Shown here: positions 1 to 64,000 of the stretch, piece by piece
How the letters are laid out: each line of letters starts with the position of its first letter
How positions within the stretch are numbered: the first letter of the stretch is position 1
NCBI RefSeq assembly: GCF_003086295.3
Contig: NC_092050.1
Location: 149,054,699 to 149,118,698 of the forward strand
Origin: Arachis hypogaea
Lineage: Eukaryota > Streptophyta > Magnoliopsida > Fabales > Fabaceae
Length of the DNA stretch: 64,000 nucleotides
Reading direction: 5' to 3'
The notes under the pieces: model-generated
What the model was told of the DNA's origin: nothing
Database searches by the model: none
Seen by the model: only the letters and a program-made list of their open reading frames with translations
Translations under genes and position numbers: made by a program

Positions 1-791
1 CCAAGAGTCTCTTCCTTGCTGGCCGGATCTTCTTCCTTCTTTTTGAGCATGATGAGCTCGAGAATACTTCACCAAATTTAACCATATTTGGTGAAATCTC
101 AGCCATAGCACACTTTTATTTTGTTATGTTTTCTTGCCATCATTGAGATGGTCTTGTAGCTTGCTCTTTCTTCAATTTGGTAGCTAAGTTTTACTTTCAT
201 GGTTTCCTGTGTAATAACCGAAGAAGAGAAGCAAAGATGAGAAAGAGGAGAGAGAAATTTGAACACTAGCTAATGGGTAATGATAAAGTGAAATTAAAGT
301 CCAACTTCCCTTACATAAGGTAGCGTGTAGAGTTACTGAACCCATCAAATCAATTTCTCTCTCTCACATTTATGTTTCCAATGCTAACAAATTAAATTTG
401 AAATCCAGCCAAAGTAAAGAAATGGGATCCGTGGGAAAGCATGAGGCAAATGATAACATTTGCTTTCCTGATGGATTTTGGATCAAGCATTAGTTCTTGT
501 AGCATCAAAATTAATTTGGGCTTGTAGTAATAATAGCTTCAATTTGGCCCAAATAAAACACAACATTGTTTCAGCCACTATGATCATAATTAGATTAATA
601 TCAAGGCTGAGTGTTCATAGGCATATTGGGCTTGCACCAGAATTTCATTTTCGGCCCAATATTAAAAACCTGCAACAAAATTATTAATCAATATATATTA
701 AATGGGAATCAAATTAATAATTTTGTAATTAATTACTTTTAATAATGTTTAGTCATCACAAATATTAATTTAGAGTTTTTCAAACTCATCA
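1..791 (-). repeat. 3' LTR of the Sirevirus-like element (partial)
   Basis: This matches 9596-10387 at about 97 percent by eye. On the element strand it starts TGATGAG, directly after the polypurine tract. The other end of the LTR is beyond the window start. Small ORFs here recur in the other LTR and are not genes. Confidence 0.95.
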
Positions 792-804
792 ATCTCCCCC
801 TTGA
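792..804 (-). other. Polypurine tract (plus-strand primer)
   Basis: On the minus strand AAGGGGGAGAT lies immediately before the 3' LTR, the position required for plus-strand DNA synthesis. Confidence 0.9.
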
Positions 805-1760
805 TGACAAACACTATTAAAATTGAAATGGAAAGAGATTTAAAGATTGAGTAAAGAATACTCCCTTTGAATTTGAATTTCTCCCCCTTTCAAATTGTCA
901 CATGGCTCCCCCTTAATATATGTCATTTTTACCAAGGGAAGCACTAACCTGTAACAGTTTAATCAAGCTTCAAGTAACAATGTTATTTAGCATTTTTATT
1001 ACATGATGCTAGATGCTTGATTTATGAGCAGATTTGAATGATATACAAAACTCATTTGTTATTAATAAATTGATTTTCTGCTCAAACAACAACCAAAAAT
1101 CTTTTGAAAATCAATTGTTGTTTAAAATATTTTTCAATCAAATCAGAGCAACATAGTTATGGTAGGAAAATATTTTTAACCACATCATGATCACAGCAAT
1201 TTTCAACATTTATTTCCACACTCAATGCTTAAAGGAACTGCCAAAAATAAAGTATTCTACAAACATATTTATCAAGATGAATCAGAATATTCCTAATCTA
1301 TTGATAGCAAGCATAGCATATTCATCAAGATAAACTATCACAAGAATCAATTAACAACCAGGCAGCCATAATATCAAAAACAAATGCATTGCCAAAACAT
1401 CATAAGTAGCAGCAGTCACAATGAAGCAAATGCAGTTTCAATATTATCAACATGTTTTATCAAACATCAAAATATATCTTTTTAACAAGGGTGATCATGA
1501 ATTTTCAGCTGAAAATTTCATCCCCTGTTTCCCTTGTTTTTCAGATTTCAATTTTCAGCTTTTCTCCCCCTTTTGTCATCAAAGGGGCACCTGCAAGAAA
1601 TGATTATCATAGAAAATAGAGTATGCAAAATATATCCCAAAACATAATCAAAAAGTGTCATCAGAGTATCATATAGTTATGCAACTGTCAGTCTCCAACC
1701 TAACAAAATAAAGTAACTAATTGAGTCAAAGTGTGCCAATATCAAACAGTAAACAGAAAT
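805..1760 (-). other. Noncoding 3' region of the element with extra polypurine tracts
   Basis: There is no supported gene. Further CTCCCCCTT (minus AAGGGGGAG) copies occur near 881-890, 903-913 and 1563-1572, and another near 3525-3534. As I recall, Sireviruses are reported to have repeated polypurine tracts upstream of the 3' LTR. Confidence 0.7.
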
Positions 1761-3158
1761 TTAATCATCCGAGAGATTAAAATCCAAGTCCTCTGCCTCT
1801 GCTTCACTACCAACTTCATCAACAAGGCTCTCCAGCATTAGGCTAACTCGCTCCTTACATTTCTTCCAGGCCGACTCATTTTCATATGACAACTTGCGAG
1901 CAGATTTATGAAACTGAACCATGAGGTCGGACATGTTGGAGAATTCTGTGAGAACATTTCTGAAGGATTCGGCAGCCTTGGAGGATTTTGGCCTACTTTC
2001 GAAATCATCATCAGAAGCCATAGACTTCTTCCCCTTTTTTGTAGCGCCGCCTCCTTTAATCATAGAGACCTTGTTCTCTACATCCTCATTTGTTAAGTCT
2101 ACCTTAAAGTACTCAAAGATGCATGTGAGAAACATTCCATAAAGTAAATTAGCCTTTTTTGTACTCTTTACAGATTCCCACATATGTCTAATCATGAGAT
2201 AGCTAAATGAAATAGATGATGAAGTAACAAGAGCAAAAATTATGAGGCAATCAGATACAGTTACCCTGTTATGAGAACCACTTTGTGGGGTGAGGATGTG
2301 AGTCAGCAGGGAGTTGGTTGGACCCAAAGCCTTGTGAGTAGGAACTGTTCCATCCAGGCCAGACAGATTTTCACAGATTTGATGAAGAACTTGCTTGTAT
2401 GCAACCCCAACATGTGAATCCCATTTATCACTCATGTAAACCTTCGGCCCTTCATCAATATAACCAAGGGCAGAAGCAACGGTCTCAGTATTCAGAGTAA
2501 TGTGCACACGTTTCACGTAGGAGTGAAGGCTGCCATCAATATATCTCAGATTCGCATAAAACTGTCTTACCAACCCTGGGTAAACCATTTTGTGAATAAG
2601 GAGCAATGGTGACCATTTGAGACTATCAAATAGGGGCTGTAGATTGATTCCTTTGGAGGCCAGAGATTCGAGATTCACTAAGTAAGAGGGGCACAGATGT
2701 CGCTTTTCTAAAATCTCTTTGTGGAATTCATAGAAAGCACACGTAGAGAACCTTGAAGGATCAAAATGTGAGTGTGGTTTGTGAAACTTATTCTTGAAAT
2801 CCATTGAACCAAGGTTCGTGGGTTCTCTGGTCTCATGAAGCACGAAACCCTTGGCCTTTTGAGAGCTCTTTTCGGATGCATGGGGAGTGGATCTCTTCAG
2901 TGGTGAAGGTGGTGGAGACGGAATGGGTGATGTGTGAGACTCTTCTTCTTCTTCCACGGGACCTTTTCCTTTCTTCTTTCTTGAAGAGGTTTTCGTGGCA
3001 ATGACCTTCCTTCTCATGGTGTCGGTTTGCTTTGAGGGAGGTGAGGGTGATGATGATGATGTAGAGTGAATATGGATGTGAGTATGAGATTGTGGAGTGG
3101 ACGGTTTTTGAGAGAATAGGATCCTTTCACTTTTCCTGGGGGCAGTTTTCTTTTTCAT
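1761..3158 (-). CDS. Extra retrotransposon ORF after pol (env-like position; plant transposon-protein-like domain)
   Basis: An open frame of 465 codons lies between pol and the 3' LTR, where Sireviruses carry their additional or env-like ORF. The N-terminal 110 residues are Ser, Pro, Lys and Arg rich with an acidic run. Residues about 130-330 form a globular region with a YPGLVRQFYANL stretch and a later VSDCLIIFALV stretch. Both recall the putative plant transposon protein domain (Pfam Transposase_32) found in legume retroelements. The C-terminus is charged and ends acidic. I see no clear signal peptide or membrane anchor, so an envelope role is not supported. The frame is intact although pol has four stops. 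Family assignment is from memory of the motif. Confidence 0.7.
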   Translation of the reverse strand: MKKKTAPRKSERILFSQKPSTPQSHTHIHIHSTSSSSPSPPSKQTDTMRRKVIATKTSSRKKKGKGPVEEEEESHTSPIPSPPPSPLKRSTPHASEKSSQKAKGFVLHETREPTNLGSMDFKNKFHKPHSHFDPSRFSTCAFYEFHKEILEKRHLCPSYLVNLESLASKGINLQPLFDSLKWSPLLLIHKMVYPGLVRQFYANLRYIDGSLHSYVKRVHITLNTETVASALGYIDEGPKVYMSDKWDSHVGVAYKQVLHQICENLSGLDGTVPTHKALGPTNSLLTHILTPQSGSHNRVTVSDCLIIFALVTSSSISFSYLMIRHMWESVKSTKKANLLYGMFLTCIFEYFKVDLTNEDVENKVSMIKGGGATKKGKKSMASDDDFESRPKSSKAAESFRNVLTEFSNMSDLMVQFHKSARKLSYENESAWKKCKERVSLMLESLVDEVGSEAEAEDLDFNLSDD

Positions 3159-3610
3159 GGTTGGGAGAGTGGAGAAGTTGAATATGAAAGGGTGAGGAGG
3201 GCCGAAAGATGTGAGGGAGAAGGGAGGTTAGTGGTGCAATAAATGTGGAGTGGAGAGAGATAGTGGAGGGAGTTATGAACCATTAATGGCGCGGTTATTA
3301 ACCAGGGAAGTTTTTCAAAAACTGAAAAAGGGAGTTTCCTTGAATCAAGGGATTAGTTGAAAGGAAAGATTTGATTTGACAACATGCTTCTTCCAACAAG
3401 ATTTGATAAGACAACTAAGGAATTTTGTGATTTTATTTTTCAAAAAAAATGAGGAACTAACAAAACTATCATGGTGGGGTCAAAAGATATTTGGTGGGAC
3501 CCATGAAACTTAAATTCTGCGTTGCCTCCCCCTTAATTGTAGCTCTTCCATCATGCCCTCATTTTTATCTCGTCCAAACCTACGAGACAAAACTGAACAG
3601 AGTCAAATAT
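3159..3610 (-). other. Spacer between pol and the extra ORF
   Basis: No gene was seen. It contains another polypurine-like tract near 3525-3534 and, at 3568-3587, the same TCTCGT-N8-ACGAGA palindrome that occurs three times in the LTR. Confidence 0.6.
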
Positions 3611-6600
3611 TCACAAGTTATCAATAGAGCTTAAATCAAACATTCCCAAACTTTTTCTCAATGTACAGAATCTATCTTCACAGAGGGGTTTTGTAAAAAT
3701 ATCAGCAATTTGGTCTTCAGATTTTACAAATTGAATATCAATAGTACCCTTTTGCACATGTTCTCTAATAAAATGATATTTTATCTCAATGTGCTTAGTT
3801 CTTGAGTGCAGAACATGATTTTTTGAAATATTTATGGCACTCATGTTATCACAGAACAAGGGTATACTATTGATCTTTAATTTGTAATCCTCTAATTGGG
3901 TTTTTAACCAAATTAATTGAGAGTAACATGCAGATGCGGAAATGTATTCTGCTCCAGCTGTGGATAAAGTCACTGTGGCTTGCTTCTTGCTTGACCACAT
4001 GTTGAGTGAGCTTCCAAGGAAGCAACACATGCCTGATGTGCTTCGTCTATCCACTCTATCTCCTGCATAATTTGCATCACAAAACCCTACTGCACAAAAA
4101 TCTTCAGATTTAGGATACCATAATCCAAAATTGCAAGTCCCCTTAATGTATCTAATGATGCGTTTAATGGCCGTAAGATGGGATTCCTTTGGGTGAGATT
4201 GAAACCTTGAGCATACACCCACACTTTGGGCAATATCCGGTCTAGAGGAGGTAAGGTACATTAATGAACCTATCATTCCTCTATACCTTGTTTCATCCAC
4301 ATCTTGACCATCATCATCCTTTTCAAGTTTTGTGTTGGGATGCATTAGTATACCCATTGGTTTGGAATTTTCTAGGCCAAATTTTTTGATAAGTTCTTTT
4401 GCATACTTTCCTTAGTGAATAAAAGTACCACTAGGAGTTTGTTTGATTTGTAGGCCAAGAAAGAAATTAAGCTCTCCCATTAAACTCATTTTAAACTCAC
4501 TAGTCATAAGTTTTCCAAACTCTTCACACAAGGATACATTGGCCGATCCAAAAACAATGTCATCAACATAAACTTGAACAAGGAGTATATCATCATTAGA
4601 TGCTTTAATAAATAAAGTAGTGTCGGTGGTACCCCTTTGAAACTGGTTTTCCAACAAGAAGGCACTAAACCTTTCATACCAAGCTCTTGGAGCTTGTCTA
4701 AGACCATAAAGAGCTTTCGATAGTTTGAAAACATGATTTGGAAACTCTTTATATTCAAAACTGGGGGGTTGAGCCACATACACTTCTCTATCAATAAAGC
4801 CATTAAGAAAAGCACATTTAACATCCATTTGAAACATTTTGAAACCTTTATGGGAAGCATAGGCAAGAAGTAACCTAATTGCTTCCATTCTAGCTACTGG
4901 AGCAAAAGACTCATCAAAATCTATACCCTTTTCTTGATCGTAACCTTGGGCCACTAATCTAGCCTTGTTACGAACAACTTGTCCATCCTCACCAAGTTTA
5001 TTTTTAAACACCCACTTAGTACCCGTAACTTTCTTACCATCCGGATGAGGTACTAGTGTCCAAACCTCATTCTTGTCGAATTGAGCAAGCTCTTCTTGCA
5101 TTGCTTTGATCCAAGATGGATCTTCAAGAGTTTGTTTGACATTGTTGGTCTCCATTTGTGACAAGAAGGCAAAATTGCTTGGTTCGGATTGCCTTTTGGT
5201 GGAGGATCTTGTTGTTACTCCTTGAGAGGGATCACCAATTATGAAGTCATGAGGATAACCCCTCATAGACTTCCATTCTCTGGGCTTTCTAAGTGGTGTT
5301 GAGCTTTGATGAGCTTCTGGTGGTCTCACTGTCTCAGTTTCTCGTGTCTGTTCAGGAGATAAAATGGAATTATCTCCTCCAATCTGACGAGACAAAACTG
5401 GACTGGCAGATTCATCGTTTTGAGCAGATTTGGGATTTTCTTCTCTTGTTCCAGCCTCTTCACTATCTGAATCATTATCTATCACAGCACTGGGAATTAA
5501 GTTAGAATCACAAAAAGTAACGTGTATGGATTCCTCTATGGTTCTATGCTCTTTGAGATAAATTCTATAGGCCTTGCTTGTGGTGGAATATTCAACAAAC
5601 ATTCCTTCATAGGATTTTGGATCAAACTTTCCAAGGTTTTCTTTATTGTTAAGTACAAAGCATTTGCATCCAAAAACATGAAAGTACTTAAGATTTGGAG
5701 GGGTTCCTTTCCATAGCTCATAAGGGGTTTTCTTCAACCCTTTTCTAATGATTGTCCTATTCAAAATGTAACAAGCTGTATTTACAGCTTCAGCCCATAA
5801 AAATTTAGGAATCTCATTTTCACAAAGCATAGCCCTAGTCATCTCTTGAAGGCTTCTATTCCTTCTCTCAACCACCCCATTTTGTTGGGGGGTTCTTGGG
5901 CATGAAAAGTTATGAGAAATTCCTAAGTCATCACAGAATTTTTCAAAATTTTAGTTTTTAAATTCTCTTCCATGATCACTTCTTAAATGGGCAATTTTTA
6001 AATCCTTTTCATTTTGGATTTTCTTGCAAAGAGTGGAGAAGGCATGGAAAGCATCATTTTTATGAGCAAGGAAAAGTACCCAACCAAATCTAGAGTAATC
6101 ATCTACCACCACAAGACCATAGTGTTTACCTCCTAAACTTTGAGTTCTTGTTGGTCCAAAAAGATCAATATGTAACATCTCTAATGGCCTTTTCGTTGAG
6201 ATTCCATCTTTAGGTTTAAAAGAGGATTTTACTTGTTTGCCCAATTGGCAAGAATCACAAGTAAGATCCTTATCAAATTTGATATTTGGAATTCCTCTAA
6301 CCAGATTTTTCTTAACTAGCTTAGAAATTTGGTACATGCTTGCATGACCCAACTTTCTATGCCATAGCCATTTTTCAGAATCAAAAGATGTAAAGCATAT
6401 CACATTTTGTTCTTTTAGGTCCTCAAGAGTCAATCCATACACATTATTGCATCTTTTAGCTTCAAATAAAATATCTCCAGTTTTTTCACAAACAACCAAA
6501 CATACAAACTTCCTAAAAATAACTTCAAAACCCAAATCACACAGTTGACTAACACTAAGCAAATTATGTTTCAAACCATTTACAAGAAGGACATCATTTA

Positions 6601-6851
6601 TACACGATGAAAAGTTTTTACCAACTTTTCCAATAGCCACTATTTTTCCTTTTGCATCATCACCAAAAGTGACAAGTCCTCCATCATATTCATCAAGCTT
6701 TATGAAGAAGGTTGTCTTTCCGGTCATATGCCTAGAGCATCCGCTATCCATATACCACATATTTTCCTTCTGTTTGGATGCTAGGCACACCTACAAAACA
6801 AGCTCAAGTGACCTTAGGTATCCAAATTTTCTTGGATCCTTTCACGTTAAA
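3611..6851 (-). pseudogene. copia pol: protease, integrase, reverse transcriptase, RNase H (stop-interrupted)
   Basis: Protease motif MDSGCSRHMTG near 6750 is followed by the GAG-pre-integrase zinc region (near 6350-6240) and the integrase core (D near 6165, D near 5970, PQQNGVVERR near 5885-5860). Reverse transcriptase has YVDD near 4570, and a copia RNase H ends with the stop at 3611. The reading frame stays constant but is cut by TGA at 6804-6806, TAA at 5951-5953 and TAA at 4412-4414. A further TGA at 6852-6854 separates it from gag. All four are one transition away from a sense codon and none is a frameshift, the pattern left by deamination of methylated cytosines. It is not translatable as a polyprotein. 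Confidence 0.93.
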
Positions 6852-8519
6852 TCATCTCTTATGTCCTAAGCCATTATAATCAAAGACAACTTTACAAACT
6901 TTATCACCAATCATTCTTTCACCAAAAAAGCATTGAATCGGAAAGTGTCCATTTCGATTGCATAGTCTACAAAATCTTGGAGTTGCTGTTTTGTTAAAGT
7001 AGGTGGGGTCTTGAAATCTTGTATCATTAGAGGATGAAGCAAGGTTTTCAAAATGAGATTTTTCAGCAGATTTATAAAACCCCAACCCAGCCTTATCATA
7101 AAGAGGTTTTTGACTAGCCAAGATTTGATTCAGATTTTCAGAACTTTGGGTGAACTTGGCTAAGTCTTCCTTAAGCCTTTTAACCTCTTTAAGCAACTCT
7201 TCATTTCTTTTAAAACAGTCTACATATGCAAGAACGGAATGATTACTTTCACAGCTCTTAATTTGGGCTTTTAACTGCTTATTTTCTTCAACAAGATCAC
7301 AGGCAGTTTCGGCCTCTCTCACTTTTTCTTTAAGAAAACTGTTTTCAGCTTTAAGAATGGTGATTTGTTGTTCAAGTTCTTGATTTTCCAACAAAAAGCA
7401 TCTTATTTTTTCAGAAAGGTGGTCTATCATAAGATGAAGATCTTCAGTGTTAGGGTTATGAAAGACTACCTGATCTATGTGATCTGCCATGAGACAAGGT
7501 TGTGACTTGGTCTTGGATTCCTCATCATCATCATCCAAGTCATTTTCCAAATCTTTCCAAGAAGCCATCAGTCCCTTCTTCTTTCCTCTTTTTGGCTTCT
7601 CTTCCTTTTTTAACTTGGGACAATCAGATTTGAAATGCCCCATTTCCTTGCAGTTGTAACAAGTCCCTTTGCTAAGGTCTTTCTTCATTTTCCTTGAGCT
7701 GCTGCCTTTGCCTTTGAGCTTCATCATTTTCCTGAATTTTTTTGCAAACAAAACAAATTCATTTTCAGATGAGTTATCACTAGATTCATCATCCAGAGGG
7801 TTAGTGATAGATGAAAAAGCTATTCCTTTCTTTTTTGAATCTTTTTTCAAGTAGGTGTTTTCAAAAGTAAGTAAATTTTCTCTCAAATCATCATAAGTCA
7901 TAGAGTCAAGACCACTACTCTCAGAAATAATTAAAGCTTTTGTTTCCCACTCTTTTGTGAGACATCTCAACACTCTTCTCACTAGCACAGATTCAGGATA
8001 CTTGATTCCCATAGCATCCAAGCCAGCAATGATGGTGTTGAAGCATTCAAACATCTCATCAATGGATTCTCCTTTCTTCATTGCAAACATTTCGTACTCT
8101 CTGTTTAACATATCAATCCTGGTCTTTTTCACAATGGTTGTTCCTTCATGAGTAACTAGGAGTTTGTCCCAGATTTCCTTTGCTGTTGTGCAACGTGATA
8201 CCCGTCGGTACTCCTCAAAGCTGATAGCACAGTTGAGCAGATTGATGGCTTTGGCGTTGAGCTCCACCTTTTTTCTATCTTCATCCGTCCAACTTGCTTC
8301 TGGTTTGAGAGAGACAACTCCTTCGGCACTTGTAACGGTTGGATATTGAGGCCCTTCCAATATGATCTTCCAAAGTCTGTAATCCACTGCTTGTACAAAT
8401 ATCTTCATCCTCTCCTTCCAATAGGTATAGTTTTTTCCATTGAAAAGAGGAGGTCTGTTGCTTGATTGTCCTTTGGTCAGATTGTAGGACACCACATTTG
8501 AGCCACTATTTTCTGCCAT
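6852..8519 (-). CDS. copia gag polyprotein region (Sirevirus-like)
   Basis: This is the structural capsid protein. I chose the ATG at 8519, which gives MAENSGSN; an upstream ATG at 8543 is also in frame and lies close to the primer-binding site. The N-terminal half is a UBN2-type gag domain. A zinc knuckle CYNCKEMGHFKSDC lies near residue 286, a Leu, Glu and Lys-rich coiled-coil region spans roughly 370-480, and a second knuckle CRLCNRNGHFPIQC lies near 515. The frame ends at TGA 6852-6854. Pol continues in the same frame, so this stop may be decay rather than a programmed boundary. Confidence 0.9.
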   Translation of the reverse strand: MAENSGSNVVSYNLTKGQSSNRPPLFNGKNYTYWKERMKIFVQAVDYRLWKIILEGPQYPTVTSAEGVVSLKPEASWTDEDRKKVELNAKAINLLNCAISFEEYRRVSRCTTAKEIWDKLLVTHEGTTIVKKTRIDMLNREYEMFAMKKGESIDEMFECFNTIIAGLDAMGIKYPESVLVRRVLRCLTKEWETKALIISESSGLDSMTYDDLRENLLTFENTYLKKDSKKKGIAFSSITNPLDDESSDNSSENEFVLFAKKFRKMMKLKGKGSSSRKMKKDLSKGTCYNCKEMGHFKSDCPKLKKEEKPKRGKKKGLMASWKDLENDLDDDDEESKTKSQPCLMADHIDQVVFHNPNTEDLHLMIDHLSEKIRCFLLENQELEQQITILKAENSFLKEKVREAETACDLVEENKQLKAQIKSCESNHSVLAYVDCFKRNEELLKEVKRLKEDLAKFTQSSENLNQILASQKPLYDKAGLGFYKSAEKSHFENLASSSNDTRFQDPTYFNKTATPRFCRLCNRNGHFPIQCFFGERMIGDKVCKVVFDYNGLGHKR

Positions 8520-8565
8520 GAGGATCTTTACTCCAAGCTGCAAAGCTTGATCTCTTTGAGACCAA

Positions 8566-8577
8566 GCTCTGATACCA
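8566..8577 (-). other. Primer-binding site, initiator tRNA-Met type
   Basis: On the minus strand TGGTATCAGAGC starts two bases after the 5' LTR. It is complementary to the 3' end of plant initiator tRNA-Met. Confidence 0.93.
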
Positions 8578-8579
8578 AT

Positions 8580-10387
8580 TGATGGTAATCAGTGGCTAAG
8601 AGAAGGAGGGGTTGAATCTTAGCCCCATTTTTGCTTGATAATACTTGCTGACCTTCGAAACCAAGTTTGGAAACCTTTTGTCCTTTTATCTCGTAGCTAG
8701 ACACGAGACTTTTTCTTTTGTCTCGTCTCCAACCACGAGACTTTTCTTTTTGTCTCGTCACTTGGCACGAGATATTTTCTATTTTTGCTCCTGTGCAGTA
8801 GAAACAGAAATGTAGTAGAAAGGAGAGAAAATTACACCCATATATATCCTGGTTCAGCTGCTAAGTGCAGTGTAACCTACATCCAGTCTCCATCACAAAC
8901 ATGATGGAATTTCACTATAATCTTCCTGATTACAATCTGTAAAGTGCTAACCCAACTTACAAGAGGATTCCCACAGAATCATGAAACACAACATAGATGA
9001 ATAAAGGAACTCTATGGACATCTATGGCTTTTTCTTTTAATTTTGCACTCTCTGCCTTTTTCTGCTCTATGGCTTTTTCATACAAACCTCACTGTTTGCC
9101 TTTTTCCATGAGACTCAAGACATGACAAAATTAAACAGAAAAATACTAAACAGAATACATTGAAGAAGAAGAAAATCTGTAAGCTTAGGTAGCTCTGAGA
9201 ATCCTGTGCCTTGCACTCTCACTGCTTGCTTCTAACTCCTTGCTCCAAACAGTGGTTGTTCTCTCTTTTTATAGAAGAGGGAAGCCTCCACACTTGAAGC
9301 CAAAACCCAAGCCAACTTCTTCTTCCTTCAAGAAACAGATCCGGTTTGGCCACACAGAGAGAGAAGAGATAACCATGCAATAACCAACATGCAATTACCT
9401 CTAGTCCTTCTTTGGTCATCACTCTTCATCAATCCGAGCTCTCCATCCTTGGCTTGCTCTCCAAGATGGATTTCTAGACCTTGATGCTTCATGATGATGA
9501 TGACTTCATCTGCTTCAATCTCTGCCTCTACCATCACTTCGCCACTCTAGCTACTTCCTGTGGTGGTTGAGCAGAATCAAAGACAAGTCACGCCTCCAAG
9601 AGTCTCTTCCTTGCTGGCCGAATCTTCTTCCTTCTTTTTGAGCATGATGAGCTCAAGAATACTTCACCAAATCTAACCATATTTGGTGAAAATCTCAGCC
9701 ACAGCACACTTTTATTTTGTTATGTTTTCTTGCCATCAATGAGATGGTCTTGTAGTTTGCTCTTTCTTCAATTTGGTTGCTAAGTTTTGCTTTCATGGTT
9801 TCCTGTGTAATAACCGAAGAAGAGAAGCAAAGATGAGAAAGAGAAGAGAGAAATTCGAACACTAGCTAATGGGTAATGATAAAGTGAAATTAAAGTCCAA
9901 CTTCCCTTGCATAAGGTAGCGTGTAGAGTTACTAAACCCATCAAATCAATTTCTCTCTCTCACATTTATGTTTCCAATGCTAGCAAATTAAATTTGAAAT
10001 CCATCCAAAGTAAAGAAATGGGATCCGTGGGAAAGCATGAGGCAAATGATAATATTTGCTTTTCTGATGGATTTTGGATCAAGCATTGGTTCTTGTAGCA
10101 TCAAAATTAATTTGGGCTTGTAGTAATAATAGCTTCAATTTGGCCCAAATAAAACACAACATTGTTTCAGCCACTATGATCACAATTAGATTAATATCAA
10201 GGCTGAGTGTTCATAGGCATATTGGGCTTGCACCAGAATTTCATTTTCGGCCCAATATTAAAAACCTGTAACAAAATTATTAATCAATATATATTAAATG
10301 GGAATCAAATTAATAATTTTGTAATTAATTACTTTTAATAATGTTTAGTCATCACAAATATTAATTTAGAGTTTTCTAAACTCATCA
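8580..10387 (-). repeat. 5' LTR of the Sirevirus-like element (1808 bp)
   Basis: It runs TG to CA with short terminal inverted repeats (TGATG and CATCA). The inner end lies next to the primer-binding site. The outer end is fixed by comparison with the polypurine tract and LTR junction at 791/792. Confidence 0.93.
8689..8772. promoter_or_regulatory. Three phased palindromes in the LTR
   Basis: TCTCGT-N8-ACGAGA occurs at 8689-8708, 8721-8740 and 8753-8772, with centres exactly 32 bp apart. Two copies overlap the auxin-response-type hexamer TGTCTC (8719-8724, 8751-8756). Phasing and dyad symmetry suggest dimeric protein binding. The factor is unknown. Confidence 0.7.
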
Positions 10388-13127
10388 TATCCCTATGCTT
10401 GAGAATGAATGGAGTATGTTAGGTAATATGCCGATTCCAGATAAGATGAAGGTGATAAATAAAAGCATCTCGAAATGAAATAGAGAAGTGTTTGAAAATA
10501 TTGATGAAAGGATAAGAAAATTTGAGGAAGAGATAGTGAAGGTGGATGAGAACCTAGATGTGGGTAGAGATGTGGATGTGAATCTGAGTAGGAGGAAGGC
10601 TATTGCGAGTCAGCTAGAAATTTGGTATAGAAAAATAAAAGGAGAATATTGGAAACAAATGTCGAGAGAAAAACATTAAAGAGGTTGAATCCTAAATATG
10701 ACGTGGGTAACATTAGCATCGAAGATAGATGTGCTAGAAGAGATGAAGAACTTTAGACCAATTAGCATGATTGGGAGTGTCTACAAAGTAATCTCGAATG
10801 TGTTGGTTTCAGAATGAAGAGTGTGATGAGTACATTGGTGGGGGAGGTGCAATCGAATTTTATCCAGCATTGACAAATCTTAGATAGTGCGCTGATTGCA
10901 TGTGAAACGGAAGTAAGAAGAAAGGTGTCATTGTCAAGTTTGACTTCAAAAAGGCTTACGATACGGTAAAATGGGTATTTGTGGACCATATCTTGGAATG
11001 CATGAGCTTTGGTGAAGTATGGAGAAAATGGATAAGAGGAATGCTTAACACGGCGGCAATGTCCATTATTGTTAATGGTACTCCAATCGAACCATTCTCC
11101 ATGGAGTGAGGCTCGCACCAAGGTGATCCAATGTCTCTATTTTTATTTATATTAGTGGCTGAAGTTTTGAATCAAATGCTAATAAAAACAAGAAATAGAG
11201 GTTTGGTGAATGGGTTACAGGTAGGGAAAGACAAGGTGCTTTTATCACACTTGTAGTTTGCAAATGACACAATTCTGTTCTGTCCACCAGAAAGAAGAAT
11301 TCTGAGAAACTATGGGAGGGTCCTAACATGTTTTGGTATGATGTCTGGTTTAGTGATCAATTATCAAAAGTCTACACTTATATTAATCAATGTTCACAAT
11401 GAGGAAGCTACTTTCCTGGCAGAAGAGCTGAATTGTCCGATGGGGATATTGTCTATTACTTACTTGGGGATTCCATTGGGGGCTAATCCTAAAAGGATTG
11501 ATACATGGAAGCCGATGGTTGAGAAAATGGAGAAGAAGTTGTGCAAGTGAAAAGCAAGGGTGTTATCTAAAGCGGGTAGACTTACGATTATTAAAGCGGT
11601 GATAAATAACCTTCTTATGAACTACTTAAGCATCTTCAAGCTACTCAAAGCTCTGGCAAAAAAGATTGTATCTATTTAGTCAAGGTTTTTTTGGGGTGAG
11701 AAAGCGGGGAGGTCAAAACTTCCTACAGTTAGTTGGAGTGAAATCCAAAAACCGAAAGAGTATGGTGGTCTAGGGGTTGGCGACATTACAATAAAAGACG
11801 CAACATTATTATTCAAATGGTGTTGGAGGTATTCAACAGAAGATAAACCAATGTGGAAGAGAACAGTTTCATCTTGTAATGGGGTGTCGCTCCTAAAGCC
11901 TATCCATAATCATGATGCTCCAAAATCTAATGGTCTATGGAAGGATATCTTTAGTGGTGCATGTGAGAATCGGTTCTGTAAGAAAGTAAGTTTGAAGGGG
12001 CTGAGATTGTGTGTGAAAAATGGAGAGAAAACTATATTTTGGGAGGATAGATGGCTTGGTGATTTAAGTTTGAGGGAGAAGTTTCCTAGGCTCTACGATA
12101 TTTCTACTAAAAAATTGGACTATATTGCAAATTGTGGCTTTTGGGATGGTTTATCTTGGAACTGGAACTTGAGATAGAGTTGTCGTTTCTTTGAGTAGGA
12201 GTATAAATACTGTGAAAATTTACATACTTTGCTTCAAACTGTGGTTTTAAATGTAAGTACTCAGGATAAAGTCATTTAAAGCTTTTCAGAGGATAGAACC
12301 TTCTCGATCAAATCTTTTACTAACTTCACAGTAGCAATGACACCGGGATAGGCAGAATCAAGGCATACGTTTGATAATATCTGGAAAAGTGCTATACCAT
12401 CAAGGGTAGAGTTGATCGTGGTCCTTGGCAAATTAAACACTGTAAAGAGGTTAGCAAATTTTAACATAATTGCTAAAAATCAATTGACTTGTATATTGTG
12501 TGGTTTGGATGAGGAGGATGGAGATTATTTGTTTGTTCATTGTAATTATGTGTCAATGTTATGGTCTAGAATAATGTTGATTGGAGGGATTAGTTGGGTT
12601 AGGCCAAGAGGTGTTAGAGAATTTTTTTTGAATCTTGGTGTAATCAGGGTGTAAAATGTGGTAGAAGAAAATAGTTGAATTTATTGTTTGCAATTGTTTG
12701 GACTACTTAGAGAGTTAGGAACAAAAAAGCTTTTGATAATAGGAGTATTCAAGCAAATGTTGCTTAGGAGGAGATATTAGTACGTTGAAAAGAATGCGAG
12801 TTACTCTATAAAAAAATTCAAAATTGAACATTCCTCTTAAGAATGGGGTGGCCGTGAAGGGCCTCACTATTATGGAGCAATCTTCGGTGGTGGCTGGGTG
12901 GCTTTGTGCAGAATTTGTGGTGCAGAATTTGTATGACAATAGGAGGGTACTTCCTAGATGCTGAGAATAAACTAGTGGCGCTGATTTGTGAATTTCATAG
13001 TTCAAGTTTAAGATTGGATGCACTTTTGAAAGGAGTTGAGATATTTGTTCAATTTGTTCTTGAAGAGTTCTTGACACTTCTACATAATCTGGTGATTAAA
13101 ACTAATGAATTATTCCTAATAAATTAG
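10388..13127 (+). pseudogene. Decayed LINE (non-LTR retrotransposon) with reverse transcriptase and zf-RVT remains
   Basis: Several frames together give a LINE ORF2. A pre-RT segment lies at 10397-10680. Reverse transcriptase follows, with a DFKKAYDTVKW block near 10941 and a QGDPMSLFLFIL block near 11118. The catalytic FADD box has become FAND near 11260. Fingers and thumb remains continue at 11338-12177. A cysteine-rich zf-RVT segment (CILCGLDEEDGDYLFVHC) lies near 12490-12545. Stops and frameshifts are frequent and a segment between about 10680 and 10740 seems deleted. The 5' end is probably lost at or beyond the copia junction. The 3' limit is uncertain because no poly(A) tail is clear. 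Confidence 0.8.
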
Positions 13128-14569
13128 TCTAAAGGTCAGGATAATGGCATGTCAAGTTTAAACTTCCAAAAGAATAAATTGAAGAACATGTTGGAACAAG
13201 TAGGACTTTGAAGTTTGTGTAAGCATCACAAAAGAAATTTAACTTCATTGATAAATGGAAACAACTTGTAGCAAGAAAAACTATAATAGTGTTATATGGT
13301 GTTAAATAGCTATGCTTTTCTTTGGTTCTTATTGTCAACTAAATTTGCTTCTCCCCGATGGCAATGTGGCAGGGGTGTAGTTATTTTGGTTATAGAAGTT
13401 GTTCTTCTTTATTGCTTCTATTAGGTCGTTTTGACTTTTTTTATTTTGTTTAGATCTTTTTAAAACTATTTTCTCCCACTTTTGTGTGGTCGAGAGTGTT
13501 AACAACCATGAAAAAAGTAGTGAAACAAAATGAAAAAGCAATGCATGGCAAGAATTATTATAGCAACGGACAAAATAAAAAATGAAAAGGCATTGAAACA
13601 TTTTGGAGTGCAAGCCTTGCATTATATAGCTGGTCGCAAAACAATATTTGAAGACAAGAAAAATAAAGTGAGATTAGAGTATCATCTCATACACATGTTT
13701 CATCAATATTTTGCTTCATTTTTAAGCTTCATTTAAAATTTCTTTATTATGACTATCTGATGTCTATCTTTCTGTAATTGAAAAAAAAAGCTAGCTAATC
13801 ATGGTGAAGCGAGAAAAATGAAAAAAAAAATCATGAGTAAAAAGAGGCAAAAGAAATAAATTGAAAAAAGTCAAAGTAATTTATGTGTATTTAGATTTTA
13901 TTGAACTAGAATTAGTCTCTCTTAACTAAGTTGGGATAGTACTTGATGATTGTTGAATATAGTTAGATTTCCTTTAGTTAAGTTGGGATAATATTTGGTA
14001 GCTATTAAACTAGTTTGGGTTCTTCTTAGCCAAGTTAGAATAGTATTTGGTGGATATTAAATGAATTATGTTGTAATTCATTGGTATTGGTATATGTAAT
14101 AAATTAGCTTATAGTTAAAATTTTACTGTGATTATGGTGAAAACTAAATATAAATTTCGTTGCATATGGAAGTTAAATCAAGATACAGACTTGTGTGCTT
14201 CTCTCCTTTTCTACTATGTTTTGTTCTGACTTTAAAGACAAAACGCAAATAATCTCATACTAATTTAGCTTTTACGAAAACGGTTTTAAAAACTTCAACT
14301 TTAAAATGAACTTAAATGAATACCTCTTTCTCAAATTTTAGTATCGTCGTCAAATTTAAAATTGTTATTGTTAATTTTATATTTTTATTAGTGTCCAACT
14401 TGCTCGAATGCTCGTCAAAAAAATTAATAGCTTAATTAAATAGAATAGTGAAAAAAAAATCTATTATCTAATTTTTTATTTATATATGTTAATTTTCTAT
14501 CCCAACTTTTGTATTTTAATCCCTAGATTATCTATTTTTGTTGATTATTTTAATATTTTTGGTGATCAC
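13128..14569. other. AT-rich intergenic sequence, nothing recognised
   Basis: Short ORFs only, none with a recognisable domain. Around 13920-14060 the motif of a T-rich run followed by AGTTGGGATAGTATTTG recurs loosely three times, probably a decayed repeat. Confidence 0.6.
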
Positions 14570-14752
14570 AGGAAAAGTGGTCAAACTTAAATGGCATAGA
14601 CTCCCCATACTCAATTAAGAGGTTGCGGATTCGAGTCTCCTATTTTTCCAATCGAGTATAATAAACTGAGTTTAGGTCAAAAGGATTCGTGGTTGATTAA
14701 AATTTCTTAGAGGATTTATTTATGTTTAATAGTTAATACCACTTTCTAACAA
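14570..14752 (+). repeat. Candidate tRNA-derived SINE
   Basis: A pol III box-A-like sequence near 14585-14597 is followed by a box-B-like GATTCGAGTC near 14627-14636, then a tRNA-unrelated body and a short A-rich 3' tail at 14745-14752. This layout is typical of plant SINEs. I saw no clear target duplication. Confidence 0.45.
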
Positions 14753-15061
14753 AAAAGCATCAAGGTTATACGTTTGTTACCCAATCTAGCTCGAATAAGG
14801 TAGGCATTCATTATTAATTTATTATTAACATGTGAAATCAGAGATCTTAAAAGATAAAGTGATTAAATTCTACGTTAACTTACGTTTTCATTAACTTAAT
14901 TTTAGTTGAATCTGTTGACAAAATAAATGCCTTAAACTTTATTGTCTCATTCGCAAATGTGATGATTAATAATAACACAACAACCACATACATTGCTAAA
15001 AATAAAAGTTTAGATATTCAAATTCTCCTTTTCCTTAAAAAAATGTTATATTTTATTTTGG

Positions 15062-15197
15062 GTAATGTTAGATAGACAAAAAAAACAGTCAGAATTTATC
15101 TTATTTAGCATTAATTAATTATCGCAACAATTAATAAATACTAAATAAGACAAATTATGACTGTTTTTGGCTGATTTTCTTTGGTTACCAAACATTT
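15062..15197. mobile_element. MITE-like inverted-repeat element, copy A
   Basis: A near-palindrome of about 136 bp whose arms carry AAACAGTCAKAATT and CTTATTTAG blocks around a TTAATTA-rich centre. The same family occurs in opposite orientation at 33340-33474, which supports a mobile family rather than a chance hairpin. Confidence 0.65.
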
Positions 15198-16916
15198 CCG
15201 TTTATTTTATGTGAATATCATTTATCACTGTTTTGGTTGATTTTTGTTTGATTTCGACATATGTACTGATCAAGTTTATATCAATAATTTTAATTTAGAG
15301 AATAGATACAACTTTTCTAAAAAAATGAGCTTGACCAAAAACTTATCAATTTTAATGTCAAAATTAATTTTACCATTAGTGGAATAATAAATTTTTTATA
15401 TTATTAAAAATAAATTAATGTAAACAGATGTTAACATGAATCGAAAACAACAATATAAGACTAAACAACTTTAATCGTGGAATCACAAGAAATAAAATAA
15501 TAAAATACTGAAAATGAAAGAAAAAAAAAAACAAAGCTTGAACAACATGCTAAACAAGATGGAAACAAAAGAAATAAACAAATAAAAAAAAATTAATTTT
15601 TAATACTCACATGCATTTACACTCTATAATTTTTCCTGGCATCACTTGCAAAATTTTGATGTGATTTTTTAGTGTTTAAATAGAAATTTCCTTTCTATTT
15701 TTTGCTTTGCCTATTTATAGAGAAAATTATTGGTTCATAAGAGCCTTTTTAGCAGTCACACCCGCTTTTTTTCTTTCCTTGTTTTTCAAGAACATATCCC
15801 CACTTTCTATTCCAACCTTACGAGTCAAGTAATATACCCCATGTTTCAGAGTATTTGTACATCAGAATTAGATTTTATTTCAAGCACATGTTAATAATCA
15901 TGACCTTATTTCACTTGTTTAATTTGTTCGACTATCATGTTTTATCATTCATATCTTTGACTGCCACCATTGTTATTTCTTCATTCTGATTTACATCTTG
16001 TCAAAACATTCTTTTCACGTGGACCAACAAGATCTAACATCCACTTCAATTGTTTACTGTGGAAGTTACTCAATATAATCGAACTTTATTTTGTACTACA
16101 AACCATCCCCAACCCACACCAAAAAATAATGAAACAAAAAATATATTTATTTTTTTTCTCTATTTTCTTCTACTATTTTGCTCTCAACTTTCCAATTCCA
16201 TGGATTATTTCAGCAAAGAAGACGGAAAGATGGATCCAAATATCTAATACTTTTAGCATTATTGTTCTTCAAAATTTCAGCCATGTCACATTTTTTCTCC
16301 TATAATATGTTGTCAAGAAGTAATATTTATTTGCACATTGTAACCATAGTCCTGAAAAAGTAAGAGCCTTTCTGTGATTTTTTTTAGATTAACTACCAGA
16401 AATATGTTTGAATTATTTTAAAAATATAATGAAAATATTTTTAAATGTTAATATGGATAAAAAAATTATTTTTATCCATGAAAATTTTAAAAGTTGATAA
16501 ATCTATTTACAAAATAATGAAATTAAGATTGTAATTATAAAAAATAGGTTCTGTATAACAAAATTATCTAAACCTTAAAAAACTATTCAAAAACTCCAAA
16601 TTACCCTTATTCCCCTCGCTATTTCCACTCAAATACGGTAAGTAACACAATTAATTTTATAAAATTATCAAAGACTAGGAGAAGAAGGAAGGGCGGTGCT
16701 GGCGGGACTAGGAGTGGCCGTCGCCATTGCCATCAAACAAGCGAGAAAGATTGAGAGAGAAGGCCGACACAGAGAGTGAGAGAGAACGACAAAACGCGAG
16801 GAGAGGAAGGAAGGGCTATGCTGTCGTTGCTGAAACTTCCTTTGCTGTCGTTGTTGCCAGAGAAGGACTTCGTCATCGCCGTCGTAGCTGGAGGCACAGA
16901 AAACGAAGAAAGGGAG
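15198..16916. other. Intergenic sequence, no gene supported
   Basis: AT-rich with A and T runs. From about 16676 it becomes purine-rich and GC-richer (GAGAGAGAAGG type). Short ORFs here have no recognisable domain. The GC-rich stretch may be part of the same relic as the glycine-rich pseudogene at 17901. Confidence 0.5.
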
Positions 16917-17823
16917 AGCTTAGACCATCTCCAGTAGGGAACTCATCCCAGTTCCTGTTTATGGTCCACCTGTCATAAAAAGTAACTCCACATCAGCTTT
17001 TGCATCATAAACAATAAATAGGAACTCAAAGCATCTATCTCTTCTTCATTAGGAGGAACTAACTTTAGTCCCTATTGTGGTCCCACTTAATTAATTAATT
17101 AAAATACTTAAAATTAATATAATTAATTTTTTTCAATAATATTATTTAAATTTATAAATTTAAAAATAATTCATTATTAAAAAATATTAATATTAAATAA
17201 ATTCATATATAATAATAATACACAATATATAATTCGAGATTATACTAATTTATAGTTTTGTGTTTACAACTGCTAATTTTAATAATATCATTAGCATTTT
17301 AAATTTTAAAAATAAAAATAACCAACTCAACTAAAAATTATTTTATAAGGTATAAAAATTAAATTTATTTTTTAATGTAAGTAAATTTAATTAATTATAA
17401 TTTAATATAATAATATAAATAATATTCAATATTAATTATAATATAAATAATTAATATAAATTATTAATTAAATAAAAACTTAATTATTTAATTTAATTAA
17501 TTATTTAATTAATTATTATTTAAATAATTAATATAAATTATTAATTAAATAAAAATATAATTATTTAATATAATTTTTATTATAATTATTACTAATTTAA
17601 TTATTATTTAATTATTTAATTATTTCAGATTTTATATTATTATTTTTTTATAATAATTTGCCAAATGACAAGTTATTATTGGTTAATTTGAGTCCCTGCT
17701 TAGAGAGACTCCCTTACTTTGATCCTTGTGCGGGAACTCACTCCTTCTCTCCTCCAATGGTTAGAGTTCCTATATGTCAGAAAAAAGTCAAAGAGGAACT
17801 CACCATTGGAGGTGCTCTTAGGT
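16917..17823. mobile_element. Candidate nonautonomous inverted-repeat element with AT-rich core
   Basis: The ends resemble each other as inverted repeats: a left CATCTCCAGTAGGGAACTC block at 16926-16944, and a right block near 17791-17818 that reads CACCTCCAATGGTGAGTTCC on the minus strand. The middle (17090-17650) is almost only A and T, with many TTAATTAA-like palindromes. It separates two GC-richer segments that may once have been joined. Confidence 0.4.
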
Positions 17824-17900
17824 TAACTAGAGAGAAAGAGGAGGGATACAATGGAGGATGAGTTGTTCCGACACCGCCGCCCCTACTGTCACCGTCGACA

Positions 17901-18164
17901 GAACTCGCCATTAGAGGCACTGTCCTTACTAACGGCTCCAACCTCGACGGTTACAACATCATTGTCAACAAACCTCAGCCTCGTGGCGATGGCGAAGGTG
18001 ATGGCAGTGGCTTCAAAAGTGGAAGAGACCGTGGATATGGTGGTGGTGGATTTAGCCACGGTAGTGGCCGTTGTGAAGGTGGATACAACATAAACAGTGG
18101 CAATGGAGGTGGCGGTTATAGAAGTGGCAAGGACCGTGGTTATGGGGATGGTGACAGTGACTAG
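17901..18164 (+). pseudogene. Glycine-rich RNA-binding protein relic (C-terminal part)
   Basis: The frame starting at 17901 gives ELAIRGTVLTNGSNLDGYNI, resembling the end of an RRM domain in GRP7-type proteins, where a block like NGxxLDGRxIxVN is usual. It is followed by a Gly, Arg, Tyr and Ser tail with RDRGYGGGG-like repeats and a TAG at 18162-18164. The upstream RRM core with RNP1 and RNP2 is not recognisable, no start is evident, and the sequence lies beside a repeat. I infer a truncated pseudogene, possibly retrocopied or captured by a transposon. Confidence 0.5.
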
Positions 18165-20115
18165 TATTTGGTTATGGGTTCGTGGTATTGTTATAGTTCT
18201 ATCTAACTTTTGACCTTTGAATCTGGTTGTTTGTTGGGAGGATGATGGTGGTAAGGAGAAAGAGGCAACGACACTGGTAATTGTGGAGACGATGACATTG
18301 GCGGTTGTAGTAGACGTAGATGAGAATTGGAGAGAAAAAATTTTAGTGGTGATAAAGCCATTGAGGGTTAGGGATTAGGATGAGTTAGGTTACACTAAAA
18401 AGAGATAATTTGAAATTTTGGGTAATTTTTTATGGTTTAGATAATTTTGTCGTACGAAACTCATTTTTCATGGGTACAAAACTTTAATTTTATTGTTTCG
18501 TGGATAATTTTGTCTGCGTTTAAAAATTTTAAAAATAAAAATAGTAGTTTACTCTAAAAAAAACCATAAATACTAAGACAATTCAAGTGTATTTTTAAAG
18601 GATTTATCTTTTTTATTTTAAAATTATTCTTTCAATTTATGAATTAGTTAAAACACTACAATTATAAATGGCCGAGATACCTAATATTATGATTACAAAA
18701 AGATTATATGTATAAAAAAATAATTGACCAAATTAAAAACTATTTATAAATATTATTTTATATATTTTATATTTTAACGTATATTTTATATAATCACTTA
18801 AATTTGGTGACTTATTTTTTATATAGACGTAACATAATTTTTGTTAGGTCTTTAGTTATAATCTCGACCTCAAAAGAGAGAACAAGCAATATCAAAATAC
18901 CTATAATTTTATTCCTTTCGGCATAACCATTAAGAAAAAAATTAAAGGTCATCGATACGTTATAAAAACAAACACAAGAGACACATATGAACAATTACAA
19001 AAAATTATTAAAGACCAAAACAAAACACTAGATATAAGTATATAACCTCCAAACTCTAGGCCATTCGATTATTCTACCAAGAGCTTCACCTCTACTTCAA
19101 TACAACCACTCCATCAATTTCTTAAGTGTGGACTACTAATGCTACTCTTTTAACCCACTTCTTTATCAAGATAAATACTCTTTTTACACCGTCAATTGGT
19201 CTAGCAATTTCTCTCTAATTATGCCCACTTCATTCGTTAGACTCAAGGTTTTAAGTTTTAACCACTAATACACTTCTTCTTTCACTACAAACTTAAAAAC
19301 ACCATCAATTTTTGGGTTAGATTTGTCTTTTTATTATCCATTGAATTTTTTTTTATTGCAATGTCATTTGTATTGATATTTTTTTAACCTCTTCTTGTGT
19401 AATGTTTTACTATAGCTTCTTCCTCACTAAATTGTAACATGAATTGAGACTTAAGTTTGCAGATTTTTCTTGCTTTCTCTTCTGAATCTTTTATATTATT
19501 ATCATTATTTGTTCTTGAGCAATTTCTTCTTCTTCTCTTTGATTTTTGGACGCTTTCTTTCTTTTTTGTTGGGTGATATTTTCTTGTTTCTTGATTATGT
19601 TTTTCTTTTTTTAGATGTGTGTCTATACCCTTTTGTTAATGTTGCCTCCAATTTTTTTTTGTCTATATTTTATTTATTTCTTTTTGTGAAACTGCTTTTT
19701 CTAATTTTATCACCCTCTTGTTATTAATTTTTTTTTTTACTTTTTTTTCTTCTTCTTTTAGTCCAATTTGAGTCAAATTTTCTTCAATAATATCTTTAAA
19801 ATCAAGCGGATATACCGATTTAGAATAACATTCATTTTTTTTCTCTGTTTGCTTCAAGTAATTCAGCTTTTTCTTTATCCCACGTAAATTCAGTTGTCTT
19901 TTATATTATTTTTTAGTACTTTCTATCATCATTGATATATATTGTTGAGATAAAATCTTGAGTAGAAGTCAAGTTCTCTATCATTTATAAATTAAGAGGA
20001 TTTATTTTTTCCACTTGCATGCATTACTACTTTTTTATGTACTTAAAAAGTATTTATATACAGTGTCTACTTTTTTTTTTTTTAATCGTAATGTAGTTGT
20101 TTAATTAATCTTAGG
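18165..20115. other. AT-rich intergenic sequence, nothing recognised
   Basis: Low-complexity A and T runs, including a T-rich stretch at about 19470-19760 that produces hydrophobic spurious ORFs. No conserved domain, TIR or RNA gene was seen. Confidence 0.6.
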
Positions 20116-20440
20116 CTATGTTTGGTTAGAAGGAAAGAAATAGAAAAGAAAGAAATAGAAAGGAAAGAAATTGAGTGAATTTGTATTTTCTTTAGATGTG
20201 TTTGGATGAAAGGAAAATAAGAAGGAAAGAAATGTTATAAAAAGATAACTTTATCCTTGTATTATAAAATACATTGAAATAAGTGAAGGGGTAATATTGG
20301 AAGTTGTGAGAGAAAATAAGTTTTCCCTCCCTTTTCTTTCCAACATTGGAGAGAAAAAAAATTGGTGAATCCCACCAGTTTTTTTCCACCCCTTTTCTTT
20401 CCTCTTTTCTTTCCTTCATTTTCTCTTCAAACAAACATAG
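20116..20440. mobile_element. MITE-like element with CTATGTTTG termini
   Basis: It starts CTATGTTTGG and ends CAAACATAG. The subterminal regions are rich in GGAAAGAAA on the left and TTTCTTTCC on the right, forming long imperfect inverted repeats. The target duplication is unclear (TTAG on both sides is possible). Confidence 0.6.
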
Positions 20441-21069
20441 TGTTAGTGATAGCTACGATGCTTAAAAATATTTGTCTAATTTACTAAAAAAAATTAAAAA
20501 TTCATATTTAATTTTAAAAATATAAAAATAAATAGTTATTAAATATTTAAAATTTACCATAACAAATAAATTAAACAAAAATTAAATACGAAATTATAGA
20601 CATTATAAAATTTACCATTAATTTTATATCAATAGCCACTAACTAAAAATGATCCAACCATAATAAAAAGTTGAGTTTAAGCTTTATTTGTATCATTTAC
20701 CAAATATAACATAAAAATAGTACTAAAAACAAAATAATTTTACAAAATAAAATAAAATTCTTCACAAACCATCTAATTTATTTTTGCTTGTTATTTAAAT
20801 TTTATAGGTGGGTGAAGATGGAAATAGAAACATCTTATGCATATATTATATCTGATCCAAAACAAAGATTTTTTTTTATAATACAACCACTAAATCTAAA
20901 TTATAACAACAATAAAATATCGAATTCTTTCAATCCATTACAATTGACATATCCGGTATCAAGTGTTTTGGGCAAAATGTGACAGGCAAATTCATGCCAT
21001 ATTTGATTGTTATGCAAAAATTGTTGTGCTTTTTTAACAGAAAAAAAGTATTTCATTTATGAAATAGTC
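20441..21069. other. AT-rich flank of the copia insertion, nothing recognised
   Basis: Mostly A and T runs. No coding potential or repeat boundary was seen up to the target duplication at 21070. Confidence 0.6.
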
Positions 21070-21074
21070 ATCCG

Positions 21075-21401
21075 TGTTGTAAAATAAATAAATAAATAAG
21101 GAAGAGAAATAAATATAAAATATAGAAATATAAATATGCTCTTATCTCACTAAAATATAAGTAATTTATCTATTAATAGTATAAATATTATAGCTTAAAA
21201 CCACATAGAGATAGAGAGAGAGAGTTTATTTGCGGAGAAGAATATTATAGTAAAAGAGGAAGAGAGTAGAATATTTTATTGCTGTGTGTAATGTCTCTAC
21301 CATACCCCCTATTTATACATGCATGGGGTCATTATTTTCAACATGCATTTAAGTCCATTTTCTCTTGAGAATGGACATCCACGTTGATCCTTATCACAAC
21401 A
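21075..21401 (-). repeat. 3' LTR of the 21-kb copia element
   Basis: Starts TGTTGTAAAAT and ends ACAACA on the plus strand. The minus strand carries TATAAATA near 21306-21313. It is preceded on the element strand by AAGGGGGAG (21402-21410). Confidence 0.96.
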
Positions 21402-21605
21402 CTCCCCCTTGGATGTCCATTTAAGATTATTGCCTCATTAAAACCTTACTAAAGGAAAACCCTGTGGGAAAAACCTTAGTGAAGGAAAAAGAGTACAATA
21501 TCCTTTGTGATGGGGACTGCCTCGTTAAAAACCTTGTCAAGAAAAACCCAATGGGAAAAAAAAAACCTGACCAAGGGAAAAAGAGTACAGTCTCCCCCTC
21601 CTGCC
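21402..21605 (-). other. Polypurine tract and duplicated 87-bp untranslated motif
   Basis: The polypurine tract is at 21402-21410. A block beginning GCCTCATTAAAACCTT at 21432 recurs with divergence as GCCTCGTTAAAAACCTT at 21519, a period of 87 bp. Each ends in AAAGAGTACA. A second polypurine-like tract (minus GGGGGAGACTG) lies near 21590-21600, so the duplicated unit may include its own tract. Confidence 0.7.
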
Positions 21606-21609
21606 GACA

Positions 21610-24064
21610 TCATTTAATGTCTCGAAATCGGCGCATTCCAATCTCATGTACCAATCTTTCAAAAGATGATTTTGGGAGTGACTTTGTAAATAAATCTGCC
21701 AGATTGTCACTTGAACGGATCTGTTGAACATCAATTGTCCCTTGATTTTGAAGGTCATGAGTGAAGAAGAATTTAGGAGAAATATGCTTTGTTCTATCAC
21801 CTTTGATGTATCCACCCTTAAGTTGAGCAATGCATGCTACATTATCTTCAAACAGGACAGTTGGAGCTATCTTATGATCAATCAGTCCACATGATGATAG
21901 AATATATTGAATCAGACTCCTCAACCAAAAACACTCGCGACTAGCTTCATGAATCGCTAGTATTTCAGCATGATTAGAGGATGTTGCAGCAATCGTCTGT
22001 TTTGTGGACCTCCAAGATATAGCTGTACCACCATATGTGAACAGGTATCCTGTTTGAGATCTCCCTTTATGTGGATCAGACAAGTATCCGGCATCTGCAT
22101 AGCCAACTAGTTGTGACTTGGATCCATAGGGATAAAACAATCTCATATCAACCGTTCCATGAAGATATCGAAAAATTTGTTTGATTCCACTCCAATGTCT
22201 TCTGGTTGGAGAGGAACTATACCTTGCTAGTAAATTCACCGCGAATGATATGTCAGGTCGCGTATTATTAGCAAGATACATTAGCGCTCCAATGGCACTA
22301 AGATATGGTACTTCAGGACCAAGGATATCTTCATTTTCTTCTTTAGGACGGAATTGATCCTTTTTCACATCCAAAGATCTTACGATCATTGGGGTACTTA
22401 ATGGATGTGACTTATCCATATAAAATCTCTTCAAGATCTTTTCTGTGTATGTTGTTTGATGAATAAAGATCCCGTCTTTTATATGCTCGATCTGCAGGCC
22501 GAGACAAAATTTAGTCTTTCCAAGATCTTTCATCTCAAACTCTTCTTTTAGAGTTTTTATAATTGTTGGAATCTCTTCAGGAGTCCCAATGATATTTAAA
22601 TCATCAACGTACACAGCAATTATAATGAATCCAGATGCAGATTTCTTTATGAAAACACACGGGCAGATATCATCATTTTTTGAATCCGTTTTTGGCCAGA
22701 TACTCAGTAAGACGATTATACCACATTCGTCCAGATTGCTTTAGACCATATAAAGATCTTTGAAATTTGACTGAGTATAACCCTTGCGAATATTCATTGG
22801 ATGGTTTAGATATCTTTAGTCCTTCAGGGACTTTCATATAGATATCACGATCTAATGAGCCGTATAAATAGGCTGTTACCACATCCATTAAATGCATATG
22901 CAGTTTATGATATGCAGATAGGCTGACCAAATAACGCAATGTTATCGCATCCACTACGGGGGAATACGTTTCTTCATAATCTATACCGGGCCTTTGTGAA
23001 AAACCTTGTGCCACAAGTCGGGCTTTATAGCGCACAACTTCATTTTTCTCATTTCGTTTTCTCACAAATACCCACTTATATCCAACAGGTTTTACATCTT
23101 CAGGTGTACGGACTACAGGTCCGAAGACTTCACGTTTTGCAAGTGAGTCTAATTCAGCCTTCATGGCTGCTTCCCATTTTGGCCAATCATTTCTTTGTCG
23201 ACATTCTTTGACTGATCTTGGCTCAAGATCCTTACTTTCATGCATGATATCTACTGCCACATTATATGCAAATATTTCATTGACAATTGTCTTATTTCGG
23301 TCCCATTTCTCTCCTGTAAAGACATAATTTATCGAGATCTCGTCATTTTCACAATTTTCAGGTACCTGAACGTCTTCTGGCGTTATATCAGAATTTTGGA
23401 CAACTGCGGGTGTCTCTACTATGTCTTTTTCAACAGGAATAATATTTACCTCTTTTCTCTTTCGAGGATTTCTATCTTTGGAACCGACAGGCCTGCCACG
23501 CTTCTGGCGTGTATTTGCTTCAGTGGCAGTTTGTCCAACTGGGACATCAATTCGAATTGGGGCATTTTCCGCTGGTATATAAGATTTGGTTATCCTCTTT
23601 GTATCGGAAAATGCATCAGGCAATTCATTTGCTATTCTTTGCAAATGTACAATCTTTTGAACTTCTAGTTCACATTGCATTGATCGAGGATCTAAATGCA
23701 TCAACAATGATGCATTCCAATTAAGTTCCTTTTCAGGAAACTTATTCTCTCCCCCTAATGTTGGAAATTTTGATTCATCAAAATGGCAATCGGCAAACCG
23801 GGCTTTAAACACATCACCAGTTTGTATCTCAAGATACCTCACTATAGAGGGAGAATCATATCCAACATATATCCCCAATTTTCTTTGGGGTCCCATTTTG
23901 GTGCGATTAGGTGGTGCAATGGGAACATATATCGCACACCCAAATATTCTTAAATGGGAAACATTTGGCTGCTGGCCAAAAGCTAATTGTATAGGAGAGA
24001 ATTGATGATAACTCGTTGGCCTCAAACGAATAAGTGCTGCGGCATGTAAAATAGCATGCCCCAA
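21610..24064 (-). pseudogene. copia pol, C-terminal part: integrase end, reverse transcriptase, RNase H (frameshifted)
   Basis: The 24064-22673 frame covers the integrase C-terminus and the first half of reverse transcriptase (motif MDVVTAYLYG near 22880). The 22614-21610 frame continues with catalytic YVDD near 22608 and a copia RNase H (CFWLRSLIQYI near 21920). The frames change at the A-run (plus T-run) at 22672-22678, and another break at the G-run 24059-24062 separates this part from the integrase core. Apart from these one-base indels the domains look complete and conserved. Confidence 0.92.
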
Positions 24065-25089
24065 ACCGAAGTTGGGAGATTTGTTCTCATAAGCAAGGGT
24101 CTAGCAATTAATTGGAGGCGCTTAATAAGTGATTCTGCTAACCCATTTTGTGTGTGAACATAAGCTACTGGATGTTCAACACTTATTCCATTAGCCATAC
24201 AATAAGCATCAAAAGCTTGGGAAGTAAATTCACCAGCATTATCAAGACGAATTGCTTTAATTGGATTTTCTGGAAATTGTGCTTTTAATCGAATAATTTG
24301 AGCCAGTAATCTCGCAAACGCCAGGTTGCGAGAAGATAATAAGCACACATGTGACCATCTCGAAGATGCGTCTATCAGGACCATAAAATATCTAAAAGAT
24401 CCACATGGTGGATGAATAGGTCCACATATATCACCTTGAATCCTCTCTAGGAATTCAGGGGACTCAAATCCAATCTTTACTGGTGATGGCCTTAAAATTA
24501 ACTTCCCTTGAGAACATGCAGCACAACAAAATTCACTAGATTTAAGAATCTTCTGGTTCTTTAGTGAATGTCCATGAGAGTTTTCAATAATTCTCCTCAT
24601 CATGGTTGTTCCCGGATGACCCAATCGGTCGTGCCAAGTTATGAACTCATTTGAGCTAGTAAACTTCTGGTTTACAGTGGCATGTGATTCAATTGCACTA
24701 ATCTTGGTATAATACAACCCAGATGAAAGTGAGGGTAATTTTTCTAATATAACTTTCTTATTTGAATCATGAGTTGTGATACATAAATACTCATGATTTC
24801 CCTCATTCATCGTCTCAACATGATATCCATTTCGGCGAATATCTTTGAAACTCAACAAGTTTCTCAGAGACTTGGTAGATAATAGTGCATTATTTATTAT
24901 AAATTTTGTTCCTCCAGGAAACAAAATTATAGCTCTTCCGGAGCCTTCTATCACATTGCCTGAGCCAATAATAGTGTTAACATATTCCTCTTTTGGCACA
25001 AGATGGGTAAAATATATATCACTTTTGAGAATAGTGTGTGAACTTGCACTATCCGCAAGGCATACATCTTCATTACATATCCTTGACAT
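24022..25089 (-). CDS. copia pol, N-terminal part: protease and integrase core
   Basis: The start of the protease is LADSASSHTIL near 25060. A GAG-pre-integrase region with HDRLGHPG near 24630 and CCAACSQGK near 24510 follows. The integrase core has D in GDICGPI near 24430, D in RLDNAGEFT near 24225 and a TQNGLAESLIKR block near 24130. The frame ends by a one-base loss in a G run near 24060, after which the sequence continues in the next frame. Confidence 0.9.
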   Translation of the reverse strand: MSRICNEDVCLADSASSHTILKSDIYFTHLVPKEEYVNTIIGSGNVIEGSGRAIILFPGGTKFIINNALLSTKSLRNLLSFKDIRRNGYHVETMNEGNHEYLCITTHDSNKKVILEKLPSLSSGLYYTKISAIESHATVNQKFTSSNEFITWHDRLGHPGTTMMRRIIENSHGHSLKNQKILKSSEFCCAACSQGKLILRPSPVKIGFESPEFLERIQGDICGPIHPPCGSFRYFMVLIDASSRWSHVCLLSSRNLAFARLLAQIIRLKAQFPENPIKAIRLDNAGEFTSQAFDAYCMANGISVEHPVAYVHTQNGLAESLIKRLQLIARPLLMRTNLPTSVWGMLFYMPQHLFV

Positions 25090-25356
25090 TCTTCAAAAAC
25101 AAATAATAATAAAATGCATAGTTAAATTGAATACTTGATCAGAATTATTTTTCTAAGAAACACTGTACATAAAATAATGTCATATACTGAAATTTTATTT
25201 TAAAATTTGACACAATTAATAATTTCAAAATTCATAAATATTAATATTTCATTATTTATGTACATCACATTTGAAACTTAAATACATAGAAAATAAAACT
25301 TTAACAATAAATTTTTTACATTATTTATTTACATAGATACTTCACAATTTCACATA
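25090..25356 (-). other. AT-rich spacer between gag and pol, intron candidate
   Basis: About 267 bp of U-rich, A-rich noncoding sequence follows the in-frame gag stop, with pol resuming after it. On the element strand its end is TTTGTTTTTGAAG, acceptor-like. Possible donors exist near its start but none gives an obvious in-frame join. Several AATAAA-like motifs lie within. It could be an intron, a premature poly(A) region for gag-only RNA, or simply untranslated. Confidence 0.4.
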
Positions 25357-26330
25357 TTAAACTATTCCATCATTGATCAAATGGCCAATATTTCCTTCAG
25401 GGTCCTCAAAGAAATCAGATACATCATAATGAGTGGTGGAGTTCTCAGCATCATTTGAAACAAATTTGTTTCCTTTCCTTTGTCGTTCTTTTTCAAAGAT
25501 GCCTGGTAAAGATCGACTAGGTGCCTTGGGGTACGACAGGTACGAGACCAATGGCCCTTTCCACCACAGCGGAAACACTTCTCCTCGGTTGATTTATTCT
25601 GCCCGATATTCTTTTCTTTGTCCCACTTCTGGTGAGATCCTCTCTTTTGAACATAATTCCTTTTCCTTCCATAATTTTTCTTGTTATTAAAAGCTTGCCA
25701 TTTACCTCTTCTGGGGTAATGATTTGCCGCATTTACTTCAGGAAATGGGGCGGCGCCAGCTGGGCGCGCTTCATGATTTTTTAATAACAACTCATTGTTG
25801 CGTTCGGCAACAAGAAGGCAAGAAATTAACTCAAAATATTTTTTGAACCCTTTCTCTCGATACTGCTGCTGCAGGAGCACATTCGAGGCATGGAAGGTTG
25901 AGAAAATTTTCTCCAACATATCATGATCAGTTATTTTTTCCCCACATAATTTCATTCGTGAGGTGATTCGAAACATTGCAGAATTATATTCATTTATAGA
26001 TTTAAAATCTTGTAAACGCAAATGCGTCCATTCATACCGGGCTTGAGGAAGTATCACCGTTTTCTGATGATTGTACCTTTCTTCAAGGTCTTTCCAAAGA
26101 TCTGCAGGATCTTTTAATGTAAGATACTCATTTTTCAATCCTTCGTCAAGATGACGACGGAGAAAAATCATGGCTTTAGCTTTATCCTTCTGGGATGCAT
26201 TATTTTCAGCCTTAATGGTATCTCCAAGATCCATTGAATCAAGATGGATTTCAGCATCTAGTATCCATGATAAATAATTGTTTCCAGATATATCGAGAGC
26301 ATTGAATTCAAGATGAGAGAGCTTCGACAT
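25357..26330 (-). CDS. copia gag (one frameshift near 25465)
   Basis: It starts MSKLSHLEFNALDISGNNYL and carries a UBN2-type gag domain and a zinc knuckle CFRCGGKGHWSRTC near 25555-25595. The annotated frame shifts in a three-T run (plus AAA) near 25465-25467. The alternate frame then continues to a stop at 25357 with a coherent acidic C-terminus. The start lies close to the 5' LTR, as usual. Confidence 0.9.
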
Positions 26331-26370
26331 AATGAAAATTTGTTACCTGAGTCTTCCTAAAGATTTGATC

Positions 26371-26390
26371 AGAGTCTCGTGCTGATAACG
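26371..26390 (-). other. Primer-binding site, noncanonical
   Basis: The 5' LTR is followed on the minus strand by CGTTATCAGCACGAGACTC. It is not the usual initiator-Met sequence TGGTATCAGAGC. The tRNA used is not identified here. Confidence 0.6.
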
Positions 26391-26717
26391 TGTTGTAAAA
26401 TAAATAAATAAATAAAGAAGAGAAATAAATATAAAATATAGAAATATAAATATGCTCTTATCTCACTAAAATATAAGTAATTTATCTATTAATAGTATAA
26501 ATATTATAGCTTAAAACCACATAGAGATAGAGAGAGAGAGTTTATTTGCGGAAAAGAATATTATAGTAAAAGAGGAAGAGAGTAGAATATTTTATTGCTG
26601 TGTGTAATGTCTCTACCATACCCCCTATTTATACATGCATGGGGTCATTATTTTCAACATGCATTTAAGTCCATTTTCTCTTGAGAATGGACATCCACGT
26701 TGATCCTTATCACAACA
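26391..26717 (-). repeat. 5' LTR of the 21-kb copia element
   Basis: 327 bp, differing from the left LTR at two bases. The minus strand has TATAAATA at 26633-26626 and an AATAAA signal near 26590, which gives a short R region. Confidence 0.96.
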
Positions 26718-26722
26718 ATCCG

Positions 26723-27419
26723 ACACTTTTAGAAAAGTAAATTAGATGTGTTCTATACTGAACTAAAACCTGAAAAAAAAATTCAATTATAAATAATCTT
26801 AACGGATATTAGTATGGATCAATTTGGATATTATTCCATCTTTTATTTTTGTATCGGTTGGAGCTCGCTGAATCGATTCTAATTCTAAAGCACATTTAAG
26901 TATAACAATAAAAGCACAATTAAATTAAATCATGTAAAAAATTAAATCTATCTAAATTCTGAGACTAAAACCAGCACCGCTTCCCTTTAATGCTTGTCAT
27001 TAAAAAGAAAAAAAATTGTTCCTGAATCTACTCTACTGGATCAAATCACGTGTTTAACGGACTCAACATGTGGATTAAATACTTGATTAGTAGAGCCCCA
27101 ATTCCTAAAGCATAGTAATTGAAACTTTCAAACTTTAATACTATGTGGTGACTTATGTTTTTCATGGCCTTAATCTTAGTAGATTCTGTTACAAACAAAT
27201 TCAAGGAATCATTTTTTTTGTGTCTCTCGGTCACCGATTCCACTCACTATTATTATTAACCCAAAAAATAGGATAATTATACACGAGAATCACATTGTCA
27301 CCAAAACAAAACAAAATTCAGAAATTAAAAATAAAAAATATATCATTTATTATATTATATTATATTTTATCTAACCATCCATTTGCTCTTTCTGGCCCCT
27401 TTCACTCTCAAAATTTTCC
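26723..27419. other. AT-rich intergenic sequence upstream of the NINJA gene
   Basis: No gene was seen. The last part, with C and T-rich runs, probably includes the core promoter of the downstream gene. No single TATA box can be assigned with confidence. Confidence 0.5.
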
Positions 27420-28330
27420 CACTGATCTCACCACAGAAGAAGGAGAATTGACCCTAGGGTTCGGGTTTCATCGTTATTAGTCTTCAAAATTCTCAGGTAT
27501 CTGAATTTGTTTTCTCTACTCAACTATGCAATCATTTCCATGTGAACCCTAATTTCGGTTATTATTTTTTTTTGTTTCTTTTGCCCCAAACATGCATCTC
27601 ACAGAGTAAGCTTTGAATCTCTGATCGGAGCTATACACATTTTTCCTACACCTTCAAGTAACGGATTTGAACAAGAAAGTTTCCAGATTGAAGTAAAAAT
27701 TCAGAGAATCCAGAGGGAGCGGAAGACCTTGCTTTGGTAGTTGCTGATTTGGTCTGTGGCCATGGGATTTTGTAGATTTGGGTGGCAGCTACAAGTTTCT
27801 CACATCACTTGAAGGGAAGGATTTGGATCAGAAAGTTGAGGTGCGGCCTTTCAACTGATTCACATCCTTTGCTCCTTCTGAATTAGATTGTGTGCTTTCG
27901 TTTTCTTTTGTTTGTTTTGATTGTGTACTATTCAAGGTCCTGATCCTTTCGGAAAGCAAAAAGATTTGTGTCTGCTTTTTGTTGTTATTGTTATAATGGG
28001 TATAGTTATAATACTGGAATATACATTAATGGGGTAATTTTGCTGAAGGGAAGCCTTTCACAACTGCCTTATTGTTATGAACTGCAGTTTAAAGCCATGG
28101 GAGTTTATATTAATGGAGTATAGACATGAAAATGTTTATCATGTTTCTTATTTTTGTTATGTGAGAGTTTCCTGTGCAGCTGATGTGGATTGCCTTGTTT
28201 GCTTTGAACTATACACAGATACTGAGGGTGGTTATTGACGGTAAAATGATGGAGTTTGTTGTAGCGTGGAGCGTATGACATTGAAGCTACTTGGTAGTGT
28301 TTGAGTTTCAAAAGGCTTAGAGATTGGAAC
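27420..28330 (+). other. 5' untranslated leader of the NINJA-family gene, probably with introns
   Basis: A CAG|GTAT donor at 27496/27497 and a pyrimidine-preceded ACAG acceptor at 27604 could bound one leader intron. GAG|GTGCGG at 27840/27841 with CCTGTGCAG at 28179 could bound a second. These are sequence guesses without transcript data. There is no start codon before 28331 in frame with the coding exon. Confidence 0.45.
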
Positions 28331-30366
28331 ATGGACGACGACAGTGGGCTTGAGCTCAGCTTGGGTTTATCTTGTGGTGGCTCGTCTGGCAAATCCAAGA
28401 ACAAGAATGGTAGTTCCTCAGATATTAGGGCAGAAGATGCTGGAAAAAGTGGAAAAATGGTTGATGACTTTAAGAGTATGTTTGATGCTGGATCTCAGAA
28501 GCCAGACTCGATTGCTGGGGCTCGAAGATCTGATTCCACAAAGCCCGAGGAAAACTTCTTTAGTGACCTTTCAAAGGCCAAAGACGACAATGCTTCTTTG
28601 AATTTGAATGGGGGAGGATTTTGGGCTGCAAATAGTAGCAAACCTATTGAAATTGAGGATGACAATCGGTTAGAGGCAGTGAACAAACGAAAGATGCCTT
28701 TTGATGATATACGTAATCAAAAGAAGCATGGAAGTGATGTTCATCATGCCAATTTACATGAGAGGGCAAGAACATCACACCTTTCTATAACTGAAGATGG
28801 TTCAACTGCCGAGAATGAAGACGTGGCTGATTCTGAAGCTGAGAACTCCACCTCGAGGCCTCTCACACACCACAGTGATGGTTCGAAAGGATTCATAAGG
28901 GTTGGTGCTTCTTCTGATGTTACAAAAGGGGTTCGTGGAATTGCTGACTCGAGTGCCACGGACTTTAATGGGCAGAAAAGGTTTAACGGGTCATCAGAAA
29001 AAGATTTTAAGCATGCAAACATGACTTATGGTACTTCCTTCCCTGTTCAGCAAGTAAATATGATGAATGTGCCTTACCCAAAAGAGTCCAACTCTGTGTC
29101 CAACTCTGTTGCAGCACCGAGCCCTCAGAGATTGATGCATGTGATGCCTACAGCTGCTGGTGAAGCAGGAGGCCAAGCTGTGAGTAATGGGCCCCCCTTG
29201 CACATGAACATGACGTTTGGATATCCTCCTTTTCAGCTTCCCATGTTGGATAAGGATAGCTCGTTGGGCATGGTTTCCCGTCCTCAGCAGTTACACACTT
29301 CCTTTGCTGGCAGGGGTCCACCCAATTCAGGTAATTTTGATCTGGATATATGATATTAGTATAAATAATTTCCGAATGCAAGCTTCTTAGATCCAGATGT
29401 TAGATTTGTTCTAATTGTTAAAATTTTTGGATTGTGAATATATTCTGCAATGCATCATAGATTGGTATATTAAACCAAACATTCCTCTGTGATAATTGAG
29501 CTAAGTATTCTTAAACAGCTGGTGTTGGTGTTGAGATCTTCAAAATTGTAAATGATTTATGCAAAGAATGTTTAATCACAATCATGCCTTGTTTGGTAAT
29601 TGTCCCGGGAAACAAAATACAAAAACACCAAGGCAGTAAAGATGGAGAAAATTTATCCTTGGTCAGAGACATTTTTCCTGTCGCTGTACCTATTTTCTTC
29701 TCCAAACAGGTTTCTGTTCTTCGTTGTCTTTGTATTTTTGTCCTATAACAATTTCCAAAGGCAGCCTTTTGAATGCTTGCCCTGTTTCTTCAGGATACAG
29801 TCTAATAATATAGTCTTTTAATGATTATCACCGTCTCTGTCCATAGCATGATGCTGACCACGCTTTTATTGAATAACATTATACTGTTATTGTGTGCGTA
29901 TGTATAGCTGGCCTACATGTAATCCCGAGCAGTATATCTGAGGCCATGCCATTTGAAGGAAGGCCATTGGAACGATCCAAAGGTGACGGCAAACTGCGGG
30001 TTCCTGAAGAAGGCTCCTCTTCACACCCTGAAGATGTGAAGGGAAGCAGCACAAACCTCAGGGCAAAAGATGTACAGGACCATAAAGCCAGGTCTTGCCG
30101 CAGATGTCAAATTTGGTGGATGTGGTTCATACCCAAACCTGCCTTGGGTATCCACCACAGGATCAGGTCCAAATGGAAGGACCATTTCTGGTGTTACATA
30201 CCGATACAGTACTAACCAAATCAGGATAGTTTGTGCATGCCATGGGTCTCACATGACCCCCGAGGAGTTTGTTCGGCATGCAAACGAAGACCGAGCCAGT
30301 CCGGAGGGAACTGCAGTTTTGGGGACAGTGGCGAATGGCAACCCTGCAGCCTCCTCACACGGCTAG
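28331..30366 (+). CDS. NINJA-family protein (adaptor of JAZ repressors), frame broken before the C-terminal domain
   Basis: In jasmonate signalling NINJA bridges JAZ repressors to the TOPLESS co-repressor in the nucleus. Exon 1 is 28331-29330, beginning MDDDSGLELSLGLSCGG; LELSLGL is the EAR motif that recruits TOPLESS. A conserved GSTAENEDVADSE block lies in the middle. The donor is TCAG|GTAA at 29330/29331 and the acceptor TATAG at 29907, which joins the frames cleanly (NSAGLHVIP). Exon 2 stays in frame to about 30080 and would then stop at 30213-30215. The conserved JAZ-binding domain (IKPGLAADVKFGG to VRHANEDR) is present but one frame over, ending at TAG 30364-30366. This is either a real loss-of-function deletion or an assembly error. 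Family identity is firm. Confidence 0.9.
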
Positions 30367-33339
30367 ACTCTTGTACCATGTAAGTTGAATTTCACTAATA
30401 TAGTTTTCAACAACTGAATCAGGGAAATGGGGCTATAATTTTTGTACAGATGAATGACATTCTCTACCTGCCATTTTTATGTACACACACTAAGTGACCT
30501 ATTTGGCTATTTTCCTTTAATTACTTTGTACCAAATGTAATAAGTGCCCATCGTCCATCTGTACTATTAAATAGTAATTAAGTATCCGATTTTGTGTCAG
30601 CAGTTTTTCCTAGTATTTTGCTACTTAGGATTGGTATAGTATTAGCAATGTTTTGGAGTTGAAAATGTGAGGGTGAACTCTGATGGCATTGGTCTAGTTT
30701 CGAAAATTGGACCAGACTTAGATGGTTCGATCGGAAAGCTAGTAAAGTGACTGGTTCGGTTTGTCATTCCGATTGGCTATGCAACTTATCAACTCAAGTT
30801 TAGTCCTCGAGTGAACCGGCCAATTGAAATTGAACTGCCGACTAAACTGTTCCTTGAACCGCTCTGGACTCCATGCAAGAAACAGGTGGTTCAAACCTGG
30901 TACATTATGTGTTTGGTAAGCGATAGAAAAATTGAAACAAACAAATAAGTTGTGTGACTTGTGTCTCTGTCTGTTTCACTGCCTTTATTTTTTTTATAGA
31001 CACAAAATTTTGCATTCTAACTGTCCTGATTTCACAATAATTTTGCCTTTGTCTTGCACATTCTAGGAACGTGCCGATGTTGCTGAATATTGTTCTAACT
31101 GCCATGTCCAAATATATAAATCATGATAATAAGGTAGAAACTAGAAAGAGTATCCACATTTAAATTATTGAATATTGATTACTTAAAAAAGCTAGCGCAT
31201 TTAAAATTCAGCATATTTAAAGTTTTAAACACAATTTACATATAAATACATACAATTTAGAATATGCTAATTGTTTTTTCTTAAAAAATAACAGATAATT
31301 CGAGATGGGGAGAGAATAATATAATCAAAAGACTTTAACATATAAGTAATATCAATTATGTTTGGTAAAATAAATTTAAAAATTTAAAAAGATCATAATA
31401 AATATAAATATAAAAATAAATTTAAATTTAAATATTTATTAATATATAAAATTTAATAGATTTTTTTAATTCTAATAAGTATAAATTAACTTAAAAAATA
31501 TCTCCTTAAATATTTTTAAAAATATTTTTAATTTTTATACACCGCAAATAAAAATATATAATCTTTTTTATTTATCAAACACAAAATAAACACAGATAGC
31601 TTCTCAAAAAATTTAGCCAAACCAAGTTTTTAGTAGGCAACTTCAACTTAATTTTTCAAAATAAATAAAAGAAAAAAAAATCCTATCCATTATAATCACG
31701 TTAATGTTACCTATAATTGGTGTGAATATATTAACCTATCAGCTATTTGTTTCTGCTTGAACCGTCATAATAAGTTAGGAGAATTCTTGAACCTTCTAGC
31801 TGCTTCTTGCTACCAATTCTTGGAACAGCACAGCAAGACAAGATTGCCCTTTATAATTTATAAATAAACTAGATTTATATCTGCATGTAATGAATAATAC
31901 TTTAAAGATTAGGGAATGATATTGCTTTCTATTTGATAATGTTATCCCTACTACCCTCACAACAATAGGAAATTCCTTCCATCCCCATAAAAAATAAGAT
32001 GGAAGATAATTTAATAAAATCTCATAAGATGGGAGTGGGAATATCAGATTTAAAAATTGACAAAATCAGTCTTCTAAAAAATAATGTAAAATTTATTTTG
32101 ATTAAATTATTTATAAGTTATGTTTATTTACAATTATTTATGTTGAGATGTGAAACTATATAGTAATAGTTTAGTAACATATAATATTTCAATATTATTG
32201 TGTTTTTTTTTTATTATTATTATTTTTTATCATTAAAACATCTTACATGGCCAAAATAGACTCTCATTAGTTGTTATTTATTTTACTACTTTTTTCCCCC
32301 TTGAATATTAGATTTGTTAATTTTATTTTACTCCTATAACCTAAGATTTAAGTATTGTTTTTCTTTTTTTTGTGTGTGTGTTTCATAACCTAATATTTGA
32401 GCACCTTAACAAGGGGAAAGGAAGAAATAAGGATATTAAAGTCACCACGAAAAGGATGTCAATTTTACTACTAAAGTGATGTGATAATACTATAAAATAC
32501 TATGTAACAACTACTTAATATAACACTATTTAATTTCTATTTTAATATATTATAGATAGACATATATGCATGTGTTTATAATTGACAAAATCAACTTGGA
32601 ATTTATGTATTTAGCATCCATTTTCAAAGTACATTTAACTTGGTCGTTATTGGTTAAATTAAGACAAATGAGAAAAAAAAATTAAAAAAAAAAATTAAGG
32701 GGGAATATAACAGGTTGTTTGGAAGGAAGGATTATTGATAATCATTGAGCAGAGATAATATGTTAATTCCAAACGGAACTGAAGAAGATTCCATGGCAAA
32801 TGAAGCCAGATCAGAGTATTTTTTTTTTCTTTTTGAAAAATGTTTAAGTTTGCACGTATTACTTATTAGCCTATCAAAGTTGACATATATATAAAATTGT
32901 TTGAATGTTGATAAAAATATTTATAGACCATATATCAAAGTAACATTAATATCTGACCATAAAAATCAAATTTCCATCCTTATAGAGGTTGAATTCATCT
33001 CTTATCATTTAGGTCAGCCAGTTTAGTGGGTTTTTTTTTTTTAAATTTAACTTTTGGTTCAATAATTGAATCACAACACGCTGGAAATTGTTTGACATTT
33101 TAGGTGCATTAATAGTAATATGTCCGGATCATCAGATATCACCCATGGCGGCTGTGGTTAAATAGAAAAAAAATATTTATTTATTTTAAGATTAATGGTT
33201 GGAATTTTTAATCAATCCTCCTAATTATCCTTCTAATATTTAAAAGAGTAAAAATTCTATGTTACTTTTTAAAAACATAAATATAATAAAAATTTAAAAC
33301 ATTTTTTATTTAGAAGTTAAGAAGATAATTAGAAACAGA
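30367..33339. other. 3' untranslated region of the NINJA gene, then AT-rich intergenic sequence
   Basis: The 3' UTR probably ends near 30540-30600. At 30660-30900 there is a GC-richer patch with repeated GGTTCG and GAACCG motifs in both orientations, perhaps a decayed inverted-repeat element. The remainder has A and T runs and no recognised gene. Confidence 0.5.
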
Positions 33340-33474
33340 AATATTTGGTAACTAAAAAAAATTAGTCAAAAACAGCCATAACTTGCCTTATTTAACATTA
33401 ATTAATTGTTGCGACAATTAATAAATTCTAAATAAGGCAAGTTCTGGCTGTTTTTTTTGTCTCCCTAACATTAC
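33340..33474. mobile_element. MITE-like inverted-repeat element, copy B
   Basis: A near-palindrome with arms AACAGCCATAACTTGCCTTATTTA and its complement around TTAATTGTTGCGACAATTAA. It is related to 15062-15197 but lies in the opposite orientation, with the TTTGGTAAC end on the left. Confidence 0.7.
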
Positions 33475-34843
33475 TCAATTAAAAAAATGAATTAGAACTC
33501 CTGATTATTTTTGTTACTTTAATGAAGTGTCAATAGTTTAATCTTCACTTTGAGTATAAAAGTTTTAAAATTTTAAGTCAGCTGTCTTTCTTAATTCTTA
33601 TCAAAGTGCTTACAAATTTATCAAAATGTTTACAAATTAATGAAAAATTAATCCTTATATTTAACCATAATTACCTTTTTGTCTTTGATGGTTTGTGTTG
33701 GTAAGCTGCCAACTTAAACTTAACCCAATTCTATGACTTTCAACTTTCAAGGATGTGATAGAAAAACTAACTTTGACTTTTTTTTTTTTTATTTGAGTAA
33801 AATTTTTCTAATGGCATATGAAATCACTGATACATACTCAGCTATTCGAAGAATTTAATTAGTCCTTAATTAGTTACTGAAAATATATGGAAACTACCTA
33901 AGATAGACTTATGAATACAATAAAAACTAAATGAGGCTTCATTTCAAAGTCCAAACTCATGGTTAAAGGACTATTAAATCTTTGCATATCTTATTAACAA
34001 AAAAAAGGAGCAAGCTAAGGATTAATTAAATTAAATTAAACTAAGACAAATTGGGCAATGTCATATGTGATAATAAATTCTTAATTGAAGGACACGCCTG
34101 CCAAGTCAAAACAAGAGATTTATATAAAATTGTATGCCAACCCCACCTTGTGATCACTATTCATATCTTAATATTTTTAAATTGAAGAATCAAATTGAGA
34201 CGCAAAACGTAGCCTAAGAAGAAACCAAGAAAACTGACACAAGAAAAGGGTTGCTACTAGGGACACAACCATATAAATATATAATAAGGTTTTTGATAAC
34301 CCCTTGCCAGTAATGTAATAATAGAGTTTTAAATCGCTACCTCAAAATTCGTATATAATTATTTCAAGTAAAAAATATAAAAAAACATTTCATAAAATCT
34401 TTTAATTAAATTTTATCAAATGTTTTATGAGTTTAGTTTTGATATTGTAATAATGTAAAAAATTTTCAGAACGATCATCTAATTAAATTTATTTAAATAA
34501 CTTTTAAATAGTGAATTTAAAAATTAGTTTTTTTTTTTTTTGATATTACAACACATTAAACCGAGAAATTTTCTCCCAAAAACATTTACAAATTATAATT
34601 TAAGGTACACATTAAAGATATTGGAAGAGAAAAAATTTCAAGCTTATTTAATACATTGGAAACTTGAGTAATATAATACTCTCTCATTATTAAATCCTTA
34701 ACCCTAATATAATAATGTCCATGTACACCACTACCAACATCACAAACTAATCCCATTTATAAATCTGTAAACTTTTTTCGCCCATCATTCCAATCATCAT
34801 CACTTGTATGTGTTGAAAGAATGCTTGAAGCATAGATAGAACC
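33475..34843. other. AT-rich region upstream of the ATL gene
   Basis: No gene or element was seen. It includes the promoter and leader of the RING gene; no single promoter motif can be assigned. Confidence 0.5.
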
Positions 34844-36166
34844 ATGAAGAATATTAATAATAATGATAATAATAAACATGGTTCTATTATTACCCTCTTA
34901 TTATTAGTTCTAATTTCAATGTTAATCCAGCATGTTAGAGCAACAAATGCTTCTTCTTCATCATCAGGAGATGCTGTGTCCAATTTCCAACCAAGCCTTG
35001 TTGTTGTGATAGGAATCCTTGGCCTAATGTTTTCACTAACATTTGTTCTTCTTGTTTTTGCCAAATTTTGCCAAAGAGGAGCACTTGTCCCTCTTCTCCA
35101 AACAGAGAATCAAGAAAACCAATTGTTATCAAGGTCTAGAAGATTCTCAGGAATTGATAAGAATGTTATTGAGTCATTACCCTTCTTCAGATTCTCATCC
35201 CTAAAAGGATCAAAGGAAGGTTTGGAGTGTTCTGTTTGCTTATCGAAATTCGAAGATGTCGAAATCCTTAGGCTCTTGCCAAAATGTAAGCATGCTTTTC
35301 ACATTGATTGCATTGATCACTGGCTTGAGAAACACGCAAGCTGCCCTCTTTGCAGGCACAAGGTGAATCCGGCCGACGAGTCGATTTTCGCCTATTCAAA
35401 CAGCTTAAGGAGGCTTGTTAACAATAATTCGGCCGCAGCCGAAGACTCCAACATGGAGCTCTTCGTCCAAAGAGAGGAGGAAGAAGAAGGAGGAGAAGCA
35501 GAGCGACGCGGCTCAACAAGATTTAGTATTGGAAGTATTAGTCTCCGGAGATTATTTTCGAAGGATGTTAAGGAAGAAGAGTTGCCTATACAGAACAGAA
35601 CCGATTGCGAAAACAAGGAGTACCATAAACACAAACACCGGATTACTATCTCCGATGTTGTGTTTAAGAATCGGTGGAGCAATGTTAGTTCTTCAGACAT
35701 AATGTTCTTGAACTCCGAGATGCTTAACGAGGTTTCGAGTTCCCGGTTCGACAACCAGAATGCAAATGATCAAGGAATCTTGATCCTCAAGGAAGAGATG
35801 GAGAGGAAGATTTCATTTGAGAGCAAAATTGGTGCAATAAACAAGATTAGTAACTCAAATTCAGATAAGGCTCCTTCTTCTTCTTCTTCTACTTCTATAA
35901 AGCATTTGATGAATGAACATAGTGAGAAAAGGTCAATGTCAGAAATCATAGGAGTTTCAAGATTTGGTGAAATAGGAATGATGATGAAACAACAAAACAG
36001 AGCATTTAATAAGGATTCTTCTTCTTTGATTGATGAGAACAATAACATGAAAGAAGAAAGGATGAGGCAGCTTTGGTTTCCAATTGCAAGAAGAACAGTT
36101 CAATGGTTTGTGAATAGAGAAACAAGGTCTCATCATAAGAATAATCAAAAGACATTAGATGTATAG
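34844..36166 (+). CDS. ATL-family RING-H2 E3 ubiquitin ligase (ATL42/43-like)
   Basis: A single-exon gene of 440 codons, as is usual for plant ATL ligases. A hydrophobic N-terminus (residues about 14-30) looks like a signal peptide or first membrane segment. A second hydrophobic segment spans about 49-75. A GLD-type motif (GIDKNVIESLPFF) lies near residue 104. The RING-H2 domain at about 128-170 shows CSVCLSKF, the proline-preceded LPKCKHAFHIDCIDHWL and CPLCRH, with all eight zinc ligands present. The Ser, Asn and Glu-rich C-terminal half is typical of this branch. It should be membrane-anchored and transfer ubiquitin from an E2 to unknown targets. ATL42/43 placement is from overall resemblance only. 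Confidence 0.93.
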   Translation: MKNINNNDNNKHGSIITLLLLVLISMLIQHVRATNASSSSSGDAVSNFQPSLVVVIGILGLMFSLTFVLLVFAKFCQRGALVPLLQTENQENQLLSRSRRFSGIDKNVIESLPFFRFSSLKGSKEGLECSVCLSKFEDVEILRLLPKCKHAFHIDCIDHWLEKHASCPLCRHKVNPADESIFAYSNSLRRLVNNNSAAAEDSNMELFVQREEEEEGGEAERRGSTRFSIGSISLRRLFSKDVKEEELPIQNRTDCENKEYHKHKHRITISDVVFKNRWSNVSSSDIMFLNSEMLNEVSSSRFDNQNANDQGILILKEEMERKISFESKIGAINKISNSNSDKAPSSSSSTSIKHLMNEHSEKRSMSEIIGVSRFGEIGMMMKQQNRAFNKDSSSLIDENNNMKEERMRQLWFPIARRTVQWFVNRETRSHHKNNQKTLDV

Positions 36167-37250
36167 TTTTTTTTAGTACAGATTCAAATATAGTTTGGTT
36201 TCATATTTTCAATCTTTTGATTTCATCAATACTTTCATGTAGATTTTGTTGGAAAGTATATAGTTAGGTTAATTAGCATAGCAGGTAAACCTTAATCTCT
36301 TGTTTGTTTGTTTTTTTTTTTTTTTAATGGTAATTTTTTAATTCTTGTTTGTGAGGATTTGCTTAACAAGTTTGTTACTCTTTTCTTCCTATAATAGAAA
36401 TTGAATTAGGTCACTCATGGTATGAATAATAAAAAAAAATATTGTGGATTAAAATCGGATTTGTTCTCTTAATTAAGCAATATATATGTGAAAATGTTTT
36501 ATTCATATTCAATTATATATTATTACATTAATAAGCTGATAACATGAGACTAATACTAGATAACTAACTTTTTCTTAACTTATACTAGCTAATTTTAAAA
36601 ATTTATTTTATTTATCTTAAATTCTATATCCTAAATCATAAATATTTATTCTTAAATTTTAAATTATAAATTTAAATTCTAAAATTGACTAATATTCACT
36701 AATTAAAAGTTGATTCTCTATATTTTTTCAAAAGTATAATCTATATTAATTAAACTCTTTTATTTATTTATTTATTATTCACCAAGCAACAATGAAATTT
36801 ATGTTGATTTAAAAGAAGACAGCTTCATGCTGCTTTGGTGAACAATATTATATATATGTGCGTGTGAACTATTTAATTAGAATAACAAACTTAAAGATAG
36901 TTTATTATACATTGTCCATAGTCTTTTTGCTTAGCGTAATATCTTTACAACTAAATATAGGCAACAAGTAAATGAATGCCACCTGGTTTTAAATTGATGA
37001 GCATGTTCTTTTTTATTTCTTTATTTCTCCTATTAATTTTCTTTTTTCACGAAGCAACCAGCAAACGGTATTATATTGGATCAATCCCAAAAGATCAAGA
37101 AATAAATCTCATTCTTTGATTAAATTAGAATAATACTACCAGTAAGTATTATTATTTTTTGTTCATATTTAATTAATAATAATTTATATTTAAATTTATA
37201 AATATTTTATACATAATAAATATATAATTTATATCTATATAAATTAATAC

Positions 37251-37289
<39 letters not shown>

Positions 37290-37954
37290 TAATAAAATTT
37301 ATTTATTAAAAATAATTTAATATTTATACTGACTAAATAATAATCAAAACTACTAAAAATTATTAACTTTGGAGAGTTTCTCTTCCTATAATCCTATTAG
37401 TAACTTACTGACACTTTTTTATTTAAAAAAAATAAATTAATCTTCAAAAGATTTAAATTGGACATTCAATATTTTTATACACTAAAAAACGATTACTGAA
37501 ATAATTTTTTTTTTGTTGCTCACAGTATTTTTTAGCCCAAATTAAAAACTAATTCGTCACGGATTGAAGCTCCATTTAAGAGTCTGGCCAATAAATTACA
37601 TTGAAATAATTATTTTAGTAAAGTATTACGTATTTACAATTAATTATTAAAAAATATTTAATATTATTATCGGTAAACACTAATGTTAGTAATTATGAAA
37701 GAATGTGTTCAAATATATTCCAAATACAATAAAATTAGGTGTACAAATATTTTTTTTAAATCAAGTTTTTAATTAAATTATCATGTTCTTTTTGTCTTTC
37801 GTACATATGCTTATGCTGGTTCTCCTTTTTCTTTGAGGCCACCACTGTTTTCTTATCATTATTTATTTTTTTTTAATTTTTTTTGTTATTATCATTATTA
37901 TCGTTATCTTTGTCGTCTTTATCTTTTTCTTTTTATATATGTTCAAAAAATTAG
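36167..37954. other. 3' flank of the ATL gene and AT-rich spacer
   Basis: The 3' UTR probably covers the first 200-300 bases. A TA dinucleotide microsatellite of about 15 repeats lies near 37257-37287. Nothing else was recognised. Confidence 0.6.
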
Positions 37955-38174
37955 AATATAAAAATTTTAATGTACATTACATAAATTTTGGTGTACAGTA
38001 CAAAATTCTTTTAACATGCATTACAAAATTTTTTTAAAGAACTATATGCTCAGAACATTGACACTCAACAAATAAAATACACACAATACAAAAATTTTAG
38101 TACATAGCACATAAATTTTAGTAAATAATACAAAAATTTTAATACCCAACATAAATTTTTGAAGAACCATATAT
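37955..38174. repeat. Degenerate short repeats flanking the split MITE, left part
   Basis: Variants of CATAAATTTTGGTGTA and ACAAAAATTTTAGTACA recur every 20-30 bp. The same motif resumes on the right side at about 44055-44260, showing that the MITE and the gypsy element inserted into a pre-existing repeat tract. Confidence 0.6.
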
Positions 38175-38285
38175 CTAAAACATGAGAAATGTTAGGGGGC
38201 CAGCAACTTTTGTGATTTGTAGCCATCAAATAGCCATCAATGATGATTTTAATGGTGTGAGATTGGTGTGAGATTTCATCCAATG

Positions 38286-38833
38286 TGTCACGGCCTTGGA
38301 CACACTCCAACGCTACCGTGCCGGCACTCGGACTTACTCAACCTCTTGAGCTAAGACCAAGTCAGCCTAACCCTCAATACTTAGCAAGAAAGCTAAGAAC
38401 ACAAGAGAACACAAGAGAAAGGAAGCTTTGGTGAAAGAACACTTTATTGCTCAAGTGTGGTTACAAATGATTCACACACCCAAACTCTAACTCTCATCCC
38501 TATTTATAGCCATCCACCTCCTCAATGGATGGTTAGGATTAAATCTAATCAACGGTCCAGATTAATCATCCAGAACCTTCTTTACAAATATCTATCCTAC
38601 CACAACTCTCTAAATGTTTCTAGATTATTCCATATCACTCTTTATACTTCTATATACATCTACACTCTTCTAGAATACTCTATGACCTTCCAGAGTCTTC
38701 TAGAACCTTCTAGGGTATTCCGGGACCTTCTAGGACATTCTAGAACGTTCCGGAACCATCTAGAGTATTCTCAAACACTCCAGAAAACTATACAAACACT
38801 GTTAAATCTAACCTTCTAAAATTTTCCGTGACA
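38286..38833 (-). repeat. 3' LTR of the chromovirus
   Basis: 548 bp. A TATAAATA (minus) lies at 38508-38501. It contains the same 10-bp array as the other LTR (38606-38785). It could drive transcription leftward, out of the element. Confidence 0.97.
38606..38785 (-). promoter_or_regulatory. Heat-shock-element array in the 3' LTR
   Basis: A copy of the array at 43741-43920, offset by 5135 bp. Confidence 0.8.
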
Positions 38834-38847
38834 TTCTCCCCCACCTA
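38834..38847 (-). other. Polypurine tract overlapping the ORF end
   Basis: On the minus strand TAGGTGGGGGAGAA precedes the 3' LTR. The TAG stop of gag-pol is the first triplet of this stretch, so coding and priming sequences touch. Confidence 0.9.
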
Positions 38848-41800
38848 ATGCGCAGACGTCCTCGTCGCGTTCTGTTCATGATAGCGCTCTAGGTGTTCTT
38901 GGAATTGCCACAGATCTTCGCGAGTTTCCCAGCTAGCTTCAGTTATCGGGAGCCCTTTCCACTTGATCAAGTATTGGATACTTGGTGGTACTCCTCTTCG
39001 TCGCACGACGCGATTAGCTAGGATCTCTTCGATTTCTTTGTCAAAAGATCTAATCACCACAGGCGGAGCACGACTCGAGTTACCTCTACTCGGTTCGTCT
39101 TGGTCCTCATGATATGGTTTAAGCATACTCACATGGAAGACCGGGTGGATCTTCATAGAGGGAGGGAGTTGTACTTTATAAGCAACCTCCCCAACACGTC
39201 CAATGATCTCAAATGGTCCTTCGTATTTGCGGATTAAACCCTTATGAACCTTGCGAAAGGCTTTGAATTGTTGTGGAAGAAGTTTGATCATTACCTTGTC
39301 TCCCACTTGATAGCTTGCATGCCTCCTCTTCTTATCTGCCCATTTCTTCATCCTCTTGGCAGCTTTGTCGAGGTAAGAACGAGTGACATCTGCTTGTTCT
39401 TCCCATGACTTAATCATATGATAAGCTCCAGGGCTCTTTCCTGAGTAAGAGGAAGAAAGAGAGTGAGGCGTAAGCGGCTGTTGTCCAGTCACAATCTCGA
39501 ACGGACTCTTCCCTGTAGACTCACTCCTTTGCAAATTGTATGAGAACTGAGCAATGTCGAGGAGTTTTGTCCAATCCTTCTGATTAGCGCTCACAAAATG
39601 CCTTAAGTAACACTCGAGTAAGGCATTCACTCTCTCAGTCTGCCCATCGGTTTGAGGATGGAAGCTTGTTGAGAAATGAAGCTCCGACCCAAGGAGTTTG
39701 AACAACTCTGTCCATAGTCGTCCTGTGAAGCGTGGATCTCGATCACTAATGATGCTCTTAGGCAATCCCCAGTACTTCACCACATTCTTGAAGAATAGTC
39801 GTGCTGCTTCCTCTGCAGTGCAGTCAGTAGGGGCAGGTATAAAGGTAGCATACTTCGAAAATCGATCCACTACCACGAGAATAGATCCAAACCCCTCGGT
39901 CTTCGGTAAGGCAGAGATGAAATCTAGAGAGACACTTTCCCACGGTCGCTCTGATGGAGGCAGAGGTTCCAACAACCCACTTGGTGTCTTGTTTTCAATC
40001 TTATCTTGTTGGCACACAAGACAAGTCTTCACATAGCTCTCCACTTCATCTCTCATTTGAGGCCAATAATAAGAAGATTCAATGAGTGCTAAGGTCCTTC
40101 GCTGACCTTGGTGACCAGCCCACTTGGTGTCGTGGCATTCTCTTACCAACTTCCTTCTCAGATTGTCCCATTTAGGAACGTATAGTCTTCTCCCTTTTGT
40201 GTAGAGAAGGTCGTTTTCTAACCAAAATCTTTTGGTCTTACCTTCTCTAGCCAACTCCACCAACTTCTTGGCTAATGGATCGTGATGCAACCCTTCCTTG
40301 ATGATATGCATAATATCTCCTTCCACCATAGAAATGGCCGCTAACTCAGCCTTGCGACTCAGCGCATCTGCTACGACATTAGTCTTGCCTGACTTGTATT
40401 CGAATTCGAAATCAAACTCAGCCAAGAAGTCTTGCCACCTAGCTTGTTTGGGGCTTAACTTCTTTTGAGTTTGGAAGTAGCTTGTAGCCACATTGTCTGT
40501 CTTGACGATGAAGTGTGAACCAAGCAAGTAGTGACGCCAAGTTCTTAGACAATGCACCACTGCGGTCATCTCCTTCTCTTGGACAGTGTATCGCCTCTCT
40601 GTATCATTCAACTTGCGACTCTCAAAGGCAATAGGATGTCCTTCTTGCATCAGAACTCCTCCAATAGCGTAGTCAGAAGCATCAGTGTGGACTTCAAATA
40701 CCTTTGAGTAGTCGGGTAGTGCTAGTACTGGTCCTTCTGTGATAGCAGCCTTCAACTCATCAAAGGCCTTTTGACACTCCTTTGACCATTCCCAAGAGTG
40801 ATTCTTCTTGAGAAGATCAGTTAATGGTGTAGCCTTAGCGGAGTATCCCTTGATAAACCTCCGATAGTAATTAGCCAACCCAAGGAATGACCTCAATTCA
40901 GATACCTTGTTTGGCAGCTCCCACTCTTTGATAGCCTTCACCTTTCCTTGATCCATGCAGAGAGTTCCACCTTTAATGATGTGTCCCAAGAAGTGGACTT
41001 CGTCCCTTGCAAAGGAACATTTTTCCTTCTTCACATATAGGTTATTCTCTCGCAAGATCTTGAACACGGTTCGTAAGTGTTCTACATGTTCCTCCAAAGT
41101 ATTGCTATAGACAACAATGTCATCCAAGTAGACCACTACAAACCGATCAAGGTAAGGTCGAAAGATCTCATTCATCAAGGTACAGAAGGTCGCAGGAGCG
41201 TTGGTCAAGCCAAAAGGCATCACCAACCACTCATACGATCCATACCTCGTGACACACGTGGTCTTAGGCTCATCACCATCGGCAATTCTCACTTGGTGAT
41301 ATCCTGACCTCAAATCTAGCTTTGAGAACCACTTGGCTCTACCAAGTTGATCAAACAAATCGGCTATCAAAGGAATGGGGTATTTGTTCTTGATGGTTAC
41401 CTTGTTAAGTGCTCGATAGTCGATGCATAGCCTCAATGAACCATCATGCTTCTTTTGGAATAAGACTGGTGCGCCATAAGGTGCCTTCGATGGACGGATG
41501 AACCCAGCATCTAGCAAATCCTTGAGTTGCTTCTTCAACTCCTCAAGTTCTGGCGGTGCCATCCTATAAGGTGTTGAGGCGGGCGGCGTTGCTCCTGACT
41601 CCAATTCAATCTTGTGGTCCACCTTCCTCCTAGGGGGTAGTTGTTTTGGCAACTCGGGAGGCATCACATCCTTATTTTCTTCAAGGACTTCCTTGATTTT
41701 GGGAGGGACGTCTTCTCTTTCAGATGTTGACTCCTCTTGTAATAGAGCCAAATATGTAATCTCTCCCTTCTTGAACCCTTTCTTGAGTTGCATAGCAGAG

Positions 41801-43377
41801 AGTATCGGTGGTCCTCCAACTTTAGAGACTGTAGGGACCATGCATGGAGACCCTTTCTCCATGACACATACTACGTCGTAGTATGGCATAGGTATTATAT
41901 TTGCCTTCCTTTGCAAATCGAGCCCGATGACTATTTTAAAATCATCCATGGGTGCTACTGAGAAATCCACAAGGCCCTTCCAAGAACCAAGAGTCATCTC
42001 AACCCCTTTTGCTACTCCCTTAAGGGGTTCACCCTTGGTATTCACGGGTTTGAACCAGCCATTCTTTTCGGTGATCTTCAACCCAAGCCTCTTTGCTTCA
42101 TCAGGCGTGATGAAGTTGTGTGTAGCACCAGTGTCGATCATAGCCATGACAGGCTTTTCATTGATAAAGGCTTTGACATACATCAAGCCTTTCTTTTCTG
42201 CAGTACTTGCCTCTTTGGTCTTCACAGCATTTATGTGTTGGATAGATCCAACACACTCAGTTACTTGAGTTTGAGCTTCTCGTTCCTCAGCAATAGATGC
42301 CAAAGTCCCTAGCTTGGGACAATCCTTCATTTGGTGCGGTCCCTTGCACACGAAGCATCCTCCTTTGGGCACGAAAGCCTTCTTTTTTTCTTCGTACTCT
42401 TTCTTTGAAGAATATTTTCCTTCCTTCTTGGTTGAGAAGCTCTTTCCCTTGTCTCCCCCACCTTTAGCAGAACTAGGCTTGGAGGAAGACTTAGGTTTAG
42501 AGTCTCCCCTATGATACTCAGTGAGTGATTCGGCCACCACGATGGCCTCATCGACATCCTTAACATTCCTTCTTTGTAGTTCTTGCTTTGCCCAAGGTTG
42601 GAGTCCATCAATGAAGAAGAACAATGCATCCTCTGATGCTAAGTTGGGGATTTGAAGCGTGAGAGTAGTAAACTCCTTTACGTAGTCGCTAATCGTACTC
42701 TTGTGCTTCAACTCCCTCAACTTCTTCCTTGCTTCATAAACCACATTCTCAGGGAAGAATTGTCTTTTCAATTCCCTTTTGAAATCTTCCCATGTGGCTA
42801 TGTTGCAAGTTCCCTTTTCCATATCTACGCACTTTCTCCTCCACCACAAAGTAGCATTATCAGAAAGGTAGAGAGCTGCAGTGCGTACCTTTATTGCTTC
42901 TTCGACCACCCCTTGGCCTTCGAAGTACCTCTCCATTTGCCATAGGAAGTTCTCCACCTCGCGAGCGTCCCTTACGCCCTTGAACTCCTTTGGCTTGGGG
43001 AGATCAATCTTTGTCGTCTCCCTTATAATGGTTGGTCGAGATTTCGCCTCCTCGAACCAAACTCGAACTTCCTCAAATAGCTTTAAGGAATTCTCAAGCT
43101 TCTCTTCAATTTGGAGCATGCTTTCTTTGAAAGCATCTAGTTCTCCTAATACGTGAGCCTCGAGGGTCTCCTTATCATGTTCTATCCTTTGGAAGCGCTC
43201 ATCCATAGAGGATAGAACATTTTCCAACATAGAAACTCTTTCTTCTAAGAAGTTAGAGTCCTTACCTCTAGGCTCACTTGAAGAACGGACCTTCTTGCCT
43301 CCCCATTGAGAAAGAATAGTATCCCTTCCCCTTTGAGACTCAACATGCTCCATGGTGATACTAGAAGCCATTCCCAC
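38845..43377 (-). CDS. Chromovirus gag-pol polyprotein, intact
   Basis: 1510 codons without interruption. Coiled-coil N-terminus; retrotransposon gag domain (about 110-300); zinc knuckle [13 protein letters not shown] (about 340); aspartic protease [10 protein letters not shown] (about 412); reverse transcriptase with YLDDIVVYS (about 749); RNase H starting [12 protein letters not shown] (about 894). Integrase follows with an HHCC finger (about 1082-1122) and D, D, E residues in SLDFIS, ISDRDP and TERVNA (about 1150, 1210, 1249). A chromodomain of about 50 residues lies near the C-terminus ([15 protein letters not shown]). All catalytic residues I can check are present. ATGs at 43377 and 43371 are both possible starts, 24-30 bp after the primer-binding site. 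The chromodomain usually steers integration to marked chromatin. Confidence 0.97.
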
Positions 43378-43405
43378 AAGCGACTTGTGCTCCCTCTCGA
43401 ACCTT

Positions 43406-43417
43406 GCTCTGATACCA
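43406..43417 (-). other. Primer-binding site, initiator tRNA-Met type
   Basis: On the minus strand TGGTATCAGAGC begins three bases after the 5' LTR. Confidence 0.95.
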
Positions 43418-43635
43418 AATTGTCACGGCCTTGGACACACTCCAACGCTACCGTGCCGGCACTCGAACTTACTCAACCTCTTGAGCTAAGACCAAGTCAG
43501 CCTAACCCTCAATACTTAGCAAGAAAGCTAAGAACACAAGAGAACACAAGAGAAAGGAAGCTTTGGTGAAAGAACACTTTATTGCTCAAGTGTGGTTACA
43601 AATGATTCACACACCCAAACTCTAACTCTCATCCC

Positions 43636-43643
43636 TATTTATA
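43636..43643 (-). promoter_or_regulatory. TATA box of the chromovirus
   Basis: Minus strand GGCTATAAATAGGG context. It lies about 98 bp downstream of the heat-shock array and about 53 bp upstream of an AATAAA signal. Confidence 0.8.
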
Positions 43644-43740
43644 GCCATCCACCTCCTCAATGGATGGTTAGGATTAAATCTAATCAACGGTCCAGATTAA
43701 TCATTCAGAACCTTCTTTACAAATATCTATCCTACCACAA

Positions 43741-43920
43741 CTCTCTAAATGTTTCTAGATTATTCCATATCACTCTTTATACTTCTATATACATCTACAC
43801 TCTTCTAGAATACTCTATGACCTTCCAGAGTCTTCTAGAACCTTCTAGGGTATTCCGGGACCTTCTAGGACATTCTAGAACGTTCCGGAACCATCTAGAG
43901 TATTCTCAAACACTCCAGAA
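43741..43920 (-). promoter_or_regulatory. Eighteen-unit, 10-bp phased heat-shock-element array
   Basis: Every 10 bp the sequence repeats a variant of NNTTCTAGAA. Heat-shock factors bind alternating nGAAn and nTTCn pentamers, so each unit is one TTCnnGAA half-turn pair. The best run is TTCTAGAACGTTCCGGAA at 43873-43890, four perfect modules. TTCTAGAACCTTC at 43833-43845 has three, and TTCTAGAA also occurs at 43803-43810. Outer units (43741-43800) are weaker. Unit spacing equals about one helical turn. Confidence 0.8.
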
Positions 43921-44050
43921 AACTATACAAACACTGTTAAATCTAACCTTCTAAAATTTTCCGTGACAAATGACTCACTTTTCTTTGCTGGTTACATGCT
44001 GGCCAGAATTTAACAAAGTTTCTGACCCCCTAGACTTTCTCCTAAAATAT

Positions 44051-44401
44051 TAGCATCTAACCAACAAAATACACACATCACATAAATTTTGGTGCATAGA
44101 AATCTTGGTGCATAACACAAAAATTTTGGTGTGCAATAATACACACAATTTTAAAGAACTACATATTCAAAACATTTATATACATTTTTGTGTATATATC
44201 AATAAATTTTTGTGCTCTCCAATAATGCGTACATTTTATTTTTGAACAAGATGTCTAAAATGAGCACAATAATTATGTGTGCATTGAACTTACCACATTT
44301 ATATACATCATTAGATTTTATTAAATAAAAATTAAAGGCTTATATAATAAAAGAGCATTGATAGACTCTAATAGATACATAATATCTTAGTACATAAATA
44401 A
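44051..44401. other. Right part of the degenerate ATTTTGGTG repeats and AT-rich spacer
   Basis: It continues the short repeats seen at 37955-38174. No gene was seen. Confidence 0.6.
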
Positions 44402-44682
44402 GAGTAAACACCCAAATCGGTCCCTGTCTATTGCAAATTAGGACAAAGGCGACCCCTCACAAAAAAAAATCACCCACGCCAGTCCCTATCCGTGCATAAT
44501 ATAACTCATTGCGCCCCTTCCCTTGTATTCCCCGTCCATAGTTGACAGAACAATCTGATCTGGCAGTTACCGATATTGATCTGGAAATTAGTTCAGAGTT
44601 AAGTGCCAATGTAGATTAGGAAAAATGGATAGGGGTTGATTTGTCCCTCAAACGGCGTCGTTTTTGGGTTAAAGAGGGAGGA
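44402..44682 (+). repeat. Left terminal inverted repeat of the MULE
   Basis: About 280 bp, inverted relative to 48371-48661, with small indels. Confidence 0.85.
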
Positions 44683-44768
44683 AACCTTAACTTCGATGGT
44701 CCTCTGGTTCCCCAATCTCTCCACAGTAGCTCGTACTCCAAACAACAATAACAAAACCCTAGAGCACC

Positions 44769-45291
44769 ATGGTTGGAAGTGGAGAACGTTGCTCATCCTC
44801 CAACCTGCGTATTAGAGGCAATAATTTAAATTGTAGCATGAACTCTAGTGAGAGTGTTGCAGGTCGAAGGAAGAAGAGATGGGTCTCCCCAAAGTGCAAT
44901 TACGGGTTGCATGCTATTCTATTCATGTATGGGATCAAAAATAATTCAGATAGGTTATTCTTACGTTGCCCTTACTTCAAGGTATGTTCATGGACAGTTA
45001 TGTATTGATTTTGTTCAATTCTGTAGTTACTTCAAGGTATTTTCATGGTTTTAATTTTTTGATTTTGTTTAATTGTAGACTGCAGAAGCTCATTGCTCAT
45101 TCCTTGTATAGCTAGATGATTATGTTTCTTCGTTTAATGAGTATGTTGTAAAGACACTATCAAAAGAAGTATTGCCGCAGAAGAAGCATCGATTTGAAGG
45201 CCTAAGTGATGCAGTGAATGACAAAGTGAAAAAGTTAGAATTTAGGTTAAGTGGATTAGAAAATCAATTGGAGAAGAGTAGAAAAAAATAG
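44769..45291 (+). pseudogene. zf-GRF-type small gene with one intron, premature stop
   Basis: Exon 1 (44769-44981) starts MVGSGERCSSSN and contains KCNYGLHAILFMYG and RLFLRCPYFK, matching a zf-GRF finger that continues with AHCSF in exon 2 (45079-45291). The intron GTATG...TGTAG is 44982-45078. The TAG at 45109-45111 falls where the family usually has a Trp, and the second zinc position reads Tyr instead of Cys. The tail is a coiled region (KVKKLEFRLSGLENQLEK). GRF proteins of this size are common inside legume MULEs. Their role there is unknown. Confidence 0.7.
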
Positions 45292-46056
45292 GTGAAAGTA
45301 GATGTTTGGGGTTAGGTTGTAGTATTATCGCATTTTTTGGTGGGGTTATGGTACTTGTTTATTTTGGACAATTGTGTATGAAACTTGATGAATCACTTTT
45401 AAAAGTTTTTTCCTTGAATTTAATCTAAATTCGTGCAGTAAATATATTTGTACATGTAGCATGGATTCAAGTCATTTCATATAAAGCATAGCAGTTCGTA
45501 CATTATATTCATATTATCATCAAACACGCAATTTATCTGTTCACAGTTCATCTATCATAGTAGAGTAGGCAACAACATGGCCTTAAATAAAACAACTAAT
45601 AAGTATCTTGGAATCATTGTATCACTTCAAACTAAAGAGTCAAAAAATCAAAACAACAGTATCACATTTCTATAACTCCATTAGCATTGTCACCCCTACT
45701 TAGGAGGCCTGAGTCCTGAAAGCCTAAAGTCGAGTGTTGGCACAAATTGCAAAAATCTTAATGCAGTAGTTGAAGTTGCAGCAGCCATCGTCTCTTGAGA
45801 AATTGCATCAGTGGTGTTTCTTGGAGTTATCTTTCCAGCTATTGAGTCATTCGATTGGTTCTGTGAGGTGTGAGGCATTAGCTTTGGAGCTTGGGAAGGT
45901 TGAGATTTGAACCATAAGATTGGCTCTGGTGCTGGTATGGGTGGGAGCACAAAACATGGAGCTATGGGTCTAATAATCTGGTGCTTCTATCTCTCTAAAT
46001 GGTGTAGGATTGTCATTGGAGTTTTCTCCTACAGCCTGTTACAAGTTGACTTTAAT
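45292..46056. other. Internal MULE sequence, nothing recognised
   Basis: No domain was recognised on either strand. The 45696-45950 minus frame is short and without motif. Confidence 0.5.
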
Positions 46057-46447
46057 GTAGCATTTGGTATAGAGACAGAAACTGAAAGACTGATACTGAG
46101 AGATAGAGACTTAAAGACAGAGACTGAAATAAATTTCAGTATTCTGTTTGGTGCAAAGTGGGAGACAGAAATTAAAACGAGAATGAAGCTCTAATTTAAT
46201 TTGTACAAAAAGTAAAATTGGAATTAATTAATTGAAATGAGAGTATTTTAGGTATAACATGTTATTAAAGTTTCAGTTTCCATCTCTAAAAATTTCATTC
46301 TCCTGTGTCCCCACTTTTTGGAAGTACTGAAATAGTGAAATTTTAGGGACAGAGACAGAAATTTTAGTACCAGTCTTTGAACCAACAAACATGATACTGA
46401 GTCTCAGTCTTCCAGTCTCTATCCCAGTACCTCAAAACAAACACTAC
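46057..46447. mobile_element. MITE-like element nested in the MULE
   Basis: It begins GTAGCATTTGGTATAGAGAC and ends with the inverted equivalent (minus strand GTAGTGTTTGTTTTGAGG). Subterminal GACAGAGAC and GTCTCTATC blocks are inverted. TTAAT and CTAAT flank it, a possible duplication with one mismatch. Confidence 0.65.
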
Positions 46448-46975
46448 CTAATAGTTATATAAATGACAAATCTATGGAATTGAGATGTAATAATATGAAG
46501 CATGAAACAGGTTTTTATTTTTTTTGAAAAAATTCAAAAGATGACCTTCTCAGCTTGTGGTGCAGATTGTGAGACTGAAATTTCTTCTCTCTGATTTTGG
46601 GTCGCTGCTCTAGTTCTGATAGACTTTTTGGACAGTTTCTTCTGGGCTTTTCTTGCTTTAGTCTATAAGAAATCAATATGTTACAGAAAGCATTCAACAA
46701 TATAGTATAACATATATTCCTAAATCCTAGACTCACCACAGAATCTAACATTGGCCCTCCTCACATCATTGGTGCTTTTACGACCTTGTTCTACCTAATC
46801 ATTGACAAGAAGAAAAAAAAATCACAACTCAACTCTCTTCTAAATCTAATTAGGACATATAACAAAGTGAAGAAGTTAATGTTTTCCACAACTCAATGCC
46901 CAACACGAACATTGTACTTGATTAGTGTTTGTTGTTGGATCAGTACTTATTGCTGGATCAACGTTTGATGCTGGA

Positions 46976-47891
46976 TCAATGTTTATCATAATCAGAGTCT
47001 AATTCTTCCCCAACTATTTCAGAGTTTGAACCTATTATATTTTCAGCCAGTCCATTTTCAGACCCCACACCACCCCCTGCTTCAGGCCCTTCACCTACTG
47101 TACATTTTACCTCAGTTTTTCCATTCCTCAGAATATGTGTCCTCCTCTTACCTGAATACTTCTTGGAAGTCCGTTTCTTGGCTGTCTTTGGAGAATAATT
47201 TGGACCACCTTTACTTGGTCCAGCATTATCCCTACTATTTGGGCCACTCTTGATTAATTTTCTATTTGGGCCAGACTTCACACCTCACCATCTAATCCAG
47301 AATTCACCTCACCAGCTGGACCACACTTCACCTCACCAGCTGGGCCTTGACTAGCTCTCTTCCTTGGTGATACCAACTTTTTCTTCAATCTCTCATTCCT
47401 TCTCTGTTCCTCACTATCTCCACTGCTATGAGTATCTTCATATCTCGGATGAGGTGGTTTGTATGGATCGTCCTCAATTGTTTCATACCCATCACTTGAG
47501 GATGATGAGTCACTCAAAATAACCTCCTCAGCATGCTTCTCCTCATCCACAACTTCTGGCACACTAACCGGATGATCAAAGTAGATGTAGATTTTATTTG
47601 TCTTTTTATTTTATTCTTGTTATTCCTCATGTCATTTATCTCAGAATCACCCCTCATTACATGTAAGCCAGATTCTAAGTCAGGTGCCATGCTATCAAAC
47701 CAAAACATAGTCTTGTATTCTGTGTAACCCAGCTGCTTCAGTAATGCTTCGAAATCAAAGAAGTTCACCAAATCAATGTTTAAAGGTGGCCACTTCTTCA
47801 CTTTTTCATCAACATATTCTAATTTACCCTGTGAATTTCTCTTAAAATTTTCTCCATGATGAAAAACAGGAACTACTTCAAACTCATCCAT
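46976..47891 (-). pseudogene. PB1-like N-terminal fragment of a MULE transposase gene
   Basis: The frame from 47891 reads MDEFEVVPVFHHGENF with a later FFDFEALLKQLGY, the hallmark of the N-terminal PB1-like domain of plant MuDR-type proteins. A frame change near 47590 continues into an acidic Ser, Asp and Glu-rich segment (47562-47278). After another stop comes a Lys, Gly and Pro-rich segment (47281-46976). The DNA-binding and catalytic regions that should follow are absent. It is a relic and cannot be an active transposase. Confidence 0.7.
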
Positions 47892-48370
47892 CTATAAATT
47901 ATTATTACTAATCAAAATTCAGTTCATGACATTTTATCTCACTGTGCCAGTGATCTAAACTACTGACAAGCAATGTTATTTATTTAACAAATTAGTTAAA
48001 AAATTTCAAATTCCATTCACGGAAACAACATTTTAAAAAAAAACAACCAGGCAAACCATTTCAACACCATTGAACACTCCAACACCAACATGCAATTTAG
48101 GAATAGAGTTTGGATATTGCTAATTTTTTAGATAGTCAAATGCGTCACTAACCTAAACGGCGACAAAAGCTGCCTCCACTCCACGATGTCCGTGACTCCG
48201 TCAATTGCGCAGTTAGAAGCGTCCTCTAAGTCCTTCTTAGCGGCCTTGTCAGCACCAACACTAGTTACTTCCACTACTGTCTATCCTTTCGCATGAAGAA
48301 TGTTACATGGGTTTTGGTTATTCTGTAAATACGAGTTAGGGCTTGGGAGTTATGTGGATGAGAACGATGT
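47892..48370. other. Internal MULE sequence before the right TIR
   Basis: Probable promoter side of the minus-strand relic. No other feature was recognised. Confidence 0.4.
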
Positions 48371-48661
48371 TTCTTCCCTCTTTAACACAAAAACGATGCC
48401 GTTTTTGAATGTGACAAGGGGACAAATCGACCCCTATCTATTTCTCCTAATCCACATTAGCATTTAACTCAAAACTAACTTTCAGATCAGCACTGGTAAC
48501 TGTCAGATCAAATTTTTTTGTCAACTATGGACGGAAGATACAAGGGAAGAGACGCAATGAGTTATATTATGCACAGACGGGGACCAACGTGGGTGATTTT
48601 TTTGTGAGGGGTCGTCTTGTCCAAATTTAAAATGAACAGGGACCGGGTTGAGTGTTTACTC
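48371..48661 (-). repeat. Right terminal inverted repeat of the MULE
   Basis: Inverted match to 44402-44682. Confidence 0.85.
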
Positions 48662-49281
48662 TTATTTGTTCTCCATTTCTGAAATTTGGTATTAATACCT
48701 CGTTGACTTTGTGACGGCGCCAAAGAAGGACGTGTCACGGAGTTGGATTAATCAGTTGCGGCCAACTCCACCATAAGCCTATGCCGGCTTGCCTTTATGG
48801 GCTTTCACTTAGATTGATGCGAAGTTTTTGGATTAACTTTCGTTAAATGATCTAACCCATAAAGAAAAAGGCTTTACAAAATGAATGTTGGTATGAATAT
48901 GATTTTACGGAATTAATTTTGAATAAAATGAAATTGGTATTAATGTAATTTGTGTAAGGGGGCGGATTCATGTTTATAATTGTAGGGGCAACTGGCAAGT
49001 GTCCCCTCTGAATTTTAAAGATTTTTTAAATAATACATAATAACAAAATTTATTTGTCCTTATTATGTAATTAAATTTAATTTGATTGTATTATTAAACT
49101 TCACTTATCAATTTTAATTATGTAAAAATAAATTAAACAGTAATTCAATATTTAAATAAATTTGTTACAATAATTAAAAAAAGAGAATGAAATAATTACA
49201 GATTTATTATTTTACAATTAGAACTAATAAATAAATTTACAGGTTGAAAAAAATTTGCGTATATACTTGGTGAATATCACT
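48662..49281. other. Intergenic spacer, nothing recognised
   Basis: AT-rich apart from a GC-richer patch at 48710-48830. No coding or repeat signal that I can support. Confidence 0.5.
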
Positions 49282-49912
49282 AGGGCTAGAAGTGAGTCGA
49301 GTCGAGTCGAGCTAGACTAAGCTCAAGTTCGGCTCACGAAAATTAAGCTTGGCTGACGGCTCGACTCATTAACAATCGAGCCTATTTCTTAAGCTCAAAC
49401 TCGACTCAACGAAAGCTCATAAGCTGGCTCGAACTCACAAGCGGACTCAAATAATATGAACATAATCTATAATTCTATATCGATAAATTATAACTTATAT
49501 ATATTGAAAAATATTAAAAAAAAGATCAATTTTATATATTGTCAATCTATCAATTATAAATTTTTTATTTATGTCCTACATCAAAATTATATATAAAAAA
49601 TATCTATAAAATTCTAAATAATAAAAAATATTAATATATATATATGTAAAATTATATAAATATATTAAATTATTAATACGCATATCCTATATGCATTTAA
49701 TCTATATTTTTAATATATATATATATATATAATCGAACCAGCTCACGAGTTAATGAGCTGAGCTTATCTAAACTCAAGCTCGGCTCATTTAATTTATGAG
49801 TTTAATTCCAGTCTCAAATTCAACTTACCAGCTCACGAGTTCAACTCATCGAACTATTAACGAGTCGAGCTCGAATTAGTTCATGAGCTAATTTGACTCA
49901 CTTTCAGTCTTA
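49282..49912. mobile_element. Inverted-repeat element with CTCGAGTCG-rich arms
   Basis: The left arm (49282-49440) is full of GAGTCGAG, GCTCGACTC and AGCTCAA motifs. The right arm (49735-49912) carries their complements. AAGTGAGTC at the left edge matches GACTCACTT at the right edge. The core is AT-rich with TATATA runs. It is a nonautonomous DNA-transposon type of unknown superfamily. Confidence 0.6.
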
Positions 49913-50223
49913 AGTATTACTGTTATACGGTATATATATGTTTGATTATTTATTCAAATTAAAATTAACTATCAATTTGGTACAAAAAAATTCAGACGTG
50001 GACAAAAAGAAATATTAATCCTATATTGATTATTAAATAAAAATGGCTAAATAAAAATATTAATTTTATATTGACTATTAAATAAAAAATAGTTAAATAA
50101 ATAATAATAAAATAAGAAATTAAAATAATATTATTTATTCATTGATATTTTTTAAAGTTAATTTTAATTTTTTTGGAACAACAATATTTGTTAATAACAT
50201 ATATAAAAAAATATATTTAATTG

Positions 50224-50728
50224 TGATCCATACCGATATATTCGGCTTCCAGAAACTTTGACCGAGCTTATCCACAAACAGAAAAGGTCGAATCTGAAAC
50301 CTACGAAACTAACCGATAATATCTTAATCTTTCAAAAACTAACCGAGATATAAGGGAACAACAGAAAATATCCATAACAGCCCTATTATCAAGGTCAGTA
50401 TAACGGCAAAACCACTAAGCTTTCTCGACTATATAAAGTCACCCCCTAACCCCACTAGGGGATAGGATACTCCCTCTGATCTCTTCTCATCTAAACGCTT
50501 AAGCATAAAACACTTCAGCTCACCTAATACTCTTACCTTATTCTCTTTTAAAGTATTCCTTGTTATCTTGTGATATTACTGACTTGGGCGTCGAAGTCCC
50601 TTTTGCAGGTTCCACGCCGACCACGCCCCGTTCCCAGAGAAGACGTTTCGAGTTATAGGAGGACCATCGAGCCCAACCATAACCGAGTTATACGTCGGAG
50701 CGCAGGAGTTATACTCTTGAGTGGAACA
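50224..50728 (+). repeat. 5' LTR of the Tat element
   Basis: Begins TGATCCATACCG and ends GTGGAACA. CTATATAAAG near 50428-50437 is the TATA box candidate. Confidence 0.95.
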
Positions 50729-50730
50729 TT

Positions 50731-50748
50731 TGGCGCCCACCGTGGGGC
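50731..50748 (+). other. Primer-binding site of the Tat element
   Basis: TGGCGCCCACCGTGGGG begins two bases after the LTR. The 3' acceptor end matches a tRNA ending in GGGCGCCA. I cannot name the tRNA with certainty. Confidence 0.8.
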
Positions 50749-50831
50749 CCGATTATAAACAATTAACCCCACATCACTCCTCTGTTTTTTCTTGCTTTCT
50801 TCTTTTGTTTTGCAGAGTTCTTATACCCTAT

Positions 50832-52019
50832 ATGGCGGACAACGGGGTCAATCAGCACACACAGGCAGAACTATTAGCCATGATAGCCGAGCTTCAGGCT
50901 GAGATCAGGAAAGTGGCAGAGCAATCCTCTAAAAATATTGCTGACAATGGCTCAAGCAAGAAAGGAACTGATCCGGCAAGCATAGCGCCACCCAAGGAAA
51001 AGCTCACGCTCGACAACCCTTTCTCACAGGAGGTTATGAGCGTTCAGATGCCGGAAAACTTCATGCTCCCAACCGGGCTAAAGCCTTACGAAGGAATCGG
51101 AGACCCCCGGGTGCACATAAAAAAGTTTCAATCCATGATATTTTTTAATGGTGCTTCTGACCCGGTGCTTTGCCGTTCTTTCCCTACTTATTTAGATGGT
51201 GCAGCTTTACTTTGGTTCTCTAAGATTCTCGCAGGTTCAATCTCCAGCTTCGAGGACCTGGCAAGATCTTTCATTGACTATTTTGCAACCTCCCGGATAT
51301 ATGTCCACGGATCTGACTATCTCAGCACCATCAAGCAAGGACAACACGAGAGTCTGAAGGACTACATGACAAGATTCGCCAAGGCAACGGTAGAGATACC
51401 TGACCTTGACCCAAACGTGCACCTCCACACACTTAAAAGCAGTCTCAGACCAGGCAAATTCCAGGAGACAATCGCCGTAACCAAACCTAAGACTCTGGAG
51501 GAGTTTCGCGAAAAAGCGGCCGGACAAATGGAAATTGAAGAGCTCAGGGAAGCCCGGAAGACAGACAAACCTCAAACGCGCCGAGAGGACGAAAGGCACA
51601 ACAGAACCCCCAATCAGAAAGATAGCAGAAAACCTTTTAAACTAACACCCAAGTACGACACTTACACTCAATTCAACACGAAGACTGAGGACATTATCAA
51701 GGAAATACTGAGTACAAAAATAATCAAACCACCCAGCCGAGCAGGAGCATACCAAGACCAGAGATACGTCGACAGGTCAAAGCATTGCGCGTTCCACCAA
51801 AAATTCGGCCACACAACCGATGAATGCGTCATCGCTAAGGATCTCCTTGAATGGCTAGCCAGACAAGGACACCTCGACAAATACATCGGTAGCAGAATGA
51901 AGTCAGCTCGGCAAAATATCAATGATCCGCAAACCTCCACCACCAACCAGAGGAGTCATAAACTGCATCTCCGGAGGATTTACAGGAGGAGGACACACAA
52001 ACTCGGCCAGAAAGCGTAA
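50832..52019 (+). CDS. Tat-element gag
   Basis: Chosen start ATG 50832, giving MADNGVNQHTQAELLAM; the frame is open further upstream only into the primer-binding region. A retrotransposon gag domain lies around residues 75-240 (SFPTYLDGAALLWFSKI, YMTRFAKATVEIPDL). The C-terminal part has a CAFHQKFGHTTDEC finger-like block near 51786. The frame should pass into pol, and coherence switches to another frame around 51925-51945, a frameshift. Confidence 0.88.
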   Translation: MADNGVNQHTQAELLAMIAELQAEIRKVAEQSSKNIADNGSSKKGTDPASIAPPKEKLTLDNPFSQEVMSVQMPENFMLPTGLKPYEGIGDPRVHIKKFQSMIFFNGASDPVLCRSFPTYLDGAALLWFSKILAGSISSFEDLARSFIDYFATSRIYVHGSDYLSTIKQGQHESLKDYMTRFAKATVEIPDLDPNVHLHTLKSSLRPGKFQETIAVTKPKTLEEFREKAAGQMEIEELREARKTDKPQTRREDERHNRTPNQKDSRKPFKLTPKYDTYTQFNTKTEDIIKEILSTKIIKPPSRAGAYQDQRYVDRSKHCAFHQKFGHTTDECVIAKDLLEWLARQGHLDKYIGSRMKSARQNINDPQTSTTNQRSHKLHLRRIYRRRTHKLGQKA

Positions 52020-53784
52020 CTACAGAACCATGCTAATGGTGCAGGTAACAAAGGAAATGGCCACACCCCGACCACCTACACCTCGCATTACCTTCGAACA
52101 ATCTGACTATCAAGCACCTACACCAAATCTAGATGACCCAGTGGTAATATCGATCCAGGCAGGAGATCTTCTTGTCAAGAAAGTATTGCTCGACCCAGGC
52201 AGCAGCGCCGACGTGCTTTTCTATTCTACATTCCAGAAAATGAAAATCAGCACAAATATGTTACAACCATACATGGGGGAACTGGTCGGCTTCTCGGGAG
52301 CACGAGTCTCCATCTTAGGAAGCGTCTGGCTGAAAATAACCTTAGGAGAACACCCGCTTTGCCATACACGAGATGTGCAGTTCCTAGTAGTAGAATGCCC
52401 AAGCCCATACAATATGATCTTGGGTAGGCCATCTTTAAATTCTTTTTGTGCTATAGTTTCAATCGTCCACCTTTGTGTAAAATTTCAGGTATCCAACAAT
52501 ACAACAGCAACAATACATTCTGATCAAACACAAGCCCGCAGGTGCTACAATGAGAGTCTAAAGAACGAACCAACGACCAACTATAAGAATAACAGATCAG
52601 AAGAACCTCATCACGTGGTTAACATCTCACCAATGGCCGAGTTAGATCCTCGGGAAGATCCACAAAACAGACCTTCACCAACTGACGACCTCGAACAGGT
52701 ACATCTGAACAATAATCATAGCCATATAACTTATATCAGTCACTCACTCCCTGCAAGCACCAAGGAACAAATCATCAGCATACTTCGAAAAAATGCTGAC
52801 CTCTTCGCATGGACCCCAGCAGATATGCCTGGCATCGATCCCAAACTAATATGCCACAAACTACAAATTGACCAAAAGATCCGGCCTACAGCTCAAAAGA
52901 AGAGAAACATGAGCAATGAAAAGAGATCGGCCTGTCAAGAGGAAACACAGAAGCTACTCGCAGCAGGAGGGTTCATACGGGAGCTCAGGTTCACAACATG
53001 GCTCTCAAACGTGGTAATGGTAAGAAAACCCTCAGGTAAGTGGCGTATGTGTGTTGATTTTATAAATCTGAATAAAGCATGTCCAAAGGATGCATACCCC
53101 CTCCCTTGCATTGATAAGTTAGTAGATAATGCATCAGGATATAGCACCCTAAGTTTCTTAGATGCATACTCTGGATACAATCAAATACTAATGCACCATA
53201 AAGACCAGGATAAAACGGTATTTATAACTGAATTGGGAAATTATTGTTATAAGGTTATGCCTTTCGGCCTTAAGAATGCAGGTACCACATATCAACGACT
53301 AATGGACAAGGAGTTCAAAGACCAAATTGGAAGAAATTTAGAAGTTCACGTCGACGATATGGTTGTAAAAACAGAAAAGCAACAGCACCACGGAAATGAC
53401 TTGGAAGAAATATTCGAACAAGTCAGAAAAAATAATATGCGACTCAACCCGGAAAAATGCGTGGTCGGAGTAACCGAAGGAAAGTTCCTTGGGTTCGTAC
53501 TCACATGCAGAGGCATCGAAGCCAACCCAGAAAAGTGCAAAGCAATAATACAAATGCGAAGTCCCCAAACAATAAAGGAAGTCCAGCAGTTAAATGGCCG
53601 ACTAGCCGCATTGTCCAGATTTCTCCCTTCAATTTCAACACAATCTCAACACTTTTACAACATACTCAGAAAGCAAACAAGGTTCAACTGGAACAACGAG
53701 TGTGAAATAGCTTTCCAGAAGCTAAAAACAACTCTATCATCTCCTCCAGTCCTACAAAAGCCCAATCCAGGTAAGCCTTATTAA
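51922..53784 (+). pseudogene. Tat-element pol, part 1: protease and reverse transcriptase
   Basis: Aspartic protease region with LLDPGSSADVLFY near 52187 and a downstream ILGRPSLN block. Reverse transcriptase follows with RMCVDFINLNKACPKDAYPL (53046), FLDAYSGYNQI and the catalytic VDDM near 53352. The frame ends at TAA just after 53778, where sequence coherence moves to another frame. The start of the first RNase H is therefore cut off from it. Confidence 0.88.
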
Positions 53785-55861
53785 TATATCTATCTGTTAC
53801 TACTAACGCCATAAGCTCGTCATTAATGACAGAAGTAAACGAAAAGCAAGAGCCATTATATTTCGTGAACAAAACGCCGAACTAAGATACTCAGCAATGG
53901 AAAAGCTAGCGTACGCATTGGTAACCTCAGCAAGAAGGCTAAGGCACTATTTTCAAAGCAACAAAATCATAGTCAAAACAAATCAACCTCTACGTCAAGT
54001 CCTAACAAGACCAGAGGTATCCGGTAGACTAATCAAGTGGTCTATCGAACTCTCCGAGTTCGACATTGACTATGAACCAAGAACAGCCATGAAAGCACAA
54101 ATATTAGCCGACTTTGTGGCCGAGCTATCAGAACAGCCGAAGCAACAACACACATGGGAGCTATATGTCGACGGCGCATCCAACAACGAAGGCTCTGGAG
54201 CAGGGGTATTACTCACCAACAAGGAAGACTTGCAACTCGAGAAATCTATCAGATTCACATTCCAGACAAGCAATAATCAAGCCGAATACGAAGCACTGCT
54301 CGCCAGACTAAGACTGGCACAATCCCTTAACATCACCCACCTACAAGTATACTGCGACTCACAGCTTGTAGTGCAGCAGGTAACAGGCCACTTTCAGGTA
54401 AAGGATCAGCTACTAGAAAAATACCACAGCTCGGTAAAGAAACTCCTCACAAACTTTCATTTTATACAAATCACACACATAGCTCGGGAACATAACACCC
54501 GGGCAGATGCACTCTCAAAATTAGCAACAACCAGGAAGTTTATAACTGATTCTGTTATATCTCAACTAACACTCACCAATCTAAGCTTTAGTAGCAAATC
54601 GATATTTTCAGTGGCCAAGGAAGAAGATTGGAGGGCGCCATACAAACAATACATACAATCAGGAAGGATCCCTACAACATCAGATACCAAAACATTCAGA
54701 AGACGTGCAGCTCCCTTCACTATGATTGGAAATGAGCTATACAAAAGGGGATTCTCCCAACCTCTTTTAAGATGTATCAACAAAGAAGAGGCCGAAGATG
54801 CTATGAACGAAGCCCACGAAGGGGTATGTGGCAACCACATAGGAGGACTAAGCCTAGCATCTAAAATAGCAAGAGCAGGATTCTATTGGCCATCCATGAA
54901 GAGAGATTGCATCAACAAAGTCAAGAAATGTGATAGCTACCAGAAGCACAGCTCGGCCATCCACAATCCGGCAGAGCAATTACACACATCGGAGGTAAGC
55001 TGGCCTTTCCAAAAATGGGGGCTAGATATCCTCGACCCATTTCTAAAAGCACCAGGACAGGTAAAATACTTACTTGTAGCAATATATTACTTCTCCAAAT
55101 GGATAGAAGCAACTCCATTAGCAAAAATAGGAGCTGATAAAGTAAGATCTTTCATTTGGAAACAAATCATTTGCCGCTTTGGTATACCACATCACATTAT
55201 TACTGACAATGGTCGGCAATTCACCGACCAAAGTTTAGCTTCTTTTTTAAATGAATTCCAGATAAAACACCATTTCTCGTCAGTAGAACATCCACAGACC
55301 AATGGGCTCGCAGAAGCCGCCAACAAAGTCATTCTCAACTCTCTTAAGAAGAAACTTGGCAATGCAAAAGGAGAGTGGGCCGAGTTAATACCAGAAGTAC
55401 TATGGGGTTATAACACGACAATTCAATCTACAACACAAGAAACACCATTTAGATTGGTATATGGAGCAGACGCCATGATCCCAGTTGAGGTCTCAATAAC
55501 GTCAGCACGTAGAAACCAAACATCAACCGAACAAAACGACAACATCCGACGTACAGAACTCGACACCATCGACGAAGACAGAGAGAAAGCCTGAATAAAA
55601 CAGCTGGCAATGCAACAAATAATTAGGAAAAAATATAACAAGAAAGTACAACCAAGATCGTTCAACGAACAAGACCTCGTCCTTCAAAAAATAGAGGAAG
55701 CAAGAAGACAACATGCACACGGAAAACTAGCAGCTTCTTGGGAAGGACCATACCGAGTTATCAAAGTACTCGGTAAAGGAGCATACAAACTACAGACACT
55801 AGAAGGCGAAGAAGTCCCAGGAATCTGGAACATTTCCTCTTTAAAGTCTTACCTATCTTAG
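53785..55861 (+). pseudogene. Tat-element pol, part 2: RNase H domains and integrase
   Basis: After frame breaks near 53784 and 53876, the frame from 53897 covers the end of the first RNase H. The archaeal-type RNase H follows (ELYVDGASNNEGSG near 54159, YCDSQLVVQQV near 54352). Integrase has the HHCC finger with H, H and one C present but Tyr in place of the last Cys (KKCDSYQKH near 54925), ITDNGRQFTD near 55198 and EHPQTNGLAEAANK near 55289. A TGA at 55592-55594 interrupts it; the same frame continues to 55861 with a normal integrase C-terminus. It is defective. Confidence 0.88.
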
Positions 55862-56146
55862 AAATGATAGGGACATGAGGATATACTCTTTTTCCTACCC
55901 CTAGAATTTTTTCCCATATAGGGTTTTGTCTGGAGGAGGTTTTAATGAGGTCTCTCACACCCCTATCAAACAAACATGTACAAACTATTCATGTGAATAA
56001 CAAAACAATACTACCAAATCCATTCATTTCAAAAAACTAAAACAAAGTACAAACATGGTCCACCAAACCATCAAAATGTCAACCACAATTCCAAAAGAAA
56101 GCAAAAGGTTTTACAAACAAAACAAACTAAAGCGTGATAGACTTCT
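55862..56146. other. Junction between pol and the convergent antisense gene
   Basis: No ORF. It should hold the 3' end of the antisense transcript. An ATTTTTTCC run and A-rich tracts are seen, but no definite poly(A) signal. Confidence 0.4.
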
Positions 56147-57902
56147 TCAGTTTACTTTCCCAACAGAAGCACTCCCGTCCCCCTTATCGGACAAAGCTTC
56201 ATCATCAATCAATTGACCATTACTAACAATCTTCGTAACATCTAACTTACTAACATCAAACGAGGGAGATAACACTCCTATATGAGCTATAGCACGATCA
56301 AACCCAAGGGTAAAGGCTGATAAAACCTCATCCTGCAACTCGGGAACCCGAGCATTTGCCTTTTCAGCCTCCTCAACTTTTGACTCAAGAGCTCGCCTCA
56401 CCTTCTGAAGCTCAGACTCTGCAGTCTTCACCTTCTCCTTCAACCCCCTCACTTTAGTCTTAAATTTCTCAGCCCGATCATCCCTCTCTTCCAAAGACTC
56501 TTTCAGCTTCTTAATTGCATCAACCTGATCACCCTCCAAAATAGCATCCAACTCCGAAGTACAACCAATAGAAAGAAGCCTAGCCCCAATCACCTACGAA
56601 AAAAGGAATCATCACAAACCAAGCATCTACAATAGCAAGAAAGGCAAAGAATACTAAGAAAATATACCTGCAAATATCGAGCAACCCCAACCTTTCCCGC
56701 ATCATGAATTATTTTCACATCAGAATCCACCTGAGCAACCTTGTCAGCCACAGCCATAAACAGATACCCAGGGGACCACAGAGAATTACGCGGCCCTTCC
56801 TTATAACCATGGAGAACCACCTGACTTTCATAAGTAGCACTTATCTCCTCAGAAGTAAAAATGGCAGAGCCATCCCTCATGGCAGTAAGGTCAACAACCT
56901 TTGGTGAACCATCACCTCTCTTCCTCTTAAAACTCCCATCAAGCTTCCCCACACCTCCCTCACCTTCCTTAACCACGTTGGTAGAGGACCCCTCCTTTTC
57001 TTTCTTTTTGTTCTTCGAAACAAAAGCCTTCAAATTCGCCGTAGTAAGCGTGGAAGTCTTCTCACCTACACAACAAACACAGAAACCATATAAGATAAAA
57101 AGCACCAAACCTCAGCAAAAACCACAAAACCTACAAGTTACCTAGATACTCCTCCAACGCCTCCTTATCCCCCTCAAGCTTCAGAAGAGTAGACGTAGAA
57201 AGTAAGGAAGAAGACGACATTGCAGACATCAAGAAATTTAACAGCAATTCTTCACTAGAGACCTTATTTTCGCAATCTAAAACTTGATTGGGCTCGGGAA
57301 ACCAAAAAGATTGGAAATCTCTCCTCAAGCAACGTATCCAAGAAGAAGGGATAAAAACCTTCAACGATTTAAACTTTTACAAACATTTCTTTAAAATCTT
57401 TAAAAGATTGTTTGTATAAAGAAAAAATCCCACGACCCGGATGTCCACTCAAATTCACCCACCCACCCCTACGAACACCCTTAGCTTGAAACAAAGAGAA
57501 AAATACACCAAGCGAAGGATAACATTCCAAATGATCCATCAGACTTTCAAAAGCCCTAACAAACGCCCAAGAATTTGGGTGCAATTGTGTCGGAGCACAG
57601 TTTAACTGGTGTAAAACCCCGCACTCGAAGTCAGTAAAAGGAAAACGTACACCAAGTTCAGTCAGCAAACACGTATACATATAGAAGTAACTCCAGTCAG
57701 ACCTTTTCTCACAAACCCTATCATTCTCACTACAGGACAGAAACCTAACCTCAAGATCATGACCACGCCTTACCCAGTTAGCTTCATTCAGTTGTTTCAC
57801 AAGCTCATCATTACAAAACACGGATACATGTCCCCTAACATTATTATCAACCCAGCTATAAACGTCACCCTCATCAATAGCAATAGTACCTTTTTTCCCC
57901 AT
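56147..57902 (-). CDS. Antisense spliced gene in the Tat element (PF04195-like, putative gypsy-type transposon protein)
   Basis: Exon 1 is 57902-57142, starting MGKKGTIAIDEGDVYSWVD. It carries the block LGVRFPFTDFECGVLHQL and LHPNSWAFVRAFE typical of Transposase_28 (PF04195). Intron 1 (57141-57066, 76 nt) is G|GTAAC...GTAG|G. Exon 2 is 57065-56668, with a Lys-rich, possibly nuclear, segment. Intron 2 (56667-56594, 74 nt) is CAG|GTATA...TTCGTAG|G. Exon 3 (56593-56147) encodes a heptad-like coiled coil (LKEKVKTAESELQKVRRAL). Both introns keep frame when removed, giving about 535 codons. A one-base frame change near 57372 interrupts exon 1, so this copy is probably dead. The function of this protein class is unknown. 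Confidence 0.75.
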
Positions 57903-58228
57903 TTTTTACAAAAAAAAGAAAGCAAACAGACAAAAACAATTTGCTAACCTTTTTTAGACATGACGCGTCCCAACAGCAAAGTGATGAACTTCAATGCAAA
58001 CACAGCAACCAGTCAAAGAGACAACCACAACTCCCAAGACACCCACTATCCCACGTTCCATAAAACCACCAACAAAGGAAGCGGGAACGAAAAAACACAC
58101 TGCGCATCAAAGCCCAACAAACAATAGCCCAACAAAAAAAAACAAGTTGAACTTGGGGGCTCCATTACGGTCAACAAAGCTTCAAAAAGCCGAAAACACA
58201 ATAAGCTCAACCCGTTTTTTCACAGGCC
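57903..58228 (-). promoter_or_regulatory. Putative promoter region of the antisense gene
   Basis: The 326 bp between the antisense start codon and the polypurine tract has no other ORF. It or the 3' LTR must supply the antisense promoter. No clear TATA box was identified. Confidence 0.35.
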
Positions 58229-58241
58229 AAGCTTGGGGCTG
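58229..58241 (+). other. Polypurine tract of the Tat element
   Basis: AAGCTTGGGGCTG directly precedes the 3' LTR. Confidence 0.8.
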
Positions 58242-58746
58242 TGATCCATACCGATATACTCGGCTTCCAGAAGCTTTGACCGAGCTTATCCACAAACAGA
58301 AAAGGTCGAATCTGAAACCTACGAACCTAACCGATAATATCTGAATCTTTCAAAAACTAACCAAGATATAAGGGAACAACAGAAAATATCCATAACAGCC
58401 CTACTATCAAGGTCAGTATAACGGCGAAACCACTAAGCTTTCTCGACTATATAAAGTCACCCCCTAACCCCACTAGGGGATAGGATACTCCCTCTGATCT
58501 CTTCTCATCTAAACGCTTAAGCACAAAACACTTTAGCTCACCTAATACTCTTACCTTATTCTCTTTTAAAGTATTCCTTGTTATCTTGTGATATTACTGA
58601 CTTGGGCGTCGGAGTCCCTTTTGCAGGTTCTACGCCGACCACGCCCCGTTCCCAGAGAAGACGTTTCGAGTTATAGGAGGATCATCGAGCCCAACCATAA
58701 CCGAGTTATACGTCGGAGCGCAGGAGTCATACTCTTGAGTGGAACA
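58242..58746 (+). repeat. 3' LTR of the Tat element
   Basis: 505 bp, about 97 percent identical to the 5' LTR by eye. Confidence 0.95.
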
Positions 58747-58751
58747 AATTG

Positions 58752-58990
58752 TATTGACAATAAAAATTTTATTTAATTTATATTATTATTTAAATTATAA
58801 TTTTAGTATTTTAATTTGTTAGTTAGATAATTTAAAAATTAATTATATTTTATAATAATAAAGTATAATTATAAAAATTATTATTATGTACCCCCACTGA
58901 CAAAATTATTTTTTTGGTAAACATTCACAAAATTATTTGAATCTACTACTGATTTTTACTTATTTTTGTTATTTAGATTATTTTTTTATT
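58752..58990. other. AT-rich spacer, nothing recognised
   Basis: A and T runs only. Confidence 0.6.
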
Positions 58991-60219
58991 AGTTTAATAT
59001 TAATGGTAATTAATTATAGTAATAATACATAAGAAATACATAAGATTTTTCACTTTTCTATTTTTTACGCTCACTGCACTATCAAGAAAATCTCATGTCT
59101 TAAACTATTCAAACTGTAAGCTGTAATGTTAATGGTTTGAAGAACTAGAAGAGAGAAAAAAATTGATTTTTTTTATTTTGATAAAAAAATAAAAAAATAA
59201 AAAATTTCATGTACTCTTTACGTACTCTTATTATAATTAATTATCCATCAACATTAAATTAAAAAATAATCTAAATAAAAATTTTAATTTATATTTTTTT
59301 ATTTTATATTTTTTCTCATAATAAGATCAATAATATCAATTCCATTTCGTTCTTTCTCCTGTGTTCTTGACACCTCTAAGCACCATTTCCACACACGCCT
59401 CAAAAAAGAAAAAATGAATGAAACAATGCAAGAAGTTACTGCTGTCACCACTGTCACAGTAGTCGCCCACATGGAAGAGATGTATAAATGCTGCTACTGT
59501 GTTTATGCTAATTTTTTATCATAAGATGAAAATGGAAAAACATGCGAGAAAGCATCACACGCGCTTCATATAAGGTCATTTGCAAACCATGTGGCAATGC
59601 ATTTGGTAGACGTAAAATACTTTAATGTTCATCAATTGAAAGTAATTAAGTCTAATTTGAGTAAACAATTTAAATTTTTAAAAAAAAAAATTAAATATAA
59701 AGTCTTTTGTTAATAATATTTTAAATTATTTTGTACTTAAATTTTTAATTATAAATAAATGTTTTTTTTTTTATATTCTTCTTCTAATAATATAATTATA
59801 ATTTGATTTGGTAAAGTTTTTATTTTTTTTAAAACAGTTGATAAAAAGTACCATCACTTTTCTTGATAAATTAGGATTACTTTGAAAAAAAATCTAGCAG
59901 AGAGAGTACGTACTCTGTCTTCAGGAAAAATGAGAAAATGAGAGAGCGTCATACATTAGAATTAGCGTGTTGACTTTTGTTTAATTATGAGAGATGCAAA
60001 TACTATAGAGAAGGATATGTGTGTGTAAGCTAAGCACTAAGCATCACATACACCCCTCCCTCTGAGAAGGATATGTGTGTGTAAAAATATGCTAAGCTAG
60101 GCTGTTAGATGCAGTTACATTCCCTCCCTCTGAGTCAGTTAGTTCTCCCTTTCTGTTCTGTATGAGCTGGCAAGAGTAGTTGCTCTACAACTAACTTAGT
60201 TAGTCTATATAACTTAGTT
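58991..60219 (+). repeat. Tandem duplication, unit 1 (about 1.23 kb)
   Basis: Nearly identical to 60220-61444 (offset 1229-1230). The unit has an AT-rich first part, a short Cys-containing ORF (intact only in unit 2, 60642-60851) with no recognisable family, and an LTR start (TGTTAGATGCAG near 60099). It ends inside that LTR at CTATATAACTT. Confidence 0.93.
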
Positions 60220-61444
60220 AGTTTAATATTAATGGTAATTAATTATAGTAATAATACATAAGAAATACATAAGATTTTTCACTTTTCTATTTTTTACGCT
60301 CACTGCACTATCAAGAAAATCTCATGTCTTAAACTATTCAAACTGTAAGCTGTAATGTTAATGGTTTGAAGAACTAGAAGAGAAAAAAAAATGATTTTTT
60401 TTATTTTGATAAAAAAATAAAAAAATAAAAAATTTCATATACTCTTTACGTACTCTTATTATAATTAATTATCCATCAACATTAAATTAAAAAATAATCT
60501 AAATAAAAATTTTAATTTATATTTTTTTATTTTATATTTTTTCTCATAATAAGATCAATAATATCAATTCCATTTCGTTCTTTCTCCTGTGTTCTTGACA
60601 CCTCTAAGCACCATTTCCACACACGCCTCAAAAAAGAAAAAATGAATGAAACAATGCAAGAAGTTACTGCTGTCATCACTGTCACAGTAGTCGCCCACAT
60701 GGAAGAGATGTATAAATGCTGCTACTGTGTTTATGCTAATTTTTTATCACAAGATGAAAATGGAAAAACATGCGAGAAAGCATCACACGTTTCATATAAG
60801 GTCATTTGCAAACCATGTGGCAATGCATTTGGTAGACGTAAAATACTTTAATGTTCATCAATTGAAAGTAATTAGGTCTAATTTGAGTAAACAATTTAAA
60901 TTTTTTTAAAAAAAAAATAAATATAAAGTCTTTTGTTAATAATATTTTAAATTATTTTGTACTTAAATTTTTAATTATAAATAAATGTTTCTCTTTTTTT
61001 TTATATTCTTCTTCTAATAATATAATTATAATTTGATTTGGTAAAGTTTTTATTTTTTTTAAACAGTTGATAAAAAGTACCATCACTTTTCTTGATAAAT
61101 TAGGATTACTTTGAAAAAAAATCTAGCAGAGAGAGTACGTATTCTGTCTTCAGGAAAAATGAGAAAATGAGAGAGCGTCATACATTAGAATTAGCGTGTT
61201 GACTTTTGTTTAATTATGAGAGATGCAAATACTATAGAGAAGGATATGTGTGTGTAAGCTAAGCACTAAGCATCACATACACCCCTCCCTCTGAGAAGGA
61301 TATGTGTGTGTAAAAATATGCTAAGCTAGGCTGTTAGATGCAGTTATATTCCCTCCCTCTGAGTCAGTTAGTTCTCCCTTTCTGTTCTGTATGAGCTGGT
61401 AAGAGTAGTTGCTCTACAACTAACTTAGTTAGTCTATATAACTT
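60220..61444 (+). repeat. Tandem duplication, unit 2
   Basis: Differs from unit 1 by scattered substitutions and small homopolymer indels. Here the LTR continues past the unit end to 61601, so this is the original junction and unit 1 is the added copy. Each unit also holds an internal direct repeat of GAAGGATATGTGTGTGTAA (61238 and 61296 in this unit). Confidence 0.93.
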
Positions 61445-61601
61445 GCAATTGCAGCTTGCACTGATTGAATACAACAGAATCACATACTTTTCACTCTAAT
61501 TCACTTTCAATCTCCACTCATTCTCTTCTTCACACTCTCAACATCTCTATCAGTTCTCTCTTCTTCTCAAGATTACTTCACAAGTTTCTGATATCCTTTC
61601 A
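61331..61601 (+). repeat. LTR of a copia element, plus orientation
   Basis: It ends in CA at 61600-61601 immediately before a primer-binding site, so it is a 5' LTR. The start is provisional at TGTTAGATGCAG; it could begin further left because no partner LTR is in the window. Confidence 0.7.
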
Positions 61602-61613
61602 TGGTATCAGAGC
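61602..61613 (+). other. Primer-binding site, initiator tRNA-Met type, plus strand
   Basis: TGGTATCAGAGC directly follows the LTR. Confidence 0.92.
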
Positions 61614-61621
61614 TTGGTCCA

Positions 61622-61768
61622 ATGGCTACCAGCGAAAACTCTGCATCAGCACCACGACAGCTACTTGACAATGGAGAACTCAATCCAGGATACCAGAAAT
61701 GGAAGAAACAGGATGCTCTATTGAAATTCTGGTTGCTATCTTCCATGACCACACCATACACAATGCTT
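61622..61768 (+). pseudogene. copia gag N-terminal stub
   Basis: ATG at 61622 gives MATSENSASAPRQLLDNGEL and then NPGYQKWKKQDALLKFWLLS, the standard start of a copia gag. Similarity ends near 61760-61790, where the sequence turns into the opposite strand of an RNase H gene. The ORF ends at 61790-61792. Confidence 0.8.
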
Positions 61769-61774
61769 GCTGCT

Positions 61775-63147
61775 AGGAGTACAGTACTCTGATTATCACA
61801 GTATGCCAGAGGTGCTTCTGGAATTGACCACTTTAGCTCTCCTATTAGACCTTTTATCCATATTAGTTCTGCCAGTGCTCTGTACTCAGCCTCAGTGCTT
61901 GACCTGGCCACCACTCCTTGCTTCTTTGACTGCCAAGATAGTAAATTCCTTCCCATGAAGACACAGAAACCACCAACTGACTTTCTGTCATTTGGATCAC
62001 CAGCCCAGTCTGAGTCACAATAAGCTGTGATCTTTAGGGATGGATCCTTATGAATTTTAAGGCCATATGCAGCTGTACCTTGCACATATCGCAGTACTCT
62101 TTTAACTAGTTTCTAGTGTGCCTCTAGAGGAGATTGCATAAATTGTGCAACCTTGTTTACACTATAGGCCAGGTCCGGCCTTGTTACAGTGAGATATTAC
62201 AAGCTTCCCACTACAGAACGATAGAGTTGAGGGTTGTCAAACACAGCACTTCCAGTGGCCTGAATCTTAAGAGTTGAAGGTAGTGGTGTTGCACATGGCT
62301 TGCAGTCATTCATGCCAGCTTTTGCAAGCAGGTCCTGCACATATTTGCCTTGAGACATCATCAGGCCTCCATCCTCAGTCCTGGTCACTTGGATGCCTAG
62401 GAAGTAGTGCAGCTCTCCCATATCCTTTAATGCAAAGGCTGAGTTGAGTCTTTGGGTGACTGCAGTAAGAACTGTTGGACAGTTTTCAGTTACAATTATG
62501 TCATCAACATAGATGAGGACATAGGTGAGTGACATTTCTGATTGTTGGACAAACACTGAGACATCTGACTTTGTTGGTGAGAAGCCAAGATTTAGAAGAG
62601 CTGAGGATAGCTTATGATACCAGGCTCTAGGTGCCTGCTTGAGACCATAGAGGGCTTTTTTGAGCTTGCAAACTAGGCTGCTGTCACTGGCAATATATCC
62701 TTGTGGCTGCTTCATATAAACGTCTTCAGTGAGCTCTCCATGCAGAAAGACATTGTTCATATCAACTTGCCTGATTGACCATCCTCTGGCCAGGGCTATG
62801 GACAGGATGATCCTGATTGAGGTTGGCTTCACAACTGGGCTATAGGTCTCAGTAAATTCAAATCCAGGTCTTTGGGAGAAACCTTGAGCAACCAGGCGAG
62901 CTTTATGCTTTTGTAGGCTTCCATCTGCATTGTATTTAATGCGGAAAACCCACTTACTGCCTATGGCTTCTCTGCCAGGGGGCAGGGGAACAAGCTGCCA
63001 AGTGTTGTTCCTTTGCAGGGCTTCGAATTCAACATCCATTGCCTGCTTCCAGGCAGGATCTATTAGTGCTTGCTGCACACTTCGAGGTTCTACTGCAGCT
63101 TGGAAGGCTTTTGGCCTGAGGGAGCCAGTTTTGCTTCTTGTTACCAT
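61775..63147 (-). pseudogene. copia reverse transcriptase and truncated RNase H
   Basis: Reverse transcriptase (63147-62200) has the VDMNNVFLHG block, YGLKQAPRAWY and catalytic YVDD near 62505. RNase H continues with YCDSDWAGDPNDRKS near 62020 and SSTEAEYRAL. It breaks after AYCDNQSTVLLAAS near 61785, with the final RNase H part missing. TAA at 62197-62199 and TAG at 62113-62115 interrupt the frame. It is not functional. Confidence 0.92.
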
Positions 63148-63453
63148 GGGATGAACATTTGAGGCATTAGTTACTGGTGGTAAGGCACAAGGAGGGACAA
63201 TTTTCAGGTCTGAGATAGGAATCGGGGTAGGAGAGTCTAAGGGTGCTGTATGCTGTGAGGATTAAAGCTGAGAAGAGGAGTTAGAGGTTGCGGGTGCTGG
63301 GTGCAGGGAGGCAGGATTATATTGAGGGAGTTGAGTAGGTAATGGGAAGGAGGAAGTTGTTTGATGAGTATTGGCAGGGGTGGGTTGAGTCTGTGTTAGT
63401 AGGAGTTGAAGTGGTGGTAGGGGGTAATAAGGTGGGGGCTGAGTTGGTGAGCT
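63148..63453 (-). other. Linker between integrase and reverse transcriptase
   Basis: Low-complexity Pro, Ser and Gln-type coding linker in copia elements. Here the frame contains stops. Confidence 0.5.
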
Positions 63454-64000
63454 TTAGTTGTTGAAGGCAGATTGGGAGTCTTTGAAGGGAAATTTTTCTT
63501 CATCAAAGACTACATTGCGGCTGATGACTACCTTCTCTGAACTTGTCAAGCACTTATATCCCTTATGAGAGGTGGCATATCCAATGAATACACATTCTGA
63601 AGACCTGAATTGTAACTTGTTTTTATTGAATGGCCTTAGGTGTGGAAAACATGAACATCCAAACACCTTTAGATCCTCATAATTTGGTTGCCTTGCAAAC
63701 AGTTTTTCAGTTGGTGAGACTCCATCTAGCACTGGTGTAGGAAGGACATTGATGATCTTTACTGCTGTTGTGAAGGCGTCACTCCAGAATCTGATGGGTA
63801 AGGAGGCTGCAGCAAGCATTGTAAGGCCCATCTCCACAACATGCCTATGCTTCCTTTCAGCTGTGCCATTCTGCTGATGTATGTGGGGACAAGAAAACCT
63901 GTGTATGATTCCTTGTTCATGCAGTAACTTAGAGAGACTCACATATTCTGTAGCATTATCACTTTGAATACACTTTAGTTTGGCATTTAATTGTAACTCA
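63454..64000 (-). pseudogene. copia integrase C-terminal part, runs off the window
   Basis: IHQQNGTAERKHRHVVEMGL near 63870, then GCSCFPHLRPFNKNKL and a C-terminal EKVVISRNVVFDEEKFPF block, the usual integrase end. An upstream part with SDNATEY-like sequence is visible at 63945-63970 beyond the first Met. The rest lies outside the window. Confidence 0.88.

Follow-up and report, generated by a model that had tools for sequence, protein, structure and literature searches.

Among the systems described so far, the closest to the locus reported here is ONSEN (COPIA78) of Arabidopsis, an LTR retrotransposon that carries heat shock elements (HSEs) in its LTR, among them a 4P site which arose by duplication of an nTTCnnGAAn sequence (PMC5059998). 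ONSEN activation requires the HSFA1 genes, and the heat-shock factor (HSF) HSFA2 binds the HRE of the ONSEN LTR in vitro (PMC3907296). The same kinds of sites, i.e., 4P, 3P, gap, and step HSEs, have been gained in the LTRs of COPIA37, TERESTRA, and ROMANIAT5, all copia elements, in clusters of at most five adjacent nGAAn motifs as far as the consulted part of PMC5059998 reaches. According to this survey of Brassicaceae copia LTRs, heat induction reached as much as thousand-fold where 4P sites were present and as much as hundred-fold where there were 3P sites; gap and step sites were mostly insufficient. In Cryptococcus, the Ty3/gypsy element TCN3 and the element TCN12 carry putative HSEs in their LTRs and move mainly at 37 °C (PMC12810828); however, these elements are fungal, the putative HSEs number two in TCN3 and one in TCN12, and an array goes unmentioned in the consulted part of that description. 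Mobile DNA of another kind, the HSE-bearing Helitrons of Caenorhabditis (PMC6927752), displays motifs consistent with tandem overlapping HSEs, which HSF-1 binds on heat shock, but these are DNA transposons of an animal host, without LTR promoter. Among legumes, LORE1 of Lotus is a chromovirus that still moves (PMC2832683); it has been assigned to the Reina clade and is activated in regenerated plants, and the word heat is absent from the main text of its description. Finally, Gypsy elements raised by heat have been reported in conifers and others (PMC9780303).

We describe here a Ty3/gypsy chromovirus from the peanut Arachis hypogaea, found in a stretch of 64,000 nucleotides that was analysed as a whole (hereafter, the window), whose LTRs hold a long row of HSE-like units. 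Like ONSEN, it is an LTR retrotransposon with HSEs in its LTR and a 4P site, and it would share with ONSEN an origin of these sites by nTTCnnGAAn duplication. Unlike ONSEN, which is a copia element whose four nGAAn motifs form one cluster, in addition to a gap site, and whose copies 1 and 2 have LTR cytosines of the CHH kind only (PMC3907296), it belongs to gypsy, its row comprises 18 units with 20 on-register modules in the LTR, it has CG and CHG cytosines, and its heat response is putative. LTR elements with putative HSEs had already been described in Cryptococcus, namely TCN3 (Ty3/gypsy) and TCN12 (PMC12810828). Among the matches listed in the literature on heat-responsive LTRs and transposable elements, there was no plant Ty3/gypsy LTR with an HSE array, and no HSE array of comparable length was found for any LTR in the heat-responsive LTR literature searched. 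Hence, as far as the consulted parts of these sources reach, heat-responsive plant LTRs are a known kind, and what is new is the length of the array and its single register in a plant chromovirus. The parts of the element are as follows.

38286–43968, minus strand: complete Ty3/gypsy chromovirus of 5683 bp, recognised by its LTR pair, primer binding site, purine-rich tract, ORF, and AATG flanks
43421–43968, minus strand: 5′ LTR of 548 bp with inverted ends TGTCACGG/CCGTGACA, from the LTR comparison
43636–43643, minus strand (element strand): TATA box TATAAATA
43406–43417, minus strand: primer binding site TGGTATCAGAGC, 3 nt off the 5′ LTR
38845–43377, minus strand: single uninterrupted gag-pol ORF of 1510 aa with capsid, protease, reverse transcriptase (RT), RNase H, integrase, and chromodomain
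38834–38846, minus strand: purine-rich tract (AGGTGGGGGAGAA), immediately upstream of the 3′ LTR
38286–38833, minus strand: 3′ LTR of 548 bp that departs from the 5′ LTR at 2 positions, from the LTR comparison

The element has one gag-pol ORF, the order protease, RT, RNase H, integrase, and a C-terminal chromodomain, as is characteristic of Ty3/gypsy chromoviruses. The domains were identified on pieces of the ORF, which matches the Pfam families PF00385 (E 2.7e-11), PF00078, PF17919, PF19259, and PF00665. The primer binding site is presumably complementary to the initiator Met tRNA. A chromovirus with a full ORF and LTRs differing at 2 positions in 548 bp had been announced in a preliminary description of the locus, and both the LTR alignment and the 1510-aa ORF bear this out. 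The element is flanked on both sides by the direct repeat AATG; only these 4 bp match, against target-site duplications of 5 bp in beet chromoviruses (PMC3605345), which makes the flanks a weak point of the description of the element. The chromovirus is itself a nested insertion within a short MITE-like element (38193–38285 and 43973–44032), whose terminal inverted repeats, TAGGGGGCCAGCAACTT and TAGGGGGTCAGAAACTT, are imperfect. When the joined flanks were used to search the window for an empty site, only the chromovirus's own flanks were returned.

Membership in ONSEN (COPIA78) was rejected on the gene order, with the integrase lying between RNase H and the chromodomain, as copia elements have the integrase before the RT. 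The CRM clade, which is defined by a chromodomain (CR motif) extending into the 3′ LTR (PMC3605345), is excluded too: the ORF ends at 38845, the LTR begins at 38833, and the chromodomain does not run into it. The Tekay clade is unlikely by size, a clue and not a phylogeny, the LTR of 548 bp and the element of 5683 bp contrasting with the long LTRs of beet Tekay elements (about 2.6–2.7 kb where undisturbed, PMC3605345). Reina and Galadriel would remain as candidate clades, the size of the chromovirus being near both. The peanut families named in the consulted part of PMC5904367 are Pipoka, RE128-84, and Athena. At the protein level, the A. hypogaea protein P0001, which may be the same locus, differs from two pieces of the ORF at 2 of 310 and 2 of 398 residues (4/708). 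The A. stenosperma protein P0030 differs at 9 of 259 and 8 of 253 residues, and a second protein of this species, P0032, shows 83% identity across 310 positions (36 gap positions). These matches indicate that relatives of the chromovirus are present in the named Arachis genomes. In IMG/VR, a 200-aa RT piece found no relative (88 pattern matches, none confirmed).

The HSE-like sequences of the LTR are the following.

43741–43920, minus strand: array of the 5′ LTR, 18 units of 10 bp each that follow the HSE register, with TC in columns 4–5 in 18 of 18 units, assessed with shuffles
38606–38785, minus strand: 3′ LTR copy of the array, with all 180 bp matching in the LTR comparison
43701–43740, unstranded: proximal extension of the register by four units, two of them degenerate (43721, 43731), from the slot table
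43823–43890, unstranded: densest run, 14 consecutive 5-bp slots with TTC in 7/7 odd and GAA in 3/7 even slots, which together with its counterpart in the 3′ LTR scores highest of all 14-slot stretches of the window
43873–43890, unstranded: perfect four-module HSE (4P) TTCTAGAACGTTCCGGAA; no perfect alternating run of the window is longer
43833–43845, unstranded: perfect three-module HSE (3P) TTCTAGAACCTTC, which together with the next T matches TTCtaGAAnnTTCt
43707–43716, unstranded: proximal on-register AGAACCTTCT (AGAAnnTTCT), 64 bp upstream of the TATA box

The array is composed of 18 units of exactly 10 bp without a single insertion or deletion. Their consensus is CCTTCTAGAA, from which 54 of the 180 cells deviate, and any two of them are on average 57% identical. 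An exact TTC occurs in 12 units, an exact GAA in 5, and the full TTCnnGAA in 4. As TTC and GAA stand 5 bp apart both within and between units, the array forms one register of alternating HSF half-sites. Both LTR differences fall outside the 180 bp of the array; one of them (43705 T, 38570 C) hits an on-register TC position, and over the 22 units of array and extension, TC is on register in 20 units of the 3′ LTR and 19 of the 5′ LTR. The array sits within the LTR upstream of the TATA box, as in heat-responsive LTR retrotransposons, its near edge being 98 bp and the 4P site 230 bp from this box, distances that weigh against a heat-responsive role. At 43873–43890 and 43833–43845, the array contains at least four and at least three adjacent nGAAn modules, which defines 4P and 3P sites in PMC5059998. 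It holds one 4P and one separate 3P site only, and the remainder is mostly of the weaker step or gap kind. The sequence TTCTAGAA is itself a recognised heat shock element (PMC10030974), and Arabidopsis HSFA2 and HSFA3 sites share TTCtaGAAnnTTCt (PMC10230730). In the same LTR, downstream of the TATA box, GAA triplets recur about 10 bp apart at 43523–43557 (AGAACACAAG twice), off the register of the array.

Most of what the preliminary description had read in this row stood up: the 18 consecutive 10-bp units with their coordinates and gapless spacing, the four- and three-module runs, both exact, the position upstream of TATAAATA on the element strand, and more generally an HSE-type array in the LTR of a chromovirus with near-identical LTRs and an uninterrupted ORF. 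Its wording that many units are TTCnnGAA was generous, given the 4 exact cases, and the helical phasing that it proposed does not hold in a strict sense, since, with 10.5 bp to a turn, 17 steps of exactly 10.0 bp build up a drift of about 290 degrees. Two HSF modules of 5 bp each account better for the 10-bp period.

The excess of HSE modules lies in their register. The LTR holds 31 TTC/GAA triplets, a total reached by 27 of 2000 shuffles of the LTR, and 20 of them are on one 5-bp register. On-register modules averaged 4.9 in 2000 dinucleotide shuffles of the LTR, and neither these shuffles nor 3063 other 548-bp windows of the 64 kb exceeded 10. Scoring the HSEs of the LTR against shuffled LTRs, a comparison that the preliminary description had suggested, confirmed the excess. 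Indeed, the three perfect three-module sites (two of which overlap in the four-module run) were reached by none of 1000 dinucleotide shuffles (mean 0.009), as were the four TTCnnGAA (0/1000, mean 0.2) and the 14 three-module scores of at least 9 out of 13.5 (0/1000, mean 0.4). The maximum four-module score of the LTR was reached by 1 and its maximum three-module score by 8 of 1000 shuffles. When all 16 dinucleotides were followed over the whole window at periods of 5–20 bp, only TC at 10 bp reached 15/18, in both chromovirus LTRs. Six further repeat copies of the window, interpreted as the LTRs of three other elements, all lack a 3P site. Across the whole window, TTCTAGAA alone, a weak test, showed no clear excess (6 observed, reached by 4 of 100 shuffles), and the count of seven three-module sites is weak as well, both LTR copies being counted separately. 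The two three-module search patterns are reverse complements and yield identical sites.

We consider it probable that the LTR array acts as an HSF-binding enhancer that switches on transcription of the chromovirus under heat. In such a process, HSF trimers would load on the 4P site (43873–43890) and the 3P site (43833–43845), and loading could spread cooperatively to neighbouring on-register half-sites. The loaded array would then activate transcription from the TATA box (43636–43643), with the proximal AGAACCTTCT possibly bridging the core promoter and the array. The 4P rule of the copia LTRs, as given in the consulted part of PMC5059998, makes an HSF-bound, heat-inducible LTR the best reading of these sites. 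We thus predict that the LTR is heat-inducible through its 4P and 3P sites, the other units of the array being of a kind that would at most assist as step or gap half-sites.

It is unlikely, by our assessment, that the row is only a decaying 10-bp minisatellite of the U3 region, devoid of regulatory role and resembling HSEs by an accident of its founder unit. The small share of exact TTCnnGAA (4/18) would fit such an origin, and so would the internal likeness of the units, which peaks at a lag of 30 bp (0.633, lags 10–60) with TRF reporting periods of 20 and 30, a pattern that slippage duplication would leave. Against it, TTCnnGAA is expected in 0.33% of random 10-bp units of matching composition, so that an accidental likeness is improbable though conceivable. 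The lack of any indel across the 18 units despite their 57% mean identity points to a kept register, and an on-register HSE also stands outside the array, near the TATA box. The way in which the units have decayed bears on the same question. Mismatches are unevenly spread among the columns (33 of 100,000 permutations as extreme), in the direction of the published motif TTCtaGAAnnTTCt: columns 1–2, which this motif leaves free, take 19 of the 54 mismatches in 36 of the 180 cells (P = 0.0012). This test was picked after the column counts were known, and it is consistent with selection and not a proof of it. The HSE columns as a whole are kept only slightly better, with 26 mismatches in 108 TTC/GAA cells against 28 in the other 72 (2568 of 100,000 permutations), and the GAA half of the units is poorer than the TTC half.

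The minisatellite explanation also draws on a scan of 2.9 million viral contigs for an TTCTAGAA-led three-unit HSE row, which returned four contigs carrying two distinct sequences. The perfect alternating TTC/GAA runs on these metagenomic contigs, in 5-bp steps, reach 10 modules (L002 from 4004) and 7 modules (L003 from 2697), i.e., more than the 4 modules of the chromovirus LTR. L001, L003, and L004 have one common sequence around the HSE row, adjoining an AACTT row, and on L002 the row lies inside an ORF that matches a replication-initiation family. All six proteins scanned (two of L003, four of L002) match PHROGs, namely terminase, portal, Sak4-like, Cas4-type exonuclease, DnaB-like helicase, and replication initiation. 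The four contigs thus do not resemble retrotransposons, the scanned proteins being of phage type. Perfect rows of 7 and 10 modules in phage contigs, which have no HSF, mean that a perfect HSE row alone is no proof of an HSF role.

HSFs could also bind the array with heat not being the main trigger, the output being decided by class B HSFs, by other proteotoxic or developmental cues, or by stable CG/CHG methylation. The LTR has indeed 20 CG and 22 CHG cytosines, and, set against the CHH-only LTRs of ONSEN 1 and 2, this makes a firmer silencing possible; the chromovirus LTR may thus be silenced more firmly than ONSEN. Near genes that proteotoxic stress raises in Arabidopsis, Gypsy elements have moreover been reported to contain HSF motifs (PMC8725346), and peanut has 16 HsfB genes that heat raises 6- to 120-fold (PMC13307298). 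On the other hand, a 4P site in the LTR accompanied strong heat induction in the Brassicaceae copia survey (PMC5059998), and we hold a trigger other than heat to be improbable. A regular short sequence period is a known route to DNA curvature, and the row could serve DNA architecture, by bending or by placing nucleosomes, or be the site of another DNA-binding protein, but the drift of about 290 degrees along the array and the fact that its invariant letters are those of the HSF half-sites leave this explanation with hardly any likelihood.

Returning to the array as a heat-responsive enhancer, its history can be partly read from the two LTRs. The LTRs of a retrotransposon are copied together in each round. 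Growth of the array within this copy was rejected because the same 180 bp stand in both LTRs, and the array consequently predates the insertion. As the units are only 57% alike while the LTRs differ at 2 of 548 positions and both carry the same array, this array very probably came down from the parent element. Its sequence is consistent with an array that lengthened as a 10-bp unit was duplicated in tandem. A TTCnnGAA unit would have been duplicated again and again before the insertion, and the register would have been retained since. If 8.12e-9 or 1.3e-8 mutations are assumed per site and year, the age of the insertion is about 0.23 or 0.14 million years, an estimate from two LTR differences only. 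These two differences, together with the 4/708 residues separating the ORF from the A. hypogaea protein (possibly the same locus), suggest that the chromovirus was recently active. Heat induction, HSF binding, and present mobility are all consistent with the sequence of the element.

A more far-reaching version of the heat-responsive enhancer is possible, and we put it forward as a tentative idea that is rather doubtful as a whole. The U3 region would have been rebuilt from one TTCnnGAA unit into a continuous HSF loading track of about 220 bp on a single 5-bp register, kept by selection; many HSF trimers would load on it cooperatively, heat would override silencing, and the gypsy element would still be mobile in peanut.

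The window holds other features around the chromovirus. An ATL42-like gene (34844–36166) encodes a protein 98% identical to an A. duranensis protein and 96% identical to an A. stenosperma protein, which places the host in Arachis or very close to it. Read-out from the 3′ LTR would run antisense across 36166–38286 towards this gene, which is 2.1 kb off, and heat might conceivably drive such a transcript. About 3 kb upstream of the gene lies a further single perfect three-module HSE, TTCTTGAACCTTC (31784–31796). On the other side of the chromovirus, an inverted pair of about 300 bp (81% identical) encloses about 4 kb with short ORFs (44396–48667), which we take to resemble a decayed Mutator-like element, and a head-to-tail duplication of about 1.23 kb (98.4% identical) occupies 58989–61444.

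If the array works as we propose, HSF-driven retrotransposition in plants would not be confined to copia elements, and a major crop genus would harbour a chromovirus that is recent, may be mobile, and is tied into the heat response. With HSF sites that range from strong to decayed along one register, the array would also be a natural series for testing what number and quality of modules are needed against silencing. Each new copy of the chromovirus would, moreover, bring a heat enhancer beside host genes.
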